In this document: positions 1 through 64,000 of the stretch, piece by piece
Position numbering within the stretch: position 1 is the first letter of the stretch
How the letters are laid out: each line of letters begins with the position of its first letter
Assembly (NCBI RefSeq): GCF_013280595.1
Contig: NZ_JAAATY010000011.1
Coordinates: 62,001 to 126,000 of the forward strand
DNA length: 64,000 bases
DNA from: Kibdelosporangium persicum
GTDB lineage: Bacteria > Actinomycetota > Actinomycetes > Mycobacteriales > Pseudonocardiaceae
Direction: 5' to 3'
Translations under genes and position numbers: made by a program
Notes under the pieces: generated by a model
The model's database searches: none
Told to the model about the DNA's origin: nothing
The model's input: only the letters and a program-made list of their open reading frames with translations

Positions 1-329
1 CGCTGGTCAACGGCGCGTGGTGGCGGACCTTCGGCATCCTGCTGCTGGCCACGATCATCGCCAGTGTGCTCGCGCAGATCGTGCAGATCCCGTTCTCGCT
101 GGCCACCGGCGGGCTGAACACGGTCACCGGCACCGGCCCGACCCCCGGCATCGAGGTGACGCTGCTGCTCACCGCGCTCGCCGGGATCATCGCGGAGACG
201 ATCACGCTGCCGTTCACCTCCGGCGTGACCACGCTGATCTACATCGACCGGCGGATGCGGCGGGAAGGCATGGACATCGAGCTGGCCAGGCAGGCAGGGG
301 TGACCCCGCAGCCGCCGACGACCTGGTGA
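1..329 (+). CDS. C-terminal end of a multi-pass membrane protein (partial)
   Basis: Only the last ~108 codons are present; the reading frame is open from base 3. Two hydrophobic helices are visible: one opens with WRTFGILLLATIIASVL and the other is LLLTALAGIIAETITLPF. They are followed by a short basic cytoplasmic tail (DRRMRREGMD). This matches the end of the DUF7847 / glycerophosphoryl-diester-phosphodiesterase membrane-domain proteins that precede DUF4129-DUF4350-MoxR clusters in actinobacteria (family knowledge). Its TGA overlaps the GTG of the next gene, so the two are translationally coupled. Function unknown; probably part of the same envelope module. Confidence 0.65.
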   Translation, partial: LVNGAWWRTFGILLLATIIASVLAQIVQIPFSLATGGLNTVTGTGPTPGIEVTLLLTALAGIIAETITLPFTSGVTTLIYIDRRMRREGMDIELARQAGVTPQPPTTW

Positions 330-943
330 ACAGCGCGGAGGTGACCGACATCCCGGTCGAGATCGGCCGCGACGCGGCTCGCGACGCGGCCGTCCGGGAA
401 CTGTCCGATCCGGCGTACCGGGACGCCGAACCGTCGACGCTGACCCGGGTGCTGCGCTGGCTGCTGGACCTGCTCGACCGGCTGCTCGGCGGCGCGGCGA
501 GCCTGATCCCCGGCGGCTTCGTCGGCCTGCTCGTGCTGATCGCGCTGGTCGTGGCCGTGATCGTGGTGATCCGGCTGCGGGTCGGCAAACTGGCCCGCAC
601 CGCGCGCACAGCCGTGTTCGCCGGTCGCAGGCTGACCGCCGCCGACCATCGCCGGGCCGCCGAAGCCGCTGAGGCGAAAGGCGATCTGGCCGAGGCGGTC
701 CGGGAACGGTTCCGGGCGATCGCCCGTGGCCTTGAGGAGCGTGGCGTCCTGGACGAACGCTCCGGCCGGACGGTCGACGAGGTGGCACGTGCGGCCGGTG
801 CCGAACTTCCCGATCACGCCAACGCCTTGCGCTCCGCGGCCCAGCTGTTCGACGACGTCTGGTACGGCGGCCGCGAGGCCACAGTGGACGAATACCGGCG
901 GCTGAGCGACCTGGACCTGGCACTGGACGGCGCCCGCCGATGA
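326..943 (+). CDS. DUF4129 domain membrane protein
   Basis: A 205-residue protein starting at the GTG that overlaps the upstream stop (GTGA). It has a short N-terminal arm, one strong membrane helix near residues 65-90 (GGFVGLLVLIALVVAVIVVI), then a helical cytoplasmic DUF4129 domain with the family-like end (LFDDVWYGGREATVDEYRRL). DUF4129 proteins accompany MoxR/DUF58 clusters and sometimes transglutaminase-like proteins; their biochemical role is not established. A longer frame runs back to base 17, but it reads through the upstream gene and has no family match, so the GTG start is preferred. It is coupled to DUF4350 by an ATGA overlap. Confidence 0.8.
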   Translation: MNSAEVTDIPVEIGRDAARDAAVRELSDPAYRDAEPSTLTRVLRWLLDLLDRLLGGAASLIPGGFVGLLVLIALVVAVIVVIRLRVGKLARTARTAVFAGRRLTAADHRRAAEAAEAKGDLAEAVRERFRAIARGLEERGVLDERSGRTVDEVARAAGAELPDHANALRSAAQLFDDVWYGGREATVDEYRRLSDLDLALDGARR

Positions 944-2046
944 CAACTTCCGTCTCTCCGGACGCACGCACGATCTGGCGTGCCGCGCGGGCACCCGTCC
1001 TGGTCGGCCTCGTCGTCCTGGTCGGCGCGATCGTGATCGCCTTGGTGCGGGGCGGTGGCGAGGACGGCGCCGTCGATCCCGAATCGGTCTCCCCGGCCGG
1101 GAGCCGTGCGGTCGCCAGACTCCTCCAGGCGCAGGGAGTGACCGTCGTCCGCGTCGAGTCGTGGGAAGCCGTCCGCGACAACGTGAACTCCGGGACCACG
1201 GTACTGATCACGCAACCGAGCTGGCTGACGCCGACCCAGCTGTCCACATTGCGCGACGAGGTGCCCACCCTCGTCGCGATCGGTCCCGTGGGCGACTCCG
1301 TGCCGGCGTTGGCGCCGTCCACGCGGCAGCAAGGCACTGTCGCACCCCAGAACCGGCAGCCGGACTGCGCCTTCGACGCCGCCGGCTCCGCCAATATCGG
1401 AGGCGTGACCTACGACGGGCCGACTCGTTGCTACGACGGCACGTTGGTCCGCGACGACCATGTCACGCTGCTGGGCGACGCGACACCGCTGACGAACGAA
1501 TGGCTTGACGAAGAAGGCAATGCGGCGCTGTCGCTGCGTCTGCTGGGACAGCGACCGACGCTCGTCTGGTACTTGCCTTCGTTGTCCGACGCGGCAGCCG
1601 GCGATCAGGACGGCGCGGAGCGCAGCGTCTACGACCTGATACCGAGCGCGTGGTGGTTCGCCCTCGGCCAGGTCGCGGTGGCGGTCCTGCTGTTCATGGC
1701 GTGGCGGGCACGCAGGCTCGGCCCGATCGTCGCCGAACCCCTGCCGGTCGTGGTCCGGGCGGCCGAGACCACCGAAGGCCGCGCCCGGCTCTACCGGCGG
1801 GCCAAGGCGACCGACCACGCCGCCGAAGCATTGCGGCGCGCCACGATCAGCACGCTGATCCCGTTGCTGGGCCTGCCTTCCGACGCCCCGCCCGCCGCGA
1901 TCACCGAAAGCGTCGCCGCACGGACCGGACGGCCCGGCGCCGACGTCCACGCCGTCCTTTTCGGACCACCCCCGAACACGGAACAAGCGCTCGTTCAGCT
2001 CGCGGACGCGCTGGACGCCTTGGCGAATGAGGTAGGTTCACACTGA
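940..2046 (+). CDS. DUF4350 domain-containing membrane protein
   Basis: 368 residues. An N-terminal membrane anchor (about residues 17-37, APVLVGLVVLVGAIVIALV) precedes an extracytoplasmic DUF4350 domain with the typical phrase SPAGSRAVARLLQAQGVTV. A second membrane helix lies near residue 240 (WWFALGQVAVAVLLFMAW), followed by a cytoplasmic tail containing ARLYRRAKATDHAAEALRRA. The ATG overlaps the DUF4129 stop and the TGA overlaps the moxR ATG, so DUF4129-DUF4350-moxR reads as one transcript. In M. tuberculosis the equivalent order is Rv3691-Rv3692-Rv3693. No catalytic function is assigned; a scaffold role for the MoxR ATPase is inferred from context only. Confidence 0.85.
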   Translation: MTTSVSPDARTIWRAARAPVLVGLVVLVGAIVIALVRGGGEDGAVDPESVSPAGSRAVARLLQAQGVTVVRVESWEAVRDNVNSGTTVLITQPSWLTPTQLSTLRDEVPTLVAIGPVGDSVPALAPSTRQQGTVAPQNRQPDCAFDAAGSANIGGVTYDGPTRCYDGTLVRDDHVTLLGDATPLTNEWLDEEGNAALSLRLLGQRPTLVWYLPSLSDAAAGDQDGAERSVYDLIPSAWWFALGQVAVAVLLFMAWRARRLGPIVAEPLPVVVRAAETTEGRARLYRRAKATDHAAEALRRATISTLIPLLGLPSDAPPAAITESVAARTGRPGADVHAVLFGPPPNTEQALVQLADALDALANEVGSH

Positions 2047-2996
2047 TGGGAAACTCACGCGAGGCGCTGGTCGCCCTGCGCTCCGAGGTCGGCAAGGCGG
2101 TGGTCGGCAACGACGCCGCGGTCACCGGCCTGATCATCGCGTTGTTGTGCCGTGGCCACGTGCTTCTCGAAGGCGTGCCGGGCGTGGCGAAGACGTTGCT
2201 GGTCCGGGCACTGGCCGGCGCGCTGGACCTGAGGACCACGCGCGTGCAGTTCACCCCCGACCTGATGCCCGGCGACGTGACCGGGTCGATCGTCTACGAC
2301 CCGCACAAGGCCGACTTCGTGTTCCGCGAAGGGCCGGTGTTCACCAGCCTGCTGATCGCCGACGAGATCAACCGCACCCCGCCGAAGACGCAGTCGGCGC
2401 TGCTGGAGGCGATGGAGGAACGGCAGGTCTCGGTCGACGGCACACCCCGGCCGTTGCCCGACCCGTTCATCGTGATCGCGACCCAGAACCCGGTCGAGTA
2501 CGAGGGCACGTACCCGTTGCCCGAGGCCCAGCTGGACCGGTTCCTGCTGAAACTGACCATGCCGACGCCGTCGCGTGACGACGAGGTGGGCATCCTGGCC
2601 AGGCACGCGGCCGGGTTCGACCCGCGTGACCTGACCGCCGCGGGCATCCAGCCGGTGGCGAGCAAGGCGGACCTGGACGAGGGCCGGGCCGCGGTCCGGT
2701 CGCTGACCGTGCACGAGCAGGTCCTCGGGTACATTGTGGACATCTGCCGGGCGACCCGGAACTCGCCCGCCGTGCGGCTCGGCGTCTCGCCGCGTGGTGC
2801 GACGGCGCTGCTCGCCGCGTCCCGGGCGTGGGCCTGGTTGTCCGGCCGGGAGTACGTGACGCCGGACGACGTGAAAGCGTTGGCACGCCCCACTTTGCGG
2901 CACCGGCTCGAACTGCGGCCGGAGGCCGAGCTGGAAGGCGCGACCACCGACGGGGTGCTGGACGGCGTGCTCGCGGCCGTGCCGGTGCCCCGCTAG
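2046..2996 (+). CDS. moxR: MoxR family AAA+ ATPase
   Basis: 316 residues, the usual MoxR length. Walker A is GVPGVAKT (residues 43-50). Walker B/sensor is LLIADEINRTPPKTQ (D106, E107), followed by the MoxR hallmark ALLEAMEERQVSVDG and the sensor segment FIVIATQNPVEYEGTYPLPEAQ. The C-terminal lid domain contains SPRGATALLAASRAWAW. MoxR ATPases act as chaperones that mature or insert cofactors into VWA- or DUF58-containing partners. The partner is encoded immediately downstream (DUF58, 7-bp gap) and the gene overlaps DUF4350 upstream. Start and stop are clear. Confidence 0.95.
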   Translation: MGNSREALVALRSEVGKAVVGNDAAVTGLIIALLCRGHVLLEGVPGVAKTLLVRALAGALDLRTTRVQFTPDLMPGDVTGSIVYDPHKADFVFREGPVFTSLLIADEINRTPPKTQSALLEAMEERQVSVDGTPRPLPDPFIVIATQNPVEYEGTYPLPEAQLDRFLLKLTMPTPSRDDEVGILARHAAGFDPRDLTAAGIQPVASKADLDEGRAAVRSLTVHEQVLGYIVDICRATRNSPAVRLGVSPRGATALLAASRAWAWLSGREYVTPDDVKALARPTLRHRLELRPEAELEGATTDGVLDGVLAAVPVPR

Positions 2997-3003
2997 CCGG
3001 CCG

Positions 3004-4296
3004 ATGGCGATCAGCGGGCGCGCCGGGCTGCTCGCCCTGGCCGGCGCCCTTGTCGTCGGTTTGCTGATCCCGTCATGGAGCGGGATCTTCCTGGTCACCG
3101 GGCTGATCCTGATCGCCATGGTGATCGACCTGGTGCTGGCGGGTGCCGTGCACCGGCTGGAGTTCACCCGCGGCGGCGCGCAGTCGGTGCGGCTGGGGGA
3201 ACCGGCAGCGGTGACCTTGACCGTGCGCAATCCCGGCCGGGCAAGGGTTCGCGGCATGGTGCGGGACGCGTGGCCGCCCAGCGCGGGCGCGTCGGACCGG
3301 CACCGCTTGGACATCCCCGGCGGCGGGCGGCAGACCGTGACCACACCCCTGCAACCGACCCGGCGGGGCGACCGGATGGCGTACCGGGTGACAGTCCGGG
3401 CGTTCGGGCCGCTGGGTTTGGCCGCACGGCAGGGATCGCACACCGTTCCGTGGACCGTTCGTGTGCTGCCGCCGTTCACCAGCCGGAAGCATCTGCCGTC
3501 CAGACTGGACCGGCTTCGGGATCTGGACGGCAGGCTGCGGACGCTCGCCCGCGGGCAAGGCACCGAGTTCGACTCACTGCGGTCCTATGTGATCGGTGAT
3601 GACGTGCGCTCGATCGACTGGCGGGCAACGGCTCGGTCGTCGGAGGTGATGGTCCGGACCTGGCGGCCCGAGCGTGACCGGCACTTGATGGTCGTGCTCG
3701 ACACAGGGCGTACGTCGGCCGGGCGCGTCGGGGACATCCCCCGGCTGGACGCCTCGATGGACGCCGCGTTGTTGTTGGCCGCCTTGGCCTCCAGGGCCGG
3801 GGACCGGGTCGATCTGATCGCCTACGACCGGCAGGTGCGGGCCAGCGTGCAGGGAACGTCAGCCGCGGAACTGTTGCCCGCCTTGGTCAACGGCATGGCC
3901 ACGCTGCAACCCGCGCTGGTGGAGTCGGACGCGCCGGGGATCGTGGCGGAAGTCATGCGGCGCAGCCGGAGGCGGTCGCTGGTCGTGCTGCTGACCGGGC
4001 TGGACCCGGATCCGTTGGAGCAAGGGCTGTTGCCGATCCTGCACACGTTGACCTCACGGCATCTGGTGCTTCTCGCGGCCGTGGCGGACCCGCGGATCAA
4101 CGAGATGGCGCAGGCCCGGGGGGACGCGGAAGCCGTGTTCGACGCGGCCGCTGCCGCGCGGGCGTTGCAGGAACGCGAGCACGTCGTGGGTCTGCTGCGG
4201 CGGCGCGGTGTGGAAGTCGTCGACGCCACGCCCGAGGATCTGGCGCCGGCCCTCGCCGACGCCTACCTCGCGTTGAAGGCCGCCGGTCGCCTCTAG
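3004..4296 (+). CDS. DUF58 domain protein, MoxR partner
   Basis: 430 residues. Two N-terminal membrane helices (residues ~4-45: AGLLALAGALVVGLLIPSW, then GIFLVTGLILIAMVIDLVL) precede an extended beta-rich segment. The DUF58 signature is EFDSLRSYVIGDDVRSIDWR, followed by ATARSSEVMVRTWRPERDRHLMV (split for display). The C-terminal half has a degenerate von Willebrand A fold (MVVLDTGRTS). DUF58 proteins are membrane-bound clients or partners of MoxR; the 7-bp gap after moxR fits this. The last 4 bp overlap the convergent SpoIIM-like gene. The name describes the family only; the substrate is unknown. Confidence 0.9.
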   Translation: MAISGRAGLLALAGALVVGLLIPSWSGIFLVTGLILIAMVIDLVLAGAVHRLEFTRGGAQSVRLGEPAAVTLTVRNPGRARVRGMVRDAWPPSAGASDRHRLDIPGGGRQTVTTPLQPTRRGDRMAYRVTVRAFGPLGLAARQGSHTVPWTVRVLPPFTSRKHLPSRLDRLRDLDGRLRTLARGQGTEFDSLRSYVIGDDVRSIDWRATARSSEVMVRTWRPERDRHLMVVLDTGRTSAGRVGDIPRLDASMDAALLLAALASRAGDRVDLIAYDRQVRASVQGTSAAELLPALVNGMATLQPALVESDAPGIVAEVMRRSRRRSLVVLLTGLDPDPLEQGLLPILHTLTSRHLVLLAAVADPRINEMAQARGDAEAVFDAAAAARALQEREHVVGLLRRRGVEVVDATPEDLAPALADAYLALKAAGRL

Positions 4297-5300
4297 GCAG
4301 CGGTCGGCAGCTTGTCACCCGCGTACTTCGCGTCGATGTCGCCGGTTTCGCCCCCGTGGGCCGCTCGGCGGCCGATGACGAACACGTACGCCAGGAACAG
4401 CAGTTCAGCGATCACTCCGATGCCGATCCGCGCCCACGTCGGCAGACCTGACGGCGTCACGAACGCCTCGATGACACCGGATATGGCCAGAACGCACGCC
4501 AACCCGAGCACGACGATGACCACGGGCCTGCCTTCTTCGGCCAACGCCTGAGGCCGTGGACGGCCGCGTGGGTCGACCACCGTCCAGCCCAGCCGCAACC
4601 CGATGCCCGCCGCGACGAACACCGCGGTCATCTCGAGCAGCCCGTGCGGTGTGATCAGGCCGAGGAACACGTCCCCACGGCCGACCGACATCATCAGGCC
4701 ACCGGAGATGCCGATGTTCAGCGCGTTCTGCCACAGCGCGTAGATCACCGGCAGGCCGAGCAGCACCCCGAGCATCACGCAGGCCGCGGCCACCCAGGCG
4801 TTGTTGGTCCAGACACCTGCGGCGAACGAGGCCGCGGGGTTGCTGGAGTAGTACGTCTCGAAGTCCCCGCCGGGCCTGGTCAGCTCCCTGATCTGCTCCG
4901 GCGCGGCGATGCCGGCCTGCACGTCCGGGTTCGCGGCCACCCAGATCGCGATCAACGCCGTGACGGCCATGAACGCGAGCCCGGCCGGCACCCACCAGCG
5001 CCAGCCCAGGTACAGCGCCGCGGGCAGCCGTTGCGAGAAGAACAGACCGACTTCGCGCCACGCCGGACTGTGGGTCCCGGTGATCGCCGACCGCGCCCGC
5101 GCCACCAGCGTCGACAACCGGCCGATCAGCGCGGGGTCGGGCATCTCGGTGCGCACGATCGACAGGTGCGTCGCCGTGCGCTGGTAGAGCCGGACCAGTT
5201 CGTCGGCCTCGGCGCCGCGCACCGACCCGCTGCGCCGGACCAACTGGGCCAGCCGGTCCCATTCCGCGCGGTGCGCCGCGACGAACAAATCGATGTCCAC
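4293..5300 (-). CDS. Stage II sporulation protein M-like (SpoIIM) membrane protein
   Basis: 335 residues from the GTG at 5300, which reads VDIDLFVAAHRAEWDRLAQL, the standard N terminus of the actinobacterial SpoIIM-like family. A longer frame to 5345 would run into the divergent RDD gene region. A soluble helical N-terminal part precedes 5-6 membrane helices; ITPHGLLEMTAVFVAAGIGL carries the conserved PHG-E-A motif of the family. In this non-sporulating lineage it is not a sporulation gene. Mycobacteria keep the same divergent SpoIIM/RDD pair beside moxR (Rv3694c/Rv3695). Only 36 bp separate its start from that of RDD, so the promoters must overlap. Confidence 0.88.
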   Translation of the reverse strand: MDIDLFVAAHRAEWDRLAQLVRRSGSVRGAEADELVRLYQRTATHLSIVRTEMPDPALIGRLSTLVARARSAITGTHSPAWREVGLFFSQRLPAALYLGWRWWVPAGLAFMAVTALIAIWVAANPDVQAGIAAPEQIRELTRPGGDFETYYSSNPAASFAAGVWTNNAWVAAACVMLGVLLGLPVIYALWQNALNIGISGGLMMSVGRGDVFLGLITPHGLLEMTAVFVAAGIGLRLGWTVVDPRGRPRPQALAEEGRPVVIVVLGLACVLAISGVIEAFVTPSGLPTWARIGIGVIAELLFLAYVFVIGRRAAHGGETGDIDAKYAGDKLPTAA

Positions 5301-5336
5301 ACCACGTACTATTCCGCATTGACCAGGGGGTGGGAC

Positions 5337-6161
5337 GTGTCGCACTTAGTCAGCGGCGAGGCCGTACTGCTGGAGATGCGGGTGGCCCGGCTGGCCAGCC
5401 GGGGCCTGGCGTTCGTGCTGGACGTGCTGCTGCAGTTCCTCACGTTGCTGGTGCTGTTCCTGATCCTCGGCGCGGCCGGTGTGACCGGGTTCGACGGCGC
5501 GCTGCGTTCGGCGGTCACCCTGGCGGTGCTCGTCCTGGTGCTCGTCGGCTATCCCGTCATCACGGAGACCCTGACCAGGGGAAAGACCGTCGGCAAGGCG
5601 GCGGCGGGCCTGCGGGTCGTGCGGACCGACGGCGGGCCGATCCGGTTCCGGCACGCGCTGGTCCGCGGCCTCGCCGGGTTCTTCGTCGACTTCTGGGGCG
5701 TGGGCCTGTTCGGCGCGGTCGCGGTGATCGTGTCGTTGTCGTCCCGCAACAGCCAGCGGGTCGGTGACATGCTCGCGGGCACGCTGGTGGTCCGGGAACG
5801 TGTTCCGGAGCAGTCCTCGGCCCCGGTCCCCATGCCGCCGCCCCTGGCTGGCTGGGCCGCGACGCAACGCGTTTCGGGTCTGCCCAACGACCTCGCGTTG
5901 GCCGTGCGACAGTACCTCGGCAGGCTGCACGAACTGGCGCCGGAAGCCGCGCACACCCTCGGCCAGCGGCTCGCCGGAGAGGTCAGCGCGCATCTGGGCA
6001 GCCCGGTTCCGCCCAACGTGCCGATCCCCGAGTACCTGGCCGCGGTTCTCGCCGAACGACGCACACGCGAGGAAACCCGGCAGCACCAGCGGCAGGACCC
6101 GGTGACCGAGCAGCAGCGGGACCAGCCGCCGTCGGACAACCCGTTCGCGCCGCCCAGCTGA
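5337..6161 (+). CDS. RDD family membrane protein
   Basis: 274 residues from the GTG at 5337, preceded by a purine-rich AGGGGGTGGG. The frame is open far upstream, but that part is the antisense of spoIIM. The RDD signature residues are visible: VARLASRGLAFVLDVLLQF (R, D), two membrane helices, then TRGKTVGKAAAGLRVVRTDG and LSSRNSQRVGDMLAGTLVVR. The C-terminal ~75 residues are hydrophilic and rich in Q, R and E. The RDD family is linked to ion antiport in some bacteria, but the role here is unknown. It is divergent from the SpoIIM-like gene, as in mycobacteria. Confidence 0.9.
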   Translation: MSHLVSGEAVLLEMRVARLASRGLAFVLDVLLQFLTLLVLFLILGAAGVTGFDGALRSAVTLAVLVLVLVGYPVITETLTRGKTVGKAAAGLRVVRTDGGPIRFRHALVRGLAGFFVDFWGVGLFGAVAVIVSLSSRNSQRVGDMLAGTLVVRERVPEQSSAPVPMPPPLAGWAATQRVSGLPNDLALAVRQYLGRLHELAPEAAHTLGQRLAGEVSAHLGSPVPPNVPIPEYLAAVLAERRTREETRQHQRQDPVTEQQRDQPPSDNPFAPPS

Positions 6162-6175
6162 ACACCGCCGTGGTG

Positions 6176-6898
6176 TCAAGCCGCGTAGTTGCGCAACACC
6201 CGCAACGCGGCGGCCGCGTGCGGTCCCGTGGTGGTCAGGCCGGACTGCTCCGGCTTCAGCCGCTGCGCACCGACCCGGCAGAACGCACCGAGTGACCCGG
6301 TGATGGTCGAGCCCGCGTCGTCCGGGCCGAACCGGTACGTCTGCCCGTCCGGTCCGGTCAGCTCCGCCCGGACGGCAACCGGTTGCCGGCCCGCGAGCTG
6401 GAACGCGTACGGCAGCGTCCGGTGCGCGAGCCTGGCGATGTGCCGCAACCGGTCCGTGTCCGGGTACGGGATGCCCAACGGCTCAGTGATGTCCAGCGCG
6501 TGCGCCCAGTGCTCCGCGAGCCGTGTCGTGGCCATCGTCGCCGGGCGCAGAGCAGCGGAGGCCCAGGCTGACGCCTTCGCCGGATCGGCCGACCGAAGCA
6601 CTTCGACGGACTTCCGCCGTGCCGCCCGCCACCGGGGATAGACGACCTCGGGACCCGCACGCTCGGCACGGACCCACTGGTCCATCGCCTCGTCGACGCT
6701 CATCGCGCCGCGCTCCCGCACACCACTTCCCGTCACAGTGGCGACCACCGTCTCCTCGGTCTGCGCCAGGTGCAGCAACACGTCCACGTTGCTCCACTCG
6801 GCCGCGGCCGACGGGCGCATCCAGTCCTCCGCGGACAGGGTGGCGAAGATGCCGTCCAACCGGTCGTACTCAGCCACCAGGTCGTCGAAGATCTCCAC
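6176..6898 (-). CDS. TIGR03084 / DinB-like maleylpyruvate isomerase-fold protein
   Basis: 240 residues from a GTG start. An N-terminal four-helix DinB-like domain contains EYDRLDGIFATLSAEDWMRP and WSNVDVLLHLAQTEE; the His in LLHLA and a later AEHWAHALDI supply the metal-binding histidines expected of the fold. The C-terminal SCP2-like segment includes LTGPDGQTYRFGPDDAGST and GSLGAFCRVGAQRL. Members of this superfamily include mycothiol-dependent enzymes, but the substrate cannot be read from sequence. The gene stands alone and converges with RDD, 14 bp away. Confidence 0.85.
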   Translation of the reverse strand: MEIFDDLVAEYDRLDGIFATLSAEDWMRPSAAAEWSNVDVLLHLAQTEETVVATVTGSGVRERGAMSVDEAMDQWVRAERAGPEVVYPRWRAARRKSVEVLRSADPAKASAWASAALRPATMATTRLAEHWAHALDITEPLGIPYPDTDRLRHIARLAHRTLPYAFQLAGRQPVAVRAELTGPDGQTYRFGPDDAGSTITGSLGAFCRVGAQRLKPEQSGLTTTGPHAAAALRVLRNYAA

Positions 6899-7025
6899 GC
6901 GGGCACCGTACCGCGGGGTTCACCTGATCGAGCAGGTTTGCCGGTGCGATCAAGCGGGTAACCAGGCGCCGTGCGCTCCATCCAGGCACCAGGGTGGAGC
7001 GTGACTGGAGGCTGGGCACGAAAAG

Positions 7026-7098
7026 TGCCCCCGGCAGGACTCGAACCTGCGACCAAGAGATTAGAAGTCTCTCGCTCTATCCGCTGAGCTACGGGGGC
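7026..7098 (-). tRNA. tRNA-Arg (anticodon TCT)
   Basis: On the minus strand a full cloverleaf is visible. The acceptor GCCCCCG pairs with CGGGGGC and the discriminator is A. The D arm contains AGCTCAGCGGATAGAGC. The anticodon stem-loop is AGAGA-CTTCTAA-TCTCT with anticodon TCT, and the T arm is GCAGGTTCGAGTCCTGC. It reads AGA codons, which are rare in this GC-rich genome. A CCA end is not encoded. A short hairpin (GGGCAC-TTTTC-GTGCCC, 7014-7030) overlaps its 3' end and could act in termination. Confidence 0.95.
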
Positions 7099-7186
7099 CG
7101 AGGGCGGCAGGCTAACCGCCTTCAGAGGGGTGATCGTTCGACGACGCCTCAGTGTTTCCGAATCGCACCAGTCTGGGTGAACAAGA

Positions 7187-8248
7187 TCACCGGGGTAGGC
7201 GTCTGGCCGGCGCGGGCCCGCTGGACGCGCGGGCGACCAGGGTGACCGGGATCGTCACCGGTTCGCCGGGCTGTCTGCCGTCCAGCAGGCGAAGTGCCTG
7301 CTCACCGGTCCGTCTGCCCTTGTCCAGGAGGTCCTGGCGCATCGTGGTCAGCGGCGGATCGGCCCACGCCGCGGCCGGTGTGTCGTCGAAACCGACGATG
7401 GTGAGGTCGTCCGGCACGGCGAGACCCGAATCACGCGCCGCGCGAATCGCTCCGATCGCCAGTTCGTCGGACATGCACAGTAGTGCGGTCGGCCGGGGGG
7501 ACTGGGCCAACAGCCAGGCCGCTCCCTCGCGGCCGAGATCGCGGCGGCTCTCGGCGGCCTCCCAGACCGGTGTCGACGGCGGCACGTGGTCGAAGTAGCC
7601 CGACAGGCGCTGGGCCGTCACCTGGAACCGGGCCGAGCCGATCCTCTGTGGACTGACCGGGCCGGTGTGGCCGTCCGGGGACAGGTCGAGGCTGAGGATT
7701 CCGACGTCGCGGTGGCCGAGGCCGATCACGTGCCGGGCGGCCAGTGCGGCGCCCGCACGGTCGGCGACCCGCACATCGGCGCCGGTCTGGTCGACCACGA
7801 CGAGAGGCAGACCGCGCTGCCGGACCGCCGTGATGGCCGGGGCGTCGTCCGGCAGGGAGTACGCGATCACGACATCCGCGTGCACGCGCGCCACGGCCGC
7901 CGGGCTGGGGCCGCCGCCGTTCGCGCCGCCGGGCATCAGGACGAGCGAGCGCTCGCCGGAGTCGACTGTGGACGCCAGGGTGTCGAGCATGATCGACAAC
8001 GCCGGGTCGGAGAACGCCGCGGACAGGCCGCGGTCGAGCATCACGGCGACCGCGCCGGACCGTTGCGTGGCCAGGCTGCGGGCCACCGGGTCGGGCCCCG
8101 CGTAACCGAGCCGGGCCGCCGCGCTGAGTATCCGCTCGCGTAACCGCTCGGACAGCTGGTCAGGCCGGTTGTAGGCGTTGGACACCGTCGCCCTGGACAC
8201 GCCCACCTCGCGTGCCACAGTGTCGAGTGTCGGTCGCCTGGAACTCAC
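7187..8248 (-). CDS. LacI family transcriptional regulator
   Basis: 353 residues from the GTG at 8248; a TTG two codons upstream is possible. The N-terminal HTH is classic LacI (TLDTVAREVGVSRATVSNAY, residues ~7-26), followed by the hinge and a periplasmic-binding-like sensor domain (AVMLDRGLSAAFSDPALSIM; LLCMSDELAIGAIRAARDSG; IVGFDDTPAAAWADPPLTTM). The likely effector is a sugar or related small molecule. No transport or sugar gene is adjacent, so its target is not local. One candidate is the pair of LacI-like palindromes upstream of the MFS gene at 25298, but nothing in the sequence proves this link. Confidence 0.93.
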   Translation of the reverse strand: MSSRRPTLDTVAREVGVSRATVSNAYNRPDQLSERLRERILSAAARLGYAGPDPVARSLATQRSGAVAVMLDRGLSAAFSDPALSIMLDTLASTVDSGERSLVLMPGGANGGGPSPAAVARVHADVVIAYSLPDDAPAITAVRQRGLPLVVVDQTGADVRVADRAGAALAARHVIGLGHRDVGILSLDLSPDGHTGPVSPQRIGSARFQVTAQRLSGYFDHVPPSTPVWEAAESRRDLGREGAAWLLAQSPRPTALLCMSDELAIGAIRAARDSGLAVPDDLTIVGFDDTPAAAWADPPLTTMRQDLLDKGRRTGEQALRLLDGRQPGEPVTIPVTLVARASSGPAPARRLPR

Positions 8249-8335
8249 CCGCAAAGCCTACTGACTTGCCCTGGCCGGACGGGCACGAGTCGCTCGTCCC
8301 GCCGGGACAGGCGGTGTTTCCGCTGGTGAGAGGCG

Positions 8336-9238
8336 TTACCGGGCGCGCAGGCGACGCAGCATGCGTGCGTCCTCGAAACCGACCATCCGGGCGGCGGACT
8401 CGACGGTGGCGCCGTGGCCGATGAGGTGCTCAGCGCGTTCGAGGCGGAGGGCCTGCTGATAGCGCAACGGCGTCATGCCGGTCGCGCGGCTGAACAAGCG
8501 GGTCACTGTTCGTTCGCTGCAACCGCTGAGACGGGCCAGTTCCGCCAGCGACAGGCGGTCGGTCATCCGGGTCTCGATGACGTCCTGGATGCGGTGCACG
8601 GTCTCGTTCACGTGTGACCGGTGTTTGAGCAGGACGCTGGCCTGGTGCTCGTCGCCGTTGCGGCGGGCGTAGACGACCATCGTGCGGGCGATGCGTGCGG
8701 CCGCTGACGGGCCGTGCCTGAGGGTGACCAGGTGCAGGGCCAGGTCGATGCCGCTGGCGATCCCCGCGGACGTCACCACCCGGTCGTCGACGGTGTAGAG
8801 GACGTCGCGGACCACGCAAGCGTTCGGGTATCGGCTTTCCAGTTCGTCCTGCAGGTCGTGGTGTGTGGTGCAACGGCGGCCGTCCAGCAGGCCCGCGCGT
8901 CCCAAGGCGTCCGCGCCCGCGCAGACGCTCGCGACCGTGCCGCCGCGATGGTGGTGGGCGCGGAGCCAGTCCAGCGCCTGCTCGGTCAACGGGCCGGACG
9001 TGGCCAGTTTCGCCGCACGCCACCCGGGCACGATGATCAGGTCCTCTGTGGACAACTCCGGCAGCGCCGGGTCCGCGTGCACCACCAGGCCCTGGGCGCT
9101 GGGCACGGTGGCGGCCTCCGCCACGTACGACAGTTCCACGCCGAGGCCGAGGTCGGCCGCGCTGGAGAACACCTGCGCCGGTCCCGAGAGGTCCAGCAGA
9201 TGGACTCCCGGGACGAGCAGGAACACCACCCGGGTCAC
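8336..9238 (-). CDS. GlxA family regulator (DJ-1/PfpI domain + AraC HTH)
   Basis: 300 residues. Residues ~1-165 form a DJ-1/PfpI-type amidotransferase-like domain; the elbow Cys is in VASVCAGADALGRAGLLDG, followed by TTHHD. Residues ~205-300 carry two AraC-type helix-turn-helix motifs (LSLAELARLSGCSERTVTRL; ATVESAARMVGFEDARMLRR). Regulators of this type usually control nitrogen, carnitine or redox functions. The GTG overlaps the stop of the upstream isochorismatase-like hydrolase (GTGA), so the two are co-transcribed. The hydrolase is therefore the best candidate for a linked function. Confidence 0.92.
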   Translation of the reverse strand: MTRVVFLLVPGVHLLDLSGPAQVFSSAADLGLGVELSYVAEAATVPSAQGLVVHADPALPELSTEDLIIVPGWRAAKLATSGPLTEQALDWLRAHHHRGGTVASVCAGADALGRAGLLDGRRCTTHHDLQDELESRYPNACVVRDVLYTVDDRVVTSAGIASGIDLALHLVTLRHGPSAAARIARTMVVYARRNGDEHQASVLLKHRSHVNETVHRIQDVIETRMTDRLSLAELARLSGCSERTVTRLFSRATGMTPLRYQQALRLERAEHLIGHGATVESAARMVGFEDARMLRRLRAR

Positions 9239-9801
9239 GATCCAGTCAGTTCCTTCAGTCCAGTCAGCTCAGCCACGGTCGCTATCGTCGCAAACCTCCC
9301 CGCCAGCGCGTACTCGGTGCGGTCGATCAGTTCGCCGGTGCCGATCACGGCTCCGGTCCGCCAGTGCGGCAGCGGTGTCGTGGCTGTCGCGTCGGTCACG
9401 AACGTCATGTCGAAGCCCAGATCGCTGCCGATCCTCGTCGTGGTCTCACAGCACTGTTCGGTCCGGATTCCGCTGATCAGCAGCTCGCGGATGCCTCGCG
9501 TGGTCAGTGTCTGCTGCAGGTTGGTCGTGGTGAACGCGTTGTGCGCGGTCTTCGTGAGCACGGGCTCGCCTTCGCGCGGCCGCAACCCGTCGAGCAGGCG
9601 CACGTACCCGTTCGCCGGGTCGAACACAGTTCCGGTGCCTGGTTCGCTGTGCATGACCCACACCACAAGGTCGTCCGCCGCACGGGCTGCGTCCACCAGA
9701 CGGTTCACCTGCCCGACGATGTCCGGGTTGGACACCTCGGCCCAGTCGGGCCGCTGGCGGAAGGATTCCTGCACATCGATCACGATCAACGCCTTGGTCA
9801 T
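9235..9801 (-). CDS. Isochorismatase-family cysteine hydrolase
   Basis: 188 residues from the ATG at 9801 (MTKALIVIDVQESF). A longer frame to 9873 adds 24 residues that match nothing. The catalytic triad of the family is complete: D9 in VIDVQ, K84 in LTKTAHNAF, and C117 in GIRTEQCCETTT, followed by DLGFDMTFVTDATAT. It could be a nicotinamidase, a ureidoacrylate or carbamate hydrolase, or a related amidase; the exact substrate cannot be read. It is first in a two-gene unit with the GlxA-type regulator (4-bp overlap) and is divergent from the S9 peptidase. Confidence 0.88.
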   Translation of the reverse strand: MTKALIVIDVQESFRQRPDWAEVSNPDIVGQVNRLVDAARAADDLVVWVMHSEPGTGTVFDPANGYVRLLDGLRPREGEPVLTKTAHNAFTTTNLQQTLTTRGIRELLISGIRTEQCCETTTRIGSDLGFDMTFVTDATATTPLPHWRTGAVIGTGELIDRTEYALAGRFATIATVAELTGLKELTGS

Positions 9802-9948
9802 GCCATCAGCCTCCGGCATCGGCGCCCTGGCCGGTAGGCACGTGCAGGACGCGATGCGGACCGATCTGGTCACGCTGACGGGAGCCGTGTCAGCGGCGTA
9901 TCAGCGCCAGCACGCTCCGGTGTCAGCGGGTGCGGCGACCGTTGGCTG

Positions 9949-11811
9949 GTGAACAACTACGAAGTCGCAGTGCAGCTGCTGGCCGCGAACCGGCCGAACC
10001 TCGTGCGCAACGCCACAATCGTGCCGCCATGGGCTGAGCCACCTGGCAACCCGATGGAGGTTCCGTCGCCGGACGGCCAACACGTGGTGTTCCGCCGTGA
10101 CTACAACTTGTGGATTCGTACGGACGGCGAGGAGCGGCCGTTGACCACGGACGGCGACGTGGACCACGACTACGGCGCCAACCCGGACTACTACATGTAC
10201 GCCGCGATGTTCACCAGGATGGGCCTGCCGCACGCCCCGCCCGCCGCGGTGTGGTCACCGGACTCGACGAAGGTCCTGACTCACCGGACGCTGCAGGAGG
10301 GCGTCCGGCCCAAGTATCTGATCTCGTCGGCCGGGTTGCGTTCCAAGCGTTCGGCGCTGCCCGGGGACGACGCGGTCCAGCGCGCCGAGTTCGTCGTGAT
10401 CGACGTCGAGACCTCGGCCGTGGTACGGGCCCAGGCCGATCCGGTCGCGATGCCGATGATGTCGCCCATCCAGATGGAGTGGGCATGGTGGGCCGCTGAT
10501 GCCGTGTACTACCTCAGCGGCGGGTTGCGGCTGAACCGGCTTGATCCCGTGACCGGTGAGGTACGGACCGTGGTTGACGAAACGGGATCAGGCAGGGTGA
10601 TGCCGACGCAATGGCCGATGCTCGGCCCTGCGGTGCATGTCCTGCCGTCGGGGGAGGTTCTGTGGTACTCCGAACGGGACGGTTGGGGGCACCTGTACTT
10701 GTACTCCGACGCCGGTTCGCGGCAGATCACGTCCGGGCAGTGGCTGGTGAAGCAGATCCTCCGGGTCGATCCGGACCGGCGGATGGTCTACTTCCTCGCC
10801 GCCGGGCTGGTCGCTGCCGATCCGTACCGCGGCACGGTATGCGCCGTGGGCCTGGACGGCTCGGGTTTCACGAAGGTCACTGACGACGACATGGATCACG
10901 TCGTCTCGGCGTCCCCGTCCGGCTTCGTCGACTCGGCGTCCACAACGGACATTCCGCCCGTGCACACGTTGCGCTCGTGGGACGGTGAAGTCCAGCAAGA
11001 GTTGGGGCGAGCGGATGTCAGTGGGCTGACGGCCCTGGGCTGGGGGCCGCCGGAGCGGTTTTGCGTGAAGGCCGCCGACGGTTCGACGGACGTGTACGGC
11101 GTGCTCTACCGGCCGCACGGGTTCTCCGCCGGCCAGAGCTATCCGGTGATCGACCACACCTACCTGAATCCGTTGACCACTCGGGTGAGCGCGGCTTTCG
11201 ACGCGGGCTGGCACGGCTATGACGCCGAAGCCCTGGCGGCCCTGGGCTTCGTGGTGATCGCGGTGGACGGCCGCGGTACTCCGGGCCGCGAGAAGGCGTT
11301 CTTCGACGCCTCGTACCAGGACATGCGAGCCGGGCTGGACGATCATGTCGCCGCGCTGCGCCAGCTGGCCGCCACCCGGCCCTGGATGGACCTCGACCGG
11401 GTGGGCATCTGCGGTATCTCCGGCGGCGGTTTCGGCACTGTCCGGGCGATGCTGGACTTCCCGGACGTCTTCACGGCCGGGGTCTCGTTGTCCGGCCTGT
11501 ACGACAACCGGTACACCGACCCGGCGGCCACGGACGTCTACGGGCCCTACGACCCCGCGTGGGCGGCCCGGGATTCCACTGTGGAGTCGGCGGACCGGTT
11601 GGCCGGCAGGCTGATGCTGATCCACGGCGGGCTGGACGACCAGGTGGCGCCCGACCAGGTGTACCGGCTGGCCGACCGGCTCATCGCACTGGACAAGGAC
11701 TTCGAGATGCTGATCGTGCCCGAGTCGGATCACGTGTTCCTCGGCTACGAGCAGTACGTCCGGCGCCGCATGTGGGACTTCCTCATCCGGCACCTCGCGA
11801 CCCGTCGTTGA
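9949..11811 (+). CDS. S9 family prolyl oligopeptidase / dipeptidyl-peptidase IV-like serine peptidase
   Basis: 620 residues. The N-terminal two thirds form a beta-propeller of the DPP IV kind: VPSPDGQHVVFRRDYNLWIR near residue 39, AAVWSPDSTKVLTHR, then repeated blades. The C-terminal third is the alpha/beta hydrolase domain with GICGISGGGFG (nucleophile S491), an acidic residue in IHGGLDDQVAP (around D563-564) and the His in PESDHVFLGYEQY (about 595). No signal peptide is seen, so a cytoplasmic peptidase is likely. The GTG start was chosen because no earlier start is in frame. It is divergent from the isochorismatase gene (147-bp gap). Confidence 0.9.
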   Translation: MNNYEVAVQLLAANRPNLVRNATIVPPWAEPPGNPMEVPSPDGQHVVFRRDYNLWIRTDGEERPLTTDGDVDHDYGANPDYYMYAAMFTRMGLPHAPPAAVWSPDSTKVLTHRTLQEGVRPKYLISSAGLRSKRSALPGDDAVQRAEFVVIDVETSAVVRAQADPVAMPMMSPIQMEWAWWAADAVYYLSGGLRLNRLDPVTGEVRTVVDETGSGRVMPTQWPMLGPAVHVLPSGEVLWYSERDGWGHLYLYSDAGSRQITSGQWLVKQILRVDPDRRMVYFLAAGLVAADPYRGTVCAVGLDGSGFTKVTDDDMDHVVSASPSGFVDSASTTDIPPVHTLRSWDGEVQQELGRADVSGLTALGWGPPERFCVKAADGSTDVYGVLYRPHGFSAGQSYPVIDHTYLNPLTTRVSAAFDAGWHGYDAEALAALGFVVIAVDGRGTPGREKAFFDASYQDMRAGLDDHVAALRQLAATRPWMDLDRVGICGISGGGFGTVRAMLDFPDVFTAGVSLSGLYDNRYTDPAATDVYGPYDPAWAARDSTVESADRLAGRLMLIHGGLDDQVAPDQVYRLADRLIALDKDFEMLIVPESDHVFLGYEQYVRRRMWDFLIRHLATRR

Positions 11812-11830
11812 CCACACCGGCTCGATCTGG

Positions 11831-14587
11831 TCACCGCGGAGGTGATGCCACAGCTCGCGTGACGCGCGCGGCGTCGGGGTGCGACAAGTCCGGCGTGCCG
11901 CGCACCTCGACGGATTTCCCAAGCAGCCGGGCTGCCTCGTCGTAATTGCCTTCGCGTAGTGCCTGATCGGCGTGTCCGATCAGGACATGGGCGATCAGCG
12001 GGGCGCTCTGCGCTCGTTGTGCCCAGGCGAGGGCATCGGCCCGGTCGCCGGTCAGATAGCCGCGCAGGTCGAGCAGTGTCGCCCGGAAACCCCAGTTCAC
12101 CGTGCGGCCTTCGACCAGCGTCTGCGCCTTGGCCAGTTCCGTGCGGGCCGTGCCGAGGTCGCCGGACCATCTGGCGATGTCCGCTTTGGTGTACGCCGCC
12201 GCGGTCATCGCGTCCGGCAGGCCGATGCGGGCGGCGTCGTGCTCGGCGGTGCGCAGGGCCGCCGCCGAAGCGTCCGGATCGCCGTGCAGCCACAGCAGTT
12301 GCGCCAGCCGGAGCCGGGGTTTCCAGGCGTCCTCACGCGGCACGATCTCCTCGGTGACGGTGATCGCCTCCTGGTACCTGGCGATCGCGGTGGGCAGATC
12401 GCCGCGCCAGGAGGCCAGATCGGCGAGGTTGCTCAGGGCGTTCGCGATGCCCCAGCGTTCGCCGAGCACGCGGAACTCGCCCAGAGCCGCTTCGAGGCCC
12501 GGCTCGTCCGGGCGCCCGGCGTTGATCGATCGCAAGGCCTCGTGCAGCCCGGCCATTGCCCGTACCCACGGGTCGTCCGCGTCCGTCGGGCCGGCCGAGA
12601 CGAGCCGGACGAGCGGGTGCCGCCCGCCGAGTTGCCGGGCGGTGCCGATCCACACAAGCGCTTGCTTCTCGTCTCCGTTGCCGAGCAGGTTGAACTGGGC
12701 GATGGCGGCCGAGGCGGTGGCACGGAAACCGTCGTCCACGTCACCGGGCAATGACAAGGCACGCGCGCCCAGCGACACCCCGGGCACTTTGCGGCAACGC
12801 AAGGACCATTCGAGCAACCAGTACCAGCTCACCGCGGCCGTCAGGCGCACGGCTGTGGCCGCGTCCGTCGCCGCCCGGAGGGCCGCGTTGATGTTGTCGT
12901 CCTCGGCGTGGATCGTCTTCAGCCACTCCACCTGCTCGGCGCGGCGCAGGTGCGGGTCGGCGGTCTCCGCCAGTCCGATGAAGTACTCGGCGTGCGCGTG
13001 GCGTGCTTCTCGCGGATCGTCGAGCCGTTCCAGGCAGTAGGCCTGGATGGTGTCGAGCATCCGGTAGCGGTCCCCGGCGACCACCAGTGACTTCTCCGCC
13101 AACGCCGTCAGCACGTCGGCCGGGCCGCAGACCTGTTCGGCGGCGTCGAGCGTCGCGCCGCCGGAGAACACCGCCAACCGGCACAGCACGGTTTTCTCTT
13201 GCTCGGACAGCAGATCCCAGCTCCAGTCGATCACCGCACGCAGTGTCCGGTGCCGGGGCAACGCGGTCCGGCTGCCTTGGGTGAGCAACCTGAACCGGTC
13301 GGCCAGCCGGGCCGCGACCTGCGCGGCGGTCATGGTGCGCAACCGCGCGGCGGCCAGTTCGATCGCCAGCGGGATTCCGTCCAACGCACGGCAGATCCGG
13401 ACGACGGCCTGGGTGGGCACGAATCCCGGATGGGCGCGGTCCAGCAGCAACCGGACCGCGGGGTACGCCACCGCTTCCGCGAGCCGCGCGTCGGCGGGCG
13501 GCAGCGGCAGCGGTTCGACGGGCCGGACTGCTTCTCCCGTGATGCCAAGGGGTTCCCGGCTGGTGGCCAGAATCCGCAGCGACGGGCAGTCACCCAGCAA
13601 CTCTTCGGCCAAGTGGGCCACAGTGTCGATCAGGTGCTCGCAGTTGTCCAGGATCAGCAGGGCGGACCGGGTCCGCAGGGCCGCAAGGTCCCGGATCTTC
13701 AGCGTGCCGAGGATCGCCTGCGGCACGTCGTCCTTGCCGGTGCGGACGGCCAGATCCACGAACCAGACCTCACCCGGCATCCCGCGGCCCGCCTCGACGG
13801 CCAGGCGTGTCTTGCCCGATCCACCCGGCCCGGTGAGGGTGACCAACCGGTACTCGCCGACGAGCCGCCGGACGTCGTCGACGTCCTGCCCGCGCCCGAC
13901 AAAACTGGTCAGCGCGGCACGCAGGTTCGTCGTCGCGTCCGGCACACCACGGAGGATCTCCGTGTGCAGTTCGGACAGTTCCGGCGACGGGTCGGCTCCG
14001 AGTTGCTCGGCCAGTGCTTCGCGGGTCCGCTCGTACAGGGTGAGCGCGTCCGCGGATCGGTTGTCGGCGGCCAACGCCCGCATCAGGGCGCCGACCAGTC
14101 GCTCCCGCAACGGATTCCCGGCCACGAGTTCCGTCAGTTCGGCGACGGAGCCGTCCTCCATGGCCGTGAACCGCAGCTCGTCCAGCTTGGCGACCCAGGC
14201 GGCGAAGTACTCCTCGTTCCGCACTTCCAGCAACGCGGGGCCGCGGCACAACTCCAGTGCTTCGCGGCGCTGTCCCTCGTGCATCAGGCGTTCGAACTCG
14301 ATGACGTCCACCGCGTCCGGCTCGATGACCAGCCGGTAGCCGCCCTGCCGCGCCTCCACCTCGATTCCGGCCTTCCGCAGCCGCGAGACCAAGGCTTGCA
14401 CCGCGTTCGCAGGGCGTTCCGGCGATCCGGCGCCCCACACCGCGTCCACCAACCGTGCCAGCGGCACGGTTCTGCCTGGTTCGAGCGCCAGAACCGTCAG
14501 CAACGCACGCAGCCGGGCACCCGGCACCGCGACCTCGGTGCCGTCAGTGGCTCGGACCTCCAGCGGGCCCAGCATTCCGATCCGCAC
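11831..14587 (-). CDS. AfsR/SARP family regulator (BTAD + NB-ARC-like ATPase + TPR)
   Basis: 918 residues from the GTG at 14587 (VRIGMLGPLEVRATDG), the normal start for this family; a GTG six codons earlier abuts the upstream stop. The order is winged-helix DNA-binding domain (~1-90), bacterial transcriptional activator domain (~95-240, ending DPSPELSELHTEILRG), P-loop ATPase (GPGGSGKTRLAVEAG near 250; LLILDNCEHLID as Walker B), an arm domain, and C-terminal TPR-like helices. SARP-type regulators often switch on secondary metabolism. It is last in a TetR / oxidoreductase / SARP transcript. No biosynthetic cluster is visible here. Confidence 0.92.
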   Translation of the reverse strand: MRIGMLGPLEVRATDGTEVAVPGARLRALLTVLALEPGRTVPLARLVDAVWGAGSPERPANAVQALVSRLRKAGIEVEARQGGYRLVIEPDAVDVIEFERLMHEGQRREALELCRGPALLEVRNEEYFAAWVAKLDELRFTAMEDGSVAELTELVAGNPLRERLVGALMRALAADNRSADALTLYERTREALAEQLGADPSPELSELHTEILRGVPDATTNLRAALTSFVGRGQDVDDVRRLVGEYRLVTLTGPGGSGKTRLAVEAGRGMPGEVWFVDLAVRTGKDDVPQAILGTLKIRDLAALRTRSALLILDNCEHLIDTVAHLAEELLGDCPSLRILATSREPLGITGEAVRPVEPLPLPPADARLAEAVAYPAVRLLLDRAHPGFVPTQAVVRICRALDGIPLAIELAAARLRTMTAAQVAARLADRFRLLTQGSRTALPRHRTLRAVIDWSWDLLSEQEKTVLCRLAVFSGGATLDAAEQVCGPADVLTALAEKSLVVAGDRYRMLDTIQAYCLERLDDPREARHAHAEYFIGLAETADPHLRRAEQVEWLKTIHAEDDNINAALRAATDAATAVRLTAAVSWYWLLEWSLRCRKVPGVSLGARALSLPGDVDDGFRATASAAIAQFNLLGNGDEKQALVWIGTARQLGGRHPLVRLVSAGPTDADDPWVRAMAGLHEALRSINAGRPDEPGLEAALGEFRVLGERWGIANALSNLADLASWRGDLPTAIARYQEAITVTEEIVPREDAWKPRLRLAQLLWLHGDPDASAAALRTAEHDAARIGLPDAMTAAAYTKADIARWSGDLGTARTELAKAQTLVEGRTVNWGFRATLLDLRGYLTGDRADALAWAQRAQSAPLIAHVLIGHADQALREGNYDEAARLLGKSVEVRGTPDLSHPDAARVTRAVASPPR

Positions 14588-14605
14588 GCTGCGATTGTCC
14601 CGCAC

Positions 14606-15184
14606 TCAGCGTTGCGGCTCGGCGTGCACAGCGCCTTTGAGCTCGTGGAACCCGGGTGTGGACGCCACCAGGAGCGTGCCATCCCACAGCCGGCCTGCCT
14701 GTTCGCCGGTGGGCAGTCGGGAGACGACGGGCCCGAAGAAGGCCACGCCGTCAGCCACGATGATCGGGGTGCCGACGTGCGGGCCGAGGTGGTTCATCGC
14801 CTCGGCGTGGGACGCGCGGACGAAGTCGTCGTACTCGGGCCCCGCGGTGGCGAGCTCGGCGGGCAGCCCGGCGCGTTCCAAGGCACGGGCGAAGTCACCG
14901 ATCCAGTCCTCGGCGCCGTTTTCCGTCTTCCAGAGCTCGGTGTAGCAGCGGCCGAGCGCGTCGCTGCCGTACTTCTGTTGTACGGCAGCGCAAACTCGGA
15001 CCGGGTACCAGAGGTAACCCTCCGGGTCGCCTTCCGGATCGTCCTCGCGGCCTTCGTTGAGCACGGACAGGCTCATCACATGCCAGCGCACGCCGACCGG
15101 GCGGACCTTGGTGACCTCGATCAACCAGCGCGAGGTCAGCCACGTGTACGGGCACGACGGGTCGAACCAGATGTCGGCGATCAC
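14606..15184 (-). CDS. DsbA-fold, mycothiol-dependent nitroreductase-like protein (Rv2466c paralogue)
   Basis: 192 residues from the GTG at 15184, which overlaps the TetR stop (GTGA). The N terminus IADIWFDPSCPYTWLTSRWL aligns with Rv2466c-type proteins. The C-terminal part has [19 protein letters not shown] and a His-rich region (SHAEAMNHLGPHVG). The active-site motif is CPYT (C11), so only the first cysteine of a CxxC is present, compatible with a monothiol mechanism. A second, closer Rv2466c homologue is encoded at 50571. Being between TetR and SARP genes, it may take part in a redox- or drug-responsive unit (inference). Confidence 0.87.
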   Translation of the reverse strand: MIADIWFDPSCPYTWLTSRWLIEVTKVRPVGVRWHVMSLSVLNEGREDDPEGDPEGYLWYPVRVCAAVQQKYGSDALGRCYTELWKTENGAEDWIGDFARALERAGLPAELATAGPEYDDFVRASHAEAMNHLGPHVGTPIIVADGVAFFGPVVSRLPTGEQAGRLWDGTLLVASTPGFHELKGAVHAEPQR

Positions 15185-15723
15185 GCCAGAATCCCCCGTT
15201 CCAGGGTCCGGATCACGGTCGCGGCGACGCCGTGCCGGGACATGGTTCCCCTGTCGGCCTCTTCGATACCGGTGTACACCAACGCCCACAGCACATGCTG
15301 AATCCACTGTGGACTGACGTGGTCGTCGAACGCGCCGTCCCGCTGGCCGCGCGTGATCAGGTCCAGCACCGGGTCCGCGGTTACCGGTTCTTCGGGCTGT
15401 TCGACGCCGTAGCCGCGCATGACGTGCGGGTCGTTGAACAGGAACACCAGTCTGTCGCCGACGTGCAGGTACGCCGTGACCAAGCGGTGCAGGGCCTCGA
15501 CCGGTGTTCCCTGGTCGAGCCGGGCCTCGGTGACCGCCTCGCCGATCGCCTCGACCGAGTCCTCGACGGCGGCTCTGATCAACGTGTCCCGGTCGGGGAA
15601 GTAGCGGTGTAGCGTCGTACGCCCGACGCCGGCGGCCTTGGCGATCTCGGGCAGCGTGGCCGACCGGTCGCGCGCCAGCGCGGACGCGGCGGCGGTGAGA
15701 ATGGCTGAACGGGTCCTTTCCAC
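15181..15723 (-). CDS. TetR family transcriptional regulator
   Basis: 180 residues. The N-terminal TetR HTH is complete (ILTAAASALARDRSATLPEI, then AKAAGVGRTTLHRYFPDRDT). The C-terminal ligand domain ends VTAYLHVGDRLVFLFNDP ... RTLERGILA. It starts with a GTG placed ~7 nt after a TACAAC -10-like element, so the transcript may be leaderless. It heads an overlapping three-gene unit with the DsbA-like and SARP genes and is divergent from an ABC exporter only 68 bp away, the standard arrangement of a TetR repressor beside its efflux target. Confidence 0.92.
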   Translation of the reverse strand: MERTRSAILTAAASALARDRSATLPEIAKAAGVGRTTLHRYFPDRDTLIRAAVEDSVEAIGEAVTEARLDQGTPVEALHRLVTAYLHVGDRLVFLFNDPHVMRGYGVEQPEEPVTADPVLDLITRGQRDGAFDDHVSPQWIQHVLWALVYTGIEEADRGTMSRHGVAATVIRTLERGILA

Positions 15724-15791
15724 TCCTAAGTTGTACCATCAACGCCGGAAGTGGACCGTCAGCGTTCCATTCTTGTAGTACGGTGTTCCGC
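15724..15791. promoter_or_regulatory. Shared divergent promoter/operator between tetR and ABC exporter
   Basis: This 68-bp gap must hold both promoters. On the minus strand TACAAC (15735-15730) lies just upstream of the tetR GTG. On the plus strand TAGTAC (15776-15781) lies 10 nt before the ABC ATG. Between them an inverted pair AACGC (15741-15745) / GCGTT (15762-15766) could be the core of a TetR operator. The palindrome is imperfect and the -10 calls are by eye. Confidence 0.4.
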
Positions 15792-16676
15792 ATGGCAGTC
15801 ACGACGGCCGGCCTGGCCCGGCACTTCCGGCTGAAGAAAACCCTGGTCGAGGCGGTACGCGGGGTGGATCTCGACATCGGCGACGGGGAACTGGTCGCCC
15901 TGCTCGGCCCGAACGGTGCCGGCAAGTCGACGCTGTTCCGGATGCTCACCACGCTGCTGCCGCCGACATCGGGCAGCGCGACCGTGGCGGGCTGCGACAT
16001 CGTCGACAACCCCGACGGCGTACGCGCCCGCATCGGCTACGTCGGGCAGAACAACAGCGCGGGCGAGAACTTCCGTGTCCGCGACGAACTGATCACCCAA
16101 GGGCGCAGCCATGGCATGACACGCGCCGACGCGACCCGGCGAGCCGACGCAGTCCTTGAGTTGCTTGACCTGACGGACCTGGCCAAGCGCACCCCCGGCA
16201 CGCTGTCCGGCGGGCAACGGCGACGCGTCGACATCGCCATGGGCCTGGTGCACCGTCCACGCCTGCTGTTCCTCGACGAACCGTCGACCGGCCTGGACCC
16301 GCACAGCCGCGCCGACATCTGGGACCACATCCTGCGGCTGCGTGCGGAGCTGGCCATGACGCTCGTGCTGAGCACCCATTACCTGGAGGAGGCCGACCGG
16401 ATGGCCGAGCGGGTGGTGATCATCGATCACGGCCGGATCATCGCCGACGGCACGGCCGCACGGCTGAAGCGGGATCTCGCGGGCGACCGGCTCGTGTTCA
16501 CGGTGCGGGGCAAGGCCGAGGCCGTGCACGTCAAGGTCCCGGATGCGGCGACGGCGTTACCGCGGTATTTGCGCAAGCTGGCCGGCGAAGGCGCTGAAGT
16601 CGTGACCGCCCAAGCGATCCGGCCCACGCTGGACGACGTCTTCCTGGCCTTGACCGGACGGAGCATTCAGGCATGA
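15792..16676 (+). CDS. ABC transporter ATP-binding protein (drug-resistance DrrA type)
   Basis: 294 residues from the ATG at 15792; a GTG three codons earlier is less likely. Walker A is GPNGAGKST (39-47), the Q-loop is IGYVGQNNSAGENFRVRDEL, the signature is TLSGGQRRRVDIAMGL, Walker B is LLFLDEPSTGLDP and the switch His is STHYLEEADRMA. The C-terminal regulatory extension (VPDAATALPRYLRKLAGEGA ... LDDVFLALTGR) is typical of the daunorubicin-resistance DrrA group, which pairs with a DrrB-type permease. The next gene overlaps by ATGA. Divergent TetR control is likely. Confidence 0.94.
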   Translation: MAVTTAGLARHFRLKKTLVEAVRGVDLDIGDGELVALLGPNGAGKSTLFRMLTTLLPPTSGSATVAGCDIVDNPDGVRARIGYVGQNNSAGENFRVRDELITQGRSHGMTRADATRRADAVLELLDLTDLAKRTPGTLSGGQRRRVDIAMGLVHRPRLLFLDEPSTGLDPHSRADIWDHILRLRAELAMTLVLSTHYLEEADRMAERVVIIDHGRIIADGTAARLKRDLAGDRLVFTVRGKAEAVHVKVPDAATALPRYLRKLAGEGAEVVTAQAIRPTLDDVFLALTGRSIQA

Positions 16677-17404
16677 AGTTCGTACGCGACACCATGACCG
16701 TGTTCTCGCGCGAAGCGACGCCCGCGCTGCGCGACCCGGTCGGCCTGGTCTTCGCGATGGGCCAGCCCTTGCTGTTCCTGGTCCTCTTCGGGTCGCTGCT
16801 GGGCGACTCATGGCAGTGGTTCGTGCCGGGCATCCTGGTGATGATGTGCCTGTTCGGGCCGATGGGCGCCGGGCATTCGCTGCTGATCGAGCTGACCGGC
16901 GGCTCGCTGGAACGCATGCTCGTCACGCCGCTCGACCGCACCGCGATGCTGGTCGGCCGCACCCTGAAGGAATCGATCACCCTGCTGGTGCAGGCGGTGC
17001 TGATCGTCGCGCTGGCGACGACGTTGGGCTTCGAGGTGCACGTGGCCGGTGTGCTCGTGGGGCTGGCTGTCCTGATCGTGTTCGGGATCGGGCTCAGTTC
17101 GCTGTCGTTCGTACTGGCGATCAAGTCGCAGCCGAGCGGCTCGTTGTTCTGGATAGTGACGCAGACGTTGATGTTCCCGCTGATCCTGCTGTCCGGGGTG
17201 TTGCTGCCGATGGAGCACGGCCCGGCGTGGCTGCGTGCGGCCGGTTCGGTCAACCCGATCTCGTACATCGTCGACGCTCAGCGCGTGCTGTTCTCCGGCC
17301 AGATCTGGAACGCCGACGTGCTGTACGGGACGCTGACGGCCTGCGCGTTCGCTGTGGTGGGGCTGGCGGTGGGGACACGGGTGATGCGCAGGGGCGTTGC
17401 CTAG
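16673..17404 (+). CDS. ABC-2 type transporter permease (DrrB-like)
   Basis: 243 residues with six predicted membrane helices: GLVFAMGQPLLFLVLFGSLL, WFVPGILVMMCLFGPMG, ESITLLVQAVLIVALATTLG, AGVLVGLAVLIVFGIGL, TQTLMFPLILLSGVLLPM and ACAFAVVGLAVGTRV. The short cytoplasmic loop SLERMLVTPLDRTAMLVGRT matches the ABC-2 membrane family. The start overlaps the ATPase stop (ATGA), so the two proteins form one exporter. The substrate is unknown; efflux of a toxic or self-made metabolite is the usual role. Confidence 0.93.
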   Translation: MKFVRDTMTVFSREATPALRDPVGLVFAMGQPLLFLVLFGSLLGDSWQWFVPGILVMMCLFGPMGAGHSLLIELTGGSLERMLVTPLDRTAMLVGRTLKESITLLVQAVLIVALATTLGFEVHVAGVLVGLAVLIVFGIGLSSLSFVLAIKSQPSGSLFWIVTQTLMFPLILLSGVLLPMEHGPAWLRAAGSVNPISYIVDAQRVLFSGQIWNADVLYGTLTACAFAVVGLAVGTRVMRRGVA

Positions 17405-17539
17405 CGAACCACCGGCCCGGACGTGGACACCTGGCGTTCACCAACAGTTCACCGCGAACTGTCCTCGCCGCGCGTCAAAAGAGTCGAAGAACCCGGATGA
17501 TCCGAGGTGGACGGACTTTTCGAGGGGAGGCGACCGCGC

Positions 17540-18607
17540 GTGAAGCGGCGGTTGTCGATCGTGCTCGCGGCGGTGCTGCTTGTCGCGGTCGTCGTAGTGG
17601 TAGTGCTTGACCAGCAAGGGGAAAGTTCCGGAGAGGTCCAGCCGGTGCGCGGCGTGATCGGCTCGGAGAAGCTGGCGTTCTTCCACGACCAGCGGGTGAT
17701 CGACGCGTTCGCCAGGCACGGGCTGCGGGTCGAGGTCGACTCCGCCGGGTCGCGGCAGATCGCCACCACCGTCGACCTCGGCGGGTACGAGTTCGTGTTC
17801 CCGTCCAGTTCGCCTGCGGCGCAACGGATCCAACGTGACCGTAAGATCACCGCGGGTTACACGCCGTTCCAGTCGCCGATGGCGGTCGCGACGTTCGAGC
17901 CGATCGTGCGGCTGCTCACCGCGCACGGCGTCGTGCGGGACGGAAAGCTCGACGTGGCCAGGTATCTGGAGCTGGCCAAGGCCGGCACGCGCTGGGACCA
18001 GTTGCCGGGCAACACCGTTTTCCCGGCCCGCAAGAACATGCTCATCACCACGACCGATCCGCGTGACTCCAACTCGGCGTCGATGTACCTCGCGATCATG
18101 TCGTTCGTGGCGAACGGCAACACCGTTGTCAGCACGCAGGAGGCGGAGGACCGGCTGCTGCCGCAGCTGAGCAGGTTGTTCCTGGACCAGGGGTACACGC
18201 AGAACAGCTCCGAGGGCCCGTTCGAGGACTACCTCGCCGCGGGCATGGGCAAGACCCCGCTCGCCCTGATCTACGAGTCACAGTTCCTGGACCGGCAGAT
18301 CCGGGGCGACGGCGCGATCCGGCCGGACATGCGGATGCTCTACACCGCGCCGACGGTGTTCTCCAAGCACACGCTGGTTCCGTTGTCACCGAACGGCGAA
18401 CGGGTCGGACAGTTGCTGACGACCGATCCCGAGCTGGTCCGGCTCGCGGCCACGTTCGGCTTCCGCACCAACGACTCCCGGGCGTTCACCCAGGTGCTCA
18501 CCGAACGGGGCGTCGCCGTGCCCGGCGATCTGGTCGACATCGTCGAACCACCCTCGTACGAAACGCTGGAACGGATGCTCGACGCGATCGGCAGGCAGTA
18601 CCGGTGA
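17540..18607 (+). CDS. Membrane-anchored extracytoplasmic protein, substrate-binding-protein-like; first gene of TelA operon
   Basis: 355 residues from the GTG at 17540, chosen because GAGGGGAGG sits at 17522-17530. A single signal-anchor helix (KRRLSIVLAAVLLVAVVVVV) precedes a globular exported part. The phrases VIGSEKLAFFHDQRVIDAFA, VDSAGSRQIATTVDLGGYEF and MYLAIMSFVANGNTVV resemble the binding-protein half of the lipoprotein two genes down, but there is no lipobox Cys. No transporter is adjacent. It is linked by GTGA to telA. Ligand unknown. I infer an extracellular sensor or receptor within a four-gene unit. Confidence 0.8.
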   Translation: MKRRLSIVLAAVLLVAVVVVVVLDQQGESSGEVQPVRGVIGSEKLAFFHDQRVIDAFARHGLRVEVDSAGSRQIATTVDLGGYEFVFPSSSPAAQRIQRDRKITAGYTPFQSPMAVATFEPIVRLLTAHGVVRDGKLDVARYLELAKAGTRWDQLPGNTVFPARKNMLITTTDPRDSNSASMYLAIMSFVANGNTVVSTQEAEDRLLPQLSRLFLDQGYTQNSSEGPFEDYLAAGMGKTPLALIYESQFLDRQIRGDGAIRPDMRMLYTAPTVFSKHTLVPLSPNGERVGQLLTTDPELVRLAATFGFRTNDSRAFTQVLTERGVAVPGDLVDIVEPPSYETLERMLDAIGRQYR

Positions 18608-19764
18608 CGGGCGATTTCGCACTCACCCCACCGGATCCGGTCGAACCGATCCCGTCGTCGCGCGCCGCCGGGCTGATCAGCTTGACTGACGAGACGCGCG
18701 CCGGGCTGGCCACCAAGGCAGGCGAGTTCACCGCCCGGCTCGTCGCGGCCGATCCGCGGTCGCCCGATTTCGGCCGGATTCTCGATGAGCTGCTCACGGT
18801 GGGAGCGGCGGACATGCGTGTCGCCGCGTCGATCGCGGGCGCACTGCTCGACCGCTCCGCGAAAGCCTTGGCCGGCGCGCGAGGGGAGAGAACCACGCCG
18901 CAGCAGGAGATCGCGCTGAGCCTGGCGGAGTTACGCCGGACCGTGCGGGAACTCGACCCGGCCAAGCTGCCGATCACCGGCCGCAAGATCCTCAAGCTGA
19001 TCCCGGTGGCCAACGAGGCCCGTAAGCTGTGGGCGCGGTACCAGGCCGCGAACGAACCGGTGAACGCACTGGTCGTGCACCTGCGGATGCGTCAGGACCT
19101 GTTGCACCGCGACAACTCCGCCATCAAGGGCGAGCGGGAACGGTTGTGGCAGACCATGACCAAGCTGTCCGAGGCGGCGGCGTTCGCGGCCGCGGTGGAC
19201 GAGGCGATCGAGCGGCAGGCAGGCGTGTTCGACCTGGCGGACCCGGCGTTGGCGACGGCACTGCGCAGCGACGTGCTGCATCCGATCCGGGAACGCCACC
19301 AGGACATCCTGACCCAGCTGGCGGTCTGCGCACAGGGATATCTCGTGCTGGACCTGTTGCGCCGCAACAACGACCAGCTGATCCGAGGAGTGGAGCGAGC
19401 CGTCTCCACGACCGTGTCCGCGTTGCGCATCGCGTTGGTCATCAGCGGGGCACTGGCGCACCAGCGGGACGTGCACGAGGAGATCGACGCGCTCCAGTCC
19501 ACAACGGAGGGTCTGCTCCAGGCCAACGCGCAGCTGCTTTCGTTGCAGTCCGCGGACATCCAGCGGGCCGGCAGCGACCCGGCGGTCGGCGTGCGGACGA
19601 TCCAGGCGTCGTTCGACCAGATCTTCCGTGCCATCGACGCCATCGACGAGTTCAAGGTGGGCGCTGTGCACACCATGGCGTTGACCGTGGAGGCTTTGCA
19701 GACCGAACTGCGCCGCGCGGACGACTATCTGCGGCGTTCCCACACCGCTGAGAGGGCGGGATGA
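18604..19764 (+). CDS. telA: TelA / toxic anion resistance family protein (PF05816)
   Basis: 386 residues, almost wholly helical, matching the TelA family: LPITGRKILKLIPVANEARK, NALVVHLRMRQDLLHRDN, REREL-type charged helices, and the conserved NDQLIRGVERAVSTTVSALR followed by ALVISGALAHQRDVHEEIDA. The last ~100 residues suggest coiled coil (QTELRRADDYLRRSHTAER). TelA-like proteins are tied to tellurite or envelope stress in several phyla, but their mechanism is unknown. It is cytoplasmic by sequence. It overlaps both neighbours (GTGA upstream, ATGA downstream), so it is part of the 17540-21919 operon with two exported proteins and a membrane protein. Confidence 0.92.
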   Translation: MTGDFALTPPDPVEPIPSSRAAGLISLTDETRAGLATKAGEFTARLVAADPRSPDFGRILDELLTVGAADMRVAASIAGALLDRSAKALAGARGERTTPQQEIALSLAELRRTVRELDPAKLPITGRKILKLIPVANEARKLWARYQAANEPVNALVVHLRMRQDLLHRDNSAIKGERERLWQTMTKLSEAAAFAAAVDEAIERQAGVFDLADPALATALRSDVLHPIRERHQDILTQLAVCAQGYLVLDLLRRNNDQLIRGVERAVSTTVSALRIALVISGALAHQRDVHEEIDALQSTTEGLLQANAQLLSLQSADIQRAGSDPAVGVRTIQASFDQIFRAIDAIDEFKVGAVHTMALTVEALQTELRRADDYLRRSHTAERAG

Positions 19765-21344
19765 AAAAGCTCCTTCTGGCCGGTCTGGTCCTCACCCTGG
19801 CCGCCTGTGATTCGCCCGAGTCCCAGCCCGATCCCGCGCAGCCGCTCGGCCCGCCGCGGCCCGGGGTGCTGCGGGTGCTGGCGGGCAGCGAACTCGCCGA
19901 CATGCAGCCGATCCTGGACGAGGCCGCGAAGGCGACCGGTGTCGAGGTGAAGTTCACCTTCAGCGGCACGATCGAGGGCGCGGAGACGCTGGCCCGCGGG
20001 GACTCGGCGGGCAAGTACGACGCGGTCTGGTTCTCGTCCAACCGGTATCCGCAGACGCTGCCCGACGCGAGCAAGCGGCTCGGCAACCAGGTGAAGATCA
20101 TGAACTCGCCGGTCGTGCTCGGCCTGTCCACCGGCGCGGTCCGCGGGCTCGGCTGGGAAGGCAAGCGGGTCACGTGGGCGCAGATCGCGGAAGCCGCGGG
20201 CGCCAAAGCGTTCACGTACGGCATGACCGACCCGTCCGCGTCCAACTCCGGATTCTCCGCGCTCGTCGGCGTCGCGTCCGCGCTCGCGGGCACGGGCAGC
20301 GCGTTGTCCGCGGACCAGATCGCCGCGGTCACCCCTGGACTGACGAAGTTCTTCAGCGCCCAGGCGTTGTCCGCCGGGTCGTCCGGGTGGCTGTCGGAGG
20401 CCTACCAACGCGGAACGACCAAAGTCGACGGATTGATCAACTACGAGTCCGTGTTGTTGTCGATGAACGCCGACGGCAAACTGCCGGAGCCGTTGTCCCT
20501 GGTGTATCCGAGCGACGGTGTGGTCAGCGCGGACTATCCGTTCACGCTGTTGTCCGACGCCTCCGACGAGGCACGCTCAGCACATCAGCGCCTCACCGAC
20601 TACCTGCGGACCACGGACGTCCAGCGCAAGATCATGGACACCACCCGGCGGCGGCCCGCCGTCCCGGGCGTCGACCTGGGTCCGCAGTTCGCGCAGCGTG
20701 ACCTCGTGGAGCTGCCGTTCCCCACGAGCGGCGAAGCCGTCGACGCGTTGTTGTCGGCGTACTTCAACAAGATCCGGCGACCGTCCCGCACGCTCTACGT
20801 CCTCGACACCTCGGGATCGATGCGAGGCGACCGGATCGAGGCACTGCGGTCCGCGCTCATCGCGCTGACCGGCGCGGACGGCAGCCTCGTCGGGAAGTAC
20901 CGCGGCTTCCGCGGGCGTGAGGAGGTGACCTTGCTGCCGTTCGACACCAAGCCGGGCACCCCGCAGACGTTCGTCGTGCCGGAAACGGCACCGCAGGCCG
21001 AACTCGACAAGATCAAGGCCTTCGCCGCGTCGCTGAACGCGGACGGCGGGACGGCCATCTACGACAGCCTGACCAAGGGGTTCGAACTGCTGGGGCAGCC
21101 GGACCCGGCCAAGTTCACCTCGATCGTGCTGATGACCGACGGCGAGAACCAGAACGGCAGCCCGTTCTCCGCCTTCGAGGCCGCGCACCACCGCGGCGGC
21201 CCGGTCCCGGTGTTCACGGTGTTGTTCGGCGAGGGCGACCAGGACGAGATGAAAAAGGTGTCGGAGATGACCGGCGGGCAGCTGTTCGACGCCCGCGGCA
21301 CCCCGCTGGCCAAGGTGTTCCAGGAGATCCGCGGCTACCAATGA
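19761..21344 (+). CDS. Lipoprotein with substrate-binding-protein fold fused to VWA domain
   Basis: 527 residues. The signal peptide MKKLLLAGLVLTLAAC ends in a lipobox (LAAC, lipidated C16). Residues ~35-310 form a periplasmic-binding-type domain (LRVLAGSELADMQPILDEAA; DAVWFSSNRYPQTLPDASKR; YGMTDPSASNSGFSALVGVA). Residues ~340-520 form a von Willebrand A domain with an intact MIDAS start DTSGSM (~349) and a conserved TDGEN. Exported SBP-VWA fusions of this kind occur beside TelA in actinobacteria (family knowledge). A metal-dependent protein contact at the cell surface is likely; ligand unknown. ATGA overlaps link it on both sides. Confidence 0.9.
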   Translation: MKKLLLAGLVLTLAACDSPESQPDPAQPLGPPRPGVLRVLAGSELADMQPILDEAAKATGVEVKFTFSGTIEGAETLARGDSAGKYDAVWFSSNRYPQTLPDASKRLGNQVKIMNSPVVLGLSTGAVRGLGWEGKRVTWAQIAEAAGAKAFTYGMTDPSASNSGFSALVGVASALAGTGSALSADQIAAVTPGLTKFFSAQALSAGSSGWLSEAYQRGTTKVDGLINYESVLLSMNADGKLPEPLSLVYPSDGVVSADYPFTLLSDASDEARSAHQRLTDYLRTTDVQRKIMDTTRRRPAVPGVDLGPQFAQRDLVELPFPTSGEAVDALLSAYFNKIRRPSRTLYVLDTSGSMRGDRIEALRSALIALTGADGSLVGKYRGFRGREEVTLLPFDTKPGTPQTFVVPETAPQAELDKIKAFAASLNADGGTAIYDSLTKGFELLGQPDPAKFTSIVLMTDGENQNGSPFSAFEAAHHRGGPVPVFTVLFGEGDQDEMKKVSEMTGGQLFDARGTPLAKVFQEIRGYQ

Positions 21345-21919
21345 CGAAGTACCTCGGTTCCACCAAGAACCTCGCCGGATCGGCGGCGGGCCTGCTGGGC
21401 GTGCTGCTCCACGTCGTCGGTGTGGTGGGCGCGTACTGGCCGGTCGTGGTGGTCGGCCTGTACGCGGCCGGTGCTCTGCTGGCGCCGCCCGAGAAGGTCC
21501 GGCTCGTCCCCACGGACACGTTCACCGAGATTTCCCAGGTGCGGTCCGAGCTGGCGTCGTTGATGTCCACTGTGGAGCGATCACGGGTCCCGGACGAGGC
21601 CCGCGCGTTCGTCACCCGGATCCACGGGATGCTGACCGCGATGCTCGACCGCCCGGCGGCGTTGCACACCGACCCGGATCTGCTGCACAGCGTGATCCGG
21701 CTGGCCCGGGTCGACCTGCCGTTGTCGATCGAGGCGTACCTGAACGTGCCGTGGTGGCTGGCCAGCCCGGCCGCCGAGCTGCTCACCCAGCTCGACCTGC
21801 TGGAGGCCGAGTCGCACCGGATCGCCGAACTGTTCTACCGCGACGACATCGCCCAGCAGGCGGACCACACCCGCTACCTGCGCCGGCGGGCCTCCGGCGA
21901 CGACCCGGCTATCTCGTAG
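21341..21919 (+). CDS. Small membrane protein, XpaC-like, last gene of TelA operon
   Basis: 192 residues. Two closely spaced N-terminal membrane helices (AGLLGVLLHVVGVVGAYWPV, then VVVGLYAAGALLAPP) are followed by a cytoplasmic helical domain (TFTEISQVRSELASLMSTVE; HSVIRLARVDLPLSIEAYLN; LDLLEAESHRIAELFYRDD). This plan, and the position next to telA, recalls XpaC, which in Bacillus lies beside the TelA homologue YaaN; the similarity is my inference from layout. The ATG overlaps the VWA lipoprotein stop. The 3' end overlaps the convergent LysR gene by 11 bp. Function unknown. Confidence 0.75.
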   Translation: MTKYLGSTKNLAGSAAGLLGVLLHVVGVVGAYWPVVVVGLYAAGALLAPPEKVRLVPTDTFTEISQVRSELASLMSTVERSRVPDEARAFVTRIHGMLTAMLDRPAALHTDPDLLHSVIRLARVDLPLSIEAYLNVPWWLASPAAELLTQLDLLEAESHRIAELFYRDDIAQQADHTRYLRRRASGDDPAIS

Positions 21920-22790
21920 CGCGGACGATCTCCACGAACCGCCCGACCAGCGGATTGGCCGTGTCCTTCGGCCAGGCCAACGCGATCCGCAACGGCTCGA
22001 CGTCGACCAGCGGCCGCCACGTCAGGTCCGGATGCGTGTAGTAGCCGGCCATCGACTCCGGTCCGATGCACACGCCGGACGTGGTGGCGACGTGTTCGAG
22101 CATCTCCTCGACGTTCGCGTTCTCCCGGCCCCAGACCGGCGCCGAACCGTCCGGCCGCGGGTTGACCGCCCACCAGTCGACCCACTCGGCGGGTGCGACC
22201 CGTGTCCACATCAACGGCTCGTCCCGCAGGTCGTCGATGCTGACTTTCTCCTGTCCGGCGAGGTGATGGCTGGTGCGCATCGCCACCCACCGCTGCTCGG
22301 CCGCGACGATCTCCGACCGCAGGCCCGTCAGGTCCGCGGGCAGCCAGACGAAAGCGATGTCCGCCAAGCCGTCCCGCAACGCCTGCGCCTCACCGCCCCA
22401 GTCGAACCGCTTCGGATCGATGCTCGCGTCGGGATACCGCTCGGTGAACGTGGCCCGCGCCTGCCTGGCGAGTGATCCGCCTCCCGTGGCGACGAATCCC
22501 ACGCGCAGCACGTTGCCCTCGGCCGCGGCGGCGGTTCTTGTCAGCCGAACCGTGTGTTGCCAGTCAGCCAACTGCCTGCGGGCCGCTTCCAGGAGCGCCT
22601 TGCCCGCGCTGGTCAGCTCGATCGCGGAACCGGTCCGGGTGAACAGATCCGTGCCCAGCCGTGTCTCCAGTTGCCTGATCTGCCTGCTCAACGACGGTTG
22701 TGCGACGTACAGCTGCTTGGCCGCCTGGGTGAAGCTCAGGTTCTCCGCGACCACCACGAAGTAGCGCAGCACCCGTGTGTCGACGTCCAT
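21909..22790 (-). CDS. LysR family transcriptional regulator
   Basis: 293 residues from the ATG at 22790 (MDVDTRVLRYFVVVAENLSF); a longer frame to 22943 lacks family support. The N-terminal HTH is typical (FTQAAKQLYVAQPSLSRQIR), and the LysR substrate domain follows (LRVGFVATGGGSLARQARAT; GLADIAFVWLPADLTGLRSE). It is divergent from the NTF2-like/SDR pair at 22844, only 53 bp away, so those two genes are its most probable targets. Confidence 0.93.
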   Translation of the reverse strand: MDVDTRVLRYFVVVAENLSFTQAAKQLYVAQPSLSRQIRQLETRLGTDLFTRTGSAIELTSAGKALLEAARRQLADWQHTVRLTRTAAAAEGNVLRVGFVATGGGSLARQARATFTERYPDASIDPKRFDWGGEAQALRDGLADIAFVWLPADLTGLRSEIVAAEQRWVAMRTSHHLAGQEKVSIDDLRDEPLMWTRVAPAEWVDWWAVNPRPDGSAPVWGRENANVEEMLEHVATTSGVCIGPESMAGYYTHPDLTWRPLVDVEPLRIALAWPKDTANPLVGRFVEIVRATR

Positions 22791-22843
22791 GCCTGAAACG
22801 TATGGGCGCGGGTATTGGACCGCTGTGAGGTGACGCTGGTTGC

Positions 22844-23377
22844 GTGGTGGCCATGGAGAAACCGTTATCCCGGGCAGCAGTTGTCCGTGCGGGAGCGGCC
22901 GGTCTGGTCGCCACAGGGCTGGCCGCGACAGGAATGGCCGCACCGGCCGCGGCGGCCGGGAACGAGCACCCCAACGTGGCGCTCATCCGGCGTTACTACG
23001 AGGTCTACGGCAGCGGGGACCTCAAGGCGCTCCGGCAGTTCTTCGCGCCGGACATCCGCTGGACGATCCCCGGGCACCACCCGCTCGCGGGCACCAAGAC
23101 CGGCGCGGACGAGGTGCTGGCGTTCTTCGCGCAGCTGGCGAAGTCCGGGTTCCGGGCGGAGATCCTGTTCCTGGCGGCCGACCGCGACTGGGTGGTCGAC
23201 ATGCACCGCGGCTGGAGCACCACGCCCGAGGGCCTGGACATCACGTGGACGCTGGCGTACCGCATCCGCGGCCGCACGATCGTCGAGGCGGTCAACTTCG
23301 CCGCGGACCAGCACGCCGCCGACGCGTTCTTCTGGCGGCAGTACCCGTTGGCGCGGATTCCGCGGAGGCTGGCGTGA
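22844..23377 (+). CDS. Exported SnoaL/NTF2-like protein
   Basis: 177 residues. GAGGTGA at 22826-22832 supports the GTG at 22844; an ATG at 22853 is also possible. A ~38-residue leader with a hydrophobic, Ala-rich core and an AAPAAAAG cleavage region indicates export, though it has no true twin-arginine pair. The mature part is a SnoaL-like ketosteroid-isomerase fold: NVALIRRYYEVYGSGDLKAL, FFAPDIRWTIPGHHPLAGT, YRIRGRTIVEAVNFAADQHA. The fold binds small hydrophobic ligands or catalyses isomerisation or hydrolysis. It is coupled to the SDR gene by GTGA, and divergent LysR control is likely. Confidence 0.87.
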   Translation: MVAMEKPLSRAAVVRAGAAGLVATGLAATGMAAPAAAAGNEHPNVALIRRYYEVYGSGDLKALRQFFAPDIRWTIPGHHPLAGTKTGADEVLAFFAQLAKSGFRAEILFLAADRDWVVDMHRGWSTTPEGLDITWTLAYRIRGRTIVEAVNFAADQHAADAFFWRQYPLARIPRRLA

Positions 23378-24198
23378 ACCGGCGGCAGATGCTGGCGGCG
23401 GGAGCGTTGGGTCTCGCCGCGTTCCCGGGGTCCGCCGAGGCGGCCGCTTCCGGCAAGGTCGTGTTGATCACGGGCGCCACGTCGGGGATCGGCGCGGCCA
23501 CAGCGCGTGCCTTCGCGGCCGCGGGTGCCCGTGTTTTCTTCTGCGGACGCCGTGAGCACCTCGGTCAGCAGGTGGCCGCGAGCATCCGCTCAACCGGTGG
23601 CGAGGCGACGTTCCGGCGAGCCGACGTCCGCGACGAGAACGAGGTCCGCGACCTGGTCGACGCCTGTGTCCGGCGTTACGGGCGGCTCGACGTCGCGGTC
23701 AACAACGCGGGAATCGAGAGCCCCCGCGCGGTCCGGCTGCACGAACAGTCCCTTTCGGACATGGAGTCGGTGTGGCGGACCAACGTGGCCGGGGTGTTCC
23801 TCGGCATGAAGTACGAGATCCCGCGGATGCTCGCCCAAGGCGGCGGCGCGATCGTGAACACCGCCTCCATCTCCGCGGAGGTCGGATTCGCCACGATCGC
23901 GCCGTACAACTCGAGCAAGCACGCTGTCGCCTCGCTCACCAAGGTCGCCGCCTTGGAGTACGCGGCCGACAACATCCGGATCAACGCCTTCGCGCCAGGC
24001 GCCGTGGACACGCCGATGCTCCGCCGCGCGGCGGAGGCGTTCGGCATGACCTACGAGCAGATCGCCCAGGACTATCCGATCAAGCGCATCGTCCGGCCCG
24101 AGGAGATGGCGAGTGTCGTCATGTTCCTCGCGTCACCGGCGGCCAGCGCGATCGTCGGGACCGACCTGGACGCGTCAGGCGGGTACCTGACCGGCTGA
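23374..24198 (+). CDS. Short-chain dehydrogenase/reductase with twin-arginine-type leader
   Basis: 274 residues from the GTG overlapping the upstream stop. The SDR core is complete: TGATSGIG (33-40), VAVNNAGIES, the catalytic Ser in NTASISAEVG, YNSSK (Y178, K182) and NAFAPGAVDTPML. The first ~24 residues are unusual for an SDR: VNRRQMLAAGALGLAAFPGS, then AEAAA, a twin-arginine motif with a hydrophobic core and an Ala-x-Ala end. Tat export carries folded, cofactor-loaded proteins, so an exported NAD(P)-bound oxidoreductase is possible. Substrate unknown; it is paired with an exported NTF2-like protein. Confidence 0.9.
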   Translation: MNRRQMLAAGALGLAAFPGSAEAAASGKVVLITGATSGIGAATARAFAAAGARVFFCGRREHLGQQVAASIRSTGGEATFRRADVRDENEVRDLVDACVRRYGRLDVAVNNAGIESPRAVRLHEQSLSDMESVWRTNVAGVFLGMKYEIPRMLAQGGGAIVNTASISAEVGFATIAPYNSSKHAVASLTKVAALEYAADNIRINAFAPGAVDTPMLRRAAEAFGMTYEQIAQDYPIKRIVRPEEMASVVMFLASPAASAIVGTDLDASGGYLTG

Positions 24199-24284
24199 TC
24201 ACCACTACCTTGCGGCCGCTGAACTCGCCGTCCTCAGGGGCTTCGGTCCCGGGGACGGCGGGCGCCCGTCGGCGGTATGCGGCG

Positions 24285-25070
24285 TCACGCGTTCCGGACG
24301 AGGAACCGGATGATGTCGGGATAGCAGGCCTTGTCCCGCATCACGCCCATGTGCCCGCGCCCGGCGTAGAGCCTCAGCGTGGCGTCCGGGATTCTCCGCG
24401 CGGTCTCTTCGACCAGGTCACGCGGGTACAGCAGGTCCTTTTCGCCGGCGATGAGCAACGTCGGCGCCGCGACCTTCTCGCAGTCCAGGTCGTAGCCGTC
24501 CTCGGCGTCCAGCATCGCGATCATGCCGTCCGGGTCTTCCGGCTTGCTGGACGCCAGCCGCATGATCCGCGTCATCGCTTTCCGCCCGACCGGTCCTTCG
24601 GCCAACCCCGGCACCAGAGCCGCCATCGCGTCCCGGTACTCGCCTCGGAACAGCCTGTCCCGGTACTCCCGCTGCACCTGTTTGCCCAACGGCCCCAGCC
24701 TGGCCGCCGTCGCGCACGCGACCAGCGTCTTGACCGCGTCGTGGTGGTCGGCCGCGACCTGCAACGCGAGGGACCCGCCGGTCGAGATGCCCATCACCTC
24801 GACCGGTTCCCGGAACTTCCGCCGGATCGCCTCGGCGACATCCGCGGCGAGCTCGGCCATGGTGGCCCCGGCCTTGACCCCCGGCCGCCGCCCGAACGAG
24901 TAGATGGTGCGGCCCCGCGCCAACCGGTTCATCTGCCGCGTCTCCACCAGACGGCCGACCCCGGTGGGGTTGCCCGCCTCGGGAACCAGCGTTCGGACGT
25001 ACACCAGGGGCGGTCCCTCGCCGTAGGCCAGCGCGGGCATGCCACCGTGCAAACTCAGCTCACGAATCAT
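24285..25070 (-). CDS. Alpha/beta-hydrolase fold protein
   Basis: 261 residues from the ATG at 25070; an upstream frame extends to 25148 without support. The nucleophile elbow is VMGISTGGSLALQVA (S96), a likely acid is in IAGEKDLLYPRDL, and the His is in YAGRGHMGVMRDK. The N-terminal strand (PALAYGEGPPLVYVRTLVPE) fits an esterase/lactonase-type enzyme. No substrate can be named. It stands alone, converging with the SDR gene (86-bp gap) and divergent from the MFS gene. Confidence 0.85.
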   Translation of the reverse strand: MIRELSLHGGMPALAYGEGPPLVYVRTLVPEAGNPTGVGRLVETRQMNRLARGRTIYSFGRRPGVKAGATMAELAADVAEAIRRKFREPVEVMGISTGGSLALQVAADHHDAVKTLVACATAARLGPLGKQVQREYRDRLFRGEYRDAMAALVPGLAEGPVGRKAMTRIMRLASSKPEDPDGMIAMLDAEDGYDLDCEKVAAPTLLIAGEKDLLYPRDLVEETARRIPDATLRLYAGRGHMGVMRDKACYPDIIRFLVRNA

Positions 25071-25243
25071 CGTTTCCCGATTCTGCCAACGCCGAGGTCC
25101 GGCCGCCCGGCCTGGCCGAGCTTCCTCCCCGCCGCGCGGATCTGCCAACTCAGGTCTCTCTCCGAGCCGTGCCCGTGGGGTGTGATCGCAGCTTCCGGGC
25201 CATGGCCGGGTGCGTCACACTGTCCATAAATGCGCTCGGCCCT

Positions 25244-25278
25244 CTGAAGCGCTTCAGTTAGCATCTGAAGCGCTTCAA
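25244..25278. promoter_or_regulatory. Tandem palindromic operators upstream of the MFS gene
   Basis: Two near-identical palindromes lie 20 bp before the MFS start: CTGAAGCGCTTCAG (25244-25257) and CTGAAGCGCTTCAA (25265-25278). Their centres are 21 bp apart, two helical turns, so two repressor dimers would bind the same face. TGAAGCGCTTCA has the central CG and arm spacing of LacI-family operators. A -10-like TAGCAT (25259-25264) sits between them, so binding would block transcription. The cognate regulator is not adjacent; the LacI gene at 7187 is only a candidate. Confidence 0.8.
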
Positions 25279-25297
25279 CCCCTGCGAAGGAGGTCCT

Positions 25298-26497
25298 GTG
25301 CGTTCCGCCATCGTCGCCGTGCTGGGTGTGTTCGCCCTCAACGGCGTGGTCTTCGGGTCCTGGGCGCCCCGAGTGCCCGCCCTGGCCGCCCAGATCGGCG
25401 CCGAAGAAGGCGCACTCGGCCTGTCGCTGCTCGGCGCCAGCATCGGCATGATCGCCTCGGCGTTGCTGGCCGGTTCGCTCTGCGCCCGCTACGGCGCCCG
25501 GGTCATGGTTCTGATCAGCGCCGTCGCCGGCTGCGTCGTGCTGCCGGTCCTCGGCCTGGCGACGTCACCGGCGCAGCTGGGCCTGGTTCTGTTCGCGCTC
25601 GGCGTCACAGTCGGCGTGCTCGACGTCGCCATGAACGTCGCCGCGGTGACCGCGATCCGCCAGGCCGGCCGCGCGATGATGCCGGTGTTCCACGCCTTCT
25701 TCAGCATCGGCGGCCTCGTGGGCGCGCTCGGCGCGGCAGGCGCGGCCGCGTCACAGCTCAACCCGTCGCGTCACCTGGCCGTCGTGGCCGTCATCGGCGT
25801 GGTGATGGCCGTGGTGTTCTCCCGTCGTATCCCCGTCGAAGACCTCAAACCCAATGCACACCAAGAAGGACCGAGGCGGTCGTTGGTGAAGCGCCCGGTG
25901 CTGTGGCTGCTCGGGTTCATCGCCCTGTGCTCGTCGGTCGCCGAGGGCGCGAGCGTCGACTGGTCGGCGTTCTTCGGCGTGCACGAACGCGGCATCGGTG
26001 AGGCGTCGGCCGCCCTGATCTACGCCGGGTTCTCCATCTGCATGGCCGTCGCACGGCTGCTGGGCGAGCGCATCGAGACCCGATGGGGTCCCCAGCGCAT
26101 GCTCATCGGCGGTTCCACCATCGGCGCGCTCGGGCTCTTCCTCGCCGTGCTCGTGCCTGTGCCCGCGTTCACGTTCATCGGGTTCGCGCTGGCCGGTTTG
26201 GGGTTGGCGTACGGCTTCCCCGTCGCGTTGGAACTCGCGGGCGCGGTCGGGCGACGAGCTGACGGCGGCGGCGGTGAACGTGAACTCGGCTTTGTGACGA
26301 CCATCGCATACAGCGGCTTTCTGCTCGGGCCACCCATGATCGGCGGCATCGCCTCGGTCACGTCACTGTCCGTAGCACTGGGCGTAGCCGGTGTCATCGC
26401 GTTGGCCATGGCACCGCTGACGCTGCTGGCGAACCGAGCACGGCGACGGGAACAACAGCAAACCCATCAACAGGCCGTCGAGACGGTCGGCGCCTGA
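25298..26497 (+). CDS. Major facilitator superfamily transporter
   Basis: 399 residues, about 12 membrane helices, with the MFS loop motif variant LCARYGARVMVLIS after helix 2 and FGSWAPRVPALAAQIGAEEG after helix 1, as in the YbjJ-like group. The C terminus is hydrophilic (RARRREQQQTHQQAVE). AAGGAGG seven bases before the GTG supports the start. The twin palindromic operators directly upstream imply tight control by a LacI-type repressor, suggesting sugar or related substrate transport; the substrate itself cannot be read. Confidence 0.9.
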   Translation: MRSAIVAVLGVFALNGVVFGSWAPRVPALAAQIGAEEGALGLSLLGASIGMIASALLAGSLCARYGARVMVLISAVAGCVVLPVLGLATSPAQLGLVLFALGVTVGVLDVAMNVAAVTAIRQAGRAMMPVFHAFFSIGGLVGALGAAGAAASQLNPSRHLAVVAVIGVVMAVVFSRRIPVEDLKPNAHQEGPRRSLVKRPVLWLLGFIALCSSVAEGASVDWSAFFGVHERGIGEASAALIYAGFSICMAVARLLGERIETRWGPQRMLIGGSTIGALGLFLAVLVPVPAFTFIGFALAGLGLAYGFPVALELAGAVGRRADGGGGERELGFVTTIAYSGFLLGPPMIGGIASVTSLSVALGVAGVIALAMAPLTLLANRARRREQQQTHQQAVETVGA

Positions 26498-26510
26498 CTA
26501 CTACGCTCAG

Positions 26511-28526
26511 GTGGTGACCTCCACCGATTCCCCAGCGCAGGCGACCGGTACGAAGCGGGCACGTGCTCGCATCGGCCCGTTGCTAGTGGTGGGCGGTGTG
26601 CTCGCGGTGCTCGTCGCGGCAGCCTTGTTCGCGCTCGTCAGCGACCGTTACCTGGTGGGCGTTCCCAACCCGGGCCCGTTCACCGCCTACGGGATGATCA
26701 CGCTGCGCGTACTGGCCGAGATCAGCAGCGTGCTCGTGATCGGATCACTGCTGTTCGCCGCGTTCATGGTGCCGCCCCAGAAGTCCGGCGTGCTCGCGGT
26801 GGACGGCTACGCGGCCGTGCGCACGGCGGGCTGGGCGTCGATCGTCTGGTGCGTCTGTGCGCTGCTGTCCATCCCGTTCACGACTGCGGACACGTTCGGC
26901 CGTCCGGTCACGCAACTGTTCGACATCCAGACGCTGGTGGACCTCGCGGGCGGCTCGGAGGTGACGAACACCTGGCTGGTGACGGCCGCGATCGCGTTCC
27001 TCGTGGCGGTCGGCACCCGGCTGGTCCTGACCTGGGGCTGGACCACGGTGCTGTTCTTCGTCGCGGCCGGCGGCCTGTTGCCGCTGGGCGTGAGCGGTCA
27101 CTCGTCCAGCGGCGGCCAGCACGACCTGGCCACCAACAGCCTGCTGCTGCACCTGATCGCCGCCGCCCTGTGGGTCGGCGGCCTGGTCGCGCTGCTCGCG
27201 CACGGCAGGCGCAAAGGCGAACACCTCGGCCTGGCCGCGAGCCGGTTCTCCAAGGTCGCGCTGGCGTGCTGGATCGTGATGGCGGCGTCCGGCCTGATCA
27301 ACGCGCTGGTCCGGCTGCCGCTGGGTGACCTGTTCAGCACCAACTACGGGCTGCTGGTGGTCGCCAAGGTCGTGGCGCTGCTCGTGCTCGGCGTCTTCGG
27401 CTACTTCCAGCGCGAACGCGGTGTCGCGGCCGTGGTCGCCACAGGCGCGGGCCGTGCGCTGGTGAAGCTGGCCGCGTTCGAAGTGCTGATCATGATGTTG
27501 ACCATCGGCATCGCCGCGGCGCTCGCCCGCACGCCACCGCCGCAGCAGGCGGTGACCCAGCCCGGCAACGTCGAACTGCGCATCGGGTACTCGTTGGACG
27601 GTGCGCCGACGTTCCTGAAAGCCTTCGTGGACTGGCGTTTCGACCTGATCTTCGGCACGGCGGCGATCGCGCTCGCGGTGCTCTACCTGCTCGGGGTGCG
27701 GCGGCTGCGGGCTCGCGGCGACGCGTGGCCGGTCGGCCGCACCGTCGCCTGGCTCTGCGGATGCGCGACGATCCTGCTGGCCACGTCCTCGGGCATCGGC
27801 CGGTACTCGCCCGCGATGTTCAGCATTCACATGGTCAGCCACATGATGCTGAACATGCTCGCGCCGATCCTGCTGGTCCTGGGCGGCGCGGTGACGTTGG
27901 CGTTGCGGGCACTGCCCGCCGCGGGCAAGGACAACCCGCCCGGTCCGCGTGAATGGCTGGTCGCGCTCGTGCACTCGCCGCTGGCCCGAGTGCTGACGCA
28001 TCCCGTCGTCGCGCTCGTGCTGTTCGTCGGGTCCTACTACCTGCTGTACTTCTCCGGCCTGTTCGACAGCGCGCTCGACCTGCACTGGGCGCACCTGGCG
28101 ATGAACGCGCACTTCCTGATCACGGGCTACGTCTTCTACTGGCCGGTGATCGGCATCGACCCGTCGCCGCGGCGGCTCCCGCCGGTCGGACGGCTGGCGA
28201 TGGTCTTCGCGTCCCTGCCGTTCCACGCGTTCTTCGGCGTGATCCTGATGAGCATGCAGCAGGTCATCGGCGACCGGTTCTACCGCTCGCTCGCCCTGCC
28301 GTGGGCCAGTGACCTGCTGTCCGACCAGCGCCTGGGCGGCGGCATCGCCTGGGCCGCGGGCGAGCTGCCCCTGCTGGTGGTGCTGGTGGCCCTGCTCGTC
28401 CAGTGGAGCCGTCAGGACGAGAAGGAGGCCCGGCGCCGCGACCGGCGGGCGGACGCCGACGGAGAGGCCGAACTGGCCGCCTACAACGCGATGCTCAACA
28501 AGATGAACGGCGGGAAGCCCGACTAG
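26511..28526 (+). CDS. CopD-CtaG fusion: copper resistance / cytochrome c oxidase assembly membrane protein
   Basis: 671 residues with ~15 membrane helices. Residues ~20-340 match CopD (PNPGPFTAYGMITLRVLAEI; LLLHLIAAALWVGGLVALL; TNYGLLVVAKVVALLVLGVF). Residues ~375-640 match the CtaG_Cox11-type family (FSIHMVSHMMLNMLAPILLV; MNAHFLITGYVFYWPVIGID; PFHAFFGVILMSMQQVIGD) with conserved His residues suited to copper. This fused form is common in actinobacteria and is thought to supply copper to the aa3 oxidase or handle excess copper. The GTG start lies 13 bp after the MFS stop, so read-through from the MFS promoter is possible. Confidence 0.93.
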   Translation: MVTSTDSPAQATGTKRARARIGPLLVVGGVLAVLVAAALFALVSDRYLVGVPNPGPFTAYGMITLRVLAEISSVLVIGSLLFAAFMVPPQKSGVLAVDGYAAVRTAGWASIVWCVCALLSIPFTTADTFGRPVTQLFDIQTLVDLAGGSEVTNTWLVTAAIAFLVAVGTRLVLTWGWTTVLFFVAAGGLLPLGVSGHSSSGGQHDLATNSLLLHLIAAALWVGGLVALLAHGRRKGEHLGLAASRFSKVALACWIVMAASGLINALVRLPLGDLFSTNYGLLVVAKVVALLVLGVFGYFQRERGVAAVVATGAGRALVKLAAFEVLIMMLTIGIAAALARTPPPQQAVTQPGNVELRIGYSLDGAPTFLKAFVDWRFDLIFGTAAIALAVLYLLGVRRLRARGDAWPVGRTVAWLCGCATILLATSSGIGRYSPAMFSIHMVSHMMLNMLAPILLVLGGAVTLALRALPAAGKDNPPGPREWLVALVHSPLARVLTHPVVALVLFVGSYYLLYFSGLFDSALDLHWAHLAMNAHFLITGYVFYWPVIGIDPSPRRLPPVGRLAMVFASLPFHAFFGVILMSMQQVIGDRFYRSLALPWASDLLSDQRLGGGIAWAAGELPLLVVLVALLVQWSRQDEKEARRRDRRADADGEAELAAYNAMLNKMNGGKPD

Positions 28527-28574
28527 CACACCCCACCGACAATCCGGCCCGCCACCCGGCCCACGCCACCCGGC

Positions 28575-28675
28575 TTGTCCACATCCGGCACCTGTCCACA
28601 GCCGAGCCGCCCGGCCCCTGCCGCCCGCCCCGCCCCCGAGGCAAGCTGGCAGCAAGCCCAAACCGGCGTGGACAA
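28575..28675. other. Three DnaA-box-like 9-mers upstream of the ssb-like gene
   Basis: The 160-bp gap before the ssb-like gene contains TTGTCCACA (28575-28583), CTGTCCACA (28592-28600) and, inverted, CGTGGACAA (28667-28675). The first equals the actinobacterial DnaA-box consensus and the others differ by one base. They may mark DnaA regulation. TCCAC/GTGGA strings are common in this window, so chance is possible. Confidence 0.35.
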
Positions 28676-28686
28676 GGAGAAACCCC

Positions 28687-29088
28687 ATGGCGTGGAACGA
28701 AACCAAGGTGACGTTGACCGGTCGCGTCTGCACCGACGTCAGGCTCTGGCACCCCGAGGACGACGAGCGGACCGTCGCCGCCTTCACCGTGGCCGCGCAC
28801 GAACGCAAGTTCGACAAGGCCACCGGCACCTGGGTCAGGGGCCGCGACCTCTACATGAGGGTCAAGTGCTTCCGGCGGCTGGCCGCGACCGTCGCCCAGA
28901 CCTTCGTCAAGGGTGACCCCGTCGTGGTGACGGGCAAACTGCACACCAGCAAGTGGGAGAAGGACGGCGAGCGGCACTCCGAAATCGAGATGGAAGCGGC
29001 CGCGATAGGCCCGGACCTCACACAATGCAAGGTGGTCATGCTCCGCGACGAGCGGTCCGGCGTGCCGGCCGAGGCGGTGGCGGCATGA
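28687..29088 (+). CDS. ssb: Single-stranded DNA-binding protein (second Ssb-type, Rv2478c-like)
   Basis: 133 residues, one OB fold: ETKVTLTGRVCTDVRLWHPE, then RTVAAFTVAAHERKFDKATG, LYMRVKCFRRLAATVAQTFV and GDPVVVTGKLHTSKWEKDGE. The acidic C-terminal tail of the main replicative SSB (ending DDDIPF) is missing; the protein ends EAVAA, as in the accessory Ssb encoded next to ettA in mycobacteria. AAGGAG eight bases before the ATG supports the start. It probably acts in recombination or competence-type processes rather than bulk replication. Confidence 0.9.
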   Translation: MAWNETKVTLTGRVCTDVRLWHPEDDERTVAAFTVAAHERKFDKATGTWVRGRDLYMRVKCFRRLAATVAQTFVKGDPVVVTGKLHTSKWEKDGERHSEIEMEAAAIGPDLTQCKVVMLRDERSGVPAEAVAA

Positions 29089-29150
29089 CACTGATCGTCA
29101 CTCCAGCCCCGTTCCCGACGGTCGCGGTAATCGGCGCGTACCGACAGCTC

Positions 29151-29163
29151 TACGATCGCGGGC

Positions 29164-29164
<1 letters not shown>
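29151..29164 (+). promoter_or_regulatory. Probable -10 element for a leaderless ettA transcript
   Basis: TACGAT (29151-29156, consensus TANNNT) ends 7 bp before the ettA ATG, and no Shine-Dalgarno sequence is present. Transcription would begin at or beside the ATG, giving a leaderless mRNA, a common form in actinobacteria. No convincing -35 is visible. Confidence 0.4.
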
Positions 29165-30840
<1,676 letters not shown>

Positions 30841-33800
30841 GTGGCCGTACCGGTGACGGCGAGCAGAAAGGGATCTTGGTCGGACGGCGGGACAACGGAC
30901 GGCGAACTGCTCGCCGGCACCGCCGACCGGTTGAGGTGGCGCGCTCCTGAGCTCACCTTGGTCTTCGCGCGGCTCGCGGCGACGCGGGCCGGCGAGGCCA
31001 AGGACCGGGCACTCGCGTTGCGCGCCAACGCCCTTGTGGTCGCCGCCCTGGTGCGTCTCGGCAAACACGCCGAGGCCGTCGAACCGGCGGTGTCCGCCCT
31101 GCGGGAGGCCGAGACCGCCGGTGAGCGCGAGCTCGCCGGCGAGGTCCGGGTCGACCTGGCGGCGAGCACCCGTGCGGTCGGACTGGCCGGCAGTGCCTTT
31201 GTCCTTGTCCGTCCCATGCTGGAGGGAAGTGATACACGCCCGGCGGTGCGGGCGGGTGCCCTCGCGGAGATCGTGGGCGGCTTGGCGCAGGCCGGGCGGC
31301 TCGAGGTCATCGACGAGGTGCTCTCGGAGGCCGACCGCCTGTACGCCGCCGACGACATGTTGACCGGCGACGTACGGCGAGTCCTGCGAGCCCTGTTGTG
31401 CGCGCGGATAGCCTCGTTCCGGCGTCGGTGGGGATACCCCACCGGTGCGGTCGCGGCGGCCACGGAGGGCATGACCCTGCTCGACGGCCTGACCGATCCC
31501 TGGACGGACTCCGGGCAGGCCCGGGCCGAGCTGGGCCTGGAGATGGTCAGCGCGCTGCTGGACGCCGGTGAGCAGACCGCGGCGCTCGGCCAGGCCGATC
31601 AGACGCTGACCCAGCCGGTGCGGGCGTCGTCGGCCGCCGCGATCGGGCGGCTGATGCTCATCCTCGCGACCCGGGTGCACTTCCCGTCCGGCCGGGCCAG
31701 GGAAGCGCACGCGTTGCTCGCGGAGATCGTGCGGATTTCCCGCAGGCACGAACTGGACGGCCTGCTCGCCGATGTCCTGACATCGCTGGCGTACGCCCAG
31801 GAAGCCGACGGGGACCTCACCGAGGCCCTGAACTCGCTGCGCTCCGCGCGGGCGGCGGAACAGCGCAGGCTCCGGGCCGACACCCTGGCGAGACTGATCG
31901 TCCTCGAAGAACTGGGAGCGGGCACGAGACTGCCCGACGACACGGAATCGCTGTTGCGCCGCGTGGTGCGGACCCCGGCCAGGTTCCTGCCCGAGGCGCC
32001 GGGAACCGAGGTCAGCAGCCGCGAGGCGGCGAGCCGGGAGATGTCCGGCGCGCAACTCGCCGGCCGCGACATCGGGCCAGGCCCGCGGCCCCGGCCAACC
32101 CGGGGCAGCGGAACCTACGACAGCGTCGGCTACGAGCGCTCGGGCCGGGGCACCGAAAGCTACGACCTGGCCGCCGCCATCAGCCAGGACTACGACACGG
32201 CGGCGGCAGGTCACTCGGTCAGCGAGCGCTACGCCCTCGCGGCGGGCCCAAGCCAGGACCACGGCCTGGGCTCCGAGGGCAGCCAGGGCTACGACCTGGA
32301 GGGCTACCCGATCGTGCCCGGAGCGGGCTACGGCGCAACGAGCACGACCAGCGGCGGCACGGACACGCGCGCCGACAAGGGCAGTGGTGGCCTGGGCAGC
32401 GGCACGGCCGGAGGGAGCGGGACGGGGAGCCGGACCGGAGGAGGAGGCGGCGGAGGGGAGGGGGGCGGGGGCGGGGCCCCCGGAACCTCGGACTTGGCGG
32501 CGAGTGCCCTGGGCGGTACCAGTAACCAGGACATCCTCGGGCGGGAGCTCGCCGGCTGGGAAATGGTCGCCAGGGAACGTGCCATGGACCTGGCCGGCCA
32601 GACCCGTGCCGGGTCGGACCTCGTCGCCGCGGACCGGGCCGCGCCCGAATGGGCAGGCGCGGATCCCGCGGCCGTCGACCGGGTTGTCGGTCGCGCCGCC
32701 GTCGACAGCGCGGCCGTGGATCTCGCGGCCGTCGACGGCGCGGCGGTGGATCTCGCCGCTGTCGAGTCCGAGCCGGACCGGTCGGCCACCGCGGAGCGGC
32801 CGAGCCGCCCGAAGGGCAAGCGCGCCGCCGACGCGGACAAGCCGAAATGGCCTGACCCGTCGCAGAACGAACGCGATGAGGAGACCGGGCTGCTCAACCG
32901 GCAGGGCCTGCGCCGCAGGCTCGCCGCCGCACGCCGCCAGTCCCGGCCGACCGCGCTCACGCTGGTGCGGCTGGAACCCAGTGGCGAAGCCGATCCCGAG
33001 CCCGAGGAGCGCAAGAAGGACCCGGACAGCACGGACCGGTTCAGCGCCGCCTTGATCAAGGCCATCGACACCGCGGGCCGGGTCCCGCCGGAGATCGACC
33101 CGGACGTGCTGACCTCGTTGGCCGACCATGTCCGCGACATGGCACCGCAAGACGCGGAACTCGCGCGGCCGGACGATGGCGAGCTCGCCGTGTTGCTGCC
33201 CGACACGACCAGGGACGAAGCCGAGCAGTTCGCCGCCACTCTGCGTGAGACCGTCTCGGCTTCGGACTGGGACCCGCAGGACCCGGCGCGCGGGGTCAGC
33301 GTCAGCACCGGCGTGGCCCAGTACCAGGAAGGCACCAGCGAAGACGCCTTGCTGTCCGCGGCACGGGAGGCGCTGACGAGCACCGAGCACGACACCGACC
33401 GGCCTGACTGGCAGGCGGTCGAACCGGTGTACGACCTGCCGCCCGAGGACAGCGGCTACACCTACATTCAGGAGTACGCCGACCTGTCCAGCGACGGCCC
33501 GGACCCCGAGATGGCCAAGTACCTCGCCGCGTTCCCGTTACCGGACTACGGCAGGCAATGGCCGGCCGTCGAACAACCTGAAAGCCCAGGCCACGACACC
33601 GCCGACACGGACGAGTCCGGCAGGTCGATACTCGACCGCTTGGACATCACCCGTGGCAGCGGCGGGCGCCGTCGTGCGCCGGACGCCTTCAACGCGGACC
33701 AGTCGACGGACTTCGACCAGTACGCGATCAAGCAGCCGATGGAGTCCTACAGCAACACCGGCGACGAGATCCTGGCCGCGGCCGAGGAAGCCGAGCGCGC

Positions 33801-35931
33801 GTCGATCCCGCGGACGCCCGAGCCGGAGGAGATTCCGGCGCCGCCGGACGGCCCGGAAGTCCCGATCCCGCCGGACCCGGACGCCGACCCCCAGCCGGGC
33901 CGTCGCAGGCGGCCGGCCGATCCGGCCGATCCGGACGCCGACCCGTTGACGAAGCCGCGCCCGAGGTTCCCCACCGGCCCGGACATCCCGGCCCCGCCGG
34001 ACCCGGACGCCGACCCCGAGCCCCGGCGTCGCCGGTGGACGTCGGAGTCGGACGCCGAGAACCCACGGGCCCGGCGCCGCGCACTTCCACGCGACCCGTC
34101 GCGGCGTGCGGTGGAACCCGGCGACGACCCGGAGGCGACCGGCCCGCACAGGATGCCCGGTCCCCTTGAGGAACCGGCCTTCTCCAGCCAGATGGACCCG
34201 CCGAAGAGGCCGTCGGACGTCGGCCAGTCCACCGGCCGCCGCCGGATGCCCGATCCCCCGGCGGAGCCGGAAACCGCGGCAGGCCGCAGAAGGGCGCCCG
34301 AGCCGGTCGACGAAGCCCCGTCAACGGCCTCGGGACGCCGACACATGCCCGAACCGGACGAGCCCGAACCAACGGGCCGCTCGGCCCCAGGCGAGTCAAC
34401 AGGCCGCCGCAGAATGCCGGACGCCCTGAGCGATCCTGAGCCGACGGGTCGTCGGCGGATGCCGGATGCCTTGAGTGATCCGGAGTCCACGGGCCGTCGC
34501 CGGATGCCGGAAGTTGTGGACGATCCGGAGTCGACGGGTCGTCGTCGGGTGGCGGATGCCTTGAGTGACCCGGAGCCCATGGGGCGTCGCAAAGTGCCTG
34601 GCTCCACGGACGATCCTGAGTCCACAGGGCGTCGGCGGATGCCGGATGCCCTGAGCGACCCGGAATCGACCGGCCGTCGCCGGATGCCGGAAAACGCGGA
34701 CGATCCTGAGTCGACAGGCCGCCGCAGGGTGGCGGATCTGCTGAAGGGCCTGGAGTCCACGGGACGTCGGCGGATGCCGGGCCTCGCCGATGAAGCGACC
34801 GGCCGCCGCAGGCTGCCCGAACCCGCGGACGATCCTGAGTCCACCGGACGCCGCCGCATGCCGGACGCGGTGGCAGAGGCCGAGCGGCCGAAGCCGGAGT
34901 CCTTGGCGGACAATGCTTCCAGCCAGGCGTTCCCCGGCGCGGTCGAGTCGACCGGGCGACGCCACAAGCCCGAAGACCAGCGTGTGTCACGGACAGAGCC
35001 AGCCGAGCGCACAGATCCCTTGCCCGGCAACGATCCGGCCAAGCCGCGGCTCGGTTTGGACGACATACTGGCCGGTCGTCAGCAGACTGGCGGCGTCCCG
35101 GCCGAGACCGGGCAGCCGGTCGCCAGGCGGTTGCCGGAACCCCTTGGCGTGGAAGAGATCCAGGCCGGGCGCCGGAGGGTGCCCGAGCCGGGCGCGGCGG
35201 AACCGCCCACCAGTCAAACGGTTTCGGAGTCGCCGGGCCTGGACGACGAGCCGGGCGGCCTGCCTGAGCAGTCCTCCCCAGGCGTGCGCCGGACGTCGGA
35301 CTTCGAGTTGCCCGGCGAGGACGTGTCAAGCAGCCGCCGGATTCCCGGGCAGGAGACAGTCCGCCACCCGATGTCAGGACCGCAGTCGCCCCTCCCGGCC
35401 CCCGGACCCGGACAGGCGACGGTTCGCCGTGGCGTGCCGGAAACCCCGGAGGGGACCCGCAAAGCACCGGAGCAGTCCGGCCCGGCCGATCTCGACGACT
35501 TCCCGTCGGCCGGCCGCCGCCTGCCCGGACCGGCTCCCGCGCCGGAGGTCTTCTCGTTGGGGCCGGACGGATTGTCGCGGCGGCGCGCCACGCCCGGGAC
35601 TCCTTCTCCTGAACCGGTTGAGGAAACGATTCAGCCGGCCGCGCTCGACGAGCTGGCCAAGCGGCGGCAGGCCGAACGTGCCGAGCGGCAGGAACGGCTG
35701 CGCAGGCGGGTCGAGCAGTCCGGTGAGGCGACCGGCGACGACCGGCCGAGCCGGCTTCGCCGCCGCGAGCGCACCGACCTGAAGCTGGCCGATTTGCTGG
35801 CGGAAGCCCTTGTCGCGTACCAATCGTCAACGTCCGAGGCGCCCGGTGAGGACGTTCTGTCGGCCTATGAGGACCTGGACGGGGCACCTGGCGAGGACCC
35901 CGGGCGGCACCAGGGTGGAACAGGCTATTGA
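30841..35931 (+). CDS. Very large multidomain protein: TPR-like helices, degenerate GGDEF, and long disordered repeat tail
   Basis: 1696 residues; the GTG abuts the ettA stop. Residues ~20-380 are Ala/Leu-rich TPR-like helices. Residues ~430-570 are low complexity (Gly-rich; TGGGGGGGEGGGGG). Residues ~620-645 hold an AAVD/LAAVD repeat. Residues ~680-860 resemble a diguanylate cyclase (ETGLLNRQGLRRRLAAARRQ; ELAVLLPDTTRDEAEQFAAT; SVSTGVAQYQEGTSEDALLS), but the GGDEF site reads PDDGEL (~777), so it is probably inactive. From ~1000 the chain is Pro/Glu/Arg-rich, with eleven 15-residue repeats (~1186-1348). The role is unknown. It lies between ettA and gdh, where mycobacteria have no such gene. 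Confidence 0.8.
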   Translation: MAVPVTASRKGSWSDGGTTDGELLAGTADRLRWRAPELTLVFARLAATRAGEAKDRALALRANALVVAALVRLGKHAEAVEPAVSALREAETAGERELAGEVRVDLAASTRAVGLAGSAFVLVRPMLEGSDTRPAVRAGALAEIVGGLAQAGRLEVIDEVLSEADRLYAADDMLTGDVRRVLRALLCARIASFRRRWGYPTGAVAAATEGMTLLDGLTDPWTDSGQARAELGLEMVSALLDAGEQTAALGQADQTLTQPVRASSAAAIGRLMLILATRVHFPSGRAREAHALLAEIVRISRRHELDGLLADVLTSLAYAQEADGDLTEALNSLRSARAAEQRRLRADTLARLIVLEELGAGTRLPDDTESLLRRVVRTPARFLPEAPGTEVSSREAASREMSGAQLAGRDIGPGPRPRPTRGSGTYDSVGYERSGRGTESYDLAAAISQDYDTAAAGHSVSERYALAAGPSQDHGLGSEGSQGYDLEGYPIVPGAGYGATSTTSGGTDTRADKGSGGLGSGTAGGSGTGSRTGGGGGGGEGGGGGAPGTSDLAASALGGTSNQDILGRELAGWEMVARERAMDLAGQTRAGSDLVAADRAAPEWAGADPAAVDRVVGRAAVDSAAVDLAAVDGAAVDLAAVESEPDRSATAERPSRPKGKRAADADKPKWPDPSQNERDEETGLLNRQGLRRRLAAARRQSRPTALTLVRLEPSGEADPEPEERKKDPDSTDRFSAALIKAIDTAGRVPPEIDPDVLTSLADHVRDMAPQDAELARPDDGELAVLLPDTTRDEAEQFAATLRETVSASDWDPQDPARGVSVSTGVAQYQEGTSEDALLSAAREALTSTEHDTDRPDWQAVEPVYDLPPEDSGYTYIQEYADLSSDGPDPEMAKYLAAFPLPDYGRQWPAVEQPESPGHDTADTDESGRSILDRLDITRGSGGRRRAPDAFNADQSTDFDQYAIKQPMESYSNTGDEILAAAEEAERASIPRTPEPEEIPAPPDGPEVPIPPDPDADPQPGRRRRPADPADPDADPLTKPRPRFPTGPDIPAPPDPDADPEPRRRRWTSESDAENPRARRRALPRDPSRRAVEPGDDPEATGPHRMPGPLEEPAFSSQMDPPKRPSDVGQSTGRRRMPDPPAEPETAAGRRRAPEPVDEAPSTASGRRHMPEPDEPEPTGRSAPGESTGRRRMPDALSDPEPTGRRRMPDALSDPESTGRRRMPEVVDDPESTGRRRVADALSDPEPMGRRKVPGSTDDPESTGRRRMPDALSDPESTGRRRMPENADDPESTGRRRVADLLKGLESTGRRRMPGLADEATGRRRLPEPADDPESTGRRRMPDAVAEAERPKPESLADNASSQAFPGAVESTGRRHKPEDQRVSRTEPAERTDPLPGNDPAKPRLGLDDILAGRQQTGGVPAETGQPVARRLPEPLGVEEIQAGRRRVPEPGAAEPPTSQTVSESPGLDDEPGGLPEQSSPGVRRTSDFELPGEDVSSSRRIPGQETVRHPMSGPQSPLPAPGPGQATVRRGVPETPEGTRKAPEQSGPADLDDFPSAGRRLPGPAPAPEVFSLGPDGLSRRRATPGTPSPEPVEETIQPAALDELAKRRQAERAERQERLRRRVEQSGEATGDDRPSRLRRRERTDLKLADLLAEALVAYQSSTSEAPGEDVLSAYEDLDGAPGEDPGRHQGGTGY
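34396..34884 (+). repeat. Eleven in-frame ~45-bp repeats (STGRRRMP unit)
   Basis: Tandem units of 15 codons (two of 14) encode STGRRRMPDALSDPE and variants such as PMGRRKVPGSTDDPE and STGRRRVADALSDPE. TGRRR is nearly constant; the second half of the unit alternates acidic and small residues. Most base changes between units are at third codon positions, which points to selection on the peptide. More divergent units flank the array (STGRRRMPDPPAEPE at 34228; ESTGRRHKPEDQ at 34945). Confidence 0.9.
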
Positions 35932-35965
35932 AGCGCCCTAAATGAATCTCAAGTCCCACCCGTCC

Positions 35966-36028
35966 TTGCACGGCTCGCGGGCGTGGCCCTTAGGGTTAGG
36001 CCGCAGCTGGCACAACAAATGGCACAAC
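35966..36028 (+). promoter_or_regulatory. Possible gdh promoter and direct-repeat site
   Basis: In the 140-bp gap before gdh, TTGCAC (35966-35971) and TAGGGT (35991-35996) could be -35 and -10 elements, although the 19-bp spacer is long. Downstream, TGGCACAAC occurs twice with a 12-bp period (36008-36016 and 36020-36028) and could bind a regulator in the leader. Calls are by eye. Confidence 0.3.
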
Positions 36029-36071
36029 GACGTGCCGCACAGGGTGCCGACGAGCGTGGAGCCGGGAGAAC

Positions 36072-39000
36072 ATGACCTCGACTGGAGTCCAGTCCCAACG
36101 CAACACCGCCGCGGCGAAGGCCGCGGCCCCGGCCAGCCCTGAGCAGATCAGGGACGACCTGGTGGCGCAGGCCGCCGGATCCGCCTCCGAGATCGCCGAC
36201 CTGATCCGGCTCTACTACCGCTACGTGCCGCCGGAGGAGGTCCTCGACTTCGCTCCGGCCGACCTGGTCGGTGCCGTGCGCGCGCACCTCGATCTGGCCG
36301 CGCAGCGGGTGCCGGGCCGCCCGGTGATCCGGCCGGTCAACCCGACCGCCGAGGCGGACGGCTGGTCCACCACCGCGACGGTGATCCAGATCGTCACCGA
36401 CGACATGCCGTACCTGGTCGAATCCGTCAGCGCCGAACTCGTCCGCAGTGGCGTGCAGGTTCAGCGCGTCGTGCACCCCATCGTCGTGGTGCGGCGGGAC
36501 GTGACCGGGAAACTGCTCGAGGTCCTGCCGACCGCCGACCCGGGCGACCCGCCCGCGGACGCGCTGGTCGAATCATGGATGTACATCGAGATCGATCTGG
36601 TCACCGACCCCGGCCGCGGCCGGGCGATCGCCACCGGGCTGGACTCGGTGCTCAACGACGTCCGCGAGGTCGTCGAGGACGCCGCCAAGATGGCCGGCCA
36701 GGCCCGTCATCTGGCCGACCAGCTGGAGGCCGATCCGCCGCCGTTGGAGGAGACCGACGTCAGCGACGGCATCGCGTTGCTGCGGTGGCTGGCCGACGGG
36801 CATTTCACTTTCCTGGGGTACCGGCAGTACGAGTTGGTGCGGGGCGACGGTGACCCGGCGCTGAAGGCCGTGCTGGCGACCGGTCTGGGTGTGCTGCGGC
36901 AGGACAGCCTGGCCGCGCGGAGCCTCACCGCGGGCCCGGACTCGATGGTGTCCGCCGCGTTGGCGCCGAAGTTGCTCGTGCTGACCGAGGCCAGCGCACC
37001 GTCCACTGTGCACCGTTCGGTGTATCCGTACTACGTCGGTGTGAAGACGTTCGACGAGAACGGTCAGGTCACCGGCGAGCACCGGTTCCTCGGTGTGTTC
37101 ACCACGATCGCGTTGCACGAGAACGTCCTGGACATCCCGGTTGTCGAGCGCCGGGTGCGTGAGGTCATCCACCAGGCCGGGTTCCCGCTGGAGTCCTACT
37201 CCGGCCAGCGGATGCTCGAGGTGATCCAGAACTGGCCGCGGGCCGAGCTGTTCTCCAGCACCGCGGAATCGTTGTACGCCACCGCGACCGGTGTCATCGC
37301 GCTGGCCGACAGACGCAGGCTGCGGCTGTTCCTGCGCCGCGACCCGTACGGCCGTTTCTTCTCGTGCTTCGTGTTCCTGCCGCGTGACCGGTACACCACG
37401 ACGACCCGGCTGGCGATGCAGGAAGTCCTGCTGGAGGAGCTGAACGGGTCCAACCTGGAGTACAACGCGCGGATCGGCGAGTTCTCGCTGGCCCAGGTGT
37501 ACTTCACCGTGCACACCGATCCGCGGCGGCAGATCGAGCCGGACGTGCCGCGCATCCAGGAACGGCTGACGATGGCCATCCGCAGCTGGGAAGACCTGAT
37601 GGCCGAGGCCGTGGTCGCCGAGCAGCGGGAGAAGACCGGCAACGGCGCCACCGGTGTCGTGTCGATCGGCTCGGAGTCGGCCTCCCAGCAGGGCCAGCGG
37701 CTGGCGAACATCTTCCCCGAGGCGTACAAGGAGGATTTCACCGCCGCCGAGGGGCTGCGGGATCTGCGCAGGTTGCAGGCGCTGTCCGGCAAAGGCGACA
37801 TGGACATCGAGTTCTACGTCCCCGCGGACGCCGCGGCGGGGGAGCGGCGGTTCAAGCTGTTCCTCTGCGGTGACGGTGTCACGCTGTCGCAGGTGCTGCC
37901 GGTGCTCACCGCCATGGGCGTCGAGGTGATCGACGAGCGCCCGTACGAGCTGCGCAACGAGGGCGGCCTCGCCTGGTGGATCTACGACTTCGGCCTGCGG
38001 ATCGACCCGTCGGTGCTGGAGGACCGGTCCGACGAGGACGTCGAGCAGGTCAGAACCCTGTTCCAGGAGGCGTTCGCGGCGGCGTGGCGCGGCGACGCCG
38101 AAGTGGACCGGTTCAACGCCTTGGTGCTGCGCGCGGGCATCAGCTGGCGGCAGGCCACGATCCTGCGCGCGTACTCGCGTTACCTGCGTCAGGCCAGCAC
38201 GCCGTACAGCCAGGAGTACATCGAGGACACCGTCCTGCGGCACACCGACATCGCGACCGCGCTGGTGCGGTTGTTCGAGTGCCGGTTCGACGTCACCAAG
38301 GACGAGCAGACCCGGCTGTCGAACCTGAAGTCCCGGGTGGACGAGATCACCGGGATGATCGACGAGGTCACCAGCCTCGACCAGGACCGCATCCTGCGCA
38401 GTCTGCTCACGCTCATCAACGCCACGCTGCGGACGAACTACATGGTCCGCGACGAGGACGGCAACCCGCGTCCGTACCTGGCGATGAAACTGGACCCGCG
38501 TGCGGTGCCGGACCTGCCGCAGCCGCGGCCGCGGTTCGAGATCTTCGTGTACTCGCCGCGCGTGGAAGGTGTGCACCTGCGGTTCGGCCCGGTCGCGCGC
38601 GGCGGCCTGCGGTGGTCCGACCGCCGTGAGGACTTCCGGACCGAGGTCCTCGGGCTGGTCAAGGCCCAGGCGGTGAAGAACGCCGTGATCGTGCCGGTCG
38701 GCGCGAAGGGCGGGTTCGTGGTCAAGCGCCCGCCTGTGGCGACGGGCGACCCGGGCCTGGACCGGCAGGCGCAGCTCAACGAGGGCATCGCGTGCTACCG
38801 GATGTTCATCTCCGGGCTGCTGGACCTCACCGACAACCTCGAAGCGGGCAAGACGGTCCCGGCGCCGCAGGTCGTGCGCTACGACAGCGACGACAGCTAC
38901 CTCGTGGTCGCGGCGGACAAGGGCACGGCGACGTTCTCCGACATCGCCAACGAGGTCGCCCAGAGCTACGGCTTCTGGCTCGGTGACGCGTTCGCCTCCG

Positions 39001-41039
39001 GCGGCTCGGTCGGCTACGACCACAAGGCCATGGGCATCACCGCGCGGGGCGCGTGGGAGAGCGTGAAGCGCCACTTCCGCGAGCTCGGTGTGGACACGCA
39101 GTCGCAGGACTTCACGGTCGTGGGCGTCGGTGACATGTCCGGTGACGTGTTCGGCAACGGCATGCTGCTGTCCGAGCACATCCGGCTGGTCGCCGCGTTC
39201 GACCACCGGCACATCTTCATCGACCCCAACCCGGACGCGGCCACCTCGTACGCCGAACGGCGCCGCATGTTCGACCTGCCGCGCTCCTCCTGGGACGACT
39301 ACGACCGTTCCCTGATCAGCAAGGGCGGCGGGGTGTGGCCGCGGACGGCGAAGTCGATCCCGCTGACCGAGGAGATCGTCGAGGCGCTCGGCCTGCCCGG
39401 GGGCACCACGAAGCTCTCGCCGTTCGAGCTGATGAAGGCGATCCTGCTGGCCCCGGTCGACCTGCTGTGGAACGGCGGCATCGGCACGTACGTCAAGGCG
39501 TCCACCGAGTCGCACGCCGAGGTCGGCGACAAGGCCAACGACTCGATCCGGGTCGACGGCTCCGACCTGCGCGTGAAGGTCGTCGGGGAGGGCGGCAACC
39601 TCGGCCTGACCCAGCGCGGCCGGATCGAGTTCGCCCGCTCCGGCGGGAAGGTCAACACCGACGCGCTGGACAACTCCGCGGGGGTGGACTGCTCCGACCA
39701 CGAGGTCAACATCAAGATCATGCTGGACCACCTGGTCACCAGCGGTCAGCTGACCGGCCGGCAGCGCGACGAACTGCTGGCCGAGATGACCGACGAGGTC
39801 GCCGACCTGGTCCTGCGGGACAACTACCGGCAGAACGCGATGATGGGCGTCAGCCGGGCGCACGCCGCGCCGATGCTGTCGGTGCACGCGCGGCTGGTCG
39901 CCGAGCTGGCGGAGAACGGCGGGCTCAACCGTGAGCTCGAGGCGCTGCCCACGCCGCAGAAGTTCAAGGAGCTGGAGAAGGCGGGCCTCGGCCTGACCTC
40001 GCCGGAGCTGGCGACCCTGCTCGCGCACGTCAAACTGGGCCTGAAAGAGGACCTGCTGGCCAGCGAGCTGCCCAGCCAGGGTGTGTTCGCGAACAGGCTG
40101 CCGGAGTACTTCCCGAGCCGGCTGCGGGAACGGTTCGGTGACGCGATCGCCGCGCACCCGCTCAGCCGGGAGATCACCACGACGTTGCTGGCCAACGAGG
40201 TCATCGACGGCGCGGGCATCACGTACCCGTTCCGGCTGGCCGAGGAGATCAACGCGTCGGCGACCGACGCGGTGCGCGCGTTCGCCGTGGTGACAAGGGT
40301 GTACGACCTGCCGGAGATCTGGCGGGAGATCGACGCGCTGGACAACCGGGTGCCGACCGAGGTCGCCGACAGCATGGTCCTGGAGACCCGCAGGCTGCTC
40401 GACCGCGCGTCGCGCTGGCTGCTGTCCAACCGGCCGCAGCCGCTGGCGGTCGGCGCGGAGATCAACCGGTTCTCCCGGGTGGTCAAGGTGATCGCGCCCA
40501 AGGTCGGCGACCTGCTGCGGGGCGAGGCCAAGGCGTCGGTCGAACGCGACACCACCGAGCTGGTCGGGCACGGCGTGCCCGAAGCGCTGGCCAGGCGGAT
40601 CGCGGCGCTGCTGGACGCGTACAGCCTGCTGGACGTGGTCGAGGTGGCCGAGCTCGCCGAGCGTGAGGTCGGCCTGGACACGGAGCGCAGCCCGCTGGAG
40701 ACCGCGGAGCTGTACTACGCGTTGTCCGACCACCTCAACGTCGACCAGGTGCTCACGTTCATCAGCGGCCTGGAACGCGGCAACCGCTGGCACGCCCTGG
40801 CGCGGCTGGCGCTGCGCGACGACGTGTACTCGTCGCTGCGGTCGATCACGCTGGACGCGTTGCAGCACAGCGATCCCGGCCAGACCGTCGAGCAGAAGAT
40901 CGAGAACTGGGAGAAGGCGAACGCGTCCAGGCTCGGGCGGGCGCGGGTGGCGCTCGACGAGCTGCGGCACTCCGCCGCCCGGATGGACCTGGCGATGCTG
41001 TCCGTGGCCGCCCGTCAGATCCGCAGCATGATCCGGTAG
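36072..41039 (+). CDS. gdh: NAD-specific glutamate dehydrogenase, large (180-kDa) type
   Basis: 1655 residues, matching the L_180 class (mycobacterial Rv2476c is of similar length). N-terminal ACT-like regulatory domains (~40-700; IVTDDMPYLVESVSAELVRS; GYRQYELVRGDGDPALKAVL) precede the catalytic core (~730-1300). The core has FGPVARGGLRWSDRREDFRT, VPVGAKGGFVVKRPP (substrate-binding Lys near 876), YDHKAMGITARGAWESVKRH and GVGDMSGDVFGNGMLLS, followed by KVVGEGGNLGLTQRGRIEFA for NAD binding. The C-terminal ~350 residues are helical. It oxidises glutamate to 2-oxoglutarate and ammonium with NAD+, linking amino-acid use to the TCA cycle. A GGGAGA element precedes the ATG. Confidence 0.97.
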   Translation: MTSTGVQSQRNTAAAKAAAPASPEQIRDDLVAQAAGSASEIADLIRLYYRYVPPEEVLDFAPADLVGAVRAHLDLAAQRVPGRPVIRPVNPTAEADGWSTTATVIQIVTDDMPYLVESVSAELVRSGVQVQRVVHPIVVVRRDVTGKLLEVLPTADPGDPPADALVESWMYIEIDLVTDPGRGRAIATGLDSVLNDVREVVEDAAKMAGQARHLADQLEADPPPLEETDVSDGIALLRWLADGHFTFLGYRQYELVRGDGDPALKAVLATGLGVLRQDSLAARSLTAGPDSMVSAALAPKLLVLTEASAPSTVHRSVYPYYVGVKTFDENGQVTGEHRFLGVFTTIALHENVLDIPVVERRVREVIHQAGFPLESYSGQRMLEVIQNWPRAELFSSTAESLYATATGVIALADRRRLRLFLRRDPYGRFFSCFVFLPRDRYTTTTRLAMQEVLLEELNGSNLEYNARIGEFSLAQVYFTVHTDPRRQIEPDVPRIQERLTMAIRSWEDLMAEAVVAEQREKTGNGATGVVSIGSESASQQGQRLANIFPEAYKEDFTAAEGLRDLRRLQALSGKGDMDIEFYVPADAAAGERRFKLFLCGDGVTLSQVLPVLTAMGVEVIDERPYELRNEGGLAWWIYDFGLRIDPSVLEDRSDEDVEQVRTLFQEAFAAAWRGDAEVDRFNALVLRAGISWRQATILRAYSRYLRQASTPYSQEYIEDTVLRHTDIATALVRLFECRFDVTKDEQTRLSNLKSRVDEITGMIDEVTSLDQDRILRSLLTLINATLRTNYMVRDEDGNPRPYLAMKLDPRAVPDLPQPRPRFEIFVYSPRVEGVHLRFGPVARGGLRWSDRREDFRTEVLGLVKAQAVKNAVIVPVGAKGGFVVKRPPVATGDPGLDRQAQLNEGIACYRMFISGLLDLTDNLEAGKTVPAPQVVRYDSDDSYLVVAADKGTATFSDIANEVAQSYGFWLGDAFASGGSVGYDHKAMGITARGAWESVKRHFRELGVDTQSQDFTVVGVGDMSGDVFGNGMLLSEHIRLVAAFDHRHIFIDPNPDAATSYAERRRMFDLPRSSWDDYDRSLISKGGGVWPRTAKSIPLTEEIVEALGLPGGTTKLSPFELMKAILLAPVDLLWNGGIGTYVKASTESHAEVGDKANDSIRVDGSDLRVKVVGEGGNLGLTQRGRIEFARSGGKVNTDALDNSAGVDCSDHEVNIKIMLDHLVTSGQLTGRQRDELLAEMTDEVADLVLRDNYRQNAMMGVSRAHAAPMLSVHARLVAELAENGGLNRELEALPTPQKFKELEKAGLGLTSPELATLLAHVKLGLKEDLLASELPSQGVFANRLPEYFPSRLRERFGDAIAAHPLSREITTTLLANEVIDGAGITYPFRLAEEINASATDAVRAFAVVTRVYDLPEIWREIDALDNRVPTEVADSMVLETRRLLDRASRWLLSNRPQPLAVGAEINRFSRVVKVIAPKVGDLLRGEAKASVERDTTELVGHGVPEALARRIAALLDAYSLLDVVEVAELAEREVGLDTERSPLETAELYYALSDHLNVDQVLTFISGLERGNRWHALARLALRDDVYSSLRSITLDALQHSDPGQTVEQKIENWEKANASRLGRARVALDELRHSAARMDLAMLSVAARQIRSMIR

Positions 41040-41068
41040 TACGCTGCGCTGATACTCGGGGAGGTTCG

Positions 41069-41503
41069 GTGGGTGTCTTCTACGCTTCGGTGTGGCCACG
41101 GTGGTCCGACATGGACGCGTACCGTCACGTCAACCACGCGCAGACGATCACGCTGCTCGAGGAGGCGCGGCTACAGCTGCTGTACGGCGAAGGCGCCCGG
41201 CACGGCGCGGGCATGGTCGACGGCGGACTGGTCGTGGCCCGGCTGGAAGCCGTGTACCACGCGCCGCTTTTTGTCAACGGCAACCCGTTCCGCGTCGGCC
41301 TGTCGATCACCCGGCTGCGGGTCGCGGACTTCACCATCCACCAGGTGATCCACTGTGGACCGGCGGAGGACGACAAGGTAGGCGTCGTCGCGGACGTCAC
41401 CCTGGCGCCGTACGATCTGCAGAACGGCAGGCCCCGGCGGTTGACAGAGGCCGAACGCGACTTCCTCGCCGGGTGGCGGTCCGGGGGCGACGAGAGTGTC
41501 TGA
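41069..41503 (+). CDS. Acyl-CoA thioesterase, hotdog fold (4HBT/YbgC-like)
   Basis: 144 residues. The hotdog signature YASVWPRWSDMDAYRHVNHA contains the catalytic Asp, and a long helix follows (TITLLEEARLQLLYGEGAR). The beta strands VVARLEAVYHAPLFVNGNPF and DFTIHQVIHC complete the fold. The start GTG has GGGGAGG eight bases upstream. It follows gdh by 29 bp and overlaps the next gene by 8 bp, as in mycobacteria (Rv2474c-Rv2476c). It likely hydrolyses an acyl-CoA; chain length unknown. Confidence 0.92.
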   Translation: MGVFYASVWPRWSDMDAYRHVNHAQTITLLEEARLQLLYGEGARHGAGMVDGGLVVARLEAVYHAPLFVNGNPFRVGLSITRLRVADFTIHQVIHCGPAEDDKVGVVADVTLAPYDLQNGRPRRLTEAERDFLAGWRSGGDESV

Positions 41504-42146
41504 GCTGACTTTCACCGACTCGCACGAGCGGGACGACCTCGGCGCGTTCGTCGCCAGGGCCGTCCGGCTCGACAGCGACTCCGTGGTCCGGCTGAAGGCC
41601 AGGGCGAGCAGCGGCACAGGTGAGGATCTGATCGACGCCTGGGTGGCGACGCCGTTCGACGTGCTCGCCACCCGTACCGTGCGCGGTTCGCTGAAGCCCG
41701 GCGACGTGACCGTCGCGGGCAACGAACTGCTCGCCGCGCTGGCGATCGTGCGTGGTGAGACGGTCGACCCCGGGTTGCCACGTGACCTGCTGTGGCGCTC
41801 CGCGTTGCCGCCCGGCCAGGGCTGGCAGGTCATCGACCAGTTGCCGGCGGAGGTCGTGTCGTCGCTCGCGGACCGTGGCCTGACGGTCGCGCGCGAGAAC
41901 GTCGGCCCGCAGGGCACGCCCCCGGCGTCACTGCTCGACCAGACGGTCCTGACGGTCACCGGGGACGGCATGGAGATCAAGGTCCCGTTGCGGTGCCTGT
42001 TCGCCATGTCGGGCATGGGCTTCCTCGGCAACGAAGGCCCGGACGATCGTGTCCGCGTGACCGCGACCGACTCGTGGCTGCGCATCGACGCCCGGTTCGG
42101 CGCCGTCGTGCGGCGACGCCATGCCCTGCTGCCCCTGCTCGTGTGA
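41496..42146 (+). CDS. Conserved actinobacterial protein of unknown function (Rv2474c-like)
   Basis: 216 residues, no membrane helix or signal peptide. Its size and position right after the thioesterase match Rv2474c of mycobacteria (from memory). Visible segments: VRLDSDSVVRLKARASSGTG, DAWVATPFDVLATRTVRGSL and WLRIDARFGAVVRRRHALLP. No catalytic motif is recognisable. It overlaps the thioesterase by 8 bp, so it is co-translated and may assist fatty-acyl or glutamate metabolism (inference only). Confidence 0.8.
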   Translation: MSELTFTDSHERDDLGAFVARAVRLDSDSVVRLKARASSGTGEDLIDAWVATPFDVLATRTVRGSLKPGDVTVAGNELLAALAIVRGETVDPGLPRDLLWRSALPPGQGWQVIDQLPAEVVSSLADRGLTVARENVGPQGTPPASLLDQTVLTVTGDGMEIKVPLRCLFAMSGMGFLGNEGPDDRVRVTATDSWLRIDARFGAVVRRRHALLPLLV

Positions 42147-42206
42147 AAACCGCTCGTAAGACTCTTGTCAGCAGCATCTCGGCGCCGGAAAGGGCATGCT
42201 GTGGGC

Positions 42207-42476
42207 ATGACCGAAAAACCGGCTGCCGAGCCTGACCCGGCGAAACAGTGGCTCGCGGAGACGTTCCCGGACCCCGCGCCCTGGCCGGAGCCGCGCCCGG
42301 CCGCGCCCGAACAGCACGAGGTGCAGCAGCTCAAGCACTCCAGGCTGGGTGACGGCCTGCGCGGCGCCGCGGCGCTCGCAGCAGGCCTGTACGTCTATGA
42401 CGCCGTCACCGACGACGCGGAAGCCCCCGACGCCGGTGGCGACTTCGGCAGTGGTGACTTCAGCGGCGGGTCCTGA
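42207..42476 (+). CDS. Small protein with Gly/Asp tail, unknown
   Basis: 89 residues from the ATG at 42207, which has AGGG-rich sequence upstream. A Pro/Glu/Trp-rich N-terminal half (QWLAETFPDPAPWPEPRPAA) is followed by LGDGLRGAAALAAGLYVYDA, possibly a weak amphipathic or membrane helix, and an acidic tail GGDFGSGDFSGGS. A similar GDFGGGDF ending occurs in the 258-residue protein at 56793. It is convergent with the GH13 gene 3 bp away. Function unknown. Confidence 0.65.
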   Translation: MTEKPAAEPDPAKQWLAETFPDPAPWPEPRPAAPEQHEVQQLKHSRLGDGLRGAAALAAGLYVYDAVTDDAEAPDAGGDFGSGDFSGGS

Positions 42477-42479
42477 ACC

Positions 42480-44030
42480 TCAGACCAGCCACACGGCCGC
42501 GTCGGGGGGCAGCTGACCGTCCACGAGCGGCTCGCTGGCCAGCAGGACCTCGCCCGGCGGGATCGGCACGGGCGCCGACGACGTGTTCAACGCGCAGATC
42601 AGCCCGCCGCCCTTGCGGCGGAACGCGAAACACCCGGCGGGCGCGCCGTACCACTCGATCTCGGTCCCGGCGAAGGCCGGATGGGACTTGCGGATCTCGA
42701 TCGCGTGCCGGTACAGCGACAGCGTCGAGTTCTCGTCCTCCAGCTGGGCCTCGACCGTGAACGACGCCCACTCCAACGGCATCGGCAGCCACGTGTCCGC
42801 GTTCGACGAGAACCCGTACGGCGGCTCAGTGCCCTCCCACGGCACAGGGATACGGCTGCCGTCGCGGCCGCGCTTGGTGTGTCCGGAACGGACCCATACC
42901 GGGTCCTGCAATGCCCACTCGGGCAGTTCCACGGTCGGCAGGCCCAGTTCCTCGCCGTTGTACAGGTACAGCGCCCCCGGCAACGCGAACTCGACCAACG
43001 TCATGGCCCGTGCGCGACGCAACCCGAGCTCGCCGTCGCCGTAGCGCGTGACGTGCCGGACGACGTCGTGGTTGGACAGTGTCCACGTGGGCGTGCTGTC
43101 CGCCGCGGCGCGCAACGACCCTTCGATGGCGGTACGCACCGCGTCGGCGTCGAAGTCCGCGTCCACCAGGCGGAAGTTGAAGCCCAGGTGCAGCTCGTCC
43201 GGCCGCAGGTAGCGCGCGAACCGGTCGTCGCCCTTCACCCAGATCTCGCCGACCGCCATCGTGTTCGGATAGCCGTCGAGGACCTTGCGGATCAGCCGGT
43301 GGACCTCGTGCACGTCGTCGTTGTCGAACCGCGGGTCGATCGCGTTCTCGTGCAGGATCTCCGACTGGTCGATCAGCGACGGGTCCATGTCGGGCAACGA
43401 CTCCGGCTTGGCCATGCCGTGCGCCACGTCGATGCGGAACCCGTCGACGCCGCGGTCGAGCCAGAACCGCAGCGTGCGCTCCAGATCGGCCGCGACCTCC
43501 GGGTTGGCCCAGTTCAGGTCGGGCTGCTCGGGCGCGAACAGGTGCAGGTACCAGTCACCGTCCGGCAGCTGGCTCCACGCCGGGCCGCCGAAGATGCTGG
43601 TCCAGTTGTTCGGCGGGTACGGCCCAGGCCGGAACCAGTAGCGGTCCCGTTCCGGCGAACCCGGACCGGCCTCCACCGCGGCCACGAACCACGGGTGCTG
43701 GTCGCTGGTGTGGTTGGGCACCAGGTCGATGGTCACCCGGATGCCGCGCTCGTGTGCCTCGGCCACCAGCAGGTCGAACTTCTCCAGGTCACCGAAGACC
43801 GGGTCGACGTCCCGCGGGTCGGCCACGTCGTAGCCGTGGTCGGCCATCGGGGAGGTGAAGAACGGGGTCAGCCACAGCGCGTCGACGCCGAGCAGTTCGA
43901 GGTAGCCCAGCCGCGACCGGATCCCGTCCAGGTCACCGATCCCGTCGCCGTCCGAGTCGGCGAACGATCTGACGTAGACCTGGTAGAAAACGGCGTGCTG
44001 CCACCATTGTCCGTCGGCGTGTGTTGGCAC
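42480..44030 (-). CDS. aglA: GH13 alpha-glucosidase / oligo-1,6-glucosidase-like enzyme
   Basis: 516 residues from a GTG. The GH13 regions are intact: DVADPRDVDPVFGDLEKFD, TIDLVPNHTSDQHPWF, the catalytic nucleophile D201 in GFRIDVAHG, the acid/base E262 in VGEIWVKGD, and the third acid D322 in TLSNHDVVRH. No signal peptide, so cytoplasmic. It probably hydrolyses alpha-1,4 or 1,6 linkages of maltodextrin or trehalose-type sugars. The order aglA-glbO is that of M. tuberculosis Rv2471-Rv2470, which supports the name. Confidence 0.92.
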   Translation of the reverse strand: MPTHADGQWWQHAVFYQVYVRSFADSDGDGIGDLDGIRSRLGYLELLGVDALWLTPFFTSPMADHGYDVADPRDVDPVFGDLEKFDLLVAEAHERGIRVTIDLVPNHTSDQHPWFVAAVEAGPGSPERDRYWFRPGPYPPNNWTSIFGGPAWSQLPDGDWYLHLFAPEQPDLNWANPEVAADLERTLRFWLDRGVDGFRIDVAHGMAKPESLPDMDPSLIDQSEILHENAIDPRFDNDDVHEVHRLIRKVLDGYPNTMAVGEIWVKGDDRFARYLRPDELHLGFNFRLVDADFDADAVRTAIEGSLRAAADSTPTWTLSNHDVVRHVTRYGDGELGLRRARAMTLVEFALPGALYLYNGEELGLPTVELPEWALQDPVWVRSGHTKRGRDGSRIPVPWEGTEPPYGFSSNADTWLPMPLEWASFTVEAQLEDENSTLSLYRHAIEIRKSHPAFAGTEIEWYGAPAGCFAFRRKGGGLICALNTSSAPVPIPPGEVLLASEPLVDGQLPPDAAVWLV

Positions 44031-44102
44031 GGTGGGTCATCCTGCCATCGAGGTGGGGTGGTCCGGGCTGGAAAACCGTCAACTCCTTCGGCCGGGTCGC
44101 GA

Positions 44103-44486
44103 TCAGGTCCAGCTGTTGAGCAGGCTGTTCGCGGCCATTTCCAGGTAGGTCCACAGTTGCTTGCGGTGTTCTTCGGACAGGCCGGCCTCGTCCACCGCGA
44201 TGCGCATGCACCGCAGCCAGGCGTCCCGCTGTAACGGGCCCACCTGGAACGGCGCGTGCCGCATCCGCAGCCTCGGATGGCCTCGGTTGTCCGAATACGT
44301 GTGCGGCCCGCCCCAGTACTGCATCAGGAACAACCGCAGCCGCTCCTCGGCCGGGCCGAGATCCTCCTCCGGATACATCGGCCGGAGGATCTCGTCCTTG
44401 GCGACCTCGGCGTAGAAACGCGCGACGATCCGGTGGAACGTCTCCTCGCCACCGACGGCCTGATAGAAACTCTGCGCCTGCGTCAC
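44103..44486 (-). CDS. glbO: Truncated haemoglobin, group II (trHbO)
   Basis: 127 residues, GTG start. Key positions of trHbO are visible: Tyr B10 in [21 protein letters not shown] in [15 protein letters not shown], proximal His F8 in [13 protein letters not shown], and Trp G8 in [18 protein letters not shown]. The protein binds haem and O2 or NO and is linked to respiratory or redox protection in mycobacteria. It lies 12 bp before the MscS gene in the same direction. Confidence 0.95.
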
Positions 44487-44498
44487 CGCACCATTGTC

Positions 44499-45461
44499 CT
44501 ACTTCTGGCTGAAGAGGCGGCCGAGGGGCGGCTCGATGCCCGCCTCCTCCAGCGCCGGGATGATCCGGGCCCGCAGCGCGCGCTGCACCGCCCACTGACG
44601 TCCGGCCCGGACTTTCACCGTCAGCCGCACCGTGATGCTCTCCGGTGTGACTTTGTCCACACCCAGCAGCTCCGGTGGTTCCAGCACGTCCTCGCTGACC
44701 GGTTCGCCCGCGACCTCGTCGGCCACGATCCGGTTGATCACCTCGGTCGCGGCCTCGATGTCGGCGCTGTAGCCCAGCGGGATGTCCACCACGGCGACCG
44801 CGAAGCCCTGGCTGGAGTTGCCGACCCGGAGGATCTCGCCGTTGCGTACGTACCACACGGTGCCGTTGACGTCGCGCAGCGTGGTGACCCGTAATCCGAC
44901 GGACTCGATGGTCCCGGTCGCGGGACCGACGTCGACGATGTCGCCGACGCCGTACTGGTCCTCCAGCATCATGAACACGCCGGACAGGAAGTCCTTGACC
45001 AGGTTCTGCGCACCGAAACCGAGCGCGACACCGACGATGCCGGCCGAGGCGATGATCGGCCCGAGGTTGATCCCGATCTCGCCGAGGATCAGCATGAACG
45101 CCAAGCCCCACACCAGGAACGACAGCAGCGACTTCATCACCGACGCGATGGTCTGGGCCCGCTGCTGGCGCCGTTCGGACACCAGCGCGCCGACCGCCTG
45201 CGGCGCCCGCTCCTTCAGCGGCCGCAGGATCCGCGGGGTCTTGCCGTTGCCGGCGCCCCGGGCGAGCCGGTCGATCGTGCGGCGTGCCACGAAGCGGATG
45301 ACGAATGCCACCAAAAGGATGATCAGGATCCGCAGCGGGGCGTTGGCCAGCCAGTTGACCGCACCGGACAGCCAGGCGTTCCCGGTGATGTCGAACACCG
45401 CCCTGCACAGCGTTCCGACGTCGTTCACGCAGGTGGGAGGCTGGAGACCTAGTGTGTTCAT
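44499..45461 (-). CDS. Small-conductance mechanosensitive channel (MscS family)
   Basis: 320 residues. Three membrane helices: APLRILIILLVAFVIRFVA, SLLSFLVWGLAFMLILG, and the pore helix IIASAGIVGVALGFGAQNLV followed by KDFLSGVFMMLEDQYGVGDI. The cytoplasmic beta domain holds VVDIPLGYSADIEAATEVIN. The glycine/alanine pattern of the pore helix is typical of MscS. It releases solutes on hypo-osmotic shock. It sits upstream of glbO; the start is the ATG at 45461. Confidence 0.94.
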   Translation of the reverse strand: MNTLGLQPPTCVNDVGTLCRAVFDITGNAWLSGAVNWLANAPLRILIILLVAFVIRFVARRTIDRLARGAGNGKTPRILRPLKERAPQAVGALVSERRQQRAQTIASVMKSLLSFLVWGLAFMLILGEIGINLGPIIASAGIVGVALGFGAQNLVKDFLSGVFMMLEDQYGVGDIVDVGPATGTIESVGLRVTTLRDVNGTVWYVRNGEILRVGNSSQGFAVAVVDIPLGYSADIEAATEVINRIVADEVAGEPVSEDVLEPPELLGVDKVTPESITVRLTVKVRAGRQWAVQRALRARIIPALEEAGIEPPLGRLFSQK

Positions 45462-45632
45462 CGATCCGATCTTGCAGTGGGGGACGGGTCACGGGCCAGG
45501 TTAGGCGCGCGGCGTTCAACACCCGTTCACGGGGGTTTCGACGAGTTGGGACGTGACACGCATGGCAACACACGTGCGCGAGGGGTGTGGTTTGTGGTCG
45601 ACTATGCCCTGCACCCCGGTGGAGGTGGTCGC

Positions 45633-46307
45633 GTGCCCGACCGAAAACCGACTCCGATCAGCGGCGCGAAATCCGGTGCAACCGGCACCGGAAGCGCGTC
45701 GCTGACAGCGCTGCCTACGCAACTGCCAGTGGCGGAGCAGCGTCCGGCGTCGACAGCATCAACGGGGCCTCCCGTGCCCACAGTGCCGTCGTGGGGTCGT
45801 CGCAGGGTCCTGTTGCTCAATGCCACGTTCGAGCCGCTCACCGCGCTGCCCCTGCGGCGTGCGGTCGTGCTTGTGGTCTGTGGCAAAGCTGAGGTCGTGC
45901 ACGGTGATCCGGCCGGAATGCTGATGCATTCCGCCACGTCGAGCGTGGAGATCCCGTCGGTGATCAGGCTCAGCAACTACGTCCGCGTGCCCTACCGGGG
46001 ACGCGTGCCGTTGACCCGTGCCGGGCTGATGCACCGCGACCGCTACAGATGTGCCTACTGTGGCGGCCGGGCGGAAACTATAGATCATGTCGTGCCGCGC
46101 AGCCGTGGGGGTCCCCACACGTGGCAGAACTGTGTGGCCAGTTGCGCGAAGTGCAACCACAAGAAGGCCGACAAACTGCTGAGCGAGCTGGGCTGGCGGC
46201 TGCGGGTCGTCCCCGCGGCGCCGCGCGGACCGCACTGGCGCCTGCTCGCCGGGGTGGCAGACGCCGATCCGCTGTGGCTGCCCTACCTGGGCGAGCCCGC
46301 CGCGTAG
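45633..46307 (+). CDS. HNH endonuclease family protein
   Basis: 224 residues from the GTG at 45633, chosen because GGAGGTGG lies at 45621-45628; a GTG at 45594 is the alternative. A disordered Ser/Thr/Pro-rich stretch (~1-55) precedes VLLLNATFEPLTALPLRRAV, the family's conserved opening. The HNH core with two zinc-knuckle pairs follows: YRCAYCGGRAETIDHVVPRS, then RGGPHTWQNCVASCAKCNHK. Mycobacteria have the same gene at this place (Rv2469c). The role is not known; it is a broadly conserved chromosomal protein rather than a homing enzyme. Confidence 0.9.
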   Translation: MPDRKPTPISGAKSGATGTGSASLTALPTQLPVAEQRPASTASTGPPVPTVPSWGRRRVLLLNATFEPLTALPLRRAVVLVVCGKAEVVHGDPAGMLMHSATSSVEIPSVIRLSNYVRVPYRGRVPLTRAGLMHRDRYRCAYCGGRAETIDHVVPRSRGGPHTWQNCVASCAKCNHKKADKLLSELGWRLRVVPAAPRGPHWRLLAGVADADPLWLPYLGEPAA

Positions 46308-46315
46308 GCGGCCGT

Positions 46316-46720
46316 TCAGGACGTGACGCGAGTACCCGCGGTGACACGGGTCCCGCGGGTAACGCGGGTGCCCCTGGTCACGCGGGTGCCTTCGCGGGCG
46401 ACGCGAGTACCGGCGGTGACGCGGGTGCCTTCACGCGTCACACGGGTGCCTTCACGAGTGACCCGCGTACCTGACGTAACCCGAGTGCCGCGCGTCACTC
46501 GCGTGCCCCTGGTGACGCGGGTTCCGCAGGTGACCCGCGTACCTTCGGCGCAGGCGGTCACGCGGGTTCCCCGGGTGACTCGGGTGACTCGGGTGCCACG
46601 AGTGACCCGTGTGCCGCTGGTGATCAGCGCGGTGACACGGGTTCCCTCGGCATACCCATCACACAATGCAGCGAACTGAGCGTCGATCATCGCCTGATCG
46701 GGGGTCGGCATCGGGGTCAT
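46316..46720 (-). CDS. Tandem GTRVT-repeat protein, unknown
   Basis: 134 residues from the ATG at 46720, which has a strong GAGGAGG seven bases upstream. A unique ~25-residue N terminus (MTPMPTPDQAMIDAQFAALC) is followed by 16 copies of GTRV[TA], spaced mostly 6 residues apart (7 when a Glu is inserted, as in REGTRVT; two longer gaps ALITS and ACAE). The product is very basic, without signal peptide or membrane helix. Variation between units is at wobble positions. The plus strand is also open here and reads VTRVP repeats, but lacks a good ribosome site. I know no family for it. Confidence 0.7.
   Translation of the reverse strand: MTPMPTPDQAMIDAQFAALCDGYAEGTRVTALITSGTRVTRGTRVTRVTRGTRVTACAEGTRVTCGTRVTRGTRVTRGTRVTSGTRVTREGTRVTREGTRVTAGTRVAREGTRVTRGTRVTRGTRVTAGTRVTS
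46319..46645. repeat. Degenerate 18-bp tandem repeat (GTGACGCGGGTNCC core)
   Basis: About 16 units, period 18 bp with occasional 21-bp or longer units, each a variant of GTGACGCGGGTGCC on the plus strand. Both strands stay open because the period is a multiple of three. The wobble positions of the two strands coincide, so synonymous drift in GTRVT (minus) is also synonymous in VTRVP (plus). Confidence 0.9.
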
Positions 46721-47116
46721 GTCGGGGCCTCCTCGTGACTGACAAGTGAGAAGTAGTGCTTCGAGCGGGGTCCGCAAGGTCCGTACAGGTGAAAGTTATG
46801 GGTGATCGAACAAACCCGCAAGCCGTCAACTCGGTCCAACCGTTCGGTTCGGGATCGATGCGGCCGTTCGCCACCACGGACTCGGCCGGGCGCTGGACAG
46901 TACCGGCAGGCACTTGGCGCATACGGATTACCAAGGCCGCAGGACATGCGACTGTCCGGAATCGGAACGCTCCCAGTCAGTGACACATCCCCGGTGACAC
47001 ACAACCGGGCGGCACATTCCGGTGGAACATCACCGGTGACACATCCAGTGGCTCGCTGACCGGCCCTCAGCCGGGGTCGACGCTCCCCGGTGGAGGAGGT
47101 CGGTTACCTTTAGCGC
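46721..47116. other. 396-bp region without a convincing gene; GTGACACA repeats
   Basis: This gap holds the upstream region of the GTRVT gene on its left and of the ctaJ-like gene on its right. A short frame (46798-46983, MGDRTNPQAVNSVQPFGSGS...) has low third-position GC and is not accepted. GTGACACA occurs three times (46980-46987, 46994-47001, 47036-47043), the last inside a perfect palindrome TCACCGGTGA (47030-47039). TACCTT (47105-47110) is a likely -10 for a leaderless ctaJ-like transcript. Confidence 0.5.
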
Positions 47117-47368
47117 GTGAGCCCGGTCGAGACAGTTCTCGTCTTCGTAGTGATCCCGGCGGCCATCTATGGCGCCGTGGCGTTGCTGACGCTGCGCGAG
47201 CGTGCCGCCAAGACCCCGAGGTACCGGCCAGGGCAGGACTGGGACTACCCGCCTGTCTGGTGGACCGCCAACCCCGCGGGAGTGGCGCAGCCGGTGCGCT
47301 CGACAGACGAGGAAGACGCCGCGCAGTACGCGCGGACCGCTTGGGGAGGTGCCCGTGGCAGCTGGTGA
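47117..47368 (+). CDS. ctaJ: Small single-span protein, aa3 cytochrome oxidase subunit CtaJ-like
   Basis: 83 residues. One N-terminal membrane helix (VETVLVFVVIPAAIYGAVAL) is followed by the motif YRPGQDWDYPPVWWTANP, which I associate with CtaJ, a small subunit of the actinobacterial cytochrome aa3 oxidase, and an acidic/aromatic tail (DEEDAAQYARTAWGGARGSW). The GTG lies just after a TACCTT -10 element, so the mRNA may be leaderless. It overlaps the DUF5130 gene by 14 bp. The CtaJ name is from memory of the motif; a general actinobacterial membrane protein is the fallback. Confidence 0.65.
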   Translation: MSPVETVLVFVVIPAAIYGAVALLTLRERAAKTPRYRPGQDWDYPPVWWTANPAGVAQPVRSTDEEDAAQYARTAWGGARGSW

Positions 47369-47846
47369 GGTCGTCAAGGCCGGTCCGGCCGTCATCGACG
47401 AGTCGCAGCTTCCGGAAGGCACGGTCGTCACGCACACCGGACGGCTGTCCGTCGCGCGCCCCTACCGGGAGGCCGAGCCCGCGTTGCCGTTCACGCCGGT
47501 CCAGCTGTCCCGGTTGGACGAGGCGCTGACGCTGGCCAGCCGCGCCGCCGGACTGGCGTTCAGCGTCTACCTCGGAGCGTTGGGCACCGACACGCGCGTG
47601 GAAGCCGAGCGCCTGCACGCGTCCAGCGAGGACCCGAGCCACGCCGTGCTGATCGCCGTCTCACCGGGACAGCGCGTCGTCGAGATCGTCACGGGTGAGG
47701 AGGCGTCCCGCCGCCTGCCCGACCGTGGCCTGAAGCTGGTCGTGATGGCCCTGGTCGCGTCCTTCAAGGAAGGCGACCTGATCGGCGGCCTGGTGAGCGG
47801 CCTGCGCATGCTCGCCGACCAGGCAGGCACCCCAGCCACCCACTGA
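47355..47846 (+). CDS. DUF5130 domain protein (TPM-phosphatase-like)
   Basis: 163 residues from the GTG at 47355, preceded by GGGGAGGT; earlier in-frame starts lie inside the previous gene. The chain FTPVQLSRLDEALTLASRAA, FSVYLGALGTDTRVEAERLH and HAVLIAVSPGQRVVEIVTGE matches the DUF5130 family, a TPM-domain relative; mycobacterial Rv2468c is equivalent. No signal peptide. Function unproven. It ends before a strong bidirectional terminator facing pepN. Confidence 0.87.
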   Translation: MAAGEVVKAGPAVIDESQLPEGTVVTHTGRLSVARPYREAEPALPFTPVQLSRLDEALTLASRAAGLAFSVYLGALGTDTRVEAERLHASSEDPSHAVLIAVSPGQRVVEIVTGEEASRRLPDRGLKLVVMALVASFKEGDLIGGLVSGLRMLADQAGTPATH

Positions 47847-47858
47847 AACCCCAGCTCA

Positions 47859-47915
47859 CCCCTCGTGAGTGGTTATCAGGGTTAGAACCCCGATAACCAC
47901 TCACGAGGGGTTTTT
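47859..47915. terminator. Strong bidirectional terminator between DUF5130 and pepN
   Basis: A perfect 19-bp inverted repeat (CCCCTCGTGAGTGGTTATC, 47859-47877, with its complement 47892-47910) encloses GGGT/ACCC as an inner stem, so the hairpin is nearly continuous over ~23 bp. TTTTT follows at 47911-47915, giving an intrinsic terminator for the plus strand. The two genes end on either side. Confidence 0.92.
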
Positions 47916-47916
47916 G

Positions 47917-50481
<2,565 letters not shown>

Positions 50482-50570
50482 TGATCACCTCAGGTTCGAC
50501 GGGAAGTTGACAACCGTATCCAATCACGGCCGCCGGGAAGATGAAGACGGCCGATCCGGTTGTGCAGGAC

Positions 50571-51197
50571 ATGAGCGCCCATGAAGAAGCAGCCCAGCAG
50601 ACGAAGGTCGACTTCTACTTCGACCCGGTTTGTCCGTTCGCGTGGATCTCCTCCCGCTGGATCCTCGAGGTCGAGAAACACCGCGACATCGATCTCAGGT
50701 TCCGTGTGATGAGCCTCGCAGTCCTCAACGAGGGCCGGGACCTGCCCGAGGACTACCGCAAGTTCCTCGACCGGGCGTGGGGACCTGTCCGGGTGGCCAT
50801 CGCGGCGGCCCAGCTCAAGGGCGAGGAGGTGCTGCGGGACCTGTACACCGCTCTCGGCACCCGTATCCACAACGAGGGGCGCAAGGACTACGACCAGATC
50901 ATCCTGGACGCCCTGGAAGAGGTGGGCCTGCCCGCTGACCTGGCGAAGGCCGCCACCAGCTCGGACTACGACGAGGCACTGCGCAAGAGCCACCACGAGG
51001 GCATGGACCCGGTCGGCATGGACGTCGGCACGCCGACCATCCACATCGACGGTGTCGCGTTCTTCGGGCCGGTGCTCACCAGCATCCCGCGTGGCCAGCA
51101 GGCCCTCGACGTGTTCGACGGGTCCCGGCTGCTCGCGAGCTACCCGAACTTCTTCGAGCTCAAGCGCACCCGGACGGGGGAGCTGAACTTCGAGTGA
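50571..51197 (+). CDS. DsbA-fold mycothiol-dependent nitroreductase, Rv2466c orthologue
   Basis: 208 residues from the ATG at 50571, which fits Rv2466c length; an ATG at 50541 would add ten residues. [60 protein letters not shown] and [20 protein letters not shown] follow Rv2466c closely, with [13 protein letters not shown] at the end. The active site is CPFA (C21), whereas I recall CPWC in Rv2466c, so the second Cys is absent. The family reduces nitro drugs with mycothiol. It is divergent from pepN (89-bp gap). A paralogue is at 14606. Confidence 0.93.
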
Positions 51198-51248
51198 CGT
51201 TCTAAGGTCGGTGGTGTTCCGTGCACCACCGACCTGAGGGAGTTACCC

Positions 51249-52650
<1,402 letters not shown>

Positions 52651-52679
<29 letters not shown>

Positions 52680-53334
52680 GGATTTCGCGCGCCCGCGCGA
52701 CGAAGTCCTTGTCCACAGGGGACCCGTGCCCGGGGACGACGACCTCCGGATCCAGTGCCAGGAGCCTGTCCAGCGCTCCCGGCCACCGCGTCACGTCGCC
52801 GTCCCCGAAGGACTCCTCGATGAACTCCGGGTGCTCGACGAGGTCGCCCGCGAACACGGTCCGGGTGTCCGGAACCTCGATCACGGTGTCGCAGAACGAA
52901 TGCGCCGGCCCGAAGTGACGGAGTACGACCTTTCGGCCACCGAGCTCGATCTCGGCCCGGCCGGCGAAGGTCCTGGTGGGGGCGACCAGTTCGGATTCCT
53001 CGATCGCGGCACCGATCTCCGGCTTGCCCTGCTCGCGGTACCGCCGCGCCCAGGCGGTCTTCTCCTCCACGTCGAAGCGGAAGTTCTCGTGCGCCCACAC
53101 CTCACACGGCTGGAACGGACCCGTGCCGTAGCAGTGGTCGAAATGCGCGTGCGTGTACACGACGTGCCACGGCTTCGCGGTGATCTGCCTGATCTGCCTG
53201 GCCAAGGCGGCTCCTTGGACGTGATCGCCCGGAGTGTCGATCACCAGGCACGCGTCGTCGCCGACCACCAGGCCGGTGGTCAGGTCGAGTTCCTCGTGCC
53301 TGACGACGTGGACGCCGCCGGCCACCTCGATCAC
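52651..53334 (-). CDS. MBL-fold metallo-hydrolase
   Basis: 227 residues from the GTG at 53334 that overlaps the upstream stop (GTGA). The zinc motif THAHFDH (H62, H64, D66, H67) is followed by [26 protein letters not shown] and [14 protein letters not shown], which supply the other ligands. It resembles SoxH/quinoprotein-relay or glyoxalase II-like hydrolases. It is cytoplasmic and coupled to the ComB-type phosphatase; the last 29 bp overlap the aldehyde dehydrogenase gene in antisense. Substrate unknown. Confidence 0.9.
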
Positions 53335-54020
53335 TGGAAGACGCCGTTCACCAGGGTCGGCGTCGCCTTGCTCACGTTGACCTGACCGGCCAGCGCGATG
53401 TCCTCGGTCAAGCCCTTCACGCCCAGTTCGAGACCGGAGCCGCAGCCGCCCAGCAACTCCGCCAGGTACGGCTCGGCCGTGCGGAACGACGTCGCGGCGA
53501 ACGCGGCCTCGGGCGAGGCCGGGCTGTAGCCCTCGGCGAGCAGCGCGGACACGATCGCGCCCGCGCCGATGTAGTCCTCCATGGCGACCCGCAGCGAACC
53601 GGTCTTCTGGTTCTCGTACATGGTCACGCCCCACTGCTCACCAGCGGCGATCACACCGATCGGGCCACGGTCGGCCAGATCGATCGCCTTGTCGGCGACC
53701 GCGGCCGCGTTGCGCAGGCAGCCCGCCATCACGGTGGTCTGCAGCGCGGCGCGCTGGCACAGCCTGCCGCCGTTCGGGGAGGTGAACGTGATCTCCGTGC
53801 CCGCTTCGACGGACTTGAGCTCACTGGGCCGTTTCAGCCCGGTGGTCTGCTCCGACGGCGCCCGCAGCGCGAGCCGCGCGCCCTGGCCGACGATCAGATC
53901 GACCGACGTGGTGAAGCTCAACACATCGACGATGATCAGTACCGTGCAGTGCGGGGCCAGCGCCTCGACGCCGTCCATGCCCCATTCCAGCCGTACGCCG
54001 AAGCCGTCCTGAGTGAACAT
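53331..54020 (-). CDS. 2-phosphosulfolactate phosphatase family protein (ComB-like)
   Basis: 229 residues from the ATG at 54020. The ComB fold is seen in HCTVLIIVDVLSFTTSVDLI, FTSPNGGRLCQRAALQTTVM, GCLRNAAAVADKAI and PIGVIAAGEQWG. ComB is a Mg-dependent phosphatase of coenzyme M synthesis in archaea. Bacteria lack that pathway, so a related phosphoester is probable. It is paired with the MBL hydrolase by a 4-bp overlap and divergent from rpiB (41-bp gap). Confidence 0.87.
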   Translation of the reverse strand: MFTQDGFGVRLEWGMDGVEALAPHCTVLIIVDVLSFTTSVDLIVGQGARLALRAPSEQTTGLKRPSELKSVEAGTEITFTSPNGGRLCQRAALQTTVMAGCLRNAAAVADKAIDLADRGPIGVIAAGEQWGVTMYENQKTGSLRVAMEDYIGAGAIVSALLAEGYSPASPEAAFAATSFRTAEPYLAELLGGCGSGLELGVKGLTEDIALAGQVNVSKATPTLVNGVFQ

Positions 54021-54061
54021 GCCTCCAGCCTGCCAGCCCGTTCCATGGCACACTTCGGCGC

Positions 54062-54529
54062 GTGCGTGTGTATCTCGGAAGTGACCATGCCGGTTACGAG
54101 CTGAAGACGTATCTGGCCGACCACCTCAGGCAGGCCGGCCACGAGGTCGTCGACGTGGGTCCGCGTGTCTACGACGCGCAGGACGACTACCCGCCGTTCT
54201 GCATCGCGGCCGCTCAGCGCGTGGTCGGCGACGAAGGCAGCCTCGGCGTCGTGATCGGCGGGTCCGGCAACGGCGAGCAGATCGCGGCGAACAAGGTCGA
54301 GGGCTGCCGGGCGGCGCTGGCGTACAACGTCGAAACCGCGCAGCTGGCCCGTAAGCACAACAACGCCCAGGTGGTCGCGATCGGCGCGCGGATGCATTCG
54401 CCCGAGGACGCCGCGCAGATCGTCGACGTGTTCCTCAAGACGGAGTTCGAGGGCGGCAGGCACCAGCGGCGGATCGACCTGGTCCTGGACTACGAGCGCA
54501 CGGGCGTCCCACCCGCGCTGCCGGAGTAA
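54062..54529 (+). CDS. rpiB: Ribose-5-phosphate isomerase B
   Basis: 155 residues. MRVYLGSDHAGYELKTYLAD opens the RpiB/LacAB family, followed by VIGGSGNGEQIAANKVEGCR (anion-binding Gly loop) and ETAQLARKHNNAQVVAIGAR. Actinobacterial RpiB uses an active-site Glu or Ser in place of Cys; here the segment reads GGSGNGEQ, in keeping with that group. It interconverts ribose and ribulose 5-phosphate in the cytosol. It lies 12 bp before the Fpg/Nei gene, as in mycobacteria (Rv2465c-Rv2464c). Confidence 0.95.
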   Translation: MRVYLGSDHAGYELKTYLADHLRQAGHEVVDVGPRVYDAQDDYPPFCIAAAQRVVGDEGSLGVVIGGSGNGEQIAANKVEGCRAALAYNVETAQLARKHNNAQVVAIGARMHSPEDAAQIVDVFLKTEFEGGRHQRRIDLVLDYERTGVPPALPE

Positions 54530-54541
54530 ACTGGTCGGCAA

Positions 54542-55351
54542 ATGCCTGAAGGTCATACGCTGCACCGGCATGCCCGGATGCACCACCGCCGTTACGCGGG
54601 TCACCCGGTCGCGGTCTCCAGCCCACAGGGCCGATTCGCCGCCCAAGCGTCCATTCTGGACGGCCGCAAGCTGGTCCGTGCGGAGGCACACGGAAAGCAC
54701 CTGTTCCACGTGTACGGGCCGGACGCGATCGTGCACATCCACCTCGGGCTGCGCGGATTCTTCGACGAGCACAAACTGCCGGAGCTCGAACCGGTCGGCC
54801 AGGTCCGAATGCGCGTCGTGGGACGTGCACATTGGACAGACCTGCGTGGCCCGAACGCGTGCGAACTCTGGACCGAAGACCAGGTCTCGGCCTTACGCGC
54901 GCGACTGGGTCCCGACCCGCTGCGCCGCGACGCGGACCCGGACAAGGCCTGGAACAGGATCTCCCGTTCGCGGGTGCCGCTGGCGGCGTTGCTGATGGAC
55001 CAGGCGGTGATCTCCGGGGTGGGCAACGTCTACCGGGCGGAAATCCTGTTCCGGCACGGTGTCCCGCCGATGATCCCGGGCAAGGAGGTCGACCCGACCG
55101 TCTTCAAGGAGATGTGGGACGACCTGGTCGACCTGATGAACCACGGCGTGAAGGCAGGCTCGATCGACACGGTCCGGCCCGAGCACATGCCCGAGGTGAT
55201 GGACCGCGAACCCCGCAAGGACGCACACGGCGGTGAGGTGTACGTCTACCGGCGGGCCGGACTGCCCTGCTACCTCTGCGGGACGACGGTGGAAAAGGCG
55301 GAACTGGTGGGCCGCAACCTGTTCTGGTGCCCGACCTGCCAACCGGAGTAA
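54542..55351 (+). CDS. Fpg/Nei family DNA glycosylase (Nei2-like)
   Basis: 269 residues. Catalytic P2 and E3 follow the start Met (MPEGHTLHRHARMHHRRYAG). The Lys of the beta-hairpin is in ILDGRKLVRAEAHGKHLFHV. The helix-two-turn-helix reads LMDQAVISGVGNVYRAEILF, and the C-terminal zinc finger has C-x2-C...C-x2-C in PCYLCGTTVEKAELVG ... FWCPTCQ. It removes oxidised pyrimidines and cuts the strand. It is co-transcribed with rpiB; the mycobacterial equivalent is Rv2464c. Confidence 0.94.
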   Translation: MPEGHTLHRHARMHHRRYAGHPVAVSSPQGRFAAQASILDGRKLVRAEAHGKHLFHVYGPDAIVHIHLGLRGFFDEHKLPELEPVGQVRMRVVGRAHWTDLRGPNACELWTEDQVSALRARLGPDPLRRDADPDKAWNRISRSRVPLAALLMDQAVISGVGNVYRAEILFRHGVPPMIPGKEVDPTVFKEMWDDLVDLMNHGVKAGSIDTVRPEHMPEVMDREPRKDAHGGEVYVYRRAGLPCYLCGTTVEKAELVGRNLFWCPTCQPE

Positions 55352-55406
55352 CGCCCTTCGGCTGATCAGCGCGTTGCCGGTTGGCCTGGCAGGGTAACCG
55401 GCGAGC

Positions 55407-56063
55407 ATGATCCGCGTGGTCCTGCTTGTCCTGCTCTTATCAGGCTGTGCCGCACTCCCGACGGGCCCGAACGTGCCCATCACCCACGTACCCCCAGGCA
55501 CCCCCGACGCCGCGACCGCCCGCACCCAACTCGCCGCCTTGGTCGTCCAGGCGCCCGCGTCTCTCGCTGGCTACGTACGGTCCTGCGAGTCGGGAGCCGC
55601 CTGCGTCTTCGGCCGCCCGTGGATCGATGTCGACGGCGACGGGTGCGACCAACGCAGTCAGGTACTCGCCCGCGACTTGAGTGGCGTGTCCCGCAAGGAA
55701 GGCCGCTGCGCGGTGACTTCCGGGACCCTTCAGGACCCGTACACCGGGGACACCGTCACGAGCGTCTCCAAGATCCAGATCGACCACGTGGTGCCCCTCG
55801 CCGAGATGTGGCGCTCCGGCGCTTCGACCTGGACCCTGGACCGCCGCGCTCTCGCCGCCAACGACCTACGCAATCTTGTGGCCGTACAAGGCAAAACCAA
55901 CCAGGCCAAGGGCGACCAGACGCCCGACCAGTGGATGCCGCCCAACACCGGGTACGCGTGCCCCTACGCCCGGATCTACGTCGGCGTGAAAGCGGCTTAC
56001 GCCCTCACGACCACAACCACCGAACGCGCCGCCCTCGACCGAGCCCTCGCCGCCTGCCCCTGA
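55407..56063 (+). CDS. Secreted HNH/DUF1524-type nuclease lipoprotein
   Basis: 218 residues. Signal peptide MIRVVLLVLLLSGC ends in a lipobox (lipidated C14). The nuclease core reads KIQIDHVVPLAEMWRSGAST, then LDRRALAANDLRNLVAVQGK and NQAKGDQTPDQWMPPN, the GmrSD C-terminal (DUF1524) HNH form: DHVVPLAE with the later Asn and Lys-rich helix. Two Cys pairs (SCESGAACVFG; DGDGCDQRSQ) may form disulphides outside the cell. It could digest extracellular DNA for nutrition or defence. No immunity-gene candidate is adjacent. Convergent with the gene at 56793. Confidence 0.88.
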   Translation: MIRVVLLVLLLSGCAALPTGPNVPITHVPPGTPDAATARTQLAALVVQAPASLAGYVRSCESGAACVFGRPWIDVDGDGCDQRSQVLARDLSGVSRKEGRCAVTSGTLQDPYTGDTVTSVSKIQIDHVVPLAEMWRSGASTWTLDRRALAANDLRNLVAVQGKTNQAKGDQTPDQWMPPNTGYACPYARIYVGVKAAYALTTTTTERAALDRALAACP

Positions 56064-56334
56064 CCCCTCACCCACCACCACCACCACCTCGCCACCTCGC
56101 CCCACCCCATTGGCACCCCACCCCACTCCAGCACCTGGCACCCCGCCCGGGCTCCGACACCCCGCCCGGCTCCGGCCCACCTGGTGTCTCGCCCGCTCCG
56201 GCACCTGGCACACCACCCGCTCCAGCCCGCCTGGTGCGTCGCCCCGCTCCCGCCCGCTGTCCAATGCGCCACCCCACGCCTGCCCCTGCCACCGCTCCGC
56301 GAAACGCGCACTCCAACACCGCGTGTCCGCCACT

Positions 56335-56410
56335 CCGGCACCGCGAAGTGCACTCTCCGGCACCACGAAATGCACTTTCCGGCACCATGAAATGCACTTT
56401 GCGGCACCGA
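56335..56410. repeat. 22-bp tandem repeat, three units plus a partial fourth
   Basis: Units 56335-56356, 56357-56378 and 56379-56400 share CCGGCACCRYGAARTGCACT plus two bases; the fourth starts GCGGCACCGA at 56401. A degenerate copy may lie at about 56290-56312. Differences are only a few bases per unit, so the array is young. It is not in a gene. Confidence 0.88.
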
Positions 56411-56475
56411 GAATTCTCCGCTGCTGCGCCTGAAACCGCATTCAGAACTCAGTCCACCCCGAGCACAGCATTCGT

Positions 56476-56538
56476 CACTCTGCACTCAACATTCAGCACT
56501 CTGCACTCAGCATGCTGAATTCTGAATTCAGAGTGCAG
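56476..56538. repeat. 21-bp duplication followed by an interrupted palindrome
   Basis: CACTCTGCACTCAACATTCA... (56476-56496) is followed at once by a near copy (56497-56517). Then comes CTGAATTC-T-GAATTCAG (56515-56531), a perfect 8-bp inverted repeat around one base, and AGTGCAG, which pairs with the CTGCACT of the duplicated unit. The whole could fold into a long hairpin. Confidence 0.8.
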
Positions 56539-56693
56539 CGCTCAATCTTCAGGATGCTCCGGCGCGGGCCCCAGCCGTCACCGTAGGCCGCGCCGTAGCC
56601 CTCACCGCAGCGGTCACCCAGCGGTCGCCCAGCCTCGGCTCATCCTCGTGGCCTTGAAAGATCACCGAGCCGCCCTGAGCCGCCGCAGTCCTG

Positions 56694-56728
56694 CATTCAG
56701 CATTCAGGGTTCAGCATTCAGGGTTCAG
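56694..56728. repeat. Heptanucleotide repeat (CATTCAG/GGTTCAG, five units)
   Basis: Five consecutive 7-bp units: CATTCAG, CATTCAG, GGTTCAG, CATTCAG, GGTTCAG. ATTCAG also occurs in the palindrome block 180 bp to the left, so the two blocks may share an origin. Confidence 0.85.
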
Positions 56729-56792
56729 GCGCCGACCCACGAAAACGGGCGGCCCATCACTCGGACCGCCCGCCTCACCTCAATCGGCGCAA

Positions 56793-57569
56793 TCAGAAGT
56801 CGCCGCCGAAATCGCCGCCGCCGAAGTCGCCCCACCCGCCGGCGTCGCCACCCATGTCGCCACCGGCATCGCCGCCCATGTCACCGCCGTCGCCGCCCGT
56901 GTCGGCCATGGCATCAGCCTGCCCGGCGTCGTAACCGGCTTCCCAGGCCGCGGCGTCCGGAATCCCGGCCATGCCGGAGAACATCGCGTCGAAGAGCAGG
57001 AACGTGCCGACGCCCCAAGCACCGGCGACGAGTGCGGGCTTCCACCACGGCTCGCTGTACCAGCCCTGCGGCACCGGACGGCCCGCGACGCGGCCACCGG
57101 GGTAGTAGTACGGCGTCTCCGAACCCGGGCGCGCCGACGCCGCGTACTGGTGGCCCTCGACGTTGACCCGGCGGTCGTCGGTCACCCGGCCGGCGTTGAT
57201 CTGCTCGCGGTCCTCGGGCAGCGCGGGACCGGGGTCCAAGCCCATCGCCTCGCGCGCGGCGCGTACGTAGTACAGGCCCTCCAGCGCGGTCTTGGTCACC
57301 AGCTTGGCCTGTTCGACCGTCTGCACCTGGTCCATCTGCGACCCGGCTGCGGTGTAGCGCTCGGACGCGTCGGCCAAAGCCTGCTTGGAGGCCTCGTCGG
57401 TGCCGGTCAGGTTCATCACCTGGCCGCCGAGCCGCTCGACCCAGCGCCGCGCGTCGGCCTTCGCGTTCTCCAGCTCGTTACGCCGAGCTGTCGCCCGTTT
57501 GCTGGCGGCCATGAAGATCAATCCGCCCACCACGACGATCAGTACAACCACCACGATGGCCGTGTCCAC
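56793..57569 (-). CDS. Membrane-anchored protein with Gly/Asp-rich tail (DUF1542-like), unknown
   Basis: 258 residues from the GTG at 57569, chosen because GGAGGC lies 4 bases upstream. One N-terminal helix (VVDTAIVVVVLIVVVGGLIF) is followed by a helical/coiled-coil part (RARRNEL-type; AKADARRWVERLGGQVMNLT; QVQTVEQAKLVTKTALEGLY). A short hydrophobic stretch follows (PALVAGAWGVGTFLLFDAMF), then a tail of GGDMGGDAGG units ending GDFGGGDFGGDF. The tail resembles metal-binding or disordered surface segments. Function unknown; divergent from the GNAT gene. Confidence 0.75.
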   Translation of the reverse strand: MDTAIVVVVLIVVVGGLIFMAASKRATARRNELENAKADARRWVERLGGQVMNLTGTDEASKQALADASERYTAAGSQMDQVQTVEQAKLVTKTALEGLYYVRAAREAMGLDPGPALPEDREQINAGRVTDDRRVNVEGHQYAASARPGSETPYYYPGGRVAGRPVPQGWYSEPWWKPALVAGAWGVGTFLLFDAMFSGMAGIPDAAAWEAGYDAGQADAMADTGGDGGDMGGDAGGDMGGDAGGWGDFGGGDFGGDF

Positions 57570-57903
57570 GACGCCTCCATATGAGCGTTCGAAAGTCCTC
57601 GAAGTGGACAACGCCGAACACGGGCGTCCCAGTTCCCGGCCTGTGTGTCAGAACACCTCCGGGTGAAACGGCGGGGCATCGGAAATGCCCGACTTGCCGG
57701 GAATCAGCGTCGGGAGCTTGGCCGCCGCCGAGGTCCAGCGCGGGGCGGCGTCCGCTCCACCGTCGCGGCGTTGGTGCCACGCGCAGACACGCGCGTATTC
57801 CTAACCGAACAGGCATGACGTTGCCACCGAGTTTCCGATGGACGTATGGTGTGCGCACTTTCTGCCGAACTGGGTGAATGACGGACTGACTGGGTAGGGA
57901 TCC
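57570..57903 (+). promoter_or_regulatory. 334-bp divergent intergenic region with a likely GNAT promoter
   Basis: No gene is visible. TTGCCA (57820-57825) and TATGGT (57844-57849) with an 18-bp spacer make a plausible promoter whose transcript would carry a ~48-nt leader and a TAGGGA ribosome site before the GNAT ATG. A small GGGCAT/ATGCCC hairpin lies near 57675-57690. The region must also carry the promoter of the opposite gene. Confidence 0.4.
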
Positions 57904-58437
57904 ATGCGGCTGGACACCCTGACTCTGGTGCGTGAGGCACGCGCTGACGACGCGGCGAGCATCGGTGAGGTGCACGCCGAGGCGTGGCGCGTGGCGTATC
58001 GCGACCTGTTCGAGTCGAAGTTCCTGGCCGCGCAGGTGGAAATCCGTCGGGGGCAGTGGGTGGGCAAGCTCGCCGACCTTCAGCCGCACGGCACGGTGCT
58101 GCTCGCCGAACGTGGCCACCAGGTCGTGGCGTTCAGCCACTTCGGGCCGGCCGAGGAAGGCGACGGCAAAGGTGAGATCTTCGCCTGTTACGCCCGGCCG
58201 AGCGCGTGGGCGAGCGGGGTGGCGTCCACATTGTTGCAACGGGTCCAGGAAGCTCTCGCCGAAATGCGCTTCCGTGACATCCGGGCGTGGACGCTGTCGG
58301 GTGCGAATCGCGCGCGGCACTTCTACCGCAAGGAAGGTTTCCGGGAGTCGGGCCGCCGCAGGGAATGGGACTACGGCGACGGCAGGCCTGTGCTGGAACT
58401 GGAGTACGTCCGCAGCATCAGGCACCTGCGTCACTGA
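57904..58437 (+). CDS. GNAT family N-acetyltransferase
   Basis: 177 residues. VREARADDAASIGEVHAEAW is the GNAT opening; VLLAERGHQVVAFSHFGPAE is the central strand pair. The acetyl-CoA loop region is CYARPSAWASGVASTLLQRV (the R/Q-x-x-G-x-G/A part is relaxed: PSAWASG), and TLSGANRARHFYRKEGFRES is the C-terminal motif. Acceptor unknown. TAGGGATCC precedes the ATG. Converges with the thioesterase gene 8 bp away. Confidence 0.9.
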   Translation: MRLDTLTLVREARADDAASIGEVHAEAWRVAYRDLFESKFLAAQVEIRRGQWVGKLADLQPHGTVLLAERGHQVVAFSHFGPAEEGDGKGEIFACYARPSAWASGVASTLLQRVQEALAEMRFRDIRAWTLSGANRARHFYRKEGFRESGRRREWDYGDGRPVLELEYVRSIRHLRH

Positions 58438-58445
58438 TTCCGTCC

Positions 58446-58841
58446 TCAGTCCACAGTAGAGAGAGCCGACCTGACGTAGTCCGGAATCGGTTTCTTGGTG
58501 TTCGCGGCCGGGTCGATGAACACGTGCCGGACCTCGCCCTCGGTGATCACTTCACCGCCGACCCGGAACACCGGCCGGATGATCATGCTCGTGGTGCCCA
58601 GGTGGTGCACGGGCATCTCGATGTCGACCTGGTCGTCGAACCGCGCGCTGCGCACGTAACGCAGCCGGGACTCGGCGACCATCATGTCGTCGCCCTTCTC
58701 GACCATCTCCTGGTAGCTGCACACTTTCGCGCGCCACAGCTCGGTCAGCGCGACGTCGTAATAGAACATGTAGTGCCCGACGAACATCACGCCCTGCTGG
58801 TCGCACTCGCTGTAGCGGACCCTTATCCGGTGGACGAACAT
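58446..58841 (-). CDS. Acyl-CoA thioesterase, YbgC/4HBT family
   Basis: 131 residues from the ATG at 58841; the open frame extends upstream but overlaps the divergent gene. VHRIRVRYSECDQQGVMFVG is the 4HBT signature with the catalytic Asp in SECDQQG, followed by YMFYYDVALTELWRAKV and FRVGGEVITEGEVRHVFID. It hydrolyses acyl-CoA thioesters; substrate unknown. No ribosome site is seen, so a leaderless transcript is possible. It is divergent from the DUF6176 gene with very little space. Confidence 0.9.
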   Translation of the reverse strand: MFVHRIRVRYSECDQQGVMFVGHYMFYYDVALTELWRAKVCSYQEMVEKGDDMMVAESRLRYVRSARFDDQVDIEMPVHHLGTTSMIIRPVFRVGGEVITEGEVRHVFIDPAANTKKPIPDYVRSALSTVD

Positions 58842-58880
58842 GACACATTGTTGCGTATGAACGCACCAGGTGGAGGTCCT

Positions 58881-59255
58881 GTGAGCAGCAGCATCCCGGA
58901 AGGCCTGATCGTGGAGTTGTCCCGGGCGAAGGTGAAGCCGGGGGCGTCGGGCGAGGCGGACAAGTGGATGAAGATGCTCAACGACCGGATCGACGAGTGC
59001 GTGGCGACCCTGGACCGTGAGCGGATGGCGATCGAGATCGTCTTCCGGCTGCGGGAAGGCGAGGACGACTACCTGTACTGGGTACAGGTGCGCGGGAAGA
59101 ACGGTGCGGGACTGGACGAGTCCCTGCCGATCGACCGGGACCACATCGCGCAGGGCCGGCGCACCAAGGAGCCCGGCTGGGTGGAAGCCGAGCCCCAGGT
59201 GCTGATGCTGCCGGAGCCGGTCAGGAAGGCGGTGCTGGACTGGGCGCTCAGGTGA
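58881..59255 (+). CDS. DUF6176 family protein
   Basis: 124 residues from the GTG at 58881, which has GGAGGT upstream; an ATG at 58857 is the alternative. GLIVELSRAKVKPGASGEAD, KWMKMLNDRIDECVATLDRE and LREGEDDYLYWVQVRGKNGA match DUF6176, a small dimeric alpha/beta ferredoxin-like fold. No catalytic residues are known. Its stop overlaps the convergent cyclase gene by 8 bp. Confidence 0.78.
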   Translation: MSSSIPEGLIVELSRAKVKPGASGEADKWMKMLNDRIDECVATLDRERMAIEIVFRLREGEDDYLYWVQVRGKNGAGLDESLPIDRDHIAQGRRTKEPGWVEAEPQVLMLPEPVRKAVLDWALR

Positions 59256-60141
59256 GGGCGTAGGCCCGGACCGGGAACGTCCCCATGCCCTTGATGGCCA
59301 GTGGAGCGGCGTGGAACCGGAAACCGTGTGGCGGCAGGAGGTCCAGCCGAGTCATGTGCTCGACGACCGGAATACCGGCCTGGAGCAACGCGGTGTGCGC
59401 GGGCCGTGCGCCGTCAGAGGTGTCGTCGATGTTCATGGAGTCGATCCCCACGACCGCGGCCCGCTGTTCGGCAAGCCACTCCGCGGCATCCTTGGTGATG
59501 AACGGATGCTGCCCGCTGACGTACGCGTCGGTACCCCAATGGCGGTCCCACCCGGTGTTGAGGAGCACGGCCTTGCCCGCGACTTCGTAGGCCAGCAACA
59601 GGTTCCGATCGATCACCCGCTGATCCACCCGGACGGTGATGCCCTCGACGTCCACCAGACTCGCCAGGTCCAGTCGCGAAAGGTCGGCGCTGCCGTGGAA
59701 CCGATGCGCGGGACTGTCCACATAGGTGCCGGTGTTGCCGACCATGCTGATCTTCCCGATCTGGAACTCCGTGCCCGGCGCGTAGTTGCGGTGCGAGTCC
59801 GCAAAGGACAACCAGTCGCCGATCTCCGGGCCGGGCAGCCCGGTGTGCGTGACCATGCCGTGCTCGATGACGTGGCTGAGATCGATCAGCCTTCGCTCGG
59901 GCGCGGCCGTCTCGACACCCCGTGACCCCTTGTGCGGTTCCTGGATGAGGGTCTTGTTGGAGATCGTGACCTCGCCGGCCATCAGCAACCCCAGGTGCCG
60001 GACGAACAGCTCGCCCAGCGCCTCGTCGTCGATGTCCTCCCCGGGAATGTCGAGCCGGAACTCCTGGGCCTGCAAAGCCCCGCCGTTGCTGAAGGTCACG
60101 TTCGCGTCGAACTGCACCCGCCACTCGCTCATGAGTGACAT
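59248..60141 (-). CDS. Cyclase family protein (kynurenine-formamidase fold) with altered metal motif
   Basis: 297 residues. A ~75-residue N-terminal segment (WRVQFDANVTFSNGGALQAQ; LFVRHLGLLMAGEVTISNKT) precedes the cyclase domain, which starts RRLIDLSHVIEHGMVTHTGL. The usual HxGTHxDxPxH zinc motif reads NTGTYVDSPAH: N136 and Y140 replace the first two His, while D142, P144 and H146 remain. Later, VLLNTGWDRHWG and VEHMTRLDLLPPHGFRFHAA match the family. It may still bind metal through other residues. ATG at 60132 is an alternative start. Substrate unknown. Confidence 0.87.
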   Translation of the reverse strand: MSLMSEWRVQFDANVTFSNGGALQAQEFRLDIPGEDIDDEALGELFVRHLGLLMAGEVTISNKTLIQEPHKGSRGVETAAPERRLIDLSHVIEHGMVTHTGLPGPEIGDWLSFADSHRNYAPGTEFQIGKISMVGNTGTYVDSPAHRFHGSADLSRLDLASLVDVEGITVRVDQRVIDRNLLLAYEVAGKAVLLNTGWDRHWGTDAYVSGQHPFITKDAAEWLAEQRAAVVGIDSMNIDDTSDGARPAHTALLQAGIPVVEHMTRLDLLPPHGFRFHAAPLAIKGMGTFPVRAYALT

Positions 60142-60213
60142 TGTCGGGCGAGCGCGCGGGTGGTGCCGAGTCCGGGCAGGGTGTGTCAGGGCTTGTGATG
60201 TGTTTCCTGCTGC

Positions 60214-60417
60214 CTAGCGCGGTGCCGCGAGGACGGCCCGGAGCACGTCCTCCCTCGTGACGCGGGCCAACTCGGCTTTCAACGTCTCCTCGATTCCGCC
60301 GTAGATGCCCTGCATCGTAGGCCGGATGCCGTAGCCCACCACGCACCCCTGGTTCGGGGTGGCGCGATGCATCGCGAACAGCGGACCTATGCCGGGCCGA
60401 CAGGTGCACGGCCCGGG
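60214..60417 (-). pseudogene. 3' fragment of an Rrf2-family regulator gene
   Basis: The minus strand is open for 67 codons ending in TAG at 60214-60216. It reads GPLFAMHRATPNQGCVVGYG and IRPTMQGIYGGIEETLKAEL, then ARVTREDVLRAVLAAPR, which resembles the C-terminal part of Rrf2-type regulators. The N-terminal HTH (about the first 80 residues) is absent: a stop at 60418-60420 and then the tRNA-Gly terminator and tRNA-Gly lie where it should be. I take it as a deletion remnant; a very short expressed protein from the ATG at 60372 is less likely. Confidence 0.6.
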
Positions 60418-60453
60418 TCAATCTGGCACGAACGGCCTCCGAGGGCTGAGACG

Positions 60454-60500
60454 ACGAAACCCCAGGTCCGCAGTGGATGCACTGTGACCTGGGGTTTCGT
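60454..60500 (-). terminator. Intrinsic terminator of tRNA-Gly
   Basis: Perfect 15-bp arms ACGAAACCCCAGGTC (60454-60468) and its complement (60486-60500) with an inner CAGTG/CACTG stem. On the minus strand it starts 7 bases after the tRNA 3' end. Stem strength is high; the T-run is poor. Confidence 0.85.
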
Positions 60501-60506
60501 TGTGAG

Positions 60507-60577
60507 AGCGGGTGACGGGAATCGAACCCGCATGACCAGCTTGGAAGGCTGGGGCTCTGCCATTGAGCTACACCCGC
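60507..60577 (-). tRNA. tRNA-Gly (anticodon TCC)
   Basis: Minus-strand cloverleaf of 71 nt. The acceptor GCGGGTG pairs with CACCCGC, discriminator T. D arm TAGCTCAATGGCAGAGC, anticodon loop CTTCCAA (anticodon TCC) in the stem CCAGC/GCTGG, T arm GCGGGTTCGATTCCCGT. No CCA is encoded. Reads GGA codons. Confidence 0.96.
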
Positions 60578-60666
60578 GTGCACCCACCAGGGGTGGGTGC
60601 GGAATAAGACTAGCGGGTCCCGCTAAGCTACACACGCAGGGCCTGCCGATGATGGGCCGTGACAGC

Positions 60667-60740
60667 CGGGATGTAGCGCAGCTTGGTAGCGCATCCGCTT
60701 TGGGAGCGGAGGGTCGCAGGTTCAAATCCTGTCATCCCGA
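60667..60740 (+). tRNA. tRNA-Pro (anticodon TGG)
   Basis: Plus-strand cloverleaf of 74 nt. The acceptor CGGGATG pairs with CATCCCG, discriminator A. D arm AGCGCAGCTTGGTAGCGC, anticodon loop TTTGGGA (anticodon TGG) in the stem TCCGC/GCGGA, T arm GCAGGTTCAAATCCTGT. No CCA is encoded. It is followed by a terminator at 60749. Confidence 0.97.
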
Positions 60741-60748
60741 CCCGACTC

Positions 60749-60785
60749 CGAGACGACCATGGTCATGTTTGGCCTGGTCGTCTCG
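60749..60785 (+). terminator. Intrinsic terminator of tRNA-Pro
   Basis: Perfect 11-bp inverted repeat CGAGACGACCA (60749-60759) and its complement (60775-60785), followed by TTCTGT. It lies 8 bases after the tRNA and also covers the 3' end of the convergent kinase-like gene. Confidence 0.85.
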
Positions 60786-60790
60786 TTCTG

Positions 60791-61246
60791 TCACTGACAA
60801 GTTGTGGTTTCGGTCACAGTGAAGTCGTCCGTGTCGGAAATTCTCACCGAGTACAGCCTGTCGAAGCCGTCGGACAGCGTCGGCCGGCGCAGGAGCCCGA
60901 GGGTCGCGAACAGACCGACGTCCGGCACGGGCTCGGGACGGGCGGCGTTGCGGGCGATGCTGGCCGCCACGTCGATCGGGAACCAGTAGCCGACGACCGA
61001 CGCGCCGAAATCCCGGGCCACCTGAATCAGCGGGGCCCATTGCGCGGGTGCGGGGTTCGTGTTGTCCACCGCCACGTTCCGGCCTTCGGACAACGCCGCG
61101 CTGATCATCCGCAGTTGGCGTTTCTGCGGCTTGCGGGCGTTCGGGAAGTTGTCCTTGCTCACGTGGTCGTGGGTCGCGGCGAGGTGACGGCGGTAGAACG
61201 TCGTCTTGCCGGAGGCTTGCAGGCCGATCAGGATCGCCACCTCCAT
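60791..61246 (-). CDS. P-loop kinase-like ATPase (polynucleotide-kinase fold)
   Basis: 151 residues from the ATG at 61246. [20 protein letters not shown] carries the Walker A motif GLQASGKT. The segment [20 protein letters not shown] and later [20 protein letters not shown] match the T4-Pnk/PNKP-like kinase family (DNTN lid region). The likely role is nucleotide or RNA 5' phosphorylation or a small-molecule kinase; it cannot be settled. It stands alone between tRNA-Pro and tig, divergent from tig. Confidence 0.82.
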
Positions 61247-61367
61247 CCGGCCAGTATCCACCCCGGCCGGTTCTACCTGTGCACCTCGCCTAGACTTCCC
61301 TGGTAACCCCGCGTCTGGTTACCGGCCCGGGTGTTCCCACATGCCATTTCGCACGAGGAGTCTTACG

Positions 61368-62756
61368 TTGAAGAGCACCGTCGAGCACCTGAGCCCGACA
61401 AGGGTCCGGATCAACGTCGAGGTGCCGTTCGACGAGCTCAAGCCGAACTTCGACCGCGCATACCGCAAGCTGGCCCAGCAGGTGCGCATCCCTGGTTTCC
61501 GTCCGGGCAAGGCGCCCGCCCGGGTGCTGGAGAACCGGCTCGGTCGCGGTGTCGTGCTGGACGAGGTCGTCAACGAAGCCATCCCGGCCAAGTACATGGA
61601 AGCCGTCAACGCCGGTGAGGTCCGCACCCTCGGCCGCCCCGACATCGAGGTGACCAAGATCGAGGACGGCGACCACCTCGCTTTCACCGTCGAGGTCGAC
61701 GTCCGCCCGGAGATCACCGTCCCGGCGTTCGGCGAGCTGTCGGTCACCGTCGACGACATTGAGATCGACGACGAGGAGGTCGACCGCCAGCTCGACGAGC
61801 TGCGCGCCCGGTTCGGCACCCTGACCGGCGCCAACCGGCCGGCCGAGGACGGCGACTTCGTCTCCATCGACCTGTCGGCCACCGTCGACGGCGAGGAGGT
61901 CCCGGACGCCGCGACCACCGGCCTGTCGTACCAGATCGGCTCCGGTGAGCTGATCGAAGGCATCGACGAGGCGATCATCGGCGCCAACGCAGGCGAGACC
62001 AAGACCTTCGTGTCCAAGCTGGTCGCGGGCGAGTACGCGGGCAAGGACGCCGAGATCACCGTGACCGTCCAGTCGGTCAAGGTCCGGGAGCTGCCCGAGG
62101 CCGACGACGAGTTCGCGCAGATGGCCAGCGAGTTCGACACCATCGACGAGCTGCGCGGCAACCTGCGTGAGCGGGTCGCGATGGCCAAGAAGATGCAGCA
62201 GGGCGTGCAGGCGCGCGACAAGGTCCTCGAGGCGCTGCTGGAGACCACCGAGGTCCCGCTGCCCGAGAGCGTGGTCGACGCCGAGGTCGAGATGCGTGCG
62301 CACGACGCCGTGCACGCGTTCGACCACGACGACGCCAAGTTCAACGAGTTCCTCGAGTCGCAGGGCCAGACCCGCGAGCAGTTCGACGCCGACGTGCGCA
62401 CCGAGGCCGAGAAGGCCGTCAAGACGCAGCTGGTGCTCGACTCGGTCGCCGACGCGGAGAACCTGTCCGTGTCCGACCAGGAGCTCACCGAACGCATCAT
62501 CTACCAGGCCCAGCGCTTCGGCGTCAGCCCGGACGAGTACGTCCAGCGCGCCCAGCAGTCCGGCCAGCTCGGCGCGATCTTCGCCGACGTGCGCCGCGGC
62601 AAGGCGCTGGCCTCGATCGTGCGCCAGGCCACGGTGACCGACGCCAGCGGCAACGCGATCGACTTCGACGAGCTGTTCGGGCCGGTCACGCCCGCCGCCG
62701 ACGACTCGGCGGAGGCCGCCGGGACCGCCGAGGCGGAGCCGGCCGAGGCCAAGTAG
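61368..62756 (+). CDS. tig: Trigger factor chaperone
   Basis: 462 residues from a TTG start supported by GAGGAG at 61354-61359; an upstream in-frame region does not match the family. The ribosome-binding signature is GFRPGKAP (43-50). The FKBP-type PPIase domain lies at ~150-245 ([40 protein letters not shown]), and the helical C-terminal chaperone domain runs to the acidic Ala-rich tail ([15 protein letters not shown]). Trigger factor binds nascent chains at the ribosome exit. It is upstream of clpP1-clpP2, the universal actinobacterial order. Confidence 0.96.
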
Positions 62757-62865
62757 TGACGCTCTGAGCGAACGCGGGCGGTGTCGGGACGTCGGCGCCG
62801 CCCGCCTTCGTTAATGTCGTTTGCGAGAGATGAGCTCGAGTTCTTTCAGGAGAAGGCAGGCAGAC

Positions 62866-63471
62866 GTGACGCAACACCACATGCCCCACATGCGGTCCGG
62901 TACCGCAGGGCTGACCTTGAACGACTCGGTGTACGAGCGGCTGCTCCGCGAGCGGATCGTCTTCCTCGGTTCCGAGGTCGATGACGAGATCGCCAACCGG
63001 ATCACGGCGCAGCTGCTGTTGCTGGAGGCCGAGGACCCGAAGCGCGACATCGTCTTCTACATCAACTCCCCGGGTGGCTCGGTCACCGCGGGCATGGCGA
63101 TCTACGACACCATGCAGCTGATCGAGCCGGACGTGCAGACGTGGGCGATGGGCCTGGCCGCCTCCATGGGCCAGTTCCTGCTGTCCTCCGGCACCCCGGG
63201 CAAGCGCTACGCGCTGCCGCACGCGCGGATCATGATGCACCAGCCGTCCGCCGGTGTCGGTGGCACCGCCTCTGACATCGCCATCCGCGCCGAGGTGTTC
63301 GGCAAGTGGAAGCGGGAGATGGCCCAGATCACGGCCGACCAGACCGGCCAGAGCGTCGAGAAGATCACCGCGGACGCCGACCGGGACCGCTGGTTCACCG
63401 CCGAGGAGGCCCGCGAGTACGGCTTCGTCGATCACGTCGCCGCCCGCGGATCGTCCAGCTCGCGCACCTGA
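62866..63471 (+). CDS. clpP1: ATP-dependent Clp protease proteolytic subunit 1
   Basis: 201 residues from the GTG at 62866 (AGGAGAAGG about 12 bases upstream); an ATG at 62881 is an alternative. The catalytic triad is S100 (GLAASMGQF), H125 ([10 protein letters not shown]) and D170 (in [10 protein letters not shown]). [20 protein letters not shown] is the conserved core. In actinobacteria ClpP1 and ClpP2 form a mixed 14-mer that works with ClpX or ClpC1. It lies 31 bp before clpP2 and 109 bp after tig. Confidence 0.97.
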
Positions 63472-63502
63472 ACCGGCGACTGAGAACAAACCAGGAGTAA
63501 CA

Positions 63503-64000
63503 GTGAGCGACTTGCAGCTCCCGCAGTCCCGGTACGTGCTGCCCTCCTTCGTGGAGCGCACCAGCTACGGGGTCAAGGAGTCCAACCCGTACAACAAGCT
63601 CTTCGAAGAGCGGATCATCTTCCTCGGCGTGCAGATCGACGACGCGTCGGCCAACGACGTGATGGCACAGCTGCTGTACCTCGAGTCGGTCGACCCCGAC
63701 CGCGACATCGAGATGTACATCAACTCGCCGGGCGGTTCATTCACGTCGCTCATGGCGATTTACGACACGATGCAGTACGTGCGCCCGGACGTGCGCACGA
63801 CCTGCCTCGGCCAGGCCGCGTCGGCCGCGGCCGTGCTGCTCGCGGCCGGCACGCCCGGCAAGCGGATGGCGCTGCCCAACGCGCGGATCCTGATCCACCA
63901 GCCGTCGCTCGAAGGCGTCTACGGCCAGGTCTCCGACCTGGAGATCCAGGCCAACGAGATCCAGCGGCTGCGGCGCCAGATGGAGATCACGCTGGCGCAC
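63503..64000 (+). CDS. clpP2: ATP-dependent Clp protease proteolytic subunit 2 (partial)
   Basis: The first 166 codons are present and the window ends before the stop. GTG start with CAGGAGTAA upstream. N terminus [20 protein letters not shown] is ClpP2-like. Catalytic S107 is in [14 protein letters not shown] and H132 in RILIHQPS; the Asp lies outside the window or close to it. It partners ClpP1, encoded 31 bp upstream, and clpX normally follows. Confidence 0.95.

Follow-up and report, generated by a model that had tools for sequence, protein, structure and literature searches.

A Pseudonocardiaceae-specific family of pentad-repeat genes at one syntenic locus, with near-uniform units replaced wholesale between genera

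On the minus strand of the 64-kb stretch of Kibdelosporangium persicum DNA analyzed here (the window), positions 46316..46720 hold a coding sequence for a GTRVT-repeat protein of 134 residues, which starts with ATG, ends in a stop codon at 46318-46316 and has orthologous intact frames at 80 loci. The protein consists of a 25-residue head (46646..46720, minus strand) followed by an array of 16 GTRV[TA] pentads (46322..46645, minus strand), of which 15 are GTRVT and one is GTRVA; the spacers between pentads are mostly one or two residues long (R, A, S, C or RE, with a few longer) and the C-terminus reads GTRVTS. A ribosome binding site, GAGGAGG, lies at 46728..46734 on the same strand, 7 nt before the ATG, and comparable sites are found in the 80 relatives. 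An earlier sequence-only reading of this DNA had described the head, the 16 units and the GAGGAGG with its 7-bp spacing and a plausible start; we confirm each of these on the minus open reading frame 46720..46316, and its proposal of a gene on the minus strand, served by a good ribosome site, is likewise supported. That reading recognized no family, and indeed the window protein reaches the cut-off of no curated family in Pfam or NCBIfam. At the DNA level TRF also detects the array, whose copies it scores as diverged (71-77% matches), and the repeat gene is present as one copy in the 10.35 Mb source genome.

The gene is flanked by an HNH endonuclease gene (45477..46307, plus strand), its convergent neighbor, and by ctaJ (47117..47368, plus strand; a subunit of the aa3-type cytochrome oxidase), its divergent neighbor, both of which are syntenic in relatives. 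Upstream on the minus strand, at 46781..46794, is a leader element, TTTCACCTGTACGG, which continues on its 3' side roughly as.CCTTGC (.CTTGC) and has its sole exact copy in the source genome here. A putative promoter, TTGCGG-N17-TAACTT (46793..46821, minus strand), overlaps the start of the leader element and is proposed from its position and conservation (family consensus TTGT..-TA[GA]CTT); a scan with a strict promoter consensus does not pick it up. Between the repeat gene and ctaJ there are also about five GTGACACATCCCCG-like 14-mers (46980-47046).

Which strand codes is a natural question here, as the plus strand had been reported to be open and to read VTRVP repeats, with the wobble positions of the two strands coinciding. 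Both observations are right: an open frame of 118 aa with a GTG start runs along the plus strand at 46323..46679, and a codon XYN reads Y'X'N on the antisense strand. The codon pairs in this register are V<->T, R<->R, G<->P and A<->A, and a plus-strand stop is possible only opposite a minus-strand H or Q (CAN) or Y (TAN) codon, none of which the units contain. For the window gene and its orthologues at 80 loci (81 frames, taking at each locus the stop-to-stop frame that holds most units), we find no inner stop in any frame; 80 end in a stop codon and one (L094) runs off its contig, and within 600 bases of the called frames no further unit is found. The arrays range from 11 to 60 units, so that this is a coding array whose frame is kept while its copy number changes (81/81 frames), an intragenic tandem repeat. 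Two of the outcomes that the sequence-only reading had named as fatal to its gene, a unit number that breaks the frame in close strains and a head without homologues in relatives, are contradicted by these intact frames and by the head homologues that exist. The unit arginine is encoded by CGN in 1360 and by AGR in 149 of the 1509 exact units in these frames; AGR units read VTLVP on the plus strand, and the reverse situation, a minus-strand GTLVT, is not seen among the one-off variants. Because VTLVP is tolerated 149 times and GTLVT is unseen, the minus peptide appears to be the one that is kept, which on sequence grounds makes minus the coding strand. That this repeat frame is translated we infer from selection.

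In the wobble-aligned register, 75 of the 81 genes, the window's included, have an open antisense frame, as would be expected of a gene that codes on both strands. However, simulated genes with these proteins and this codon usage would give 76.7 open frames out of 81, the plus reading changes to VTLVP in the 149 AGR units, and among relatives with other unit types (described below) the antisense frame is open in only 12/32 SVRIT and 9/31 GVRIS genes, that is, closed in 20 and 22 of them. Since the protein and its codons predict the openness, we regard the antisense frame as a by-product and not as a gene or the second feature that had been proposed; dual coding is rejected, and we give it practically no credence. 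An open antisense frame of such a kind can thus arise as a side effect of codon choice.

GTRVT-type genes are found in all eight Kibdelosporangium genomes, the source genome included, and homologous GTRVT arrays in 110 of 297 sampled Pseudonocardiaceae genomes (E<=1e-8), which argues that the array is not a product of chance. (Our Pseudonocardiaceae censuses are samples of 297, 294, 294 and 287 genomes.) In class-wide samples outside the family, GTRVT is matched in 4/394 and GVRIS in 2/384 genomes, and by inspection we judge the non-Pseudonocardiaceae matches (L098-L101, L206, L207 and L210) to be unrelated. One of these, L100, is a serine/threonine kinase with a DGTRVL repeat in its linker, apparently unrelated to the GTRVT family. 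Among 99 fetched loci (87 distinct genes, with L117 oriented by its antisense array), the window's arrangement recurs for ctaJ in 99, MscS in 97, HNH in 96 and PepN in 92. A mobile element is rejected, as the locus is syntenic and no phage or plasmid match was found for the window protein. The sequence comparisons argue that the gene at 46316-46720 codes for protein and has been passed on vertically, and that the repeat family is Pseudonocardiaceae-specific and located at one syntenic locus between the HNH endonuclease gene and ctaJ. The family is undescribed as far as PMC searches go: none of the papers listed there deals with the GTRVT-type repeat family, its other units or the leader element. 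A contig titled Rhodococcus rhodnii NRRL B-16535 (JOAA01000003.1, L017) also carries a Kibdelosporangium-type locus; its repeat protein and contig position are those of a Kibdelosporangium genome (G005, L003), and the title is probably a mislabel.

Quantitative comparison of equal-length relatives reveals a sharp division within the gene: pN/pS is 0.060 in the array and 0.91 in the head, for the 84 of 93 pairs left after nine with array pN >0.1 were dropped as misaligned, a step which itself lowers pN. The head is nearly neutral in sequence, although 65 of the 81 orthologues share its length of 25 residues. The idea that the array is a selfish minisatellite caught in a gene does not survive this difference, together with the single syntenic locus and the lack of a phage or plasmid match. 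Codon identity between adjacent units equals that of shuffled arrays (z -0.27 for GTRVT, 0.25 for SVRIT and 0.19 for GVRIS), so it is selection, rather than recent duplication, that keeps the peptide identical; in the GIRVT gene, adjacent units share codons above the shuffled level (z 3.3), and this array looks freshly expanded. Exact units outnumber one-off variants by 1618 to 22 in GTRVT, 598 to 2 in SVRIT and 703 to 26 in GVRIS arrays, in a count by exact match that misses badly decayed units inside spacers. The GTRVT spacers are mostly a single residue (R 741, A 256, M 117 and C 87; n=1473). The swaps that distinguish genera (V/I at position 4, T/S at position 5, G/S at position 1) are not seen within GTRVT or SVRIT arrays; T>I at position 2, as in GIRVT, occurs once within a GTRVT array, and GVRIS arrays hold six cases of I>V and three of G>S. 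By these counts, the units within one protein are kept near-identical at the peptide level.

It is worth asking whether the constraint could act on the nucleic acid, with a selfish minisatellite, a protein-binding array or a structured RNA that is open by coincidence. Such an element would fit with a unit that is near-palindromic in DNA and with the variable copy number. It is at odds with wobble positions that are randomized where first and second codon positions are fixed, with an AGR/CGN exchange that preserves Arg, with a peptide pattern common to other unit types, and with RNA folding that falls slightly short of that in synonymously shuffled sequences (mean z +1.0 for 34 genes, drawn from every second of the 80 loci with genes <=520 nt). 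A search of Rfam returned only mir-933 and a Pyrobaculum sRNA, both far below cut-offs. On the RNA-structure, Rfam, pN/pS and codon-shuffle results we reject a DNA or RNA element as extremely unlikely.

Now we consider the gap between HNH and ctaJ in 20 genomes of 20 genera that have no GTRVT match (gene ends in this survey were taken from BLAST alignments). An array is present in the same place and on the same strand in 16 of them: SVRIT units at L124, L126, L127, L128 and L135; GVRIS at L129, L131, L134, L136 and L141; GVRIH at L130 and L132; GVRIE at L133; GIRVT at L140; three GVRVN units at L123; and a short GTRVT array at L125. At L137-L139 the gap is 60-127 bp, which leaves no room for the gene. 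A GTRIT array lies at L121, in a genome outside this survey. All unit types, that is, GTRVT together with SVRIT, GVRIS, GVRIH, GVRIE, GVRVN, GVRVT, GTRIT and GIRVT, follow the common pattern [GS][TVI]R[VI][TSEHN], with 3 to 60 pentads per relative. As queries, SVRIT matched 82/294 and GVRIS 94/294 Pseudonocardiaceae genomes. In a phylogeny built from three flanking proteins (49 taxa, with L142 dropped for missing data), SVRIT loci (except L135), four of five GVRIS loci and the GVRIH loci form clusters, and the GTRVT loci are spread over more than one group; deep support is weak.

The leader element is common to all unit types except GIRVT. Of 157 scored genes, 156 have it upstream with at most 3 mismatches in 14, the GIRVT gene being without it (one GVRIS gene, too near the end of its locus, was left out of the scoring), and the reversed motif gives at least four mismatches in all 157. 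Its distance to the start codon is mostly 56-61 nt, and 38-39 nt in 23 of 32 SVRIT genes. A sequence model of the element matches 221 of 287 Pseudonocardiaceae genomes and 38 of 46 genera, with a second match in two of the 221. As a test of prediction, we took four element-positive genomes unmatched by the three unit queries: 4/4 carry pattern units below the element, and two of them show a new unit type, GVRVT. One of the four (G053, GVRIH) belongs to the same genus as a locus read earlier. Leader element and synteny together argue that repeat genes of different unit types are orthologous, and the comparison of these genes indicates a pentad that is fixed within a protein and changed wholesale between genera. 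The GIRVT array at L140, in which 4.2 of 5 codons are common to neighboring units and the leader element is absent, is possibly an independent re-invention at the same locus. We are close to certain of the overall picture, in which the gene is real, the antisense frame a by-product, the family confined to a single locus, and the near-uniform unit replaced wholesale between genera. Tandem repeats commonly decay or homogenize at the DNA level; here the silent sites are randomized, and the peptide is near-perfect within a protein and replaced whole between genera at a fixed locus, which makes the family a natural experiment on the need for identical repeat units.

What might such a protein do? 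The sequence-only reading suggested that a basic short-period repeat could bind nucleic acid or a polymer. A protein that binds polyanions or nucleic acid would agree with the Arg in all unit types and with the basic charge of GTRVT and GVRIS arrays, whose median net charges per 100 aa are +15.4 (88 genes) and +13.0 (31 genes). The median for SVRIT orthologues, however, at the same locus and with the same leader element, is -2.8 (32 genes). Because the medians differ between unit types, charge is not a conserved property; we therefore reject charge-driven binding as the function of the family and hold a nucleic-acid or polyanion binder to be improbable.

A further clue comes from the C-terminus. 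An LA[AG] ending is present in 74 of 158 distinct genes (GTRVT 37, SVRIT 32, GVRIS 3, GVRIH 1, GTRIT 1), with tails such as CQSDYALAA, CRSEYALAA, GRSEYALAA and RQNDFSLAA. These gene-encoded tails resemble the SsrA tags of the family (AKANSQRDYALAA, AEPKSQREFALAA): the tmRNA tags of 14 Pseudonocardiaceae genomes all end in ALAA, and the gene ends in LA[AG] in 9 of the 12 genomes where both tmRNA tag and gene were read. Whereas the SsrA tag is added by tmRNA, the LA[AG] tail is encoded in the repeat gene itself, and it is not an exact copy of the tag of its own genome. The window gene and seven other Kibdelosporangium members have no SsrA-like tail. SsrA tags direct proteins to Clp proteases, and by analogy the tail would, in many lineages, hand the repeat protein over to these proteases, so that in tail-bearing lineages the protein probably has a short, regulated lifetime.

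Profile searches give weak indications of a beta-helical fold. When searched against PDB, the GTRVT profile matches enzymes of the left-handed beta-helix class in 11 of 11 cases at E<=1 (best 0.0073), and a single GTRVT sequence does so in 8 of 9 matches at E<=3. Unit-scrambled controls give this class in 0/4 matches and reversed controls in two to four of 10; since the best E-value of the reversed and scrambled controls is lower than that of the forward search, it is the class of matches and not the E-value that counts as evidence. Left-handed beta-helix proteins (LpxA, LpxD, DapD, GlmU and gamma-carbonic-anhydrase-like) share with GTRVTx a period of 6, and in terms of the hexapeptide pattern, with its [STAV], [LIV] and [GAED] positions, T falls at [STAV] and V at [LIV]. 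GTRVT differs from them in having T where [GAED] is usual and in its identical units, whereas transferase hexapeptide units are degenerate. For the window protein and three GTRVT relatives, each scanned singly, no Pfam family passes its cut-off, the left-handed-helix models included; a GVRIE relative scores 26.6 against the Hexapep cut-off of 27.0, and among 56 members LbH_EIF2B is listed once (E 0.0075).

The SVRIT proteins, with a period of 8-9, show similarity to the C-terminal beta-helix of the VgrG spikes of type VI secretion. All five that were scanned (L124, L126, L128, L135 and L148) pass the cut-off of DUF2345 (PF10106; best 4.5e-24), L129 (GVRIS) and L133 (GVRIE) just miss it, reversed and scrambled controls of one SVRIT protein do not match this domain, and DUF2345 is absent from the Pfam matches of the window protein. 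DUF2345 sits C-terminal to the gp27/gp5 core of VgrG; the Pfam matches of the SVRIT proteins, which are 143-294 aa long and consist of head, array and tail, include no such core, and the five neighbors tested for synteny include no secretion gene. Among solved structures the SVRIT profile has VgrG spikes as its best matches (0.0016 and 0.0066; 0.24 and 0.41 with a five-sequence profile). A mixed GVRIS/GVRIE/GIRVT profile finds a tail fiber (9.7e-7) and VgrG, whereas with a purer GVRIS profile the tail fiber drops out, VgrG stays (6.5e-4) and the low-complexity eS21 ranks first. Several evidently unrelated Pfam families also pass cut-off for SVRIT proteins and, together with the controls, weaken the profile evidence for a rod. 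In pentapeptide repeat proteins (MfpA, Qnr, HetL) the repeat pattern is A(D/N)LXX, which is absent here; the Pfam Pentapeptide models have no match listed for the window protein or the relatives scanned, and Z is within noise.

The AF2 model of a regular relative (L071) is a solenoid with strands every 6 residues, in a setting where AF2 is unreliable, namely perfect repeats, for which Pratt et al. 2025 (PMC11795689) caution that solenoids are over-predicted. For the window protein AF2 gives no confident solenoid, and fold searches with AF2 models, Foldseek included, yield no confident match among the matches listed. A clean 18-residue coil, sought in the pattern of Arg spacers, is rejected: the autocorrelation z is -10.6 for lag 2 and +5.1 for lag 3, but it is also +4.0 for lag 4 and no more than +0.9 for lag 6. 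Three proteins run through PADLOC gave no match, and PHROGs gave for the same number one weak match, to a head decoration (E 0.0042, L128 only).

The reading that we prefer, tentatively, is that the repeat protein forms a beta-helical rod and that unit number determines how long the rod is, a proposal to which we assign somewhat less than an even chance because the profiles are weak, the AF2 model is discounted and no fold match is confident. Each pentad would be an amphipathic beta-strand, with the aliphatic or Thr residues of positions 2 and 4 facing inward and the small residue, Arg and polar residue of positions 1, 3 and 5 on the other face, Arg and the polar residues pointing outward; each spacer would be a turn between strands, and the protein would fold into, or co-assemble as, the rod. 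Like-on-like stacking would form ladders of identical residues between rungs, which would account for the near-absence of conservative swaps within GTRVT and SVRIT arrays, even though such swaps set other genera apart. A bolder version, which we think rather unlikely, is a self-templating beta-helical fiber in which all rungs must match. The rung sequence would then serve each lineage as its own assembly code, open to change only in a single step for all units, with the length of the fiber given by unit number and, in many lineages, its lifetime by the tail. If true, it would be a bacterial length-tunable intracellular filament of matched rungs, for which we know of no counterpart.

A pentad that hardly varies at any of its five positions, between spacers that are free in sequence and variable in spacing, is also what one would expect if each unit were a short linear motif for one protein partner. 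Such a multivalent docking array could titrate or cluster the partner, its tail may deliver the partner to Clp proteases, and the unit would change as the partner's groove changes; the largely clade-fixed unit and the SsrA-like tail fit as well. Still, no partner gene was found, HNH and ctaJ persist at L137-L139 without the repeat gene, and the profile matches, though weak, favor strand stacking, so that we rate docking as unlikely, if a serious contender. The matched and mismatched unit sets that the family offers could serve to weigh homotypic stacking against partner co-evolution. Units that are identical within a protein and different between genera, free spacers and a nearly neutral head would also suit a precursor that releases many copies of a small peptide, whether modified or signaling. 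Here the mostly single, varied GTRVT spacers offer no common cleavage site, and of the five neighbors tested HNH, MscS and CtaJ have recognized unrelated roles; we consider a precursor very improbable.

The window holds other repeats besides this gene. At 34393-34780 (plus strand), a 1696-aa frame contains a 15-residue ESTGRRRMPDALSDP-like repeat, another coding tandem repeat, and long antisense frames are open there too. At 56139-56728, several short tandem repeats with units of 14-24 bp (for example CTCCGGCACCACGAAATGCACT) are clustered in 600 bp.
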